Shown one piece after another: positions 1 through 44,034 of a stretch of DNA of 44,034 bases. A program made the position numbers and the translations under genes. The number at the start of each line of letters is the position of its first letter. The first letter of the stretch is position 1. Source of the DNA: Verrucomicrobiota bacterium (GTDB lineage Bacteria; Verrucomicrobiota; Verrucomicrobiia; Limisphaerales; SIBE01); contig JAIPJX010000022.1 in NCBI GenBank assembly GCA_021733945.1, positions 1-44,034 of the forward strand. Direction: 5' to 3'. The notes under the pieces were generated by a model that had not been told where the DNA came from, searched no databases, and saw only the letters and a program-made list of their open reading frames with translations.

Positions 1-131
1 CTGGGATGTCACCTGTTGAGGCGTCCGGTCGGCCACCGCGCTCCGGATGTCTAGTGCCACGCTTTTTAACACGGAGCGCACAGAGAACACAGAGGGCCAC
101 AGAAAACATTATGGTTCAGATTCTGGTTTTC

Positions 132-258
132 ACCGAACGTCCCGAGTGAGGGACATGCACCGACCGTGCACTCAGGTTCTTTAAATCAGTGTTCATAATA
201 CCCGTCAGCGTCGATTACGAGACGGTTGGTGCATGTTCACTCGACTCGATGGTTCGCC
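132..258 (-). repeat. attC-like recombination site after the hicBA cassette
   Basis: This is a 127-bp imperfect inverted repeat starting 3 nt beyond the hicA stop codon. The outer cores pair CGAAC (134-138) with GTTCG (252-256). The inner arms pair CGAGTGA (143-149) with TCACTCG (237-243), ACATGCACC (153-161) with GGTGCATGT (228-236), and ACCGT (163-167) with ACGGT (222-226). A 3-nt bulge (150-152) sits on one arm only. A long bulged stem next to a cassette stop codon is the architecture of integron attC sites. Read on the minus strand the distal core is GTTCGGT, which departs from the classical GTTRRRY at its fourth base. The same departure occurs at the second site (684-810), so it may be typical of this integron. 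A terminator is the alternative, but there is no T-run and the loop is too long. Confidence 0.6.
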
Positions 259-261
259 CAC

Positions 262-447
262 TCAGTCATCGTCTGAAGTGAGACGACGGATAATCCTCCG
301 GGCAAGAATCTCATTGATCTCACGATGGCGTGGTACTGGCTCCGAGCTTCCCGTCTTCGGATTGTGGTAAATATCATGCTTCCCACCACGTCGCAGCAGG
401 ACGCATCCAGACTGCTCAAGCTTCTGCACGAGGGCTTGTCGCTTCAC
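262..447 (-). CDS. hicA: HicA-family mRNA interferase toxin
   Basis: This 61-residue protein has the compact double-stranded-RNA-binding-like HicA fold signature. There is an N-terminal helix, then a hairpin ending in GGKHDIYHNP, where His24 is the expected catalytic residue, and a C-terminal helix with NEILARRIIRRL. HicA toxins cleave mRNA and tmRNA until bound by HicB. The gene overlaps the end of hicB by 4 nt (ATGA), so the two are translationally coupled with the antitoxin first. Length is normal for the family. Placement between two attC-like sites suggests the pair is a gene cassette; toxin-antitoxin cassettes are known to stabilise chromosomal integron arrays. Confidence 0.85.
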   Translation of the reverse strand: MKRQALVQKLEQSGCVLLRRGGKHDIYHNPKTGSSEPVPRHREINEILARRIIRRLTSDDD

Positions 448-644
448 GCGATCTCCAATTCCTCTACCTTTCGAATCCCGGGAATCTCCTCGGAGCTGAA
501 AGTCTGAAACAAGTCCTTCAAATGCTCCTTCAGGTCATCCAAGCTTTCACCCTGAGTCCAATGGTCTGGATACTCATTGAGGTAACCGAGGTAACGACCA
601 TCACTCTCTTTCCAGTACGTGAAATACGCCTTCATGTCCCCCAC
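444..644 (-). CDS. hicB: HicB-family antitoxin, short form
   Basis: This 66-residue protein resembles the partial RNase H-like domain of HicB, including the typical opening (AYFTYWKESDGRYLGYLNEYP) and the helix with SLDDLKEHLKDLF. It should bind and neutralise the HicA encoded immediately downstream. It lacks the C-terminal ribbon-helix-helix or HTH DNA-binding domain found in longer HicB proteins, so autoregulation by this protein alone is doubtful. The start codon lies about 40 nt from the outer edge of the neighbouring attC-like site, a typical cassette spacing. Confidence 0.8.
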   Translation of the reverse strand: MGDMKAYFTYWKESDGRYLGYLNEYPDHWTQGESLDDLKEHLKDLFQTFSSEEIPGIRKVEELEIA

Positions 645-683
645 TCTACCAAACCTACGCTGTCAACGCGAGCCGACAAATCA

Positions 684-810
684 GCCGAACGCAAAGGATC
701 ACCGACCGCCGCCGGAAACGGGAGCTGGCAGCGAATCCAGCGTCCGAAGAACCAAGGGCGTTCAAATCCAAGCGCTGGGCGGCGGTTCGTGTGCATCCGA
801 TTTGTTGGGC
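684..810 (-). repeat. attC-like recombination site after the RelE/ParE cassette
   Basis: This second 127-bp imperfect inverted repeat begins one base beyond the toxin stop codon. The outer cores are GCCGAAC (684-690) and GTTGGGC (804-810), pairing at six of seven positions; GTTGGGC reads as GCCCAAC on the minus strand, a perfect RYYYAAC core. Inside, AAA (693-695) pairs with TTT (801-803), GGAT (696-699) with ATCC (795-798), and ACCGCCGCC (705-713) with GGCGGCGGT (778-786), separated by unpaired bases. Length, position relative to the stop codon and orientation match the site at 132-258, while the inner sequence is unrelated. That is the expected behaviour of attC sites, which are recognised by structure. 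The distal core on the minus strand is GTTCGGC. Confidence 0.6.
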
Positions 811-811
811 G

Positions 812-1084
812 TCATCGATTCTTCAAGATCGTATCGTAAACGGAGTGGTGACCAATCCAGCTCCACACCAATCCCTCTGCTCTTTCCTTGGCGATGGCTC
901 GGTAGTGCAAGCCAACGCGTGCGGTCCAGAAAATGCCGACCTTTTTTAGCCGCACCGATGCGTGTCTGGGATCTCGTTTCAAAAGTTCGAAGTTCTTGTC
1001 TGCGAGCTTTCGTATTGCCGAAGGAAGACTCCGGTAGCAAACCCAGAAGTCCGGCGACGCGAAGTGGTTCACAACGGGGTGCAT
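812..1084 (-). CDS. RelE/ParE-superfamily toxin
   Basis: This 90-residue basic protein has the order of elements typical of RelE/ParE-type toxins: a helical N-terminus (CYRSLPSAIRKLADKNFELL), a turn with DPRHASVRLKKV, and the strand pair FWTARVGLHYRAIA. Toxins of this type are ribosome-dependent mRNA interferases or gyrase poisons; the sequence alone does not say which. The start lies inside the end of the upstream antitoxin gene (16-nt overlap), so the two are coupled. The stop codon abuts an attC-like site, consistent with being the last gene of an integron cassette. Confidence 0.75.
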   Translation of the reverse strand: MHPVVNHFASPDFWVCYRSLPSAIRKLADKNFELLKRDPRHASVRLKKVGIFWTARVGLHYRAIAKERAEGLVWSWIGHHSVYDTILKNR

Positions 1085-1266
1085 TTCCCCGCTTCAAAGT
1101 CTGCGTCGGCGTTCTCAGCGAGGTGATCGAGCTTCCCAGCTTGGATATCTCGTTCAATCTGTTCGTCCCATCGATCTGCAATATACTCCTCAAACCATCT
1201 GGCAAACTCGGCCAATTCCTCTGGTGGAAGCTGCTCAACGGCCTTTTCGAGTTCGGTTGTTCTCAC
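1069..1266 (-). CDS. Small acidic antitoxin partner of the RelE/ParE-like toxin
   Basis: This 65-residue acidic protein contains LPPEELAEFARWFEEYIADRWDEQIE followed by a tail rich in Asp, Ala and Glu. I recognise it as the short helical antitoxin type often found directly before RelE/ParE toxins. It has no visible DNA-binding domain. It overlaps the toxin start by 16 nt. The start codon is about 46 nt from a GCCCAAC motif (1312-1318 on the plus strand, GTTGGGC on the minus), a possible attI or cassette junction, which would make this the first cassette next to the integrase remnant. Confidence 0.65.
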   Translation of the reverse strand: MRTTELEKAVEQLPPEELAEFARWFEEYIADRWDEQIERDIQAGKLDHLAENADADFEAGKCTPL

Positions 1267-1644
1267 GATGAGCTACGGTAGCGCATTGCAACTGTCGTGG
1301 CAACCTTCCCCGCCCAACTATTACTTGGTTGGAAGTGAGTTTATTCCGGGTGGATTTGCCACACAAACAGGGGTTTGAGTTCTGCTTTTGTCGGGACACG
1401 ATTTTGTGGAATTCGATTTCACCCTCCATTTCCATTGGTGATCGAATCCCAATCTGAACCCGCGCCCGCCTCTTGTCAACTGTCACGCGCTCAGGCGCTT
1501 TTGAACTCCGGCCGTCGCGCCGTGGCGTCTGCGGTCGCCATGGATTGCGAGCTCAAACAACAGACTTGCTTCGCTGGCCGTTCCGGTGTTATCCAGAAGT
1601 CCGCAAGGAGGTGCAAATGCAGAAGTCAGAAGCCCAGAGAACTG
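1267..1644. other. Gene-free stretch between first cassette and integrase remnant; possible attI
   Basis: I see no convincing gene here. The expected place for attI and a cassette promoter is this segment. One candidate core is GCCCAAC at 1312-1318, which reads GTTGGGC on the minus strand and matches GTTRRRY. It lies in a small inverted repeat, CCAAC (1314-1318) with GTTGG (about 1328-1332). The N-terminal two-thirds of the integrase should also have been here but is not recognisable in any frame. Confidence 0.25.
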
Positions 1645-2057
1645 CGTCGAGTCAAACGCTTGTTTGAAGCAGACAGGGCACAAAATGTTGCGGGCGTGTG
1701 GCTTCCTGAATCATTGGCCCGGAAGTATCCGAAAGCGGGCGAACAGTGGATTTGGCAATGGGTGTTTCCGTCGCGCCAATTGAGCCGCGATCCCCGGGAC
1801 GGGGCTTTGCGGAGGCATCATGTGCGCGAGAACACGTTCCAAAAAGCGATCGCGGAAGCCGGACGCAGAGCTGGATTGGGAAAGCGTGTCACACCTCATA
1901 CGCTGCGTCATTCGTTTGCTTCGAATCTGCTGGATGCGGGCACCGATATTCGGACGGTGCAGGCGCTCCTGGGCCACACGAGTGTGGAAACCACACAGAT
2001 CTATTTGCACGTATGAGGAAACCGGGGTTGGGCGTCAGAAGCCCGCTGGATGACTGA
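1645..2057 (+). pseudogene. intI: Integron integrase (IntI-type tyrosine recombinase), truncated and frameshifted
   Basis: The reading frame from about 1645 gives only the C-terminal third of an IntI-type integrase. It runs from [10 protein letters not shown] through [16 protein letters not shown] and RRHHV to the catalytic motifs TPHTLRHSF and [13 protein letters not shown]. The tyrosine nucleophile and the His-x-x-Arg box remain, but the first catalytic arginine and the DNA-binding domain are missing. At 2011-2016 the frame meets a TGA, and the normal C-terminus ([14 protein letters not shown]) continues in the next frame from 2013. A single missing base explains this. The gene points away from the minus-strand cassettes, the canonical arrangement. 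XerC/XerD is the alternative, but the [12 protein letters not shown] segment and the GVRSPLD ending favour IntI. Confidence 0.75.
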
Positions 2058-2117
2058 CCCCGTGATCGGTTGCTGACGTGCCGACCGTCCTGATGCATGA
2101 TCCAAAATAAAACCCTC

Positions 2118-2867
2118 ATGAAAACCAATCACCTCATCCGCCTCGCCACCGCTTTCCTGTGCTCCGCCGCCGCGTTCGCAGCCGAACCGCAGGAACCGGG
2201 TTTTGAACCGATCTTGAACTGGAGAAATCTGGACGGTTGGCACGTCAGCGCCAAGACCGGGCACAGCAAGGCGAGCAAGAACAAAACGGGCGGGAAATGG
2301 ATCGTCAAGAACGGGGTTCTGATCGGACGCCAGGACATTCCCGGCAACGGCGGCATCGTCATCACCGACGAGCAGTTTGGAGACTTCGAGGTGGCCCTCG
2401 AGATGCGCAACGATTTCGGGCCGGACAGCGGCCTGTTTTTGCGCAGCACCGAGGATGGCAAAGCCTGGCAGGCGATGATCGACTACCATGCGAACGGCAA
2501 CCTGATGGGTGTTTATGGAGAGGGGCTTGGAGGCAAACCGCACGCCGCCAACTTCCGCTTCGGTGAGAAGGTGACCGAGGTGAAGGCCGAAGAGGCGCCG
2601 GTGCCGTTCCCGGTGCTTGAAGCATCCTGGCCGCTTTTCTGGCGGCACATGGAGTGGAACGAACTCCGGGCCCGGATTGTCGGCAACCCTCCGCACATCA
2701 CGACCTGGATCAACGGAGTCAAGATCATGGAATGGCAGGAGACCGAAGTGCGGCACCCTGCCAAGGGCGGAATCGCCCTGCAGGTGCACGGCGGGGGCGA
2801 TCACACCCGGGAATTTGTCCGCTACCGGAACATCCGGGTCAAACGGCTGGATAAGAAACAGAAGTAA
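2118..2867 (+). CDS. Secreted DUF1080 / 3-keto-disaccharide hydrolase-domain protein
   Basis: This 249-residue protein begins with a signal peptide (MKTNHLIRLATAFLCSAAAFA), so it is probably periplasmic or exported. The rest is one DUF1080 (3-keto-disaccharide hydrolase) domain with a concanavalin-like beta-sandwich pattern. Segments seen are FGDFEVALEMRNDFGPDSG, LFLRSTEDG and the closing GGIALQVHGGGDHTREFVRYRNIRV. The domain is strongly expanded in Verrucomicrobiota and Planctomycetota, where some members hydrolyse 3-keto glycosides. I chose the ATG at 2118 because it puts the charged signal-peptide start first; an in-frame ATG at 2097 is possible. The gene stands alone and converges on the TolC-like gene 32 nt away. 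Confidence 0.8.
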   Translation: MKTNHLIRLATAFLCSAAAFAAEPQEPGFEPILNWRNLDGWHVSAKTGHSKASKNKTGGKWIVKNGVLIGRQDIPGNGGIVITDEQFGDFEVALEMRNDFGPDSGLFLRSTEDGKAWQAMIDYHANGNLMGVYGEGLGGKPHAANFRFGEKVTEVKAEEAPVPFPVLEASWPLFWRHMEWNELRARIVGNPPHITTWINGVKIMEWQETEVRHPAKGGIALQVHGGGDHTREFVRYRNIRVKRLDKKQK

Positions 2868-2899
2868 GGGCAGGTCGGAACGGCTCCCGACAACCGGCT

Positions 2900-4537
2900 C
2901 TACTCGAAGTTCACGTTGAGCCGGTGTTTCTCCAGAGTGGAGCCTTCGAAGACCGCCAACTGGGACAGGGCAATGTTGTATTCGGCCAGAGCCGAGATCT
3001 CGGAGAAACGGGCCGCAGTCAAGCGCTGTTGGAACTGGAGCACCAGGAAGCTGGTGCTCTTTCCATTGTCGAGCTTCTGTTGCTCAGCCTTCCAGGCCGC
3101 CTCGGCAAAGAGCCTGGCCTGCCGCGTCGCTTCGATCCGATCAAAACTTGCCTGGGTGCGTTTCACCGCGTCGTCGATCTGAATCATGATGTCCTGCTCA
3201 AGCTGTTTGAGCTGCAGGATCGTCTGTTTGCTCTGAGCCTGCGCCGCCTTGTGCCGCGCCCTCGGTCCGAAGTTGCCCAGCGGCACGCTGAGCGTGGTCC
3301 CAATGGTATAGCTCGGATTGTCATTTTGACCGAGGCTGCTGAACGCCCGGCTGTAGGACGGCGTTGGGGCGAACGGCCCGCCACCTCCCGAAAACCCGCT
3401 TTGGCCGTAGGACCCCACGAGATCAAGCTGCGGAAGCAGCTGGTTTTTCTGGAATTTCAGGGTGATGTTCATGCGCTCCAGATCGAGTTTGGCCTGCTGC
3501 AGGTCAGGCCGCTGGGAGAGACCCAGCCGCCAGCTCTCCTGAAGGTCCAGCGCGACCGGCACGGCGATCAGCTTCTCGGCGGGAACCAGATCCGTGCTCT
3601 GCAATGCTGCAAAATCATCCGTCAAAAGGCCCTTGAGCACGTTCTCCTGAACCGCCAGGTTCCGTTGCGCCGAGATCAAATCGGCCTTGCTGGTTGCCAC
3701 CTGGGATTCGGCCTCTTTTTCGTCGAGCATGGCCAGCGTGCCCACTTCCACTTTTTTCCGATTCTGCGTGAGTGTTGTCTCGGCCAGCTCCAGGGCTGTC
3801 TCGACAACCGTCACATTTTCACGGGCCGCGATCAGGTTGTAGTAAGCCTGCTCCACCCGGCTCACCGTCGCCATGATCTGGTTCACCAGGCCGAGCTCGG
3901 AAATCTTGAGCAACTTCTTGTTCACCTTGATGTTCACACGACCGCTGTCGGTCAGGGCATCACGCAGCAAGGGCTGCGAGACCTGAATCCTCCAGTCTCC
4001 CGAGTAAACATCCGAGGCGGGAAATCCTGGGTTGCTCGAACTCGTTCCGCTGGTGCTGGCCTGCACCGAATAACTCAGACCACTGGGTGCGTTGCCCTGG
4101 ATGAATGGTTGCCCGCCAAAGGAATCGGTCTCAACTTCGCGGTTCCCAACATCGCGGCCGAATTCATCAACACCACCCGGCTGGGAACGAAAGCTGTGAA
4201 ACACATTGAACCCGAGTTGAGGTTCGTAGTAATTGGCCAGCGATGAGCTCAGGTTGAACTGACTGATCATCGGCTCGAATCTCTGGATCTGAACATCCAG
4301 ATTGCTCTCAAGCGCCATCTGAATCGCCTGCTCAAGCGTGATTTCCCGGCCCTGAGCTCCGGAATCAGCGGCGGCAGCCTCCAATCCAGCCAGAGCGACT
4401 CCCGCACAACAAACCCCCACACTCCAGCCGGTCAGCCCTCTCCATCGGGACCCTGTCGATCCACCACCCGCACCCGCCTTCGTGGAGTGAACGTTGGGAC
4501 GGGGAGCATTTCCAAAAATGAGGCTTTTCATTTGCAT
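2900..4537 (-). CDS. TolC-family outer-membrane efflux protein
   Basis: This 545-residue protein has two outer-membrane-efflux-protein repeats. Each is a long alpha-helical coiled coil around beta-strand pairs, for example GREITLEQAIQMALESN at the start of the first repeat and SWRLGLSQRPDLQQAKLDLE in the second. Proteins of this family form trimeric channels through the outer membrane for tripartite or type I exporters. The N-terminus has a long region (about 37 residues) before a hydrophobic segment (SVGVCCAGVALAGLEAAAA), so the signal peptide may start at a later residue than annotated. No inner-membrane pump or adaptor gene lies next to it. The start could be either ATG at 4537 or 4531. 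Confidence 0.85.
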   Translation of the reverse strand: MQMKSLIFGNAPRPNVHSTKAGAGGGSTGSRWRGLTGWSVGVCCAGVALAGLEAAAADSGAQGREITLEQAIQMALESNLDVQIQRFEPMISQFNLSSSLANYYEPQLGFNVFHSFRSQPGGVDEFGRDVGNREVETDSFGGQPFIQGNAPSGLSYSVQASTSGTSSSNPGFPASDVYSGDWRIQVSQPLLRDALTDSGRVNIKVNKKLLKISELGLVNQIMATVSRVEQAYYNLIAARENVTVVETALELAETTLTQNRKKVEVGTLAMLDEKEAESQVATSKADLISAQRNLAVQENVLKGLLTDDFAALQSTDLVPAEKLIAVPVALDLQESWRLGLSQRPDLQQAKLDLERMNITLKFQKNQLLPQLDLVGSYGQSGFSGGGGPFAPTPSYSRAFSSLGQNDNPSYTIGTTLSVPLGNFGPRARHKAAQAQSKQTILQLKQLEQDIMIQIDDAVKRTQASFDRIEATRQARLFAEAAWKAEQQKLDNGKSTSFLVLQFQQRLTAARFSEISALAEYNIALSQLAVFEGSTLEKHRLNVNFE

Positions 4538-4564
4538 TGGTCTGAGAGATTGCGCGTTTTGTAC

Positions 4565-4582
4565 CGATTCGTCAATGAATCG
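4565..4582. promoter_or_regulatory. Palindrome upstream of the TolC-like gene, possible operator
   Basis: CGATTC (4565-4570) and GAATCG (4577-4582) form an inverted repeat with a 6-nt centre. It lies 28 nt upstream of the TolC-like start codon. The size suits a dimeric repressor site or a short 5'-leader hairpin. No repressor gene is adjacent, so the role is inferred only from position. Confidence 0.25.
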
Positions 4583-4719
4583 TCACCACCGTGAGACACC
4601 TCCCGGGTGCCGGAGGTTACAGCTTTAGTCCCGCCGGCCGGGCCGCAGTTTTAAATCACAAAAGAACCAACCATCGGTTGTTCGGGGACCCGCACCGCTC
4701 CAACGGGCTCCGATGCAGC

Positions 4720-5517
<798 letters not shown>

Positions 5518-5607
5518 TCAGGACAACCGAACAGGCTCATACTGGCTACCGGAAAAATCACGGCGCGTTTGTAGCAACCGGTTTGCAGAGCGTCAATCAC
5601 GCGAAAC

Positions 5608-5646
5608 AGCCCCCCCCTCCCGGGGCGCCAGCGAGGGGGGGGGGCT
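5608..5646. repeat. C-tract/G-tract hairpin between pyrH and sixA
   Basis: AG plus eight C plus TC (5608-5619) can pair with GA plus ten G plus CT (5633-5646) around a GC-rich loop. It sits in the 255-bp divergent spacer, so it is not a terminator for either flanking gene. Together with the following GGGGG it could also fold as a G-quadruplex. I regard it as a palindromic intergenic repeat of unknown role. The long homopolymer runs also make it a place where sequencing errors are likely. Confidence 0.4.
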
Positions 5647-5709
5647 TGGGGGATTTCTTCTTTCGTTTCGACTCTGGATGTTTCATCGGGGGTCTGCTTA
5701 CCTCTGCCC

Positions 5710-6210
5710 ATGGACCTTTATATCCTGAGGCACGCCATCGCCGAACCGCTCTCCGAATCCAACGGGTGGACTGACAGCAAACGTGCCCTGACTCCCGACG
5801 GGGCTGAAAAAATGCGCCGCATCGCCAAGGGCATGCAATCCCTCGCACTGGGGTTCGACCGCGTGTTGTGCAGTCCCTTTGTCCGGGCCCGGCAAACGGC
5901 GGAGATCGTGAGGGAGACCTTCCAACCCTCCCCGCCCGTGGAAATCGTTCCCGAGCTCGCATCCGGCATCGGGCTGAAAACCCAGATCGACGCCCTCGTG
6001 CCGTTTCAGGCGGATCACGCGCGGCTGCTGGTCGTGGGACACGAGCCCGATCTGAGCTCAATGATCGCCACGTTTATTTCCGGGGATCCGTCCACGGCCA
6101 TCACCATGAAGAAGGCAGGCCTCTGCTCGCTGACGGTGGGCACCCTTCGAAACGGACGCTGCGCCCGGCTGAACTGGCTCCTGGCACCCTCCCAACTCAA
6201 ACGCCTGTAA
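5710..6210 (+). CDS. sixA: SixA-type phosphohistidine phosphatase
   Basis: This 166-residue protein belongs to the histidine phosphatase superfamily, SixA branch, which removes phosphate from phosphohistidine on HPt domains. The phosphoacceptor motif LRHAIAEP carries His8, where most relatives have RHG and SixA proteins typically have RHA. The second active-site histidine is His111 in VVGHEPDLS. SPFVRARQTAEIV supplies the phosphate-binding arginines. The length is normal for SixA. The gene faces mutS convergently with a 21-nt gap. No histidine kinase is nearby, so the substrate cannot be assigned. Confidence 0.85.
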   Translation: MDLYILRHAIAEPLSESNGWTDSKRALTPDGAEKMRRIAKGMQSLALGFDRVLCSPFVRARQTAEIVRETFQPSPPVEIVPELASGIGLKTQIDALVPFQADHARLLVVGHEPDLSSMIATFISGDPSTAITMKKAGLCSLTVGTLRNGRCARLNWLLAPSQLKRL

Positions 6211-6231
6211 CCAATCGCCAACACCTCCGGG

Positions 6232-8817
6232 TCACCCGAACAGATCAAGCTGCGGATTCGGTGCCAGCGCCTGCAGCTTCTCGCGTTCGGCACGATGCTT
6301 GGATCGCGTCCTGACCCGTCCCTCCGGGGTCAGCTCCGACTCTTCGAGATTGGAAAGGATCTCCTTGGCCCGCGACAGCACCTCCTGAGGCACCCCGGCC
6401 AGGCGCGCCACCTGGATTCCATAGCTCTTGTCCGTGTTTCCCGGCAGGATCTTGTGGAGGAAAATGATCTGATCGTTCCACTCCCGAACCGCCACATTGA
6501 AATTCCGAAGCCGCGACAACCGTCCCGCCAGCTCAGTCAGCTCATGATAATGCGTGGCGAACAGCGTCTTGGCGCCCACCTGATGGTGCAGATGCTCCAC
6601 GATCGACCACGCCAGGCTCAATCCGTCAAAGGTGCTCGTCCCCCTGCCAATCTCATCCAAAATGATCAGGCTGCGCCGGGTTGCGTTGTTCAGAATGTTC
6701 GCCGTCTCACTCATCTCCACCATGAAGGTGGACTGCCCGCGCGACAAATCATCGCTGGCCCCGATCCGCGTGAACACGCGGTCCAACAGGTCCACCCTCG
6801 CCGACTTCGCGGGGACGAAGGATCCCGTGTGCGCCATCAACGCCAGGAGTGCCACCTGCCGGATGTAGGTGCTTTTGCCCGCCATGTTCGGACCCGTGAT
6901 CAGCGCAATCTGCTGCGTCTCCGGATCCAGCTCCACATCGTTCGGCACAAACCGTTCCCCGGCCGCCATCTGGTCCAGCACCGGATGCCGGCCGTCCTCA
7001 ATGCGCAGCACCCCTTGTTCGCCGATTTCCGGCATGCAATAACCAAACACCCGGGCCACCTCCGCCATGGACCCGAGCACATCCAGCTCGGCCAGCGCGC
7101 GGGCGGTCTGCTGAATGCGCGGCAACTCGGCGAGCGTCGATTCGCGCACCTGGAGGTAGAGCTCCTGTTCCAGCTTGATGCTGCGCTCCTGAGCACCAAA
7201 GATCTTTCCCTCCATCTCCTTCAATCCCGGTGTGATGAACCGTTCGCCGTTCGCAATCGTCTGCTTGCGGATGTACTCGGGAGGAACCTTGTCGAGATTG
7301 GACCGCGTTACTTCGATGAAATAGCCAAACACCGAATTAAACCGCACCTTGAGGGAGGCAATCCCGGTGCGCTCGATCTCCTCCTGTTGCAGTCGGGCGA
7401 TCCAGTTCTTGCCTTCGCTGGCCGCCTGCCGGAGTTCATCCAGCGCCGGGTCAAACCCGTCTCGAATCATGCCCCCTTCCTTGATGGACAGGGGAGGTTC
7501 GTCCATAATCGCCCTGCCGATCAGGGAACACAGTTCGGGAAGCTCCACAACCCTCGCCTCCAACGCCGCCAGCAGACGTGCCCCCGGCAATGCCGCGCCC
7601 CCATCCTTCGGTTCGGGAAGCATCTCCGCATCGGAAAAACCCTGCGCGTCGGGAGACTCCCTGAGCAAACCGCCTAACACACCCTTGAGTTCCGGCAGCT
7701 GCCCCATGGCCACCGAGAGCGCCGCCAAATCCCGCGCGTTGCCCGGCCCGCCACTCAACCGGCCCAGCGTTCGTTCCATGTCCCGCACCTCGCGCAGCAG
7801 TCGTCGAAACTCCTCCAGCGCCCCCGAATGCCGGCTCCACAAGCCGACCACTCCCTGCCGCTCGCGAATCGGTTCCACCGAAGCGAGCGGTTGTGTCAGC
7901 CAATCCCGCAGCAACCGGGCGCCCATCGGCGTCACTGTCCGGTTCAGTACCCCAAACAACGATCCGGCCCGGGGAGCATCCGCCCGCATCGGTTCGAGTA
8001 TCTCCAGATGGCGGAGCGACGTCGAGTCGAGCACCAGGAACTCCGTGCATTCATAACAATTCAGCCGGGTCAAATGCCCGATATCCCGCCGCAGATGGCT
8101 CGCCAGATAGTGCAGAATGGCCCCCGCCGCACCCGTCACCGCGGCCCGGTCCCGCAATCCGAAACCGTCGAGGGACGCAACCTTGAAATGATCCCGCAGG
8201 GTGAACTGCGAGGTCTCCGGAGCGAAGACCCAGTCATCGTAACCACTCACCATCGACGTCGAGGCCTCGAGCAGCACGCGGAGCCCCTTCGCTTCGCCCG
8301 GAATGATGATCTCCACCGGACGCATGCGGTCCAATTCCGTAAGAAGACCGCTCTCGTCGTCAATCTCGGTCGATCGAAATTCACCCGTGGTCAGATCCAC
8401 CAGAGCCAGACCAAACCGCCCGTCCACCCTGCAGAGAGCAGCCAGGAAGTTGTTTTGCTCCGCGTTGAGCATGCGCTCATCGAAATGCGTACCCGGACTT
8501 AGAATCTGGGTGACCGCCCGTTTGACCAGCTGCCCCGGACGCGCCTCCTCCACCTGATCGCAGATCGCCACCTTTTTCCCCGCTTTTAAAAGGCGCGCCG
8601 TGTATCCATGCGCTGCGTGGTACGGGATGCCGCACATGGGAACCACGCCCCTTTTGGTAAGCGCCACGTTGAGCAGACGCGAGCAGATCTCCGCATCCTC
8701 AAAGAACATTTCATAGAAGTCTCCGAGGCGGAAAAAAAGCAGCGCATCAGCGGGCAGCTCGCTCTTGATGCGGCGGTACTGCGCCATCATCGGTGTCAGT
8801 TGCGAATCGTTGGCCAT
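6232..8817 (-). CDS. mutS: DNA mismatch repair ATPase MutS
   Basis: This 861-residue protein is a full-length MutS, which binds mismatches and small loops and starts repair with MutL. The mismatch-contacting Phe-x-Glu motif is GDFYEMFFEDAE near the N-terminus. The ATPase has Walker A GPNMAGKST starting about residue 642 and Walker B LIILDEIGRGT. The C-terminus ends in a short basic/hydrophobic tail. I start at MANDSQLTPMM (8817), because homologues begin here and the upstream in-frame extension is a hydrophobic run encoded by AT-rich DNA. No mutL is nearby. Confidence 0.95.
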   Translation of the reverse strand: MANDSQLTPMMAQYRRIKSELPADALLFFRLGDFYEMFFEDAEICSRLLNVALTKRGVVPMCGIPYHAAHGYTARLLKAGKKVAICDQVEEARPGQLVKRAVTQILSPGTHFDERMLNAEQNNFLAALCRVDGRFGLALVDLTTGEFRSTEIDDESGLLTELDRMRPVEIIIPGEAKGLRVLLEASTSMVSGYDDWVFAPETSQFTLRDHFKVASLDGFGLRDRAAVTGAAGAILHYLASHLRRDIGHLTRLNCYECTEFLVLDSTSLRHLEILEPMRADAPRAGSLFGVLNRTVTPMGARLLRDWLTQPLASVEPIRERQGVVGLWSRHSGALEEFRRLLREVRDMERTLGRLSGGPGNARDLAALSVAMGQLPELKGVLGGLLRESPDAQGFSDAEMLPEPKDGGAALPGARLLAALEARVVELPELCSLIGRAIMDEPPLSIKEGGMIRDGFDPALDELRQAASEGKNWIARLQQEEIERTGIASLKVRFNSVFGYFIEVTRSNLDKVPPEYIRKQTIANGERFITPGLKEMEGKIFGAQERSIKLEQELYLQVRESTLAELPRIQQTARALAELDVLGSMAEVARVFGYCMPEIGEQGVLRIEDGRHPVLDQMAAGERFVPNDVELDPETQQIALITGPNMAGKSTYIRQVALLALMAHTGSFVPAKSARVDLLDRVFTRIGASDDLSRGQSTFMVEMSETANILNNATRRSLIILDEIGRGTSTFDGLSLAWSIVEHLHHQVGAKTLFATHYHELTELAGRLSRLRNFNVAVREWNDQIIFLHKILPGNTDKSYGIQVARLAGVPQEVLSRAKEILSNLEESELTPEGRVRTRSKHRAEREKLQALAPNPQLDLFG

Positions 8818-8962
8818 TGAGCTTTGAACGTATGAATGAAACCCGATGAGGTCGAAGATAAAAAAGATGCAAAAAGTAAATAAAAAACTAGGCACAAAGT
8901 TTTTTTCTGTTTAGCATCTGCTTCCAACATGAACACGCTTTATGGAACGGAGGTGAAAATCC

Positions 8963-9157
8963 GTGCCAGCTAAAAAGAAGGCGGCTGCAAAGAAAAAAAC
9001 AGCCGCAAAAAAAACCGTAGCTAAAAAGGCGGCCCCTAAGAAGGCAGCCGCAAAAAAGGCCGCGCCTAAGAAAAAAGCAGCCCCTAAAAAGGCAGCTGTG
9101 AAAGAGGCGGCCCCTAAGAAGGCAGCGACCAAAAAAGCAGCCGCAAAAAAGAAGTAA
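8963..9157 (+). CDS. Lysine/alanine-rich histone H1-like peptide
   Basis: This 64-residue peptide consists almost entirely of Lys, Ala, Pro and Thr in repeats such as KKAAPKKAAAKKAA. It resembles the C-terminal tail of eukaryotic histone H1 and bacterial nucleoid-binding proteins of the Hc1/AlgP type, so DNA or RNA binding through charge is likely. It starts with GTG at 8963, preceded 8 nt away by a strong ribosome-binding site GGAGGT (8949-8954). A perfect terminator follows 35 nt after the stop. These signals argue strongly for a real, well-expressed gene despite its low complexity. A hydrophobic open frame on the opposite strand is a by-product of the repeats. Confidence 0.75.
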   Translation: MPAKKKAAAKKKTAAKKTVAKKAAPKKAAAKKAAPKKKAAPKKAAVKEAAPKKAATKKAAAKKK

Positions 9158-9192
9158 CACACTTCTCGGCTAAACCATAGATTCAGAATGGT

Positions 9193-9228
9193 GAGCCCTG
9201 GCCCTTTAACCAGGGCTCCCATTTTTTA
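9193..9228 (+). terminator. Rho-independent terminator of the lysine-rich peptide gene
   Basis: A perfect 9-bp stem pairs GAGCCCTGG (9193-9201) with CCAGGGCTC (9210-9218), with an 8-nt loop and a following CCATTTTTTAT tract. It lies 36 nt after the stop codon and just before the next gene, so it separates the two transcripts. Confidence 0.9.
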
Positions 9229-9243
9229 TCCCCCACTCTTCCA

Positions 9244-9963
9244 ATGGCGCGACTGGTCTTCGATATCGAAACGTCCGGACTTCCCCTCGAAGCGTTCGAC
9301 GACGCACAAAAGGAATACCTCTTCCGCGACGCCATGAAGCTGCCCGACGAGGCGGCCTGCGAAGCCCGTGTCGCGGAAATCGAAAAACAGCTCAGCCTCT
9401 ATCCGTTCACCGCCCAGGTGGTCTGCGTGGCCATGCTCAACGCCGATACCGCCCGGGGCCAGGTTCTCTTTGTCGCCGAGGATTATGAGGCGGACGCCGA
9501 GGAAATCGGCCCCGTCGAATATGTCCCCTGTGTGGACGAGGTGGAGATTCTTACTGCGTTCTGGGACGTCGCAAAACATTACGACTCCATCGTCACGTTC
9601 AACGGCCGGAGCTTTGACATCCCCTTCATCTACCTGCGGTCGGCGCTGCTCAACGTGCCAATTACCCGCAGGGACTGGCTCGGATATCGATTTCAGACCG
9701 AACCGCATTGTGACCTGGCCGAGCAGCTGACGTTTTACGGGGTCAGCGGACGGGACGGAGCGGCGCGACGGTTCACCCTCGATTTTTACTGCCGGGCGTT
9801 CGGAATCGACTCTCCCAAAAGCCACGGCGTCACCGGCGCCGATATAGGCTCCCTCCTGAGCGAGGGGCGCTTTCGCGACATCGCCGATTACTGCCTGCGC
9901 GATGTGCACGCGACGGTGCTTCTCTATCAAATCTGGAAGGATCGCCTCGCCGGCATCAAATAA
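9244..9963 (+). CDS. Ribonuclease H-like 3'-5' exonuclease (DEDDy type)
   Basis: This 239-residue protein has the three exonuclease motifs of the DEDDy family related to the proofreading domain of family B DNA polymerases. Motif I is FDIETSG with Asp7 and Glu9, motif II is TFNGRSFDIPF with Asp125, and motif III is DYCLRDVHATVLLY with Tyr216 and Asp220. It is a free-standing domain without a polymerase, as in the predicted-exonuclease/RNase_H_2 families. The substrate (DNA or RNA) is not known. It is followed after 132 nt by the HEAT-repeat gene on the same strand. Confidence 0.8.
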   Translation: MARLVFDIETSGLPLEAFDDAQKEYLFRDAMKLPDEAACEARVAEIEKQLSLYPFTAQVVCVAMLNADTARGQVLFVAEDYEADAEEIGPVEYVPCVDEVEILTAFWDVAKHYDSIVTFNGRSFDIPFIYLRSALLNVPITRRDWLGYRFQTEPHCDLAEQLTFYGVSGRDGAARRFTLDFYCRAFGIDSPKSHGVTGADIGSLLSEGRFRDIADYCLRDVHATVLLYQIWKDRLAGIK

Positions 9964-10095
9964 CTGCGGGAAGTTCGGCTGGCTTTCCCAGATCCGGGTC
10001 GGGTTGATCCCGCAACCGGACTCCCGCACGACACAGGATCCGAGGGACGCGCTGCCCGGAATCGAAGCCCCCTCCATCACTGGTACGGGCGGATT

Positions 10096-11481
10096 ATGAA
10101 CCGAAGAATCCTCGTTGGCCTGACCCTGCTCATCATTGTTCCCGCCCTCGTGGGGTACTTCAAATGGCGGAGTTTCAAACACCTGAAAGTCCAGGGCCGT
10201 CCGATTGTCGAATGGGCCATGGCCTTGAACGGCCCACAGGATGTTCAGCAAGCCGAACTGGTCATCCGCGAGACAGGCACCGCAGCTGTTCCGTCCCTCA
10301 TCCATGCGCTGGAAGCCCGGGATTCCCTGCTCAAGAAACCATTCCTGGCAATCGCCCCCCGCCTGCCGGACATCGTCAGCGTCCGGCTGTACCGCTGGTT
10401 GAATCCGTACGAAAAGGAACGACTCCGCCTCGGCGCAACCCGGGCGCTCGAACTCATCGGCCCGGGCGCGGAAAAGGCGATCCCCGCCCTGGGCAAGGCT
10501 CTCCGGGATCCAAGTGCCGAGATTGCCATGCACGCCGCGTTCGCGCTGGGCAACCTCGGAGCGCCAGCCGTTTCCACCCTGATCAACGGCCTTGGGGCAC
10601 CCCGCGATGAAACCCGTTTTTTTGCAATCCAGGGCCTGAGCCGGGCCGGCACCGAAGCGCGTCCCGCAATACCCGATCTGATCGGCGTCCTCAGGGGAAC
10701 AAACAGCAGGAACGCCAGGGAAGCCGCCGCGTGCCTGGGCCGGATCGGCGGGGTCGGAGCCGTGCGCGCCGCCACCGGGTTGTTGCGCAATCCGGATCTC
10801 CGAATCCAGCTCCGAGGCATTCAAAGCCTCTCCGCTCTCGGCCCCCAGGCCCGCTCAGCCGTCCCCACGCTTCTGGAATTCGCACGCACGGACGATCCGG
10901 AAGTGCGCAAAACGGTCATCGGGGCACTTGGAAGAATCGAGCCCGCAAACCCCGAAGTCGGGGCCCTGTTTATCAGCGCCCTTCAGGACAACGATCCCGA
11001 AGTGCGCGCCATGGCCGCCGAAGGTCTGGAACGGGGCGATGTCACCGAAGCAACGTCCCTCAACGCGCTGATCGAAAGCCTGAACGATCCGGACTCGGGA
11101 GTGCGCCGAACCTCCCTCCGGGTCATCGCCTCGGCCACCTCCCGGAATGCGGACCTCACTGCTGCGGGCGCGATGCCGGCTTTCGTGCAGGCGCTTGGCG
11201 ATTCCGATTTCCTGGTGCGCCTCTACGCCGCGCAGGCGCTTGCCTCCCTGGGACCCCGGGCAATGCCCGCCCTGGGCCCTCTGCAACAGGCACTGAACGA
11301 CCCCCACCCCGGAGTACAGAGCTGGGCGGCACTAGCCTTGGGCTCTCTGGGTCCGGGAGCGGAACCAGCGCGCGGCGCTTTGGAAAAACTGCTGAAGCAT
11401 CCGGACAAGGCCGTGACCCGGGCGGCCCGCACTGCATTGGAGCAGTTGAGGCCCTCCCCCGCGACGGTCCCACCCGATTAA
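10096..11481 (+). CDS. HEAT-repeat protein with N-terminal membrane anchor
   Basis: This 461-residue protein starts with a hydrophobic segment (ILVGLTLLIIVPALVGYF, residues 4-21) that could anchor it in the inner membrane. The rest is about ten tandem HEAT/PBS-lyase-type helical repeats. Recurrent forms are AIPALGKALRDPSAEIAMHA, AVPTLLEFARTDDPEVRKTV and MPALGPLQQALNDPHPGVQS. HEAT arrays are protein-interaction scaffolds. No enzymatic motif is visible and the partner is unknown. Proteins of this build are common in Verrucomicrobiota. It ends 82 nt before the aroF leader. Confidence 0.75.
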   Translation: MNRRILVGLTLLIIVPALVGYFKWRSFKHLKVQGRPIVEWAMALNGPQDVQQAELVIRETGTAAVPSLIHALEARDSLLKKPFLAIAPRLPDIVSVRLYRWLNPYEKERLRLGATRALELIGPGAEKAIPALGKALRDPSAEIAMHAAFALGNLGAPAVSTLINGLGAPRDETRFFAIQGLSRAGTEARPAIPDLIGVLRGTNSRNAREAAACLGRIGGVGAVRAATGLLRNPDLRIQLRGIQSLSALGPQARSAVPTLLEFARTDDPEVRKTVIGALGRIEPANPEVGALFISALQDNDPEVRAMAAEGLERGDVTEATSLNALIESLNDPDSGVRRTSLRVIASATSRNADLTAAGAMPAFVQALGDSDFLVRLYAAQALASLGPRAMPALGPLQQALNDPHPGVQSWAALALGSLGPGAEPARGALEKLLKHPDKAVTRAARTALEQLRPSPATVPPD

Positions 11482-11563
11482 ATCCCGTCCGCGCTCATCC
11501 CGGAAAAAGCGCTCCAGAATCTGAGGTTGACGGCGGGGAGCGGGCTGATACTTTCTCCGAAGA

Positions 11564-11650
11564 ATGAATTTGAGTGGCCCTTTTTTTAGCACCGCAGCTG
11601 GAACGGCTTATTACTTTAGCCGTTCGAACCTGCGTGGCGGGCTGCTCTAG
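11564..11650 (+). CDS. aroF leader peptide rich in Phe and Tyr codons
   Basis: This 28-codon open frame starts at ATG 11564 and stops at TAG 11648-11650. It contains Phe-Phe at 11582-11587 and Tyr-Tyr-Phe (TAT TAC TTT) at 11609-11617. The Tyr-Tyr-Phe codons fill exactly the loop of the first RNA hairpin in the leader (stem 11601-11608 with 11618-11625). The stop codon lies between the antiterminator segment and the terminator. This is the arrangement of classical aromatic amino-acid attenuation peptides such as those of pheA, where ribosome stalling at scarce charged tRNA changes the RNA fold. No clear Shine-Dalgarno motif precedes it. A weak promoter TTGACG (11527-11532) with TACTTT (11549-11554) could start the transcript only a few bases before the ATG. 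Confidence 0.65.
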   Translation: MNLSGPFFSTAAGTAYYFSRSNLRGGLL

Positions 11651-11702
11651 AGAGATCCAGAGAATAACCCGGGCCGCAGGTAACCACCTGCGGTTTTTTT
11701 TT
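11592..11702 (+). promoter_or_regulatory. Transcription attenuator of the aroF operon
   Basis: Four RNA segments can pair in two exclusive ways. Segment 1 (CGCAG, 11593-11597) pairs with CTGCG in segment 2 (11630-11634), closing a hairpin with GAACGGCT (11601-11608) and AGCCGTTC (11618-11625). Segment 2 as ACCTGCG (11628-11634) can instead pair with segment 3, CGCAGGT (11675-11681), as antiterminator. Segment 3 with segment 4, ACCTGCGG (11686-11693), forms the terminator, followed by nine T. The structure lies inside and just after a leader peptide carrying Tyr-Tyr-Phe codons in the first loop. Stalling there would release segment 2 and allow read-through into aroF; translation to the stop codon would favour termination. 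This is inferred from pairing and codon content. Confidence 0.75.
11674..11702 (+). terminator. Attenuator terminator before aroF
   Basis: CCGCAGGT (11674-11681), loop AACC, ACCTGCGG (11686-11693) and then nine T residues make a textbook intrinsic terminator. It lies 192 nt after the HEAT-repeat gene but only 30 nt before the aroF start codon. The upstream copy of ACCTGCG (11628-11634) can compete for its 5' arm. I therefore read it as the terminator of an attenuator rather than simply the end of the HEAT transcript. Confidence 0.85.
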
Positions 11703-11732
11703 GTCGAGGCGCAACGACCTCGAGATGAGATT

Positions 11733-12758
11733 ATGATTGTAGTCCTAAGACCTGATATTACGAAGAGGGCGGAGACCGCCGTGCTCAAGGAGATTCGCAA
11801 ACTGGGCTACAAGCCTCATGTCATGCGCGGCGTGGAACGTACGGTGGTGGGTGCCATTGGAGATGAACGCACGCATCATACGCTCGAAGCCCTGGCATCC
11901 TGGCCGCAGGTGGAGCAGGTCATGCCGGTTCAGAAAAAATACAAGCTCGTCAGCCGCGAGGCGCACAAGGGGAACTCCGTGGCCCGCATCAAGGGTCTGT
12001 CGGTCGGCGGCAGAAAATTCCACGTCATGGCCGGACCCTGTTCCGTGGAGAGCGAGCGTCAGCTGATGACTTCCGCACTGGCGGTGAAGAAGGCAGGGGC
12101 AACGGTCCTGCGCGGGGGCGCGTTCAAACCCCGGACCTCGCCCTACGAGTTCCAGGGACTGGGCGAAAAAGGCCTGAAACTTCTGGCCAAGGCAAGCAGG
12201 GAAACCGGCCTCCCGGTCATCACCGAACTGCTCTCCCAGGATCATGCGGAAATGGTCGCCGAATACGCGGACATCCTCCAGATCGGCACGCGGAACGCGC
12301 AGAATTTCCAGCTCCTGATCGCAGCGGCCAAAACGGGCAAACCGGTACTCCTCAAGCGCGGGCTTGCGATGAAAATCGAGGAATGGCTTCTGGCCGGCGA
12401 ATATGTTCTGGCCAACGACAATCCCAACCTCCTGTTCTGCGAACGGGGTATCCGGACGTTCGAGACCTACACCCGAAACACGCTGGATCTCTCGGCAGTG
12501 CCGATCATCAAGCAGGAATCCCACTGCCCCATCGTCATCGATCCAAGCCAGGGCTGCGGCCGGGCGGACCTGGTGACGGCAATGTGCAAGGGTGCCGTGG
12601 CCATGGGTGCCGACGCCCTTCTGGTTGAAGTGCATCCCGATCCCTCCAAGGCCTGGAGCGACGGGGCGCAGCAGTTGTCCCTGGAGGGCTTCGGCAAGCT
12701 GATGAAGGAGATCATTCCCTTTCTCGCCGCGGCCGGACGCGAACCCGCCTGGGCCTAG
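11733..12758 (+). CDS. aroF: 3-deoxy-7-phosphoheptulonate synthase (DAHP synthase, type I-beta)
   Basis: This 341-residue protein condenses phosphoenolpyruvate and erythrose 4-phosphate, the first step of aromatic amino-acid synthesis. Residues 1 to about 75 form a ferredoxin-like regulatory domain (MIVVLRPDITKRAETAVL...), the same layout as the Thermotoga-type enzyme, in which that domain gives feedback inhibition by Phe and Tyr. The catalytic barrel has AGPCSVES (100-107, metal-binding Cys103), RGGAFKPRTSPYEFQG, IGTRNAQNF, LLKRG and DPSQGCGRADLV. I start at 11733 because the in-frame extension upstream runs through the terminator. The gene follows a Phe/Tyr attenuator and heads the aromatic operon, so it appears controlled at both transcription and activity level. 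Confidence 0.95.
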   Translation: MIVVLRPDITKRAETAVLKEIRKLGYKPHVMRGVERTVVGAIGDERTHHTLEALASWPQVEQVMPVQKKYKLVSREAHKGNSVARIKGLSVGGRKFHVMAGPCSVESERQLMTSALAVKKAGATVLRGGAFKPRTSPYEFQGLGEKGLKLLAKASRETGLPVITELLSQDHAEMVAEYADILQIGTRNAQNFQLLIAAAKTGKPVLLKRGLAMKIEEWLLAGEYVLANDNPNLLFCERGIRTFETYTRNTLDLSAVPIIKQESHCPIVIDPSQGCGRADLVTAMCKGAVAMGADALLVEVHPDPSKAWSDGAQQLSLEGFGKLMKEIIPFLAAAGREPAWA

Positions 12759-12793
12759 CGGACACCCCGGCCGTGGCCTCTGCGGTGCGCGTC

Positions 12794-13729
12794 ATGAGCG
12801 AGTTGAGCCAGAGCGATCAACCGGAACAGGGTTCCCGTTCCGCCGCCGATCGGTTCAGCGACGCCGCTCTCGTGATCATCGGGCACGGATCGTCCACGAA
12901 CACCGAGTCGGCTCTGGCGGTTCGTCAACATGCAGGCGAACTTCGCCGTCGCCGCCTGTTCGGTGAGGTGCGCGAGGCGTTCTGGAAACAGGAACCCCGG
13001 TTGGGAACGGTAGCTCAGCAAACCACCCAGCCCAGGGTTTTCTTCGTGCCTCTCTTTATTTCAGAGGGTTATTTCACCGAGGAAGCCATTCCAACGGAAC
13101 TCGGTTTCCGAACCTCGGAGGACCTGACCTTTGAGCGAGTACGGAAACACGGGAATCAACTCTGGCACTACACAGGGCCGGTGGGCACGCATGAAAGCAT
13201 GACCGCCATCATTCTGGCCCGGGCCCGGAGCGTAATCGAAAAACACCCCTTTCCCCGGGCACCCAAACCGGAACAGACCGCCCTGCTGATCGCGGGGCAC
13301 GGCACGGGAAGGAACGTGAGATCGCGCAAGGCGATCGAGGATCAGGTTCTGGCCATCCGCTCCCTGGGGATGTATGCCGAAGTGCACGCCATCTTCATGG
13401 AGGAGGCACCCCGAATCGGGGACGCGTTCACCCTAACCCAGGCCCGCAATCTGGTTGTGGTGCCGTTCTTCATCAGCGACGGATTACACACGCAGGAGGA
13501 CATTCCCATGTTGCTCGGGGAACCGGAACGATTCGTGCGGGATCGGATGGCACAAAACCAACCCACCTGGCGCAACCCCACCGAACGCAAGGGGAAAATG
13601 GTCTGGTACGGTCAGAGTGTCGGGAGCGAACCGGGAATCGCCGACGTCATTCTGGAACGTGTGCGACAGGTGGCCGGGCCGGACAGGCACCCGGCGACTG
13701 GCACGGGACGGGACCTGCCGGAGGCGTGA
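12794..13729 (+). CDS. CbiX-like (sirohydrochlorin chelatase family) two-domain protein
   Basis: This roughly 311-residue protein has two chelatase-type domains. Each carries a Gly-His-Gly motif after a beta strand: LVIIGHGSSTN (His31 from the chosen start) and LLIAGHGTGRN (His169). Each domain also has a strand of the RVFFVPLFISEGYFTEEAIP / NLVVVPFFISDGLHTQEDIP type, which places the second metal-binding region. CbiX/SirB enzymes insert Co2+ or Fe2+ into sirohydrochlorin. A cobalamin or siroheme gene is not nearby, so the substrate is uncertain. I start at ATG 12794; a GTG at 12773 is an alternative. It sits in the same direction between aroF and tyrA, an unusual partner. Confidence 0.7.
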   Translation: MSELSQSDQPEQGSRSAADRFSDAALVIIGHGSSTNTESALAVRQHAGELRRRRLFGEVREAFWKQEPRLGTVAQQTTQPRVFFVPLFISEGYFTEEAIPTELGFRTSEDLTFERVRKHGNQLWHYTGPVGTHESMTAIILARARSVIEKHPFPRAPKPEQTALLIAGHGTGRNVRSRKAIEDQVLAIRSLGMYAEVHAIFMEEAPRIGDAFTLTQARNLVVVPFFISDGLHTQEDIPMLLGEPERFVRDRMAQNQPTWRNPTERKGKMVWYGQSVGSEPGIADVILERVRQVAGPDRHPATGTGRDLPEA

Positions 13730-13892
13730 GACGGTTCTGCTCCCATCCAACGCCGCTCGGGACGGTGGACCGCCGCAGACCCTGGAGTGGCGGACTTGTG
13801 GACACGCACCGTTCAACGGCCCTGGTTTGGTTCGGCAAAAGCAGCTTCGACCTTGCCCCTGAGGCTCCGGGACGCTTTAATCCCCCCATCGC

Positions 13893-14777
13893 ATGCAATG
13901 GCAAAAGGTCACAATCGTCGGGGTTGGTTTATTGGGCGGGTCCCTCGGACTCGCCCTCAGGCAACGCCGACTCGCCAGGCAGGTGGTGGGCTATGTCCGC
14001 CGCCCGGAGAGCGTGACCGCGTGCCTCGGCCGGCGTGTGGTCGATTTCGCGACGCAGGATTTGAAGGAGGCCGTGACCGGAAGCGATCTGGTGGTTTTGG
14101 CCACGCCGATCGCCCAGATGCGCACGATCGCCGAACAGATGCAGTCCGCCATCGCCCCGAACGCGCTCGTGACGGACGTTGGCAGTGTCAAAGGCATCGT
14201 GATCCAGGAACTCGAGCCGATCGTCCTCGCGGCGGGCGCCCATTTCGTCGGATCCCATCCGATGGCTGGATCGGAACAAATGGGGGTCGAAGCTTCCCGT
14301 GGCGATCTTTTTGAGAATGCAATCTGTGCGATCACACCGAACAAGAATTCACCGCCCGAAGTCGTGACGCGGCTGGAGGAGTTCTGGACCTCGCTGGGCG
14401 CGCGTCCGATCCGGATGGCCCCGGACATGCACGACGACTATGTCAGCCGTTCAAGCCATCTGCCGCATGTGATCGCGGCGGAACTGGCCAACTACGTGCT
14501 AAGCCCGGTGCATCCCAAGGAACAAGCGTTGCTGTGCGCGACCGGATTCCGGGACACCACCCGGGTGGCCTCCGGTTCCCCCGAAATGTGGCGTGACATC
14601 GCCCTGGCCAACCGGAAGAATCTGGCCCGTGTGCTGGGAGTGTTTATCGAAGACCTTCGCGAGTTTCAGATCTCGCTTGAGACCGGGGACGGAAAGGCGA
14701 TTGAGGAATTCTTCGCGGTCGCCAAACAGCGGCGGGACAACTGGCCCGGAAAGGACGCTTCGCCTTCACCGGAATAG
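13893..14777 (+). CDS. tyrA: Prephenate/arogenate dehydrogenase
   Basis: This 294-residue NAD(P)-dependent dehydrogenase converts prephenate to 4-hydroxyphenylpyruvate, or arogenate to tyrosine. The Rossmann motif is IVGVGLLGGSLG (8-19). DVGSVKG and GSHPMAGSE supply the conserved active-site region with His122. The C-terminal helical dimerisation domain contains HLPHVIAAELA. There is no C-terminal ACT domain and no chorismate mutase fusion. The gene lies 163 nt after the CbiX-like gene and 91 nt before aroA, in the aromatic cluster under the Phe/Tyr attenuator. Confidence 0.93.
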   Translation: MQWQKVTIVGVGLLGGSLGLALRQRRLARQVVGYVRRPESVTACLGRRVVDFATQDLKEAVTGSDLVVLATPIAQMRTIAEQMQSAIAPNALVTDVGSVKGIVIQELEPIVLAAGAHFVGSHPMAGSEQMGVEASRGDLFENAICAITPNKNSPPEVVTRLEEFWTSLGARPIRMAPDMHDDYVSRSSHLPHVIAAELANYVLSPVHPKEQALLCATGFRDTTRVASGSPEMWRDIALANRKNLARVLGVFIEDLREFQISLETGDGKAIEEFFAVAKQRRDNWPGKDASPSPE

Positions 14778-14868
14778 CCCCCCCGGGGTTTCGGACGACC
14801 GGATTTCCGAACCGGTCTTCCCAGGTCATCCGGCAAACTCATGAATTTGGAAACTGCGCGCCAACGAT

Positions 14869-16137
14869 ATGCTTCCGGAGCTTATTGAAATCATCCCCCT
14901 GCGGGAGCCGGTCACGGCAAGTGTGACGGTGCCCGGCTCCAAGAGCGTTACCAACCGGGCGCTGGTTCTGGCGGCGCTGGCGGACGGACCGCGGACGCTG
15001 TGCGGGGCGCTCTGGAGCGAAGATACCCAGGTCATGGTGGACGCGTTGCGAACGCTCGGGTTTTCCGTGAGCGTCGAGAACGACGCCAGCGACCCCTGCA
15101 ACCGGACCATCGTCGTGGAGGGACTGAACGGCCGGATCCCCAACTACGGAGAGGAGGCGCGGCCCCTGGAGCTTTTCGTGGGCAACGCCGGGACAGCGGC
15201 CCGGTTCCTGGCAGCACTCGTCTGCCTGGGCACGGGGGTTTACCGCCTGCACGGGGTTCCCCGCATGCACGAACGTCCCCAGGGCGCGCTGTTCCAGGCC
15301 CTGCGCGATCTCGGCTACCGGGTGGACGCCCGGGACGATCGGCTCCCCGCCACGATCCATGGCAGCGGACCAAACAGCGGCTCCTGCAGCGTGGGCATCG
15401 GACAAAGCTCGCAGTTTGCCTCCGCCCTGCTCCTATGCGCCCCCACGGGCGGATGGCGGGTCTCGATCGCGGACGAGTCCGCGGACGAAGCGCCCTACGT
15501 GAGCATGACCGAGCAGCTGATTCGAACGTTCCCACAGTCAGGCGAACGGTTTCAGATCGAGCCGGACGCATCCGGTGGCAGCTACTTTTGGGCAGCCGGC
15601 TGGTTGCTCGGCGGACCAGGCTCGATCTCGGTGCCGCATTGGCCGGAATCCGGCTGGCAGATCGACGCCCGATTTCCAAACAGCCTGCCGCTGCCGGAGA
15701 GAGTGTCCCGTCGAACCGACCTGGGAGACAGCATCATGACGGCCATTGTGCTCGCGCCCTTCGCCGAACGCTCCACCCACTTTTGTGATCTGGGCCGGTT
15801 GCGTCTCCAGGAGTGCGAACGGGTGGAGGCGCTGCGGATGGAGCTCAGTCGCTGCGGTGCCTCTGTGAAGGAGGAAGGGGACACGTTGGTGGTGGACCCG
15901 TCACCATTGCACGGTGCCGAGATTGAGACCTACCACGATCATCGCATGGCGATGTGTTTTTCAATCCTTGCATTAAAAACGCCCGGGATCAAAATCAAGA
16001 ATCCGGCGTGTGTGAAGAAGACTTTTCCCGGGTTTTATCAGAAGCTCAATGCCGCCCCGCCCCACGGGTTGGGAGCGGTGATCCTGGATGCGTCCAGCCG
16101 GGAACCGTTGACAGGCCGGAGACTGTTCGCGGATTGA
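14869..16137 (+). CDS. aroA: 3-phosphoshikimate 1-carboxyvinyltransferase (EPSP synthase)
   Basis: This 422-residue enzyme transfers the enolpyruvyl group of PEP to shikimate 3-phosphate. The N-terminal PEP/shikimate-binding motif is VPGSKSVTNRALVLAALADG with Lys25. The second is LFVGNAGTAARFLAAL, where class I and II enzymes have GNAGTA. The C-terminal motif DHRMAMCFSILAL carries the expected arginine. Both inside-out alpha/beta domains are complete and the length is normal. It is followed 38 nt later by cmk, a gene order (aroA-cmk) shared by many bacteria. Confidence 0.95.
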   Translation: MLPELIEIIPLREPVTASVTVPGSKSVTNRALVLAALADGPRTLCGALWSEDTQVMVDALRTLGFSVSVENDASDPCNRTIVVEGLNGRIPNYGEEARPLELFVGNAGTAARFLAALVCLGTGVYRLHGVPRMHERPQGALFQALRDLGYRVDARDDRLPATIHGSGPNSGSCSVGIGQSSQFASALLLCAPTGGWRVSIADESADEAPYVSMTEQLIRTFPQSGERFQIEPDASGGSYFWAAGWLLGGPGSISVPHWPESGWQIDARFPNSLPLPERVSRRTDLGDSIMTAIVLAPFAERSTHFCDLGRLRLQECERVEALRMELSRCGASVKEEGDTLVVDPSPLHGAEIETYHDHRMAMCFSILALKTPGIKIKNPACVKKTFPGFYQKLNAAPPHGLGAVILDASSREPLTGRRLFAD

Positions 16138-16175
16138 CCCCAATTCCGGGGTCCAGACAGAAATTAAGGTTGTTC

Positions 16176-16826
16176 ATGCCAGATTCGATTGTCATTGCCA
16201 TTGATGGAACCAGCGCCAGCGGGAAAAGCACCAACGCCAGGCGGGTGGCCAAGGCTCTCGGGTATTCCTACGTCGACACCGGGGCGATGTACCGCACGCT
16301 CGCCTGGCATTGCCTGCAGGCTCGCGTCGACCTCTCGGACGCCAAGGCCGTGGCCGCTGTCTGCCGAAAATGGCGCGCCACCCTGCGATCGGAACAATCC
16401 GAGGTCCGGCTCTATGTGGACGGCTATTTCCCGGAGCATGAGATCCGCACCCTGGAAGTGAGCGACGCAGTGCCCCATGTGGCGGCGGTGCCCAAGGTGC
16501 GGGACTGGATGAAAAAGAAACAACGCGAATGCATTCAGTTCGGCAATCTGGTGATGGAAGGACGGGACATCGGCTCCAACGTGTTCCCTGAGACCGATTA
16601 CAAGTTCTACCTGGACGCATCGCTCGACGAACGATCCCGGCGCCGTTCGGCCGACGGGGTGGACGAGAACCTGGCGGCGCGGGATCAACGGGACAGTCAA
16701 CGGGCATCCGCTCCCCTGATGATCCCCCTGGGAGCAATGGTGGTGAACAATTCCGGGATGACTCCGGAACAAACCAGCGAAATCATTTTAACGGAGATAC
16801 GGAGGAAACAAGCGGAAGCGCGATGA
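16176..16826 (+). CDS. cmk: Cytidylate kinase
   Basis: This 216-residue kinase phosphorylates CMP and dCMP with ATP. The P-loop is GTSASGKST (11-19). DTGAMYRTLAW is the NMP-binding signature of bacterial Cmk. MEGRDIGSNVFPE and RDQRDSQRASAPL are the conserved arginine-bearing segments. I start at ATG 16176, preceded by AAGG, rather than at the longer in-frame extension, which overlaps aroA. The stop overlaps the next gene by 4 nt, so it is coupled to plsC. Confidence 0.95.
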   Translation: MPDSIVIAIDGTSASGKSTNARRVAKALGYSYVDTGAMYRTLAWHCLQARVDLSDAKAVAAVCRKWRATLRSEQSEVRLYVDGYFPEHEIRTLEVSDAVPHVAAVPKVRDWMKKKQRECIQFGNLVMEGRDIGSNVFPETDYKFYLDASLDERSRRRSADGVDENLAARDQRDSQRASAPLMIPLGAMVVNNSGMTPEQTSEIILTEIRRKQAEAR

Positions 16827-17476
16827 GCCCGGTTTATCACGCAGGTTGGACGGCGTTCCGAGCCTTGTTCGCCGTCTATTTTCGGTGGCGCGTCTGGAAT
16901 GTGGAGCGGGTTCCGCTTGAGGGACCCGTGATCCTCGCCGCCAACCACGCCAGCTTCCTGGATCCGCCAATCATCGGGGCCGCGGTTCCCAGACCAATCA
17001 GTTACCTCGCGCGCGAGTCACTCTTTCGATTTCGGGTGGTTCGACCCCTTCTCAAGCAATGGAACGCCGTGCCGGTCGATCGCGACGGAGGAGGAGCCAG
17101 GGGATTACGCCTGATTCTCGAACGTCTGAACCAGGGCAACGGAATCGTTGTGTTCCCGGAAGGCACCCGCACCCACGATGCCAGCCTGCAGGCCGCCCAC
17201 TCGGGAATCGGCCTGGTCATCGCCAAAACATCCGCCCCGGTCGTCCCCGTCCGTACGTTCGGCACCTTCGAAGCCTTCGGACGTCAACATCGTTTCCCAC
17301 GCCCCTACCACACTGCGGTCAAATTTGGAAAGCCGCTCTACTACCAGAGCCAGCGTCTGGAGGTGAAGAACTGTTCCCGGGACCGGCTCAAGCAGATTTA
17401 CAGGGAACTCTCGGACGACATCATGACGCAAATCGGCAACCTCGGTCCGTGGGGGGACAAGGAGCTGTTTCCGTAG
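16823..17476 (+). CDS. plsC: 1-acyl-sn-glycerol-3-phosphate acyltransferase
   Basis: This 217-residue membrane-associated enzyme acylates lysophosphatidate to phosphatidate. The HX4D catalytic motif is NHASFLD with His42 and Asp47. The glycerol-phosphate-binding block is FPEGTRTHD, and the APVVPV block follows. A hydrophobic/aromatic N-terminus (FRALFAVYFRWRVW) suits membrane attachment. It overlaps cmk by 4 nt and is the last gene of the aromatic operon. Its end is 10 nt from the convergent pyrD. Confidence 0.9.
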   Translation: MSPVYHAGWTAFRALFAVYFRWRVWNVERVPLEGPVILAANHASFLDPPIIGAAVPRPISYLARESLFRFRVVRPLLKQWNAVPVDRDGGGARGLRLILERLNQGNGIVVFPEGTRTHDASLQAAHSGIGLVIAKTSAPVVPVRTFGTFEAFGRQHRFPRPYHTAVKFGKPLYYQSQRLEVKNCSRDRLKQIYRELSDDIMTQIGNLGPWGDKELFP

Positions 17477-17486
17477 GACGTCCGGC

Positions 17487-18668
17487 TCAGACCCCGGTCG
17501 GAGTGGCGTGGATGCCCACCGCTTCGGAAAGCTGTTTCATTCCGTGTTCGTTGAGGCGGTCCCGCAGACCCCGTACAATCTCGCATGCAACCCCGGGGCC
17601 TTCGTACACAAGTCCGGTGTAGACCTGCAACAACGAGGCTCCGGCCGTGATTTTTTCCCAGGCATCGGCACTGTTAAAAACTCCACCCACCCCAATCACG
17701 GGCATTTTTCCGCCAGACTGCCGGTGGATGTGACGGATCAGTTCGGTGCTTCGGGCGGTTACCGGACGCCCGCTCAAACCTCCGGTCTCGGCGTAAACAC
17801 GCGCCAGCCCGGCAATCTCGGTTTCGGGACGCGCAATGGTTGTGTTGGCCGCCACGATCCCGGCAATGTTCCGGGCGGAGGCAATTCTCAGGAGATCGTC
17901 CAGAGCCTCGAGGGAAAGATCGGGAGAAATCTTCACCAGAATCGGCTTGCCCCGGATCGCGTCCTCAGCGGCTTTTCCCGATCGGGATTTCTGTTTTTTC
18001 ACCGGGGCCGGATTCGTGGAAGCCAGCCGCGCATTGCTCTCCTGAACGGCGGCAATGACCTCATCCAACGCCTCCGGCAACTGCAGGTCCCGCAGATTGG
18101 GTGTGTTGGGAGAACTGACATTGATGACGAAGAAATCTCCATGAACCCAGAGAGCCTCGAAAGATTGCGAATAATCCCCGGGCGCTTGCGCCAGCGGTGT
18201 GTCCTTGGATTTCCCAAGATTGATCCCCACCGGATGGTCCGGCCAACGCCCGCGGGCCCGCCACCCGGCCAGTCGCGCGGCAAACGCTTCGGCACCGGGG
18301 TTGTTCAGGCCCATTCGGTTGATCAATCCCTCCGATTCGACCGCCCGGAACAGCCGCGGCGAGGGATTGCCTTCCTGCGGGAGCCAGGTGACCCCGCCCA
18401 GCTCGGCAAATCCGAAGCCAAGCCCCTCCCAAACGGGCAGCGCCGTCGCATACTTGTCCATACCCGCCGCCAGGCCCACCGGGTTTGGGAAATCCAGACC
18501 GAACATCCGCACCGGGAGCACGGGGCTTTCAAAAAGCGATGCGAGGGCTTCGACCCAGATCCGGTTTTGGCTGGCCCACGAAAGCGCCGTCAACGCGCGA
18601 TGATGGGCACTTTCGGGATCTTGTTCGAACAGGAGCGGTCGAACCACGCGGCGGTAAATCCATTGCAT
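17487..18668 (-). CDS. pyrD: Dihydroorotate dehydrogenase, quinone-dependent (class 2)
   Basis: This 393-residue flavoprotein oxidises dihydroorotate to orotate and passes electrons to quinones at the membrane. The class 2 N-terminal helices (MQWIYRRVVRPLLFEQDPESAHH) are present. FMN and substrate motifs include GLAAGMDK, NRMGLNNPG, NVSSPNTPNLRDLQ with the catalytic serine, KISPDL, ANTT and IGVGGVFNSADAWEKI. An unusual basic insertion, PAPVKKQKSRSGKAAED, lies between the NVSSPNTP and KISPD blocks. I start at ATG 18668, which fits family alignments; the open frame upstream overlaps the divergent gene. Confidence 0.93.
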   Translation of the reverse strand: MQWIYRRVVRPLLFEQDPESAHHRALTALSWASQNRIWVEALASLFESPVLPVRMFGLDFPNPVGLAAGMDKYATALPVWEGLGFGFAELGGVTWLPQEGNPSPRLFRAVESEGLINRMGLNNPGAEAFAARLAGWRARGRWPDHPVGINLGKSKDTPLAQAPGDYSQSFEALWVHGDFFVINVSSPNTPNLRDLQLPEALDEVIAAVQESNARLASTNPAPVKKQKSRSGKAAEDAIRGKPILVKISPDLSLEALDDLLRIASARNIAGIVAANTTIARPETEIAGLARVYAETGGLSGRPVTARSTELIRHIHRQSGGKMPVIGVGGVFNSADAWEKITAGASLLQVYTGLVYEGPGVACEIVRGLRDRLNEHGMKQLSEAVGIHATPTGV

Positions 18669-18890
18669 ATCGGTTAGGCTTTCAGTTCGGGCAACGTGCG
18701 CACCCTGCCTTGATAAAACAATTTCGCTCCGGGGAAAAGGAGGAAAGAGGCTCCAACCCATGCCCCGCCCCCGGCATATCCACTGGGTTCCAAGGAGAAC
18801 CTTCTGGTGGAGTTCCCAGAACGCAGCCAAAGAAGGTTTCCAAACCGCGTAAACCGTGTTATTGATTCGTCCCAATTGATCATTTCCCAA

Positions 18891-20741
18891 ATGAACACGC
18901 GCGCGCTCACCTCACATCCCACAGACGCCATCGTTTTGAAACATTCATCCGGTTCCACGACCCGGCGATGGACCAACCGTCTCCCATTGCTTGGAGCGAT
19001 CGCCTGCCTGCTGACCGCAGCACCGAATCAGGTTCGTTCCGCGCAAAACGACCCGCAAACTCCGGTCGCGGCCCTCGTGGGAGTGTTGGATCAAACCGGG
19101 GATCCGGTCTTCCAGCGCGATATTCTGAAAGGAATGACCGACGCATTCCAGGGAGTCCGCCAGGTGCCGATGCCGGCGGGATGGGAACCAGTGGCAGCCC
19201 GGCTTGGAAGAAGCTCCAACGCCGAAGTCCGGGCTTTGACACAATCGTTGTCCCTCACGTTTGGAAGCCAGCGGGCACTGCGCGAACTGCGCACAAGTCT
19301 CGCCGATGCTTCCGAGCCATTGTCGGCCCGGCGCCTGGCCTTGGAATCGCTGTTGAGAATCCGTGACGCGGGCCTGGCTCCCACGCTGCAGGAACTCCTT
19401 GCCAGTCCCGACCTGCGCCGGGAAGCGCTCCGGGCGCTCGCGGCCTACGACGACCCGGCCACGCCCAATTCCATTCTCGCCGTTTATGGCGGTTTGTCGG
19501 GCACGGAAAGGCGGGAGGCTCTGAACACACTCTGTTCGCGGGTGCTGTTCGCAAAACCCCTTTTGAAGGCCGTGGGAGATGGCACCGTGCCTCCCAGGGA
19601 TCTGGCGGCGGATCTGATCCGGCAGTTGCGCAACCTCAAGAACGAAGAGCTGGACACGGCCCTTGTGAAGGTCTGGGGTGTGGCGCGCGACAGCAGCGAG
19701 GATAAACAGAAGGAGATTGCCCGGTACAAACAGGTGTTCCGCGCCGGCGGATCGACTCCCGGGGACGCGGCACGCGGTCGGGGCGTGTTCGCCAGGACCT
19801 GCGCTCAATGCCACACGCTTTTTGGAACCGGCGGAAGGGTGGGACCTGATCTCACGGGTTCCAATCGCGGGGATCTTGATTATATCCTGCAGAACATGGT
19901 CGACCCGAACGCGGTGATCCCAAACGAATATCGGACTTCAACCGTGGAGACGAAGGACGACCGTGTGATCACCGGCATCATCGGACGCCAGGACGCACGC
20001 TCGGTCACGGTCTCCACCGCGGCTGAAATGATGACGCTGCCGCGCGATGAAATCGCGATCATCCGCTCGAGCGAGATCTCCATGATGCCCGAGGGATTGC
20101 TCGACAATCTGAAGGAACAGGAAGTCCGCGATCTGATTTACTATCTCTCCCGCCCCGGACAAGCGCCCCTGATCGCGAGCGCGGACACGCTGGATCTGTT
20201 TTTCAACCGGGTGGATCTGACCAACTGGGATGCCACCGAGGGCCTGTGGAAGGTTGAAAACGGAGAACTCGTCGGCCTGACCGCCACCGGCCTGCGCCAG
20301 AACGACTGGATCAAGAGTCAGATGGAGTTCGGCGATTTCCGGCTCGTCTGTTCGGTCAAACTGCAACCCAACACCGGAAACAGCGGCATCCAGTTCCGAA
20401 GCGCCGTCCTGCCCACCGGCGAGGTCAAGGGGTATCAGGCGGACGTTGGTGCCGGCTGGTGGGGCAAGCTGTACGAAGAGCACGGCCGGGCAATTCTCTG
20501 GGATCAATCAGGCGAAGCCGCCGTGAAAGAGGGAGACTGGAATGTTTACGAAATCGTCGCGGTCGGCAACCGGATCCTCACAGCCATCAACGGCAGACGG
20601 TGTGTGGACCTGAATGATCCAGAGGGTGCCGCGCGCGGGATCATCGCCCTGCAGCTGCACGCCGGCGCAGGAATGGAAGTCCGTTACAAGGACTTCACGC
20701 TGGAACTTAATCCGCAACCGACGCTGAAGACCCTGCGTTGA
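18891..20741 (+). CDS. Secreted HEAT/cytochrome c/DUF1080 fusion protein
   Basis: This roughly 616-residue protein starts with a long signal-like region (LPLLGAIACLLTAAPNQVRSA). A HEAT-like helical domain follows to about residue 280. Next is a cytochrome c domain with one haem site CAQCH (Cys304, Cys307, His308) and the GGRVGPDLTGSNR loop typical of Planctomycetota/Verrucomicrobiota cytochromes. The last part, from about residue 440, is a DUF1080 (3-keto-disaccharide hydrolase) domain. The arrangement suggests a periplasmic redox partner that also binds or cleaves a sugar, perhaps in 3-keto sugar metabolism. No dehydrogenase gene is adjacent. I start at MNTRALTSHP; an in-frame ATG at 18807 is less likely. 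Confidence 0.8.
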   Translation: MNTRALTSHPTDAIVLKHSSGSTTRRWTNRLPLLGAIACLLTAAPNQVRSAQNDPQTPVAALVGVLDQTGDPVFQRDILKGMTDAFQGVRQVPMPAGWEPVAARLGRSSNAEVRALTQSLSLTFGSQRALRELRTSLADASEPLSARRLALESLLRIRDAGLAPTLQELLASPDLRREALRALAAYDDPATPNSILAVYGGLSGTERREALNTLCSRVLFAKPLLKAVGDGTVPPRDLAADLIRQLRNLKNEELDTALVKVWGVARDSSEDKQKEIARYKQVFRAGGSTPGDAARGRGVFARTCAQCHTLFGTGGRVGPDLTGSNRGDLDYILQNMVDPNAVIPNEYRTSTVETKDDRVITGIIGRQDARSVTVSTAAEMMTLPRDEIAIIRSSEISMMPEGLLDNLKEQEVRDLIYYLSRPGQAPLIASADTLDLFFNRVDLTNWDATEGLWKVENGELVGLTATGLRQNDWIKSQMEFGDFRLVCSVKLQPNTGNSGIQFRSAVLPTGEVKGYQADVGAGWWGKLYEEHGRAILWDQSGEAAVKEGDWNVYEIVAVGNRILTAINGRRCVDLNDPEGAARGIIALQLHAGAGMEVRYKDFTLELNPQPTLKTLR

Positions 20742-20852
20742 TCCGGTTCGGACGAGGTCCGCGAAGAAACCGCCACCCCAGGAGCCGGTCTTCCCGCCCG
20801 GCCTCGTTCACCGCCTCATTCACCCGGATCCTTCGGGTGCGGCCCCTCGAAC

Positions 20853-21251
20853 CTAGGGGTTGGTCGACGGAGTGACGTTGCGCCGAATGACCGGCAGACC
20901 TTCCATCACGGTGATGACTTCGCCGATCGAGTAATAGGTTTCCAGCGGGTATTTGCCCGGATCCTGCGATGCAACCTTCTGCATTTCGGCCACCACCTCG
21001 GACACGACGGTTTTCTGTTCGGGCGACAGCTTGGCACCCTTGACCGCCTTTTTCAGAGATTCGGCCGCCGTCGCGAAATCGCCGGAGCCAATCGCCTTGA
21101 CCGCGGCGTCCACGCCGCTCTTCTGTTCCGCCGGCGCGCCTTGAAACCCGGCGGACAGTTTCGATGTGTCCAGAGAACTGCTCTTGCCGCATCCCACCAA
21201 CAACAGGGTGCTTCCAATCAGGACAGTGGCAAATCGAATAAAACGTTTCAT
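20853..21251 (-). CDS. Small predicted lipoprotein
   Basis: This 132-residue protein has a lipoprotein signal peptide, MKRFIRFATVLIGSTLLLVGC, with the lipobox LVGC and acylated Cys21. The mature part is a short alanine/lysine-rich helical repeat (GVDAAVKAIGSGDFATAAESL), then EVVAEMQKVASQDPGKYPLETYYSIGE. No family is recognised. The helical part looks TPR-like in spacing, but is too short to call. It stands alone, converging on the cytochrome gene, and is followed upstream by the repeat-rich region. Confidence 0.6.
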   Translation of the reverse strand: MKRFIRFATVLIGSTLLLVGCGKSSSLDTSKLSAGFQGAPAEQKSGVDAAVKAIGSGDFATAAESLKKAVKGAKLSPEQKTVVSEVVAEMQKVASQDPGKYPLETYYSIGEVITVMEGLPVIRRNVTPSTNP

Positions 21252-21341
21252 AGGCAGCTATTTTTTGACGGTTCGGATACTGCCCCGGATTCTTCGCCCA
21301 CAGAAGTCCAAAGGAAAGCAGAATCTCGCCCCACCGGCGCT

Positions 21342-21540
21342 GGGGACGGGGAAAGGTAGCGCGAACCGTCCCGGTGAGCGTTTCCAGGATTTGGACCTTG
21401 CAGGGGGGGCGGCTCAGCGGGACGCTTCGCCCTACCGCCATTAGTTTAAGAGGATTTGGAAGGCGGGGTGGTCCGTTTGGAATGGATGTCTGCCACGGGG
21501 ATGCATTCCGAGGCATGGCATCCGAAGAACGACGGTGTTT
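21342..21540 (+). repeat. Dispersed repeat, copy A, containing a REP-like palindrome
   Basis: This segment of about 200 bp recurs almost unchanged at 21721-21923. Its first half is a palindrome with 24-bp arms (21355-21378 and 21413-21436) that match at about 21 of 24 positions. The arm begins GGTAGCGCGAACC and its partner ends CGCCCTACC. The second half starts at GCCATTAGTTTAAGAGG and runs to ACGACGGTGTTTT. The palindrome recurs as a tandem array at 43689-44034. Intergenic placement and a hairpin form suggest a REP/MITE-type element. Confidence 0.75.
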
Positions 21541-21720
21541 TGGAGTGCGCGCACCAGAGCGCAGCGCCGGTGCCGCTTTGGTCCCGCCCGAAGAGGCAAA
21601 CCCACTCACTCCCATCAGGATCCCGATCCGTTCAAAGGCAAGCCAGGAGGAACCTCGAAATCCTCAACGCGGACATCTCCTCCCCTTAAACGAATGGCAG
21701 TGCGCTTCGCCCTGCCTCCG
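21541..21720. other. Spacer between repeat copies, with partial repeat pieces
   Basis: No gene is visible. It opens with GGAGTGCGCGCACC and later GGTGCCGCTTTGG, which resemble the arms of the palindromic element near 29149-29269. Near its end CTTAAACGAATGGC (about 21687-21700) is the reverse complement of a motif that also occurs near 43633-43646. The stretch looks like a mosaic of repeat fragments. Confidence 0.4.
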
Positions 21721-21923
21721 GGGGGCGGGGGAAGGTGGCGCGAACCGTCCCGGTGAGCGTTTCCAGGGTTTGGACCTTGCAGGGGGGGGGCGGGTCAGCG
21801 GGACGCTTCGCCCTACCGCCATTAGTTTAAGAGGATTTGGAAGGCGGGGGTGGTCCGTTTGGAATGGATGTCTGCCACGGGGATGCATTCCAGGGCATGG
21901 CATCCGAAGAACGACGGTGTTTT
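21721..21923 (+). repeat. Dispersed repeat, copy B
   Basis: This is a second near-identical copy of the element at 21342-21540. The arms are at 21734-21757 and 21794-21817, and the G-tract in the loop is longer than in copy A. It joins directly, at GTGTTTTGTCC, to the decayed coding fragment at 21922-22097, which suggests that the repeat inserted into or next to a secreted-protein gene. Confidence 0.75.
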
Positions 21924-22097
21924 GTCCAGATTCGGATCACCGGCTCTCCGGCCCAAACCCTCGTTGTCTGGACGATGACCAACCTCACACACTGGGAGCC
22001 GATTGGCACGAACACGCTTTCGTCGATTCGATGGGTTGTCACCAACGCGCCGTCCGCGGGCGTGACCAACCGCTTCTTCAAAGCCATGCTCGCGCCC
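21922..22097 (+). pseudogene. C-terminal remnant of a secreted repeat-domain protein
   Basis: The frame here encodes VQIRITGSPAQTLVVWTMT followed by NLTHWEPIGTNTL and AGVTNRFFKAML. This matches, from memory, the short beta-rich C-terminal domain (usually with STNLTxWxPIxT and a final RFYRAxL) that ends many exported Verrucomicrobiota proteins. Nothing upstream resembles the rest of such a protein, since the repeat copy begins immediately before it. I therefore call it a fragment. The start has no ribosome-binding site of its own. Confidence 0.55.
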
Positions 22098-22141
22098 CCC
22101 TGGAAGGCGGCGGGGCGACGCCGTTCCTTTCCGTCGGTCCT

Positions 22142-22981
22142 TCAGCTCATTGCCTTGTAAATCGTCACCACTCCCATGCTGAGCGTAAGCACTCCAATAA
22201 AAAGCTTGAGACGCTCATCGTTTGCCCGATTGATGGCAACAACAGCAAACGGAACCGAAGACAGGGCACCTGCACACATGGGAATAAGGATCAGCCAGTT
22301 GATCAAACCTCCCTTCACGAGAAACAGGGTGACGGCAACAAGGCAGGTGAACGCTTCCGCAAAGGAAGTAATCCCGACAGACGCCTTGGAGTTCACCCCG
22401 CTCAGGATTTGCCCACTGGTCACCAAAGGACCATACCCACCGCCGCTGACAGCCTTGTTGAAGGAAGCCACGGTGGATAACAGAAGCATCTTCCACCTGC
22501 TATACCGGATGACCCGCTGGGAAAACAGGATCACAAAGAAACCGGACGTAAAGATGATGCATCCAATCACCATGCTGAGAACGACCTTCGGAAGACTCAT
22601 CGCAATGAGCACCCCGGCTGTTACACCGGCAACACTGCCTCCGGCAAGGATGATGGCCGGGACAAAATCCCTGCCCCGAAAATTCAGTTCGACATTCCTG
22701 ATGTCATTGTGAAAGAACGCCGCGGCAAACCCGCTGAGAAGCTCCGATACCAGAATCGTGGGAACAATGTCCCCGGGTTCGTACCCGAGGAACAACAGGG
22801 TCGGCGTCAGTATTGTTCCGTACCCCATTCCAAGACCGCTGTCGACCAGTTCGCAGGCGAAACAGATCCCAATGAGAACCGCTGCGGCTCCCGGTTTCAT
22901 CTCGCTGTGCAGCTGGGCCCCGAGGCTGAACGCCGCGGCGACGAGCATCAGCCAGATGATGCTTTTGCGTTTGTAGGGCAT
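22142..22981 (-). CDS. TauE/SafE-family membrane permease
   Basis: This 279-residue protein has about eight hydrophobic segments in the two-fold pseudo-repeat of the TSUP/TauE family. The repeat signatures are ELVDSGLGMGYGTILTPTLL in the first half and ASFNKAVSGGGYGPLVTSGQ in the second. Relatives export sulfite, sulfoacetate and other organosulfur anions; the substrate here is unknown. I start at MPYKRKS (22981), preceded by a GGGGGGTG ribosome-binding site. The upstream in-frame extension overlaps the divergent gene. The divergent spacer is 113 nt. Confidence 0.85.
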   Translation of the reverse strand: MPYKRKSIIWLMLVAAAFSLGAQLHSEMKPGAAAVLIGICFACELVDSGLGMGYGTILTPTLLFLGYEPGDIVPTILVSELLSGFAAAFFHNDIRNVELNFRGRDFVPAIILAGGSVAGVTAGVLIAMSLPKVVLSMVIGCIIFTSGFFVILFSQRVIRYSRWKMLLLSTVASFNKAVSGGGYGPLVTSGQILSGVNSKASVGITSFAEAFTCLVAVTLFLVKGGLINWLILIPMCAGALSSVPFAVVAINRANDERLKLFIGVLTLSMGVVTIYKAMS

Positions 22982-23094
22982 TTCACCCCCCCGCCCAACC
23001 AAACCACGATTCCCTCCTTGACCGGTTGGAATTTGGAAATTGCTTGGGTGCACGGGCAGAATCCTGTTAGGGTTTGCGAAAATCAAACTTCGTT

Positions 23095-23640
23095 ATGTCA
23101 AAAAAAATACTGATCGTCACCGACGACGCCGGTGAATCGTTTGAAATCCTCTACGCCCAGTATCGTTTTCGTGAGGCCGGGTATGAACCCGTGATTGCCG
23201 CGACGAAAAAGAAACGCCTGAACGGCGTGATTCACGATTTCGAACCGGGCTGGACCACCTACATCGAACGTCCGGGCTATCTGATCCAGGCCGACATCGC
23301 CATCTCCAAAGTCAAGCCGAAGGATTATGTCGCGATCCTGCTCATCGGCGGACGCGCCCCCGAATTCCTGCGTCACAACGAGGATCTGATCAAGATCGTC
23401 CAGAAATTCAACAGCAGCGGCAAATGGATCTTCTCGATCTGCCACGGGATCCAGATTCTTCTCGCAGCCGGGCTCGGCGAAGGCAAACGCGTCACCTGTT
23501 ACTGCAACATCCGGGTTGAGGTCGAACAATGCGGCGGCACCTGGGTGGACCGACAGAGCGTGGTGGATGGGAACATCATTTCATCCCAGACGTGGGAAAG
23601 CCACGCCGAGTTTTTCCGCGACATCTTCAAGCATCTGTAA
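23095..23640 (+). CDS. DJ-1/PfpI-family protein
   Basis: This 181-residue protein has the class I glutamine-amidotransferase-like fold of the DJ-1/PfpI superfamily. The nucleophile elbow is FSICHGIQ with Cys116. VAILLIGGRAPEFLRHNEDLI is the strand and loop that precede it, and SQTWESHAEFFRDIFKHL ends the protein. Members are chaperones, glyoxalases or proteases, and the family cannot be narrowed from sequence alone. I start at MSKKILIVTDD. It is a single-gene unit divergent from the TauE-type permease. Confidence 0.8.
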   Translation: MSKKILIVTDDAGESFEILYAQYRFREAGYEPVIAATKKKRLNGVIHDFEPGWTTYIERPGYLIQADIAISKVKPKDYVAILLIGGRAPEFLRHNEDLIKIVQKFNSSGKWIFSICHGIQILLAAGLGEGKRVTCYCNIRVEVEQCGGTWVDRQSVVDGNIISSQTWESHAEFFRDIFKHL

Positions 23641-23674
23641 TCGCAGGATGCAGCCACCGGAGCGGTCCCGGCCC

Positions 23675-26479
23675 TCAGGTCCGGACCGCCGTGGAACGTT
23701 TTCGGCGCGCGTCGGTTTTCACCATCCGACGCGCGTTTTCCAATGTATCAATTTCAGCGGGGGATTTGTCCTTCCGAATCCGGACGATCCGGGGAAAACG
23801 CAGGGCCAGCCCGCTGGAGTGACGTTCGCTCAATTGAACGGAATCGAACGCGACCTCCAGAACCACACCCGGCATCAGCTCCAGATAGCGCCCCTTGCGC
23901 GCAACAACAGTCTCAAGAAACTGCCGGGTCAACTCCGCAATCTCCGCGTCGGTCAGGCCGGTGCCGGATTTGCCGATCGTTCTGAGATCTCCCGAGACCT
24001 CTTCCCGGACCGCAAACGTGTAGTCGCTCAACACATGCTTCCTGCGGCCATGACCGTATTCGGCCCCCACCACCACACAGTCCAGAGTGCCAAACGCCTT
24101 CTTCAGTTTCAGCCAGGACAAGCCCCTGCGCCCGGGCGAGTAGGTGCCCCGCGGATCCTTGATCACAATGCCTTCATTGCCCCGCTCCTTCGCGGCCGAG
24201 AAAGCCGACTCGATTTCATCCACGGAACCAGCCGGGTTGACCGTGGCCAGATGAAACGACTGCAATTGTTCCAGTCTCGCGCGGCGTTCCCGGAACGGAT
24301 GATCCAGGAGGCTTTCACCGGATACCCACAGAAGATCGAACGCGACAAACCGGACCGGGATTTCCTCGCTCAGAAAGAGGTCGGCTTCCTTGCGTCCCAA
24401 TCGTCGTTGCAGGTCGACAAACGGCAACGCCCGTCCGCCCCGCATCGCCAGGATCTCGCCGTCCACCACGAAATCGCCCTCGATCAGGCGCGTGGCATCC
24501 ACCAGCTCCAGAAACGTCGCCGTGATCTCCTTCAAATCCCGTGAGTAAAGCGACACCCGGGTGCCGACCTTGTGCAGCTGACAGCGGATGCCATCATATT
24601 TGTCTTCCACCCACAGCTTCGGAACGGTGGCTTCTCCCGGTTCCGCGTCCGCCCGATCCCAGGAGGATGCCCGCGTCCAAACCGCTTCAGCAGTCTGTTC
24701 CGCGGATGCGAGCATGAAGCGGACGGGACGAAATGCCGAAACGGTGGCTGTTTTGAGTTCTCCCCGTCTGGCCAGCAGCGCCGTTACCCCAATGTTCCCG
24801 ACGATCAGGTTGGCGGTCTTGACTTCGTCGATCGGGGCTGCGAAAGCCTGCGCGATCGCTTCTTCGACCAGGCCTTCCTTGAGGCCGATGCGCAATTCCC
24901 CTGTCAGAATCTTGACCAGATATTTCGCTTCCAGCGAATCACACCGACCGAGAGCACCCGCGAGGATGGGTGTTTTGCCAAGGGAACCCCGGGCTGCGAA
25001 AAGTTGCTGCAGAACCGTGTCCACCGCCCCAAGAGACAATGTCGGACTGGACGCGGGGGATGCCTGAAGAATCTCCGAAGCGGTCTCCCCCAGGTCGCTG
25101 TGTTTCAGGTAGGCTTCTCCGAACTCGGACTGACCGAGGCCCGTGGCCAGGCAAACCGCATCCCGGATCACGGCCCATCCCAGGCGCAGCGGTTTGTTCT
25201 GGCTGGGCGGGAATGGATGCCCGGTCAACCAACTGCTCACCGGGGCCAGCAGGGACGGTTCCACGGTTCGCACGTAGTCGGCCAGGAGCTGCGTTTTTTC
25301 CAGTTTCTTCGGAGTGGCACCGATCTCGGAGCAAAGCTCTGCAAACACACGGAACAAGCCGCCCGACTCTGAAACCGGGGTTTCTGGAGGTTCCGCGCGC
25401 ACCGGACGTTCGGCGAGTCTGTTGCCCCGGGCTTCCGGGTCGGGCATTGATGGGTATCGTTCCGCCTGCGCGCCGGCCAACCCGAGCGTGAGTTGTTCCT
25501 CGCGTCCCAGGGCGTGTGTGCCGTAGCCCATTTCCCGGAGCGTTTCAGCAAATTCCGTCGCAAACCCGTGCAACGTGTATACCTCCTTCGGCGAGACCTG
25601 GCGCACGAAGTCGATCAGCCCCGGAAAATCAGCATGATCGCTCAGCGGAAACGCCGCGTCGGTTCGATACCGGAAACGGCAACCGGGATCGACCGCCCAC
25701 CCGGTCAGCGCCGCCGAGCGAATGGGTCCAATCGCTTTGATCACATCCGATCCAAACGCCGCCGGAGGGCAGATCACGACCCTGCCCGCGGCCGTGGAGG
25801 GATCGAGCTTCTCAAAGGGCGGAAACTCCACGCCGAACTCTCTGTAAATCGCCGTCAGTTTGTGGACCTGGGGATGCAGCATGAACGAAAACCCGGAAGC
25901 CTTCAAACCGCATAACACTTCCTGCGATTTTCCGAGCGAATAGGCAAGCAGAACCGGCACCTCATCGTTGTCCAACGTTTCCCGGCAGAACCGCACCACT
26001 CCATCCAGGATCTCGCTGGCCGCCGGAAACCGGTACCGCGGCAGACCAAACGTGGTCTCCATGATCAGGATATCCGCCGGACGCGGGTCACACAGTTCCG
26101 CCGACGCCGAGGGCCGTAGAGCGAAATCGCCGGTGTACAGCAGCGACGTCCCACGCACCTGGATCAGGGCCATGGCGCTGCCAAGGACATGCCCCGCGGG
26201 CAGAAGTGTGATGGTGAAGGGCAGCCCCCCTCTCTCGAACGAAGCCGCCTGCCCGAACGGAAGCACATGTTCCACGCGTTCCCCCGGCAGCCGGGCTCTC
26301 ATGAGACGCGAGGTCGGGGCACTGAGAATCACCTCCCGATGCGCGCCAATGTGATCCGCATGCGCATGGCTCACGAACACACGTTCCTCTCCCGACTTCG
26401 GTGCGTGGGGGTCCAGCCACAGCCCCAATTCGGGCAGATGCACCCCGCCACCGTCAAAACGAATGCTGAACGCCGACAT
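23675..26479 (-). CDS. Fused MBL-fold exonuclease and ATP-dependent DNA ligase
   Basis: This 934-residue protein joins two repair enzymes usually encoded by separate neighbouring genes. Residues 1 to about 335 form a metallo-beta-lactamase/beta-CASP exonuclease of the ligase-associated type, with HAHADH (38-43) binding metal. From about residue 365 an ATP-dependent DNA ligase follows. It has the N-terminal helical DNA-binding domain, nucleotidyltransferase motif I EDKYDGIR with adenylated Lys627, FDLLWVSGE, EGIVIKDPRGTYSPGR and WLKLKKAF, then an OB-fold. Ligases of this group act in repair of crosslinks and breaks alongside a DEXH helicase and a phosphoesterase; neither is nearby. It is divergent from ruvC across 97 nt containing a perfect palindrome. 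Confidence 0.9.
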   Translation of the reverse strand: MSAFSIRFDGGGVHLPELGLWLDPHAPKSGEERVFVSHAHADHIGAHREVILSAPTSRLMRARLPGERVEHVLPFGQAASFERGGLPFTITLLPAGHVLGSAMALIQVRGTSLLYTGDFALRPSASAELCDPRPADILIMETTFGLPRYRFPAASEILDGVVRFCRETLDNDEVPVLLAYSLGKSQEVLCGLKASGFSFMLHPQVHKLTAIYREFGVEFPPFEKLDPSTAAGRVVICPPAAFGSDVIKAIGPIRSAALTGWAVDPGCRFRYRTDAAFPLSDHADFPGLIDFVRQVSPKEVYTLHGFATEFAETLREMGYGTHALGREEQLTLGLAGAQAERYPSMPDPEARGNRLAERPVRAEPPETPVSESGGLFRVFAELCSEIGATPKKLEKTQLLADYVRTVEPSLLAPVSSWLTGHPFPPSQNKPLRLGWAVIRDAVCLATGLGQSEFGEAYLKHSDLGETASEILQASPASSPTLSLGAVDTVLQQLFAARGSLGKTPILAGALGRCDSLEAKYLVKILTGELRIGLKEGLVEEAIAQAFAAPIDEVKTANLIVGNIGVTALLARRGELKTATVSAFRPVRFMLASAEQTAEAVWTRASSWDRADAEPGEATVPKLWVEDKYDGIRCQLHKVGTRVSLYSRDLKEITATFLELVDATRLIEGDFVVDGEILAMRGGRALPFVDLQRRLGRKEADLFLSEEIPVRFVAFDLLWVSGESLLDHPFRERRARLEQLQSFHLATVNPAGSVDEIESAFSAAKERGNEGIVIKDPRGTYSPGRRGLSWLKLKKAFGTLDCVVVGAEYGHGRRKHVLSDYTFAVREEVSGDLRTIGKSGTGLTDAEIAELTRQFLETVVARKGRYLELMPGVVLEVAFDSVQLSERHSSGLALRFPRIVRIRKDKSPAEIDTLENARRMVKTDARRKRSTAVRT

Positions 26480-26511
26480 TGTGCCGCACTTTAAGCACCG
26501 AATCGTTCAAG

Positions 26512-26527
26512 TCAAACCGCGGTTTGA
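26512..26527. promoter_or_regulatory. Perfect 16-bp palindrome between divergent repair genes
   Basis: TCAAACCGCGGTTTGA is fully self-complementary. It lies in the 97-bp spacer between the exonuclease-ligase start (26479) and the ruvC start (26577). A perfect palindrome without a T-run in a divergent promoter region is best read as a dimeric regulator site. Both transcripts encode DNA repair functions, so a damage-responsive regulator is plausible but unproven. Confidence 0.5.
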
Positions 26528-26576
26528 TCAACTGCCTCATTGATGTCTCCGGTCAACCTCTGGCACACTCCTGGCA

Positions 26577-27185
26577 ATGGGCATCACGCCGAAACAGTTT
26601 CAGCAGATCCAGGACCGCCTGAACGGTGCCCGCTCCTCCGCGGCAAGCGCGACCCCCGCCCGTGCCGCGGTCCGCTCGAGCGCCCCGATGATTGTCCTGG
26701 GAATCGATCCCGCACTTCGCAACACCGGCTACGGCATCATTGCCGCAACCCGGACCCGGGCCCGCGCCGTCACTTTTGGCACCATTTCGTCCCCCGCCAA
26801 ATGGGAACGCTCCCGTTGCCTGCTCAACATCGCGGACTCCCTGCGCAAGGTGCTCAGGGAACACCCGGCCGAAGTCTGCGTGATCGAGAGCCTGTTCTAC
26901 GCCCAAAACCTTCAAACCGCACTGATCATGGGCGAGGCCCGGGGCGCCAGCCTGGTCGCCGTCGCCGAGGCCGGACTGGAGATTTACGAAATGGCCCCCC
27001 GGCGGGTCAAGCAGGCCATCGTGGGATACGGTGGCGCGCAAAAACTGGCTGTCGCCAAGATGGTCCAGCGCATGCTGGCTCTCGATGAAACTCCCGCGCC
27101 CGACGCGGCGGATGCCCTCGCCCTTGCTCTCACACACGCCCAGACCGTGGGAAGAGGCTTGCTCGCAACCCCCAAACGTCTCTGA
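26577..27185 (+). CDS. ruvC: Holliday junction resolvase RuvC
   Basis: This 202-residue endonuclease resolves Holliday junctions with RuvAB. The acidic active-site residues are in IVLGIDPALRNTGYG (Asp44) and VCVIESLFYAQN, and the ending ETPAPDAADALALALTHA supplies the last acidic pair. The first 37 residues (MGITPKQFQQIQDRL...) precede the usual RuvC start. They may be genuine, or translation may begin at ATG 26688 (MIVLGID). Neither start has a strong ribosome-binding site. It is the first gene of a ruvC-ruvA-acyltransferase operon with a 10-nt gap to ruvA. Confidence 0.93.
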   Translation: MGITPKQFQQIQDRLNGARSSAASATPARAAVRSSAPMIVLGIDPALRNTGYGIIAATRTRARAVTFGTISSPAKWERSRCLLNIADSLRKVLREHPAEVCVIESLFYAQNLQTALIMGEARGASLVAVAEAGLEIYEMAPRRVKQAIVGYGGAQKLAVAKMVQRMLALDETPAPDAADALALALTHAQTVGRGLLATPKRL

Positions 27186-27195
27186 TCCCCCGCTC

Positions 27196-27801
27196 ATGAT
27201 CACATTCCTCCATGGGAAACTCGTCGATGCACTTCCAACCCAGGTCACCGTCGATGTCAACGGTGTCGGATACGAGGTGCTGATCCCCCTCTCGTCGTTT
27301 GACAAACTTCCCGCCCCCGGCGGCGCGGTCCGGTTGCTGACCCACCTGGCCATTCGCGAGGATGCTCATGTGCTGTACGGTTTCATGACACCGCAGGAGC
27401 GGGAGCTGTTCCGTCTGTTAATCCACTCCGTCAGCGGGATCGGACCCAAGATTGCCCTCAACGTGCTCAGCGGAATGAACGTCACCACCTTTCGTGGCGC
27501 CGTGGCCAACAGCGATACCAAGGCGCTGTCCCAGATTTCGGGGGTCGGAAAAAAAACCGCCGAGCGCATCGTTGTCGAGCTCCGCGACAAGATCGGCGCA
27601 GTCGGTTCCTGGGAAGCCAGCAGCGCCGGACGCAGCCTGTCCCTCGACGAACAAAAACTCGGGGACGCCACCCGGGCCCTGATCGCTCTGGGTTTCAAAC
27701 AGGCCGAGGCGCAGGAATCCGTGCGCGGCGCGCTCGCCATGCTGGGCACCGAAGCAGGCATTGAAGATTTGGTACGGGCATGCCTCAAGAAAACCAAATG
27801 A
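27196..27801 (+). CDS. ruvA: Holliday junction branch-migration protein RuvA
   Basis: This 201-residue protein is the RuvA subunit that binds the four-way junction and loads RuvB. The OB-fold N-terminus (MITFLHGKLVDALPTQVTVDVNGVGYEV) is followed by two helix-hairpin-helix motifs (SVSGIGPKIALNVLS and ISGVGKKTAERIVVEL). The C-terminal RuvB-binding domain has LGDATRALIALGFKQAEA. All three domains are complete. No ruvB is present in the window. The stop overlaps the next start (ATGA). Confidence 0.95.
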   Translation: MITFLHGKLVDALPTQVTVDVNGVGYEVLIPLSSFDKLPAPGGAVRLLTHLAIREDAHVLYGFMTPQERELFRLLIHSVSGIGPKIALNVLSGMNVTTFRGAVANSDTKALSQISGVGKKTAERIVVELRDKIGAVGSWEASSAGRSLSLDEQKLGDATRALIALGFKQAEAQESVRGALAMLGTEAGIEDLVRACLKKTK

Positions 27802-28493
27802 TGGAGACCTCCGCTCGGAACACTTCCCGGGTCGTCGTTCCGCACGCGGTCCGCTGGCACGGCCGGCTCGCCGCCGGACTGATCACAGCGGCCTTGCGCT
27901 CCATGGCGGCATCCCTCCGGTTTCATGTCGTGGATCCCATCGGATTGACCACGGGAGGGCACCCGAAGAACCTCATCATGATCACCTGGCACAACCGCCT
28001 GGCACTGGCTTTGTCCGTGTACACGCGGTTCATCGCCCCGCCCTATCCCGGACGCCGCATGGCCGCGATGGTCAGCGCGAGCCGGGACGGCGGCCTTCTG
28101 GCGCGCGTCCTCGAGAATTTCGGCGTGCAACCCGTGCGCGGTTCCAGCAGTCGCCGGGGCCCGCAGGCGCTGCGCGAACTCAAAACCTGGGCCGATCGCG
28201 GCCTGGACATCTCCCTCACACCCGACGGACCGCGCGGACCGTGTTACTCCATGCAGGACGGCGTGCTCGCGCTGGCACAGGTCACAGGAATCCCGATCGT
28301 CACCGTCGCTGTCAACTTCCGACCCAAGATAACGCTCAAGAGCTGGGACCGGTTCCAGGTCCCGATCCCGCTCGGCCGCTGTGAGATCGTTTTCGGCGAA
28401 CCCCTGATGATTCCCCGAAGAATCTCCACGGAAGACCGGGCCGAACTCCGGGCGACCCTGCGGGAACGTTTGCTGCGGGACACGCGGGACTGA
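27798..28493 (+). CDS. DUF374-type lysophospholipid acyltransferase
   Basis: This roughly 231-residue protein belongs to the DUF374 branch of the LPLAT superfamily. The HX4-type block reads ITWHNRLALAL, and LTPDGPRGPCYSMQDGVLALAQVTGIPIV carries the conserved second and third blocks (DGPRGP). Distant relatives act on lipid A or phospholipids. The start ATG overlaps the ruvA stop by 4 nt. Its coupling to ruvCA is unexplained, and it faces the transglycosylase gene convergently with a 27-nt gap. Confidence 0.8.
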   Translation: MMETSARNTSRVVVPHAVRWHGRLAAGLITAALRSMAASLRFHVVDPIGLTTGGHPKNLIMITWHNRLALALSVYTRFIAPPYPGRRMAAMVSASRDGGLLARVLENFGVQPVRGSSSRRGPQALRELKTWADRGLDISLTPDGPRGPCYSMQDGVLALAQVTGIPIVTVAVNFRPKITLKSWDRFQVPIPLGRCEIVFGEPLMIPRRISTEDRAELRATLRERLLRDTRD

Positions 28494-28520
28494 GATCCGG
28501 CATCCACCGGGTCCCCGGCT

Positions 28521-29075
28521 TCAGCGTTGGTAGTGCCGGTAACGATCAAGCACGGCGGTGATGTAACGGCGTGTGCCCGGGTAATCCATCTGACTGAGGA
28601 ACACGCTGCTGTTGGTGCGTCCCTGCCCCGTCATCCACCGCAGAACATGCGTGCGCCCCGCATTGTAGTCCGCCAGGGCATACGGCAGTGGTTTGTCCGT
28701 CGTCTCCTGGTAACGTTTGATCAGCTTGGCCAGATACCAGGCGCCCGCCAGGGTGTTGGTGCCCGGATCAATCAACGTTTCGTGCTCGAAAACCTTCAGT
28801 TTCTCAGCTTCGGCCCATTCGCTTGCGGCAGGACTTCGCACCTGCATCAAGCCGATCTCCCCGGCCGTGCCGCGCGCAGCGGCCTTAAACCGGCTCTCCT
28901 GCCAGACCACAGCCTTGATCAGCGCGGAATTGATCGAATACCGCCTGGCTGCGGCAAGGATCACCGCGTCGTATCTCTTTTCGCCGCGCCTCCCAAGCCA
29001 CCAGTACATGCCGACCCCGTCACAGATCAAAACCGCAAGCAGGATCCAGAACCATCGCTTTCGCACCGGCACCAT
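28521..29075 (-). CDS. Membrane-anchored lytic transglycosylase
   Basis: This 184-residue protein begins with a single N-terminal membrane segment (WFWILLAVLICDGVGMYWWL). It continues with a goose-lysozyme-like SLT domain. The catalytic glutamate is Glu60 in VVWQESRF; GEIGLMQVRSPAASEW and ALADYNAGRTHVLRW are the other family motifs. Such enzymes cleave peptidoglycan and leave 1,6-anhydro ends. I start at ATG 29075; the longer upstream frame runs through a palindromic repeat and is not coding. Confidence 0.88.
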   Translation of the reverse strand: MVPVRKRWFWILLAVLICDGVGMYWWLGRRGEKRYDAVILAAARRYSINSALIKAVVWQESRFKAAARGTAGEIGLMQVRSPAASEWAEAEKLKVFEHETLIDPGTNTLAGAWYLAKLIKRYQETTDKPLPYALADYNAGRTHVLRWMTGQGRTNSSVFLSQMDYPGTRRYITAVLDRYRHYQR

Positions 29076-29455
29076 GCTGCCTGAGCCGGGCATGCCGTTC
29101 CAGCAACTTCTTGCGGTGGGGGGGATTTGGAATGGTGCGACAGCTCTTGGAGTGCGCCTGTCCTCTCTGGCGCTTTTTCCCCAGGGAAGTTTTGAGGCAG
29201 CCTGCTTGGAACGGAAGTTTCGGAACTTCGCACGCTCCGGTGGGAAAGCGGTAGCGGACTCTGCACTCCATGACGCTTCGCGAATGCCGGGCCATGCTAC
29301 CAATCCGTCTTTCACAGCATTTTGATGAGTGTGGTGGAGGCGTGCAGAATAGGATTTTGGGTAGGTCAAACGCGTTTCCCGGTAATTGAACCAAACCGGT
29401 GACCGCCCCAGGAAATCCAGTTCCCAGAACCGCACATTTGCTCTACGCTGGCGCC
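29076..29455. repeat. Intergenic spacer with a palindromic dispersed element
   Basis: This 380-bp spacer between divergent genes holds an imperfect palindrome. GGAGTGC (29149-29155) pairs with GCACTCC (29263-29269). GCGCTTTTTCCCC after the first arm has a degenerate mirror, GGGAAAGCGG, before the second. A piece with the same start (GGAGTGCGCGCACC) occurs at 21541, so the element is dispersed. No gene is visible. Promoters for both flanking genes must lie here. Confidence 0.45.
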
Positions 29456-32400
29456 ATGCAACGTCATTCACCCCCAAGTTTCCTCCTCGCGAGCCTCTGT
29501 CTTTTGAGTCTGCTCGGTCCGCTGTGGGCTCAGGAACCTTCGCCCGACCGGCGCGCACTGATCGAGCGCGCCGCGAGGGTCACGCCCAGCGAACGACAGA
29601 TCGCCTGGCAACGCCGCGAATTCATCGGCTTCGTACATTTCGGACCCAATACATTCACCGATCGCTCCTGGGGAACCGGCACGGAAAACCCCTCCATTTT
29701 CAACCCAACCGCTCTGGATTGCCGGCAATGGGTGCGTGCATTCAAGGACGCCGGCATGACCCAGGTGATCGTCACCGCCAAACACCACGACGGATTCTGC
29801 CTCTGGCCCAGCCGGTTCACCGCTCATTCGGTCCGGAACGCGCCCTGGCGCGACGGCCAGGGGGACGTGCTGCGCGAGCTGGCCGAAGCCTGCCGCGAGG
29901 CCGGACTCAAACTCGGCGTCTACCTTTCGCCCGCCGACCTGAACGCCATGGAAACGGGGCTGTACGGCCGCACGGGCGAACGGGCGCGGGTCATCCCCAC
30001 GCCGGTACCGGGCTGGACCCCTCAGAGCACCGTCCAGTTCAAGGGGAACTGGGACGATTACAACACCTATTTCATGAACCAGCTGTACGAGCTGCTGACG
30101 GAGTACGGCGAAATCAGCGAAGTCTGGTTCGACGGTGCCAACCCCAAACCCGGCACCGGTCAAACCTATGCCTACGCCGATTGGTATCGCCTGATCCGGG
30201 CGCTGCAACCCACTGCGGTCATCTTCGGCAAGGGCCCCGATGTGCGCTGGTGTGGCAATGAGGCCGGCCGGGGCCGCACGAGCGAATGGAGCGTGATCCC
30301 GCTGCCTGTCCGGACCGGAGAGTTCACCTGGCCCGACATGACAGGTGCCGACCTGGGCAGCCTGGACAAATTGAGCGGCGCTCCCTTCCTGCACTGGTAC
30401 CCGAGTGAAGTGGACGTCTCGATCCGGCCGGAATGGTTCTGGCATGCCAGGGAGGATGACAAGGTCAAGAGCCTGGAACAGTTGATGGGCATCTACCATG
30501 CGTCCGTGGGCAACAATTCGGTTCTGCTGCTCAACGTGCCGCCGGACCAACGGGGGCTCATCCATGAAAACGACGTCAAACGCCTCAGCCTCTTTGGCCG
30601 GTTGCTGCGCCAAACCTTCGCAGAGAACCTGGCCCAGGGCGCGCAGGCCACCGCCTCGGCCACCCGGGAACAGGCATCGGAATACGCGGCCTTCACCACG
30701 CTGGACGGCGACCCGGACAGTTACTGGACCACCGAAGACTGGCAGACACAGGCGGAAATCGTATATCATCTGCCCGCACCGAAACGGTTCAACCTCGTCA
30801 TGCTCCAGGAAGCCCTGCGCCGGGGCCAGCGCATCGAGTCCTTCGCTGTGGACGCCTGGGTCGGCGGCTCCTGGCGCGAGATCGCAGCCGGCACCACGGT
30901 CGGACACAAACGCCTGGCGCATTTCCCCGAAATCGAATCGGACCGCGTCCGTGTCCGGATCCTGGGGGCGCGACTGAGTCCCACCCTGTCGGAGTTCGGC
31001 CTGTTCCTGCAGCCGGAGGTCAGCACATTCGAAGAGGCCGCACGGGCGACCCCGGCCCCGATTGCGTTTCACGAGGGCGGGAAGATCCTGTTCCTGGGCG
31101 ACAGCATCACCTACAGCGGTCAGTATGTCGATTATGTCGATGCGGCGCTGCGCACTCTCAAACCCGGATTAAAGGTCGAGATCCTCAACCTCGGATTGCC
31201 CAGTGAAACGGTCTCCGGTCTTTCCGAACCCGGACACGCGGGTGGCACCTTTCCGCGACCCGATCTGCACGAGCGCCTGGACCGCGTGCTCGCAGCGGTG
31301 AAACCGGACGTTGTGTTTGCCTGCTACGGCATGAATGACGGAATTTATTACCCGCTCGGCGAGGACCGGTTTCAGAGCTTTCAACAGGGCATCCTGCGCC
31401 TCAGGGAAAAGGTGGAGGCAACCGGGGCACGATTGATTCACCTCACGCCGCCCACGTTTGACCCGGTGCCGATTCAGGGACGAACACTCCCGGCCGGCCG
31501 CGACGAATATCGTCAGCCCTACGAAGGTTACAACACCGTGCTGGACCGGTACTCGGAATGGCTGCTGGACCAACGGTCCAAGGGCTGGGCGGTCATCGAC
31601 ATTCACGGTCCGATGAACGAGCACCTGGCAAACCGCCGCCGCACCCAACCCGGTTTCCAGTTCGCCGGCGACGGCGTGCATGCCAACCCCACAGGACACT
31701 GGCTGATGGCACGCGGGGTGTTGGACACCCTCGGCATCCATCCTTCCGGAGCGATCGCCGAGCTGGATCTCGCCCGGAACCCGGCGGCCACCGCTCCGGA
31801 TGGCACCGGACTCAACTGGGAACTGCGCCTGCCGATGCCCATGGATCCCGCCTGGGATCCGGAATCCGTGACAACGGCGGAAATGCTGCAGCCGGTGCGT
31901 TTCGTGGCGCACAACGGATCCTCACCCTTCTACAATCTGTTTGAAGGCGACACCCGGCTCGCAACAGTCTCGCGCGAAGAGCTGGAGGCGGGCATCGACC
32001 TTCGCCGGTTCCCCGGCCTGACGACCTCCAAACGCGGGGTCGATTGGTTGCAACTGGTTCGGGAGCGGAACAACGTCCTTCGCGACGCATGGCTCAAGGC
32101 GGTGGGTCACAAACGCCCGGGCATGGGCGCCGGCCTGCCAATCGGAGAAGCCGAACTCAAGGCGCAGGAGTTGCTCGGGCAAATCAAAACACTTCAGGAA
32201 CCGGTCACGCTCCGCCTGCGGCTCACCCCCGCTGCAGCCGCTTTCCCCGGCAAACGCTCCGAATGGAACGGCTACGACCGCTTCGACTTCACAGTCGGCG
32301 GCAAACCGGTGCTGGTGGTCGCACCCAGGGAACCGGCACCCAACCGCCCCTGGGTCTGGCACGGGGAGTTCTTCGGACACAAACCCGCGCCGGACATCGC

Positions 32401-32980
32401 CCTGCTCGGCAAGGGATTTTATATCGTTTACATGAGCGTGCCCGACATGCTGGGCTGCCCGGACGCGGTCGGGTCCTGGAACCTGCTTTACGAAGAACTC
32501 ACCGTCCGCCACGGCTTCGCGCGCAAGGCAGCGCTGGTCGGCCTGAGCCGCGGCGGGCTTTACTGCTACAACTGGGCGTCGGCCAATCCGGACAAGGTGG
32601 CCTGCATTTACGGGGACGCACCGGTCTGCGATTTCAAAAGCTGGCCGGGCGGCAAGGGCAAGGGTCCGGGAAGCAAACGCGACTGGGATCTGGTGCTGTC
32701 CCAGTACCATTTTGCGAACGAAGCCCAGGCCATGGCCTATGGGGGCAATCCGGTGGATCGTTTGGAACCGCTGGCCAAAGCCGGCGTTCCCCTCCTGCAC
32801 GTTTACGGCGATGCCGATGAAGTGGTGCCGTGGGAAGAAAACACGGGGCTGCTCGCCGAGAGGTATCGCGCACTGGGGGGATCGATTCAACTGATCGGCA
32901 AGCCGGGCGTCCGCCATCACCCCCATGGGCTCGAAGATTCCACTCCGATCATTGATTTTATTCTCAGGAACAGCCCGTAG
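29456..32980 (+). CDS. Multi-module secreted hydrolase: GH29 fucosidase, F5/8-like domain, SGNH esterase, alpha/beta hydrolase
   Basis: This 1174-residue protein has a signal peptide (SFLLASLCLLSLLGPLWA) and four modules. Residues about 40-385 form a GH29 alpha-L-fucosidase-type barrel with AKHHDGFCLW and the nucleophile Asp226 in EVWFDGANP. Next comes an F5/8 type C-like carbohydrate-binding segment to about 520. From about 540 an SGNH/GDSL hydrolase has FLGDSITYSG (Ser550) and GDGVHANP (Asp739, His742). The last quarter is an alpha/beta hydrolase with GLSRGG (Ser1031), YGDADEVVPW and a late histidine cluster (1154-1157). It probably removes fucose and ester groups from a sulfated or acylated polysaccharide. 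The reading frame is unbroken, so it is a true fusion. Confidence 0.85.
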   Translation: MQRHSPPSFLLASLCLLSLLGPLWAQEPSPDRRALIERAARVTPSERQIAWQRREFIGFVHFGPNTFTDRSWGTGTENPSIFNPTALDCRQWVRAFKDAGMTQVIVTAKHHDGFCLWPSRFTAHSVRNAPWRDGQGDVLRELAEACREAGLKLGVYLSPADLNAMETGLYGRTGERARVIPTPVPGWTPQSTVQFKGNWDDYNTYFMNQLYELLTEYGEISEVWFDGANPKPGTGQTYAYADWYRLIRALQPTAVIFGKGPDVRWCGNEAGRGRTSEWSVIPLPVRTGEFTWPDMTGADLGSLDKLSGAPFLHWYPSEVDVSIRPEWFWHAREDDKVKSLEQLMGIYHASVGNNSVLLLNVPPDQRGLIHENDVKRLSLFGRLLRQTFAENLAQGAQATASATREQASEYAAFTTLDGDPDSYWTTEDWQTQAEIVYHLPAPKRFNLVMLQEALRRGQRIESFAVDAWVGGSWREIAAGTTVGHKRLAHFPEIESDRVRVRILGARLSPTLSEFGLFLQPEVSTFEEAARATPAPIAFHEGGKILFLGDSITYSGQYVDYVDAALRTLKPGLKVEILNLGLPSETVSGLSEPGHAGGTFPRPDLHERLDRVLAAVKPDVVFACYGMNDGIYYPLGEDRFQSFQQGILRLREKVEATGARLIHLTPPTFDPVPIQGRTLPAGRDEYRQPYEGYNTVLDRYSEWLLDQRSKGWAVIDIHGPMNEHLANRRRTQPGFQFAGDGVHANPTGHWLMARGVLDTLGIHPSGAIAELDLARNPAATAPDGTGLNWELRLPMPMDPAWDPESVTTAEMLQPVRFVAHNGSSPFYNLFEGDTRLATVSREELEAGIDLRRFPGLTTSKRGVDWLQLVRERNNVLRDAWLKAVGHKRPGMGAGLPIGEAELKAQELLGQIKTLQEPVTLRLRLTPAAAAFPGKRSEWNGYDRFDFTVGGKPVLVVAPREPAPNRPWVWHGEFFGHKPAPDIALLGKGFYIVYMSVPDMLGCPDAVGSWNLLYEELTVRHGFARKAALVGLSRGGLYCYNWASANPDKVACIYGDAPVCDFKSWPGGKGKGPGSKRDWDLVLSQYHFANEAQAMAYGGNPVDRLEPLAKAGVPLLHVYGDADEVVPWEENTGLLAERYRALGGSIQLIGKPGVRHHPHGLEDSTPIIDFILRNSP

Positions 32981-33072
32981 CCGCTCTGGAACCGATTGGA
33001 TTGAGATTGCCGCTGGATCGGGATGGTGTTAATGATCGGCTTCGGAATTCACTGTTTTTAAGAAGCCAACTC

Positions 33073-33720
33073 ATGGTCGATTGGAATATTCAATCCCGCT
33101 CGGAAGCGTGCGAGACATGCCAGAAGCCCTTTGTCGACAAGGAAGCCTTTCACACGCTCCTGTTCGAGACCAAGGGATCCCACAAACGGTCCGATGTCTG
33201 TGACAGCTGCTGGAAAGAACAGCACGGCCAGGGTGCCACCGATCGCAAAGGATTTGTCTCCTGCTGGCAAAGCGTGTTCACCGTGCCGCCGCCCCGCCCG
33301 CCCGAAGCGATCCAGAAGGACACCGCCGAATCACTGCTGCGAAAGCTTTTTGAAAAGCAGGACCCCCAGCATGCTGCGGCCATGTTCATCCTGGCCGTCA
33401 TGCTTGAGCGCAAGCGTTTGCTCAAGGTCAAGGCCCAGCTCACCGAGGAGGGACACCGCGTCTTCGTTTACGAGCATGCCAAAACCGGCGACCTCTACCG
33501 CATCACGGATCCCAATCTCCAGCTGGCGCAATTGGAAAAGGTGCAGCGGGATGTCGCCCAATTGCTCGAAACCGGACTTCAGACTCCGGAAACCGCCCCA
33601 AGCCCTCCAGCCAGCGAAGCAACCGAAACCACGGATTCAGGAGAAGCCGCTGCGGAGGATACCCACACGGAAACCTCCCCGGAACAACAGCCCGAACCTC
33701 AAGAGCCGATCGCTGGCTGA
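33073..33720 (+). CDS. Zinc-ribbon-containing conserved protein upstream of rnc
   Basis: This 215-residue protein has an N-terminal metal-binding knuckle pair: CETC (Cys13, Cys16) and CDSC (Cys43, Cys46), with Cys64 nearby. The middle is helical, with FILAVMLERKRLLKVKAQLTEEG. The last 60 residues are rich in Glu, Pro and Thr and likely disordered. I do not recognise a named family. It ends 8 nt before the rnc start, which lacks its own ribosome-binding site, so rnc translation probably depends on it. An in-frame ATG at 33001 exists, but MVDWNIQ at 33073 is the better start. Confidence 0.6.
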   Translation: MVDWNIQSRSEACETCQKPFVDKEAFHTLLFETKGSHKRSDVCDSCWKEQHGQGATDRKGFVSCWQSVFTVPPPRPPEAIQKDTAESLLRKLFEKQDPQHAAAMFILAVMLERKRLLKVKAQLTEEGHRVFVYEHAKTGDLYRITDPNLQLAQLEKVQRDVAQLLETGLQTPETAPSPPASEATETTDSGEAAAEDTHTETSPEQQPEPQEPIAG

Positions 33721-33728
33721 TCAAGCCT

Positions 33729-34427
33729 GTGGCTGACCTTGACGCACTTCAGACCCGGATCAGTTACCGTTTCAAGGACCTGGACCTTCTGCGCCTGGCG
33801 CTGACCCACCCCTCGGTGGTCCGCGAGAAGGACTCCCCTCTGGAACATAACCAGCGCCTTGAGTTTCTCGGCGACGCCGTTCTTCAGTTGGTTCTAACCG
33901 ACGTCTTGTACAGCGGATTCCCGAACTACGGAGAAGGCCCTCTCACGAAGGCCCGGGCCTGCCTGGTCAACGGTAAATCTCTGGCTGAACACAGCACCGC
34001 CCTGGGCCTCGGGGAGTATCTGATGCTCAGCCGCGGTGAAGATCTGACCCATGGCCGCGAGCGGCCTTCGACATTGGCCGACACTTTTGAGGCCTTGGTG
34101 GGTGCAATTTTTCTGGACGGCGGATTCGAGACGGCCGCCCTGTTCGTCCGGGGCCGTTTTGCCCCCCTCCTTGCGGAACTCCGGGTTCTGCCAACACTCG
34201 ACAATCCAAAGGGGGAACTGCAGGAAAAACTCCAGGCCAATCTGCCCGAAGCACCCCGATACCGCCTCGTGTCCGTATCCGGTCCCGACCACGACCGGGT
34301 GTTTGAGTGCGCCGTCTTTCACCAGCAGACGGAACTGGGCCGCGGCTCCGGCAAGAGCAAGAAGCAAGCGGAAAGCCAGGCCGCCATCGACGCCCTTTCG
34401 AAACTCGGCGATCTGCCTCCGGAATGA
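33729..34427 (+). CDS. rnc: Ribonuclease III
   Basis: This 232-residue endonuclease cuts double-stranded RNA. The signature motif is RLEFLGDAVLQLVL with Glu45 and Asp49, and DTFEALVGAIFLDGG is the second acidic region. The C-terminal dsRNA-binding domain runs from NPKGELQEKLQ to the end (GKSKKQAESQAAIDAL). It begins with GTG, 8 nt after the zinc-ribbon gene. RNase III processes rRNA and some mRNAs. The gene converges on the kinase gene with a 30-nt gap. Confidence 0.95.
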   Translation: MADLDALQTRISYRFKDLDLLRLALTHPSVVREKDSPLEHNQRLEFLGDAVLQLVLTDVLYSGFPNYGEGPLTKARACLVNGKSLAEHSTALGLGEYLMLSRGEDLTHGRERPSTLADTFEALVGAIFLDGGFETAALFVRGRFAPLLAELRVLPTLDNPKGELQEKLQANLPEAPRYRLVSVSGPDHDRVFECAVFHQQTELGRGSGKSKKQAESQAAIDALSKLGDLPPE

Positions 34428-34457
34428 GCTGCCCTGGTGCCCGGGCTGCGCGTCCGA

Positions 34458-36359
34458 TCACCCGGCCTCCAGGACGAGGGACCAAATCCCCGCCTCACCG
34501 AAATAGAGCAGTCGCTTCCCGACGGGATCGTAGCACCCCATATGAGCCCCATACTTCCCGGTAGGAACGGTTCCCACGGACAATGCCTCAACGAAACCCC
34601 TGTCGGTTCCAGGCCGGTAAACGTGTACCCGGGCCGGTGTGTCATGCGGATCGGTTACTATGGTTTGTTGGGCCACGACAAGGGCGTTCATCGGAGGAAA
34701 GAAGAGAAGTGAGTTCAGCGATGCCAGCTCGAGCCCGGGCAGAGGCACCAGATTCGTCCATGAATTCGAAATGAAATCAAAGCTCCACAGATCGCCAAGC
34801 AGGTTAAAATGCCCTGTGAAATATTTGAAACGTGGATCCCGCTTGCCTTGATCACCGCTGGCGTTGCCTTGTCCTCCGAAGAGAAACATCTGGGGTTTTT
34901 CCGTGTGCCCCACGAGTTTCGGGCCGTTACGGCCCCACGGCTGGGGTTCCGGCGATTCCATCTGGACCCATTCTCTTCGTACCGCGTCGAATTCCGAGCG
35001 CCGGTTGTGTACACGGTACCAGCCGTACCCACCCATCACGCCAAGGCGCTGGGTGACCGGATTCCAGTAGGTTGCGTTGCCCGTATTCAGATCCGACTTT
35101 GTTTCTTCCCCCATTTTCTCAAGTTCCCCGGTTCGCGGATCAAATCTCCACACATAACCGAGCGCGCCCTCCAGGCGCCATAATGTGCGTTCGACCGGAT
35201 GCAAATGCCATCGATCGTTCTCACTTATTGAGACAAAGGGTGCCTCAATTTTCTTAACCGTTGTTTGCAGGGTTCGCAGATCGATCGTGTAAAACAGACA
35301 TCCGGCGGGCGCCACAAACAACGTGTAAATCCGCTGGTCGATGGCATCGACGGACATCGGATGCGGGTTCAGCCGGTCGGGCATGTGATCCCATGTGCGG
35401 ACCTTCTCCCAACGGGCCACCAACTGGGTTGCACGGCGGCGTTGGTGCAGGTGCAGCGCACCCCAGCCACCGAGCGATGCCGTCGCCGCTCCCGCAAAAA
35501 CTCCCGCAATCCAGCGCCGCCGACTCCCGCCTTTCGGGACCGGATCGAGAAGTTCGACGAGTCCGGCCCGAAACTCCTGCGCGTCCGCAAAACGTTGCTT
35601 GGCATCCGAATGACAGGCCCGCAACAGCAGCGCATTGAGTCCGTTGCCGCACACTGCCCAGTCTGGATCCTCAAGGACCAGTTTCGGGAGGGACGGAAAT
35701 TCAAGCCGATCGCTCCCCGTCCAAAGCTCGTAGAGCGTTTTTCCAAGCGCAAACAGATCCGCAGTGGAATCCGCTCCGCCACTGGTCGGCTGGAAACCTT
35801 CGGTACCCTGAAAATTGAACGGTCGACCCGGCTCCGAGACCAGGCCATAATCCCCGAGTTGCGGGGTGCCGTCCACAATCAGGATGTTCCCCGGCTTGAT
35901 GTCGCGGTGAACCAGTCCCGCCTGATGCAGCCGTTCGATCGCGTCGCACAACGACACCCCCACTCGCAGGGTCGCCTGAACTCCAAGCGGACCGCGTTCG
36001 ATCACCCGCAACCGAAGCGTCTGGGGTGTGTACAGGAATGGATCGGCAGGAAACGCGCCGTCCAGATGGTCCGCCAGCGGAAAGGATTCCCACAGCCAGG
36101 TCTTGTCCGCCAGAAGCCCGCAATCGAGCATCGTGAGAAGCGATTCGTGTTCCGTGAGCTTCTGCAGCCGCCGATGGCGCGCAAGCACCTCCTCCGGATC
36201 CACCTCGCCCGTAATCTTCATGCGCTTCACGACCCTGTACCCGCCTCCCGGCACGGAAGTCAGGGCCACGGTCGTCGTGTTCCGTTCGGAAAGCAGCCGG
36301 ACATAGGAATAGCCATCCGGCAGAGCCGGAATCGGATCGTTGGGTTGCGTGTCGTTCAT
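34458..36359 (-). CDS. Membrane Ser/Thr protein kinase with beta-propeller-like extracellular domain
   Basis: This 633-residue protein has an N-terminal protein kinase domain to about residue 270. Lys45 in RVVKRMK is the likely ATP-binding lysine, the catalytic loop is HRDIKPGN (His151-Asp153) and the metal-binding motif is DYG (170-172) instead of DFG. The glycine-rich loop is not recognisable (LLSERNTTTVALTSV). A single membrane span follows (about 282-304). The exported part has Kelch/galactose-oxidase-like repeats, with LGVMGGYGWYRVHN and MFLFGGQGNAS. It may sense an extracellular ligand and signal by phosphorylation. Confidence 0.8.
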   Translation of the reverse strand: MNDTQPNDPIPALPDGYSYVRLLSERNTTTVALTSVPGGGYRVVKRMKITGEVDPEEVLARHRRLQKLTEHESLLTMLDCGLLADKTWLWESFPLADHLDGAFPADPFLYTPQTLRLRVIERGPLGVQATLRVGVSLCDAIERLHQAGLVHRDIKPGNILIVDGTPQLGDYGLVSEPGRPFNFQGTEGFQPTSGGADSTADLFALGKTLYELWTGSDRLEFPSLPKLVLEDPDWAVCGNGLNALLLRACHSDAKQRFADAQEFRAGLVELLDPVPKGGSRRRWIAGVFAGAATASLGGWGALHLHQRRRATQLVARWEKVRTWDHMPDRLNPHPMSVDAIDQRIYTLFVAPAGCLFYTIDLRTLQTTVKKIEAPFVSISENDRWHLHPVERTLWRLEGALGYVWRFDPRTGELEKMGEETKSDLNTGNATYWNPVTQRLGVMGGYGWYRVHNRRSEFDAVRREWVQMESPEPQPWGRNGPKLVGHTEKPQMFLFGGQGNASGDQGKRDPRFKYFTGHFNLLGDLWSFDFISNSWTNLVPLPGLELASLNSLLFFPPMNALVVAQQTIVTDPHDTPARVHVYRPGTDRGFVEALSVGTVPTGKYGAHMGCYDPVGKRLLYFGEAGIWSLVLEAG

Positions 36360-36677
36360 TCGGTTTCCCGCCCTGGCAGCTCGTTAAAAAAGTAGGAGCC
36401 GACGTCAGGAGGCTCTAAAATATCCAAAGATTCCGAAGCAATCAGAGTCTCGTGACCTCGCCTCCTGCAAGGTCTGGATTTTTTAACGGAATCCCAGGGC
36501 ATGTCCAGGCTGTGTTCCTTCATCGCTGTGTTAAAATCTCGCACCTGCTCCTAAAGCATGGTGAATACTCTCAAGAGTTACCCGGATGGAGTGGCAGCGC
36601 CAGCGAAAAATCGGGTGCTGAGACCGGTTCAGCGGGACGCTTTGAATTTCGGAGCAAGGCCCGCTCCCGCCCGGAAA
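36360..36677. repeat. Gene-free stretch with a palindromic TIR-like element
   Basis: An inverted-repeat element of 105 bp lies at 36383-36487. Its ends are GTTAAAAAA (36383-36391) and TTTTTTAAC (36479-36487), and inside them CAGGAGGC (36406-36413) pairs with GCCTCCTG (36460-36467). The symmetric ends suggest a miniature mobile element or hairpin repeat. The rest, to the end of the nucleotidyltransferase gene, holds no recognisable gene. Confidence 0.5.
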
Positions 36678-38132
36678 TTACGTCGCATCCCCGGGCTCCT
36701 CGCCGTGCGCGATGCGGCGTTCGAGTGCTCGGCGCATTTCATCCGTGATCGCTGGATCACCCTTCGAAAGCAACCACTGCCAGGCATCGTTGATGGTTTG
36801 AATCTGCCCGTCCAACTGCGCTTCATAAGCCGCCGTCAGCAGGCGACCAATCCTCGGCCCCGGAGGCATTCCGAGCGCTACCAGTTCGCGCCCGTTCAGA
36901 ATGGGTCCCGGCGCGTTGCTCTGGATCTTCAATTCAGCCGCGAGTTGGCAGAGCCGCACGATCGATTCCGGAATGACTCGCGGACGCGGCGGTCGCCCGA
37001 AACGATCCGCCGTCATGAGGACGCTGAGATCGCGAATGTTCTCCGGTTCCAGCCGGCGCGAAAGCCGGCGCACCGATCGTTCGGTAAGCCCCTGAAGGTC
37101 CGCCATATGGCAGCGCACCAGCGGGAGCACCCGGTTGATGATCGCCCGTGGAACTCCGATCCGCTCCAGGAACTGTTCCGCAATCGGGACACCCGCTTCG
37201 TCGTGACCGGGCGACACGATTCGTTCACGTCCCTCTTTGGCTTCCCGCCGTGTGGTCGCCGGTTTGCCAAAGTCGTGGGCGAGCACAGCCAGCAGAAGCA
37301 CGATTCGGGTTTCGGAATCCGCAGCACGCCATTCCTCCAGCTCCACCAGGGCATCGCAACAGTGGCAGGTGTGCACAAACACATCCCCCTCCGGATGCCA
37401 CTCCGGATCCTGGGAGGTGGACCGAAGCGCGTCCAGTTCGGGGAACTGGGAAATCCAGTGGGTTTGTTCCAGGAATCGTAATCCGAGCGACGGAACCTCG
37501 CTTTCGCCCGCCCACTTGAGCCATTCCTCCCGGACCCGTTCGACCGCGAGTTCGCTGTAGCGCGCTGCCATGGGCCGACAAAGCGCCACGGTCTCCGCCG
37601 ACGCGGTGAGTCGGAAGCGCGCGGCAAACTGCATGCCCCGGAGCACACGGAGGGGATCCTCCCCAAACGCATCACTCGTATGCCTCAGGACGCCTCGCCG
37701 GAGATCGTCCTCACCCCCAAAAAAATCAAGCAACTGATCGGAACGCGGATCGAACATCATCGCGTTGATGGTAAAATCCCGGCGTGCCGCCGCTTCCTTG
37801 GGAGTAATGCCGGGATCGAACGTCACTACAAATCCCTTGTGCCCGGGACCCGTTTTCGAGTCCCTGCGCGGGACGGAAAAATCGACGTTCACTCCGGAAG
37901 GCGTCCGGAGTTTGAGCACTCCGAACGAACGCCCCACCCGATCGATCCTGCCGCGTGATGCCAGCGCAGCCTCGAGGGCGTCGAACGAAATCCCGAAGAC
38001 CTCGACATCAAAATCCGTGCTGCGCCTGCCGAGCAACTGATCACGCACACACCCGCCCACCAGATAGGCGCGCCCGAGTGCGGGATTACCCTTGAGGATC
38101 GCCGTGAGTTCGTCTGGAATAAAACCCGACAT
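36678..38132 (-). CDS. tRNA nucleotidyltransferase / poly(A) polymerase-family protein with HD domain
   Basis: This 484-residue protein has the class II nucleotidyltransferase head: GGCVRDQLLGRRSTDFDVEVFG supplies the GG and DxD metal site, and RRDFTINAMM and EDPLRVLRGMQFAARF are the neck motifs. A C-terminal HD phosphohydrolase domain carries LAHDFGKP. This layout matches CCA-adding enzymes with HD domains, which repair tRNA 3' ends and can remove 2',3'-cyclic phosphates. Poly(A) polymerase activity cannot be excluded. I start at MSGFIPDE (38132); an ATG at 38168 is also in frame. Confidence 0.85.
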   Translation of the reverse strand: MSGFIPDELTAILKGNPALGRAYLVGGCVRDQLLGRRSTDFDVEVFGISFDALEAALASRGRIDRVGRSFGVLKLRTPSGVNVDFSVPRRDSKTGPGHKGFVVTFDPGITPKEAAARRDFTINAMMFDPRSDQLLDFFGGEDDLRRGVLRHTSDAFGEDPLRVLRGMQFAARFRLTASAETVALCRPMAARYSELAVERVREEWLKWAGESEVPSLGLRFLEQTHWISQFPELDALRSTSQDPEWHPEGDVFVHTCHCCDALVELEEWRAADSETRIVLLLAVLAHDFGKPATTRREAKEGRERIVSPGHDEAGVPIAEQFLERIGVPRAIINRVLPLVRCHMADLQGLTERSVRRLSRRLEPENIRDLSVLMTADRFGRPPRPRVIPESIVRLCQLAAELKIQSNAPGPILNGRELVALGMPPGPRIGRLLTAAYEAQLDGQIQTINDAWQWLLSKGDPAITDEMRRALERRIAHGEEPGDAT

Positions 38133-38253
38133 TCGGTCTACGTTCCATCCGGACGTGTCGAGTGGCATATGGTTTGAGGGTTGTTCCGGGGAACCGGCAC
38201 CCCGCCTCGAGACAGCAATCCGCCGCCCCGCCCCGGGAAAAGCCGCGACACAA

Positions 38254-38811
38254 TCAGGTTCCCTTCGGGTCGGCGGAGTCTCCCGCGCAGGCGTTCAGTG
38301 CGGCCTGCGTCCGCAAGAACTGTTCCCGCGCGCGATCCAGATACTCGAGCACCTCGTCCGCATACCCATCCACCGAGGCAGACCAGACACGATTCAGATA
38401 CCGCTCTCCGGCGGCGAACTCGTTCATCACACCGGCATACGCCTCCAGTCCGTGATGTTGAGTGATCGCATGCCGTCCCTCGGCAAACTGTTCGAGGTCG
38501 GACCGGAACAACCGGTCGATTCGGGAATGCCACTCGCGGACCGGCACGCCTGCCTGCTCGGCCTTCAGAGCGTTCAACGCTCCCACAATCCGACCGATGC
38601 TTCCGGTGAGCACGCTTAAATCGCCGACCGTTGCGGCTTCGCTCCGGGCAGTCCGAGCACCCCCGACCCGCGCCATCACCACACCCGCCATCGCCACAAT
38701 CAGACTTGGGAAATACAGGGCCCATGGCACGGTATTTCCCTTGGTCTGAACGGAAACCAAGGACCCGGCCAGGAACCCGATGCCGATCAAGCCGTAGGCA
38801 AACAGTTTCAC
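38254..38811 (-). CDS. Membrane protein of unknown function coupled to the OPT transporter
   Basis: This roughly 185-residue protein starts with GTG at 38811, overlapping the stop of the OPT gene by 4 nt (GTGA). That strongly supports the start and translational coupling. It has two adjacent hydrophobic segments (FAYGLIGIGFLAGSLVSV and LYFPSLIVAMAGVVMA) and then a soluble all-alpha region of about 120 residues with GRIVGALNALKAEQ and YADEVLEYLDRAREQFL. I do not recognise the family. The coupling suggests an accessory role for the transporter. Confidence 0.65.
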   Translation of the reverse strand: MKLFAYGLIGIGFLAGSLVSVQTKGNTVPWALYFPSLIVAMAGVVMARVGGARTARSEAATVGDLSVLTGSIGRIVGALNALKAEQAGVPVREWHSRIDRLFRSDLEQFAEGRHAITQHHGLEAYAGVMNEFAAGERYLNRVWSASVDGYADEVLEYLDRAREQFLRTQAALNACAGDSADPKGT

Positions 38812-40544
38812 CCGGCACCTCCTCCGCTCGAAATCACGTTGTAAACAGCGCTTCCCACACCAATCAGCGCCTCCCCCACGATCAATCCCGCGGCGACCGG
38901 AATGCCGACATCCTCGCTGAACACCGAGCCTTTCCACCGATCCAGACCCAACCGGAGCACGGTGCCGATGGTATAGGTGAGCACGATGTCAAACGGCAGA
39001 TAGAAACCCAGTCCCACCAGCACGCCGAGCCCGCCGATTCCGCTGGTGCTCAGCAGAGCCCCCAGGCCCGCGCCGGCAATATATTTCTGAGTGGGCACAT
39101 CGCCCCCCAGAATTCCCTGGATCACACTCGCCAGTGCCTGTCCCTGCGGTGCCGGGTATTTCTCCCCGCCCAACGGCGAATCCTTGTGCAGCCAGAAAAG
39201 CAGCCACATGATCAGAATCGGTCCGATCCACGAACCGAGCAACTGGGCGATCTGCTGCATCCGGGGAGTCGCGCCCACCAGATACCCCGTCTTGAGATCG
39301 AGCATCAGATCGGTGGCCTGCGACATGGCCACACAGGCCGCCGCACCAACAATCACCGCAGCCATCACCGTCTGGCGGTCCCCCAGTCCACTCCCGACGA
39401 AGATCAGGATCGTGATGGCGATGAGCGTCATTCCGGACAAGGGCGACCAGTTGGTCCGGCCGATGCACTCGGATAGAATCACTCCGGCCATCCAGATCCA
39501 GAGCGTGCCCAGGACCGCCATCGCGGCCCCGCGCCAGAACGTCATTCCCGGCACGGCCAGTTCCGAGATCGTGAGCAACACCCCGAACGCGGCAACCACC
39601 GCGATGTAGAGCGCCCGGATCGGCAGCTCATCGCGGGACACCGCCGACTGGGTTTTCGACGCCTGATGCATGCTCCGCACCGCGTTGAACATCAGCGGAA
39701 GGGCAAGCACCACACCGGTCAACGCCCCGCCGATCAGCATCCCGATGCCCACGGGCCGAAAGAGCGAGCTCTGGAGATAACGCGCCATCCCCACGCCGGC
39801 CGTTTCCAGTTCCTGCGCCGATGGAAGCAGGCCCTGCAGGTTCAGGATCGGCGCGAGCACCCAGTAACAGGCGTAACCGCCCACCACAAAATACAGCCCG
39901 CCGCCGCCCGACAAAAATCCGACGCCGACGGTCATCAGCGAGAGGTACCAAACGCCGTTCATGTAATCGGGCATGCCGATCCACGACCCGAGCGGAACCG
40001 AATCCCAGTGGGTTGCCAGGCTGAGGGCATGCACCGCGCCACTGATCACCGCACCCCCGACCAGCAGCCAGGCCTTGTGCATCCCGGCCCCGGGCGACTT
40101 GAGAATGGCCGCCACGGCGATTCCTCCCGGGAACGGCAGCCGCTCAAAATCAATCATCTGCTTGCGAAGCGGTATGATGAAGGCTATGCCCAGAACAGCG
40201 CCCGCCATGCATCCCAGTACCGTCAATGGAATGTTGAAGTCCGTGTAGTCGAGAATGAACAACGCAGGCAGGGAGAACACCATCCCGGATGAAGCCGCGT
40301 TCACGGAACTGGCCAGGCTCTGATTGATGTTGTTTTCGACAATGCTGGAGCGGCCCATCAGACCACGCAGAATTCCGAATCCCAGGATCGCCGCCAGTTC
40401 CGAGCCTTCAATCGAAAACCCCAGTTTCAGGCTCGCATAGCCGATGCTCAAGGCAATGAGCGATCCCAGCAGATAACCCACCAGCACCCCGGGCCAGGTC
40501 AGCTCGGGGTAGGGACCACGTCGTATCGGGCGTGTATCGCTCAT
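38808..40544 (-). CDS. OPT-family oligopeptide/metal-chelate transporter
   Basis: This roughly 578-residue integral membrane protein has about fourteen hydrophobic segments. It matches the OPT family, which takes up oligopeptides or metal-nicotianamine/siderophore-like chelates with protons. Visible family pieces are SIEGSELAAILGFGILRG, a glycine-rich loop (GGGGLYFVVGGYACYWV) and RKQMIDFERLPFPGGIAVAAILKS. The start at MSDTRPIRRG (40544) is preceded by an AGGAG ribosome-binding site; the longer frame has no such signal. It is coupled to the small membrane protein downstream. Confidence 0.88.
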   Translation of the reverse strand: MSDTRPIRRGPYPELTWPGVLVGYLLGSLIALSIGYASLKLGFSIEGSELAAILGFGILRGLMGRSSIVENNINQSLASSVNAASSGMVFSLPALFILDYTDFNIPLTVLGCMAGAVLGIAFIIPLRKQMIDFERLPFPGGIAVAAILKSPGAGMHKAWLLVGGAVISGAVHALSLATHWDSVPLGSWIGMPDYMNGVWYLSLMTVGVGFLSGGGGLYFVVGGYACYWVLAPILNLQGLLPSAQELETAGVGMARYLQSSLFRPVGIGMLIGGALTGVVLALPLMFNAVRSMHQASKTQSAVSRDELPIRALYIAVVAAFGVLLTISELAVPGMTFWRGAAMAVLGTLWIWMAGVILSECIGRTNWSPLSGMTLIAITILIFVGSGLGDRQTVMAAVIVGAAACVAMSQATDLMLDLKTGYLVGATPRMQQIAQLLGSWIGPILIMWLLFWLHKDSPLGGEKYPAPQGQALASVIQGILGGDVPTQKYIAGAGLGALLSTSGIGGLGVLVGLGFYLPFDIVLTYTIGTVLRLGLDRWKGSVFSEDVGIPVAAGLIVGEALIGVGSAVYNVISSGGGAG

Positions 40545-40709
40545 GCGCGGCTCCTGTTGTCCTTTGTTGCTGCCATCTGGTTTGCCTCGCTCATAGCAGG
40601 GTTGCCGTGTCGGGCCAAGCATTAACACAGGAACGCGGAAAAATGAATCACGGCCACTCGCCTTGCTCAGACAAGCACTCACCCGGTCCTCTCGCGGGCG
40701 CCCGCCGTG

Positions 40710-41489
40710 TCAAGCTTCGGACGAAGGAAGCGCGGTGCGACGGTTAAACGCCACCACCTCGTCGTACGTGACCCCGGTGCCGCCAAAAATATCGAGCGCC
40801 GATCCGATCGTCAGGTCGACCCTGCCCCCTCCCGCACGGGTGACCTCCTCGAGGTCTTCAAGAGAACGCGCGCCTCCGGCGTAGGTCGTCGGAATGGGGG
40901 TCCACTTGCCGAGCATCTCGACCAGGGTTCGGTCGATTCCCTGGCAGAGCCCCTCGACATCCACCGCGTGAATCAAAAACTCGGCGCACTCGGCGCCGAG
41001 CGATTCCAGGGTCTGCCGGGTGACGCGCAGATCCGTGAACTTCTGCCATCGGTCCGTCACCACAAAATAATCGTCGCCCCTGCGCCGGCAACTCAGGTCG
41101 AGCACCAGGCGCTCCCTGCCCACCGCGGCAATCATCGCGCTCAACCGCTCCCTGTCCAACGCTCCGTTCCGAAAGACCCACGAGGTCACAATCACATGCG
41201 ATGCCCCGGCATCCAGAAAACCTCGGGCGTTCTCCGCATCAATGCCTCCGCCCACCTGCAGCCCGCCCGGATACGCTCCAAGCGCCTCCAAGGCGGCGTC
41301 CCGATTTCCGGGCCCCAACATGATGACATGCCCGCCTGTCAACCCATGCCTTCGGTAAAGATCCGCGTACCAACCGCTCGGGCGTTCCGCCACAAAATTG
41401 GTCCGCACCTGGGATCGATCCTCACCGAGAGTGCCTCCGACAATCTGTTTCACCTTTCCTTCGTGCAGGTCGATGCAGGGTCTGAACAT
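40710..41489 (-). CDS. hisA: Phosphoribosylformimino-AICAR ribotide isomerase, eukaryotic-type HisA
   Basis: This 259-residue barrel isomerises ProFAR to PRFAR in histidine synthesis. It opens with FRPCIDLHEGKVKQIVGGTL, and LQVGGGIDAENARGFLDAGA and PTTYAGGARSLEDL mark the two phosphate-binding sites. The sequence SCRRRGDDYFVVTDRWQKFTD and overall pattern match the fungal/plant HIS6-type isomerase rather than the usual bacterial HisA. That variant occurs in some bacteria, including Verrucomicrobiota. It is in an operon-like run behind the anti-sigma-like gene (30-nt gap) and no other his gene is in the window. Confidence 0.85.
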   Translation of the reverse strand: MFRPCIDLHEGKVKQIVGGTLGEDRSQVRTNFVAERPSGWYADLYRRHGLTGGHVIMLGPGNRDAALEALGAYPGGLQVGGGIDAENARGFLDAGASHVIVTSWVFRNGALDRERLSAMIAAVGRERLVLDLSCRRRGDDYFVVTDRWQKFTDLRVTRQTLESLGAECAEFLIHAVDVEGLCQGIDRTLVEMLGKWTPIPTTYAGGARSLEDLEEVTRAGGGRVDLTIGSALDIFGGTGVTYDEVVAFNRRTALPSSEA

Positions 41490-41519
41490 AATCGGGCGCT
41501 TTCAGGCAAGGGTCACGGG

Positions 41520-42767
41520 TCAGGGTGCCTCGCGCACCGCTTCCAATGGAAACTCCTGGCGGGTGCCAATCCTGGCTGTGCCCTGGATCCGCCCATTCCC
41601 CAGAATGCCACCCGGATCCGGAGAACCAGCCGGGCCACGCCCGGTCGGCCTGATTGCCGAACCGACCACGCTCCCCGTCAACACCACCGGTTGATTCAGA
41701 CTTCGGCTCCGACCCGTCACACGGAATCCGAACGTCGGCCCGGACTCCGATGGATCCGCCCCGACCGTCCCCCCCGCCGTCTTGCCTGCGGTCCTGTCCA
41801 TACCCTCATCAGTCAGGATGGTTCCGGTGTAGACGGAACCGTCTGCGTCGATGATTCGAAGGGTGCTCCCCTGAACGACGGCCTCAAACGATTGAAGAAT
41901 CTCCGGGTAAGGAGGGGAATTGAAGTTCCGACGGTAACGGTCGCTGGTATTGCGCCTGGCAAACGAAACGGTGGTCGCTTCGGACAGCGGCGCAGCCACG
42001 GCCGACAGCCCAGCTTCCACCCTCGCTGATCCTGACTGCGCCAGCTCCAGTTTTGCGTCCGATACCAATTCGCCACCGGTCCCAGTTGTCGGCAGCGCGG
42101 AATTGGCCACGATCGCCTGAGGGAGCGCGGGAGCTGTCGGCTCGGTCGCGATGGAGTCCGCCTGCGGCTTCGCGCGCAAACGTTCGGTTCCCGCGACAGG
42201 TTCGGAAGTGACCGGTGCCGGTGCCGCGGCAAATCGATTCTGTTTCTCCCGTATCCCCGGTGATTCTGCTGCGGGCGTGGCGGGTGCCTGGACAGGAACT
42301 CCCCGAGTCTCCATCTCGGACAGGAGCCTCTGCGGTTCCAACACCCCGGAGCGTCCGGAATCCAGCGGTTTTTCCGGTGCCGAAAACGCCGCTTTGTCCG
42401 CATCTTCGAGGTTCAACCGATTCACCTGGGTGGCCCCCGTCGCAGGGCCGGAAGGAGCGCTCCGGGTCGAAGAATCCCTGGCTACCTGGAACGATTGCTT
42501 GGAACTCCCGGTGCCGGAGTTCCAGAACACAGCGACCATGAGCAGGCCAAGAATCGCCGCGCCGAAGGCAAACCGGGGCCAGAGCGCGAGAATCCACCCG
42601 AAATTGGAGGGCCGTTCGGCGGCGGACTCGAATGTCCGGCGGATTTCGGACTGCAGCTGTGCGCGCATCGGCGAGGGCATGCCCGTGTCTGAAGGTGCCC
42701 TTTCCCGGCGTTTTCGCGCGTATTCGCGCAGCAATTTTTCCGCTCGATGTTCCGGATTGGCGGCCAT
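41520..42767 (-). CDS. Anti-sigma-factor-like membrane protein
   Basis: This 415-residue protein begins with a charged helical cytoplasmic part (HRAEKLLREYARKRRERAPSD, about residues 7-27) and one membrane segment (about 64-83). A long, low-complexity Ser/Pro/Ala-rich exterior follows. The last 140 residues include PPYPEILQSFEAVVQGSTLRI and IDADGSVYTGTI, a beta-rich end seen in Verrucomicrobiota anti-sigma-like proteins. The zinc-binding HxxxCxxC motif of many anti-sigma factors is absent. It starts 6 nt after the ECF sigma gene, so it is probably its regulator. Its ligand is unknown. Confidence 0.65.
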   Translation of the reverse strand: MAANPEHRAEKLLREYARKRRERAPSDTGMPSPMRAQLQSEIRRTFESAAERPSNFGWILALWPRFAFGAAILGLLMVAVFWNSGTGSSKQSFQVARDSSTRSAPSGPATGATQVNRLNLEDADKAAFSAPEKPLDSGRSGVLEPQRLLSEMETRGVPVQAPATPAAESPGIREKQNRFAAAPAPVTSEPVAGTERLRAKPQADSIATEPTAPALPQAIVANSALPTTGTGGELVSDAKLELAQSGSARVEAGLSAVAAPLSEATTVSFARRNTSDRYRRNFNSPPYPEILQSFEAVVQGSTLRIIDADGSVYTGTILTDEGMDRTAGKTAGGTVGADPSESGPTFGFRVTGRSRSLNQPVVLTGSVVGSAIRPTGRGPAGSPDPGGILGNGRIQGTARIGTRQEFPLEAVREAP

Positions 42768-42773
42768 GGTGTG

Positions 42774-43394
42774 TTAGACGGGAAACGACGCACAATTCTC
42801 GCGCTTAAAAACTTCGCGAGCCACCGCCTCGAATCGTCTGAGGCATTTGCTCAGACGGGAACTGACGGTTTTGGGGTTCATCTGCAGTGCCAGCGCGATC
42901 TCTTCATAACTCAGATCACCGAAATAGCGCAGCTCGATCACTTCCCGGCACGGATCACCCAGATCATCCAGAGCGCGCCGCACGAGTGTCAGCTGTTCGT
43001 CCTGAAGAAGACGGGCGTCGGGCCCCGGGGCATGGGAAGGTGGATCGGCGGTGATCCCTGTCTCCGGGTCTTCGGCCTGCAACGAAACGGTTGTCTGCCC
43101 CCCTCCGCGCTTGGCCGCGCGCTGCCGTTCCAGATAATCCCGGGTCTTGTTGGCCGCAATCCGGAACAGCCAGGTCTGAAACCGGCTGCCGCCCTTGAAG
43201 GAATCGAGACTTTTGATGACCGCGAGAAACGTCTCCTGGCAGATCTCCTCCATATCTTCCTGGGAAAGCGCCGGACCCAGTTGAAACACGAACCGGCCGG
43301 CCGGTCCATAATGTTCCGAAAACAGGGCGTCCCATGCCCCCGCATCGCCGCGGCGGCATCGGACCAACAGTTCGGTTTCACTCTCGGGGTTCAT
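42774..43394 (-). CDS. ECF-type RNA polymerase sigma factor
   Basis: This roughly 206-residue protein has sigma region 2 (GDAGAWDALFSEHYGPAGRFVF, then QETFLAVIKSLDSFKGGSRFQTWLFRIAANKTRDYLE) and region 4 (DPCREVIELRYFGDLSYEEIALALQMNPKTVSSRLSKCLRRF). Region 3 is replaced by a linker, as in ECF sigmas. I start at MNPESETELL (43394); an ATG at 43418 is in frame and possible. The next gene downstream encodes a membrane protein that is the likely anti-sigma factor, so this pair should answer an envelope or extracellular signal. Confidence 0.9.
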   Translation of the reverse strand: MNPESETELLVRCRRGDAGAWDALFSEHYGPAGRFVFQLGPALSQEDMEEICQETFLAVIKSLDSFKGGSRFQTWLFRIAANKTRDYLERQRAAKRGGGQTTVSLQAEDPETGITADPPSHAPGPDARLLQDEQLTLVRRALDDLGDPCREVIELRYFGDLSYEEIALALQMNPKTVSSRLSKCLRRFEAVAREVFKRENCASFPV

Positions 43395-43688
43395 ACAAAC
43401 CGGCAATACACCGCTCATCTTAACCGGATCAGACGCCGGGTCAACGTCAGCCGTCGGTGACAGAAGCGGGCGGCTGTCGCAGCGCGACAGACTCCACCCT
43501 CTTCGGCTGCTGCCTCCATTGCGGTTCACTGTTGCACCGAATTCCTTCGCAGGTGGGCATTGTTGCGCTGCGACAATCCCGTCCGCGTCCAGCGGACGGC
43601 CCCGGCAGTGTCACACCTTGGCTTCGTTGCACCGCCATTCGTTTAAGCTATTCGGAGGGCGAATCCGTCCCGGTGAGCCGACAAGCGG
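43395..43688. other. Intergenic region upstream of the sigma factor with inverted repeats
   Basis: No gene is visible. TGTCGCAGCGC (43475-43485) has its exact reverse complement GCGCTGCGACA at 43565-43575. GTCCGC and GCGGAC form a small hairpin near 43590. A degenerate copy of the REP-like arm (GGAGGGCGAATCCGTCC at about 43654) leads into the tandem array. The sigma-factor promoter must lie here, but I cannot identify it. Confidence 0.4.
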
Positions 43689-44034
43689 CCGAGGGGGACG
43701 GGGAAAGGTAGCGCGAACCGTCCCGGTGAGCGGTTTCGGCAATCCGCCTTCGGACGAGCCGCGGCTCAGCGAGGACGCTTCGCCCTACCGCCGAGGGGGA
43801 CGGGGAAAGGTAGCGCGAACCGTCCCGGTGAGCGGTTTCGGCAATCCGCCTTCGGACGAGCCTCGGCTCAGCGAGGACGCTTCGCCCTACCGCCGAGGGG
43901 GACGGGGAAAGGTGGCGCGAACCGTCCCGGTGAGCGGTTTCGGCAATCCGCCTTCGGACGAGCCGCGGCTCAGCGAGGACGCTTCGCCCTACCGCCGAGG
44001 GGGACGGGGAAAGGTGGCGCGAACCGCCCCGGTG
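43689..44034. repeat. Tandem 102-bp repeat array of the REP-like palindrome
   Basis: Units begin at 43689, 43791, 43893 and 43995, each exactly 102 bp apart, giving three full units and 40 bp of a fourth cut by the window edge. Each unit holds the palindrome whose arms start GGTAGCGCGAACCGTCCC (for example 43707-43730) and end CGCCCTACC (43765-43789). The loop contains CAATCCGCCTTCGGACGAG. Units differ at a few positions (GGTAGC versus GGTGGC, GCCGCGG versus GCCTCGG). The first palindrome half matches the dispersed copies at 21342 and 21721, but the loop differs. Confidence 0.85.

Follow-up and report, generated by a model that had tools for sequence, protein, structure and literature searches.

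In the attenuators of the Escherichia coli pheL-pheA and trpL-trp operons, a ribosome stalled in the leader frees segment 2 of the nascent RNA to pair with segment 3, and otherwise segment 3 pairs with segment 4 to form a terminator. Both systems control branch enzymes, not DAHP synthase, and in the trp leader the stop codon precedes segment 2. Leader families of amino-acid operons in Rfam include the Phe, Trp, His and Thr leaders. The described case closest to the locus reported here is the aroR-aroF leader of Corynebacterium glutamicum, for which the original study of the attenuator is said to be that of Neshat (2014); the C. glutamicum ilvBNC leader, for its part, was reportedly found by Morbach (2000) to be without a ribosome binding site. 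The aroR leader carries Phe-Tyr-Phe before the DAHP synthase gene aroF (PMC4046766, PMC11802643), ribosome stalling under Phe limitation raises its transcription and Tyr supply is without effect (PMC11802643); the same text mentions pheL-pheA and trpL-trp of E. coli as attenuators. Two further leaders bear on where such transcripts start. The trpL RNA of Sinorhizobium meliloti begins at the start codon of the leader peptide and is thus leaderless (PMC7298713), and the C. glutamicum ilvBNC leader is discussed as a leaderless mRNA with mutually exclusive hairpins (PMC11857589).

In this work, we describe a putative attenuator in front of aroF in a Verrucomicrobiota genome (5.4 Mb, about 90% complete), of which a stretch of 44,034 nt, hereafter the window, was analysed. 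The closest named relatives are mostly records under Verrucomicrobia, Verrucomicrobiales, Limisphaerales or Pedosphaera. Like C. glutamicum aroR-aroF, the locus has an aromatic leader peptide before a DAHP synthase gene. Unlike the actinobacterial aroR leader, it belongs to Verrucomicrobiota and holds Tyr-Tyr-Phe in a hairpin loop, and most of its relatives carry Trp codons as well. It shares the four-segment logic of the E. coli pheL-pheA and trpL-trp attenuators; in contrast to the E. coli trp leader, its leader ORF spans segment 2, and the stop codon usually lies a few bases past it. The leader mRNA is probably leaderless, as in S. meliloti trpL, a likeness that here is predicted from promoter spacing, whereas the S. 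meliloti leader reads Trp only, targets trpE(G) and belongs to the Alphaproteobacteria. It also resembles C. glutamicum ilvBNC as an amino-acid gene leader that is probably leaderless and has rival hairpins; ilvBNC differs in serving branched-chain amino acids and in its three-hairpin model.

A leader frame and competing RNA segments before aroF

The elements of the predicted attenuator and the genes that follow it are collected in Table 1. The product of aroF scores over the cut-off of NF006421 (3-deoxy-7-phosphoheptulonate synthase), and, of the solved chains, 1rzm/3pg9 matches it best over the full length (E 4.3e-101). Its N-terminal PF18152 domain is presumably the site of feedback by Tyr and Phe.

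The sequence-only reading had proposed a 28-codon leader with Phe-Phe and Tyr-Tyr-Phe codons, and every coordinate of it was borne out. The three pairing segments that it had named (CGCAG, ACCTGCG and CGCAGGT) are present base by base, and so is the terminator of segments 3 and 4 followed by nine T, the stem of which has a folding energy of -16.7 kcal/mol (z -4.0). The TAT TAC TTT codons, which had been placed in the loop of the first hairpin, make up exactly the 9-nt loop of an 8-bp stem (-11.2 kcal/mol, z -5.6). When the hairpin around this last aromatic run was compared with shuffled flanks, it stood out with z -4.3 and p 0.003; the whole leader region also folds better than its shuffles (z -3.05), one of 200 being equally good. 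The antiterminator is longer than first described, with the CGGG of segment 2 also able to pair with the CCCG of segment 3. A scan of the window against Rfam gave 0 family matches, T-box models included, and the stretch 11480-11760 returned only Thr_leader, at 14 bits (gathering 55) and E 3.5, which is below threshold.

Table 1. Features of the aroF leader region and its surroundings, in window positions
Feature	Positions	Strand	Basis and remarks
Predicted -35 element, TTGACG	11527..11532	+	TTGAC conserved among leaders
Predicted extended -10 element, TGA-TACTTT	11546..11554	+	16-nt spacer; transcription start predicted near 11561
Leader peptide ORF, 28 codons, MNLSGPFFSTAAGTAYYFSRSNLRGGLL, then stop	11564..11650	+	sequence; start codon 9 nt past the -10 element
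Phe-Phe codons TTT TTT, upstream part of the sensor	11582..11587	+	sequence; position scan still allows antitermination
Segment 1 and inner hairpin	11593..11625	+	CGCAG 11593-11597; stem 11601-11608/11618-11625
Tyr-Tyr-Phe codons TAT TAC TTT	11609..11617	+	loop of hairpin 1:2; modelled switch point
Segment 2, inside the leader ORF	11628..11641	+	ACCTGCG 11628-11634 and CGGG 11638-11641; duplex with segment 3
Segment 3	11668..11681	+	CCCG 11668-11671 and CGCAGGT 11675-11681
Predicted intrinsic terminator 3:4	11672..11702	+	stem 11672-11681/11686-11695; nine T 11694-11702
aroF, DAHP synthase with N-terminal ferredoxin-like domain	11733..12758	+	start ATG 11733; PF00793 and PF18152
Co-directional CbiX-like, tyrA and aroA genes, possible further targets	12773..16137	+	CbiX and tyrA seldom behind aroF in relatives

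Distribution of the element

Genome searches with the covariance model R1 found one significant copy in the window's own genome, at aroF, the next match having E 0.6. Across the order, the model matches 117 of 320 genomes and 61 of 118 genera. The great majority of these matches (106 of 117) sit 6-73 nt before an aroF gene found at E<=1e-100; the other 11 comprise six before a cut, gapped or masked aroF, one before an aroF start and four weak ones with other terminators. Counted together, 113 of the 117 matches precede aroF or a part of it. At one reverse-strand locus, L204, a complete attenuator precedes just the seven initial aroF codons (MIVVLKP), beyond which the sequence is unrelated; this is either an aroF remnant or an assembly join.

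Seen from the gene, aroF at E<=1e-100 is found in 149 of the 320 genomes, in 43 of them with no adjoining model match (E<=1e-4). Four of these 43 genes lie at contig edges; the upstream regions of the remaining 39 were examined, and nine of them hold a terminator and an aromatic ORF while 30 do not. In a scan of 387 genomes of the phylum, run with stricter filters that lose weak matches, R1 matched 30 at E<=0.01, namely the window and 29 weak loci (at most 33.8 bits), and none of these 29 loci, of about 1.6-3 kb each, encodes AroF. Among the aroF-like genes of other orders (the best 29 of 85 genomes), six have an ORF with three aromatic codons in four and two (L149 and L167) have a terminator-like hairpin, neither of the two being among the six. 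The element thus goes with aroF and, as far as this sample reaches, is confined to one order.

Conservation of the aromatic codons

The upstream regions of 80 named relatives, eight distinct ones from whole genomes and that of the window gave a set of 89, of which 86, the window included, reach at least 230 nt upstream of aroF and entered the codon test. A short ORF with at least three aromatic codons in four is present in 68 of these 86 regions, compared with 6 of 86 on the reverse strand and a mean of 9.0 (maximum 15) in 100 dinucleotide shuffles; triplets of six other amino acids gave 2-5 of 86. The shuffles underwent identical frame selection, which makes this the controlled test; the aromatic profiles of the leader tables used below are partly circular because the aromatic score decided which frame was taken. 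Those tables hold the 68 of 89 regions with a terminator and an aromatic cluster, the 21 left out having no stop or cluster (seven) or no terminator (14), and one further leader of the 68 was unsuitable for the duplex test, so that there n=67.

At the aromatic positions, TAT, TAC, TTT, TTC and TGG interchange among relatives, and it follows that the kind of amino acid is kept and not the base sequence. The aromatic run lies 9-11 codons from the stop codon in 54 of 67 leaders. Aromatic residues account for 366 of 1188 residues (31%) before the last nine codons, compared with 49 of 576 (8.5%) within them. The leaders of L007 and L033 differ in having Phe-Trp-Pro-Trp or Cys-Trp-Tyr-Tyr runs nearer the stop codon, and they possibly represent a sub-type that reads Trp.

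Conservation of the pairing

The duplex of segments 2 and 3 beats shuffled versions of segment 2 at p<0.05 in 50 of 67 leaders (mean z -2.6); for the window's own duplex, p is 0.060. When 22 sequences were aligned with MAFFT and no structural guide, 77.5% of cells could form the antiterminator pairs, versus 32-45% when the pairing was slid along; for A3, an alignment of 84 rows fitted to the competing structure, the figures are 70.0% and 35-43%. The covariation score of the antiterminator in the 22-sequence alignment exceeds those of all 500 shuffles, whereas the number of both-side changes was reached by 71 and that of further pair types by 121 of the 500; in the 84-row alignment, the corresponding counts were 151 and 236 of 500. 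Over the five covariation measures, three lie above all shuffles and two do not. A3 contains 10 antisense model matches, owing to the near-palindromic terminator. The terminator and hairpin 1:2 covary too, on an alignment fitted to both, and the pairs of the terminator stem form in 99.0% of the cells of A3, which was itself fitted to that structure.

A terminator-like hairpin lies in the last 100 nt before aroF in 75 of the 89 regions of the order. Hairpin 1:2, taken as at least four pairs around the last aromatic run, is found in 61 of 67 leaders and beats shuffled flanks in 28 of the 67. The four-segment attenuation logic claimed from the window sequence is thus supported by relatives, where leader frame, aromatic codons, terminator and 2:3 pairing are all conserved; the upstream alignment that had been suggested as a check showed conserved aromatic codons and, in the three measures of five given above, covarying segments.

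At four loci, L036, L040, L077 and L021, the terminator stems are altered to CGCCGCCGGC or CCCCGACG and segment 2 is altered to match, with p 0.02-0.09 for each 2:3 duplex. These are putative natural compensatory changes of the antiterminator.

A conserved predicted promoter and a probable leaderless start

A generic promoter scan found no promoter; the one given in Table 1 emerged by comparing relatives. Of 65 leaders, 62 have TTGAC at a distance of 31-40 nt upstream of their start codon, while shuffles give a mean of 0.94 and a maximum of 4. When these 62 promoters are aligned, the extended positions are T and G at frequencies of 0.77 and 0.82, and positions 1, 2 and 6 of the -10 element are T, A and T at 0.76, 0.74 and 0.76, for a consensus of TTGAC-N16-TGnTAnnnT. 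Of the 64 leaders whose start was placed by the promoter, 56 begin translation codons 6-9 nt past the -10 element. This spacing predicts that transcription begins on the leader start codon or only a few bases away from it, which makes a leaderless leader mRNA probable.

Folding models with a ribosome in place

In the ribosome model, a 28-nt footprint was masked and the nascent RNA of the 67 leaders was folded up to segment 3. A ribosome stalled on the aromatic codons left a median of 7.5 pairs between segments 2 and 3, compared with 0.06 when it stood at the stop codon and 2.1 when no ribosome was present. The corresponding values for the window were 7.9, 0 and 0, the last of which became 3.0 in a second set-up. 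Individual leaders vary: 18 of 67 stay below four nascent 2:3 pairs with a stalled ribosome, and at least four pairs form in 12 of 67 when it has reached the stop codon and in 30 of 67 in its absence.

Moving the ribosome codon by codon along the window leader gave 8-11 2:3 pairs up to the Tyr-Tyr-Phe codons and 0-1 after them. Counted back from the stop, codons -14 to -11 have the highest aromatic fraction (0.51-0.82) in the set of 67 leaders, and this peak adjoins the point beyond which antitermination is no longer permitted. Aromatic codons favour permissive positions, with 8.84 pairs versus a null maximum of 7.51 in 1000 permutations. The early codons of the window leader permit antitermination as much as its aromatic codons do, and specificity therefore rests on codon placement.

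In most leaders, and also in that of the window (2:3, 0.1 pairs; 3:4, 10.0 pairs), the terminator prevails in the full-length RNA at equilibrium despite ribosome stalling. A switch would consequently have to be kinetic and to need co-transcriptional folding. The comparison of alternative folds proposed in the sequence-only reading thus gave a divided answer: nascent-RNA models do switch, whereas equilibrium favours the terminator in most leaders even when the ribosome is stalled.

Aromatic amino acids encoded in the leaders and the place of aroF in the pathway

Before the last nine codons, all 64 leaders counted contain Phe, 56 contain Tyr and 53 contain Trp, and 49 combine the three. Because of this last number, most leaders would pool Phe, Tyr and Trp. 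Trp is absent from this part of the leader in the window and in L001, L003 and L004, which are closely related to it; the description as a Phe/Tyr leader, therefore, fits the window and does not extend to most relatives, where Trp joins in (53 of 64).

A search for type II DAHP synthase in the window's own genome, which is about 90% complete, was empty, and the sole other PF00793 gene in it is that of KDO-8-phosphate synthase. At this level of completeness, aroF is the only DAHP synthase gene found there. In the same genome, inspection of the 260 nt preceding the two chorismate-binding genes and the prephenate dehydratase (PDT) gene revealed no aromatic leader. With no second DAHP synthase found and no aromatic leaders seen there, the attenuator may be a main control point of the pathway, and it would be sensible for the sole entry enzyme to respond to the pooled end products.

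Discussion

On the comparisons above, it is very probable that a ribosome-mediated transcription attenuator switches aroF according to the supply of charged Phe-tRNA and Tyr-tRNA. Its hallmarks are present: a run of end-product codons, a predicted terminator between the leader and aroF, a conserved antiterminator and a pathway gene downstream. Transcription would start some three bases upstream of the leader's start codon, and a ribosome, loading on the leaderless RNA, would follow RNA polymerase closely. Under a shortage of charged Tyr-tRNA or Phe-tRNA, the ribosome would wait at or before 11609-11617, and segment 2, left open, could pair with segment 3 while segment 4 was still to be transcribed, allowing read-through into aroF. 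With ample supply, it would pass the aromatic codons and cover segment 2 while stopping at 11648; segments 3 and 4 could then pair, and the T run would bring transcription to an end. Without a ribosome, segment 2 would be sequestered in hairpin 1:2.

The terminator at 11672-11702 is strong, and a co-directional gene ends upstream of it at 11481. These two facts would also suit a constitutive terminator that ends transcription from this HEAT-repeat gene, the aromatic ORF being incidental. We regard this as very unlikely, given that a promoter-like pair (TTGAC in 62 of 65) lies between the HEAT-repeat gene and the terminator, that both the aromatic codons and the 2:3 pairing show conservation well beyond what chance would give, and that 113 of 117 matches place the element with aroF. 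It is likewise highly improbable that an RNA-binding protein or a small ligand, and not the ribosome, runs the switch with the T-rich loop as its binding site. The loops are indeed T-rich, with 176 TTT against 60 TTC codons in 68 leaders, and 30 of 67 leaders can form the 2:3 duplex without a ribosome. However, the interchange of TAT, TAC, TTT, TTC and TGG keeps the aromatic residue and not the bases, the spacing between the aromatic run and the stop codon is kept at 9-11 codons in 54 of 67 leaders, and there is no Rfam riboswitch or T-box match.

A reading of the whole region as protein-coding deserves hardly any credence. The frame is open from GTG 11574, and 11574-12758 could be taken for one longer AroF in which the leader region codes for an N-terminal extension; yet Pfam, solved homologues and relatives all align from residue 1 at 11733, the relatives shown have ATG or GTG at the position of 11733, and a terminator precedes aroF in 75 of 89 regions.

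Extending the ribosome-operated attenuator to the order as a whole, we incline, with some reserve, to a broader proposal. An order-wide RNA family would gate the whole aromatic pathway through one leaderless leader that pools Phe, Tyr and Trp, and the ribosome, loading on the first bases of the transcript, would decide on synthesis of the entry enzyme by its position before or past up to seven consecutive aromatic codons. The family, which seemingly originated within one order, would be the first described ribosome-mediated amino-acid attenuator of Verrucomicrobiota.

The mechanism itself would be ordinary, namely ribosome-mediated attenuation of the trp/phe type; the family is new, in that it has no Rfam match, and its occurrence in the phylum is apparently new as well. 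Our literature searches gave no report of amino-acid attenuation in Verrucomicrobiota, although the comparative surveys of 2004 and 2010 (Vitreschak; Lopatovskaya) may hold cases, and an Akkermansia paper among the matches concerned erm(B) only. The work would thus extend amino-acid attenuation to a phylum for which no report was found. The parts of most interest are the probable leaderless start and the mostly pooled sensing of aromatic amino acids. The family provides natural variation in the aromatic amino acids read with the same enzyme downstream, so that the rule by which codons become signals is directly testable. The conserved, probably leaderless start raises the question of whether a ribosome that begins at the first base is better able to keep up with RNA polymerase.

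Gene neighbourhood and possible further targets

A co-directional HEAT-repeat gene lies upstream of the leader, ending at 11481. Downstream, the gaps along the series aroF, CbiX-like gene, tyrA and aroA are 14, 163 and 91 nt. The sequence-only reading had the attenuator control aroF, tyrA and aroA. Its first target is supported by the 113 of 117 matches that precede aroF, whereas control of tyrA and aroA was not borne out as a conserved feature: just 3 of 78 relatives (L001, L049 and L074, with up to 1.5 kb examined per relative) have CbiX and tyrA behind aroF. At this locus, the co-direction of the genes and the gaps between them suggest that such control may exist.

The CbiX-like gene between aroF and tyrA (12773-13729) contains two CbiX stretches. 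Further upstream in the window, at 8963-9157, there is an ORF of 64 amino acids with Lys/Ala/Pro repeats (MPAKKKAAAKKKTAAKK...), which we take to resemble a histone H1-like basic protein.
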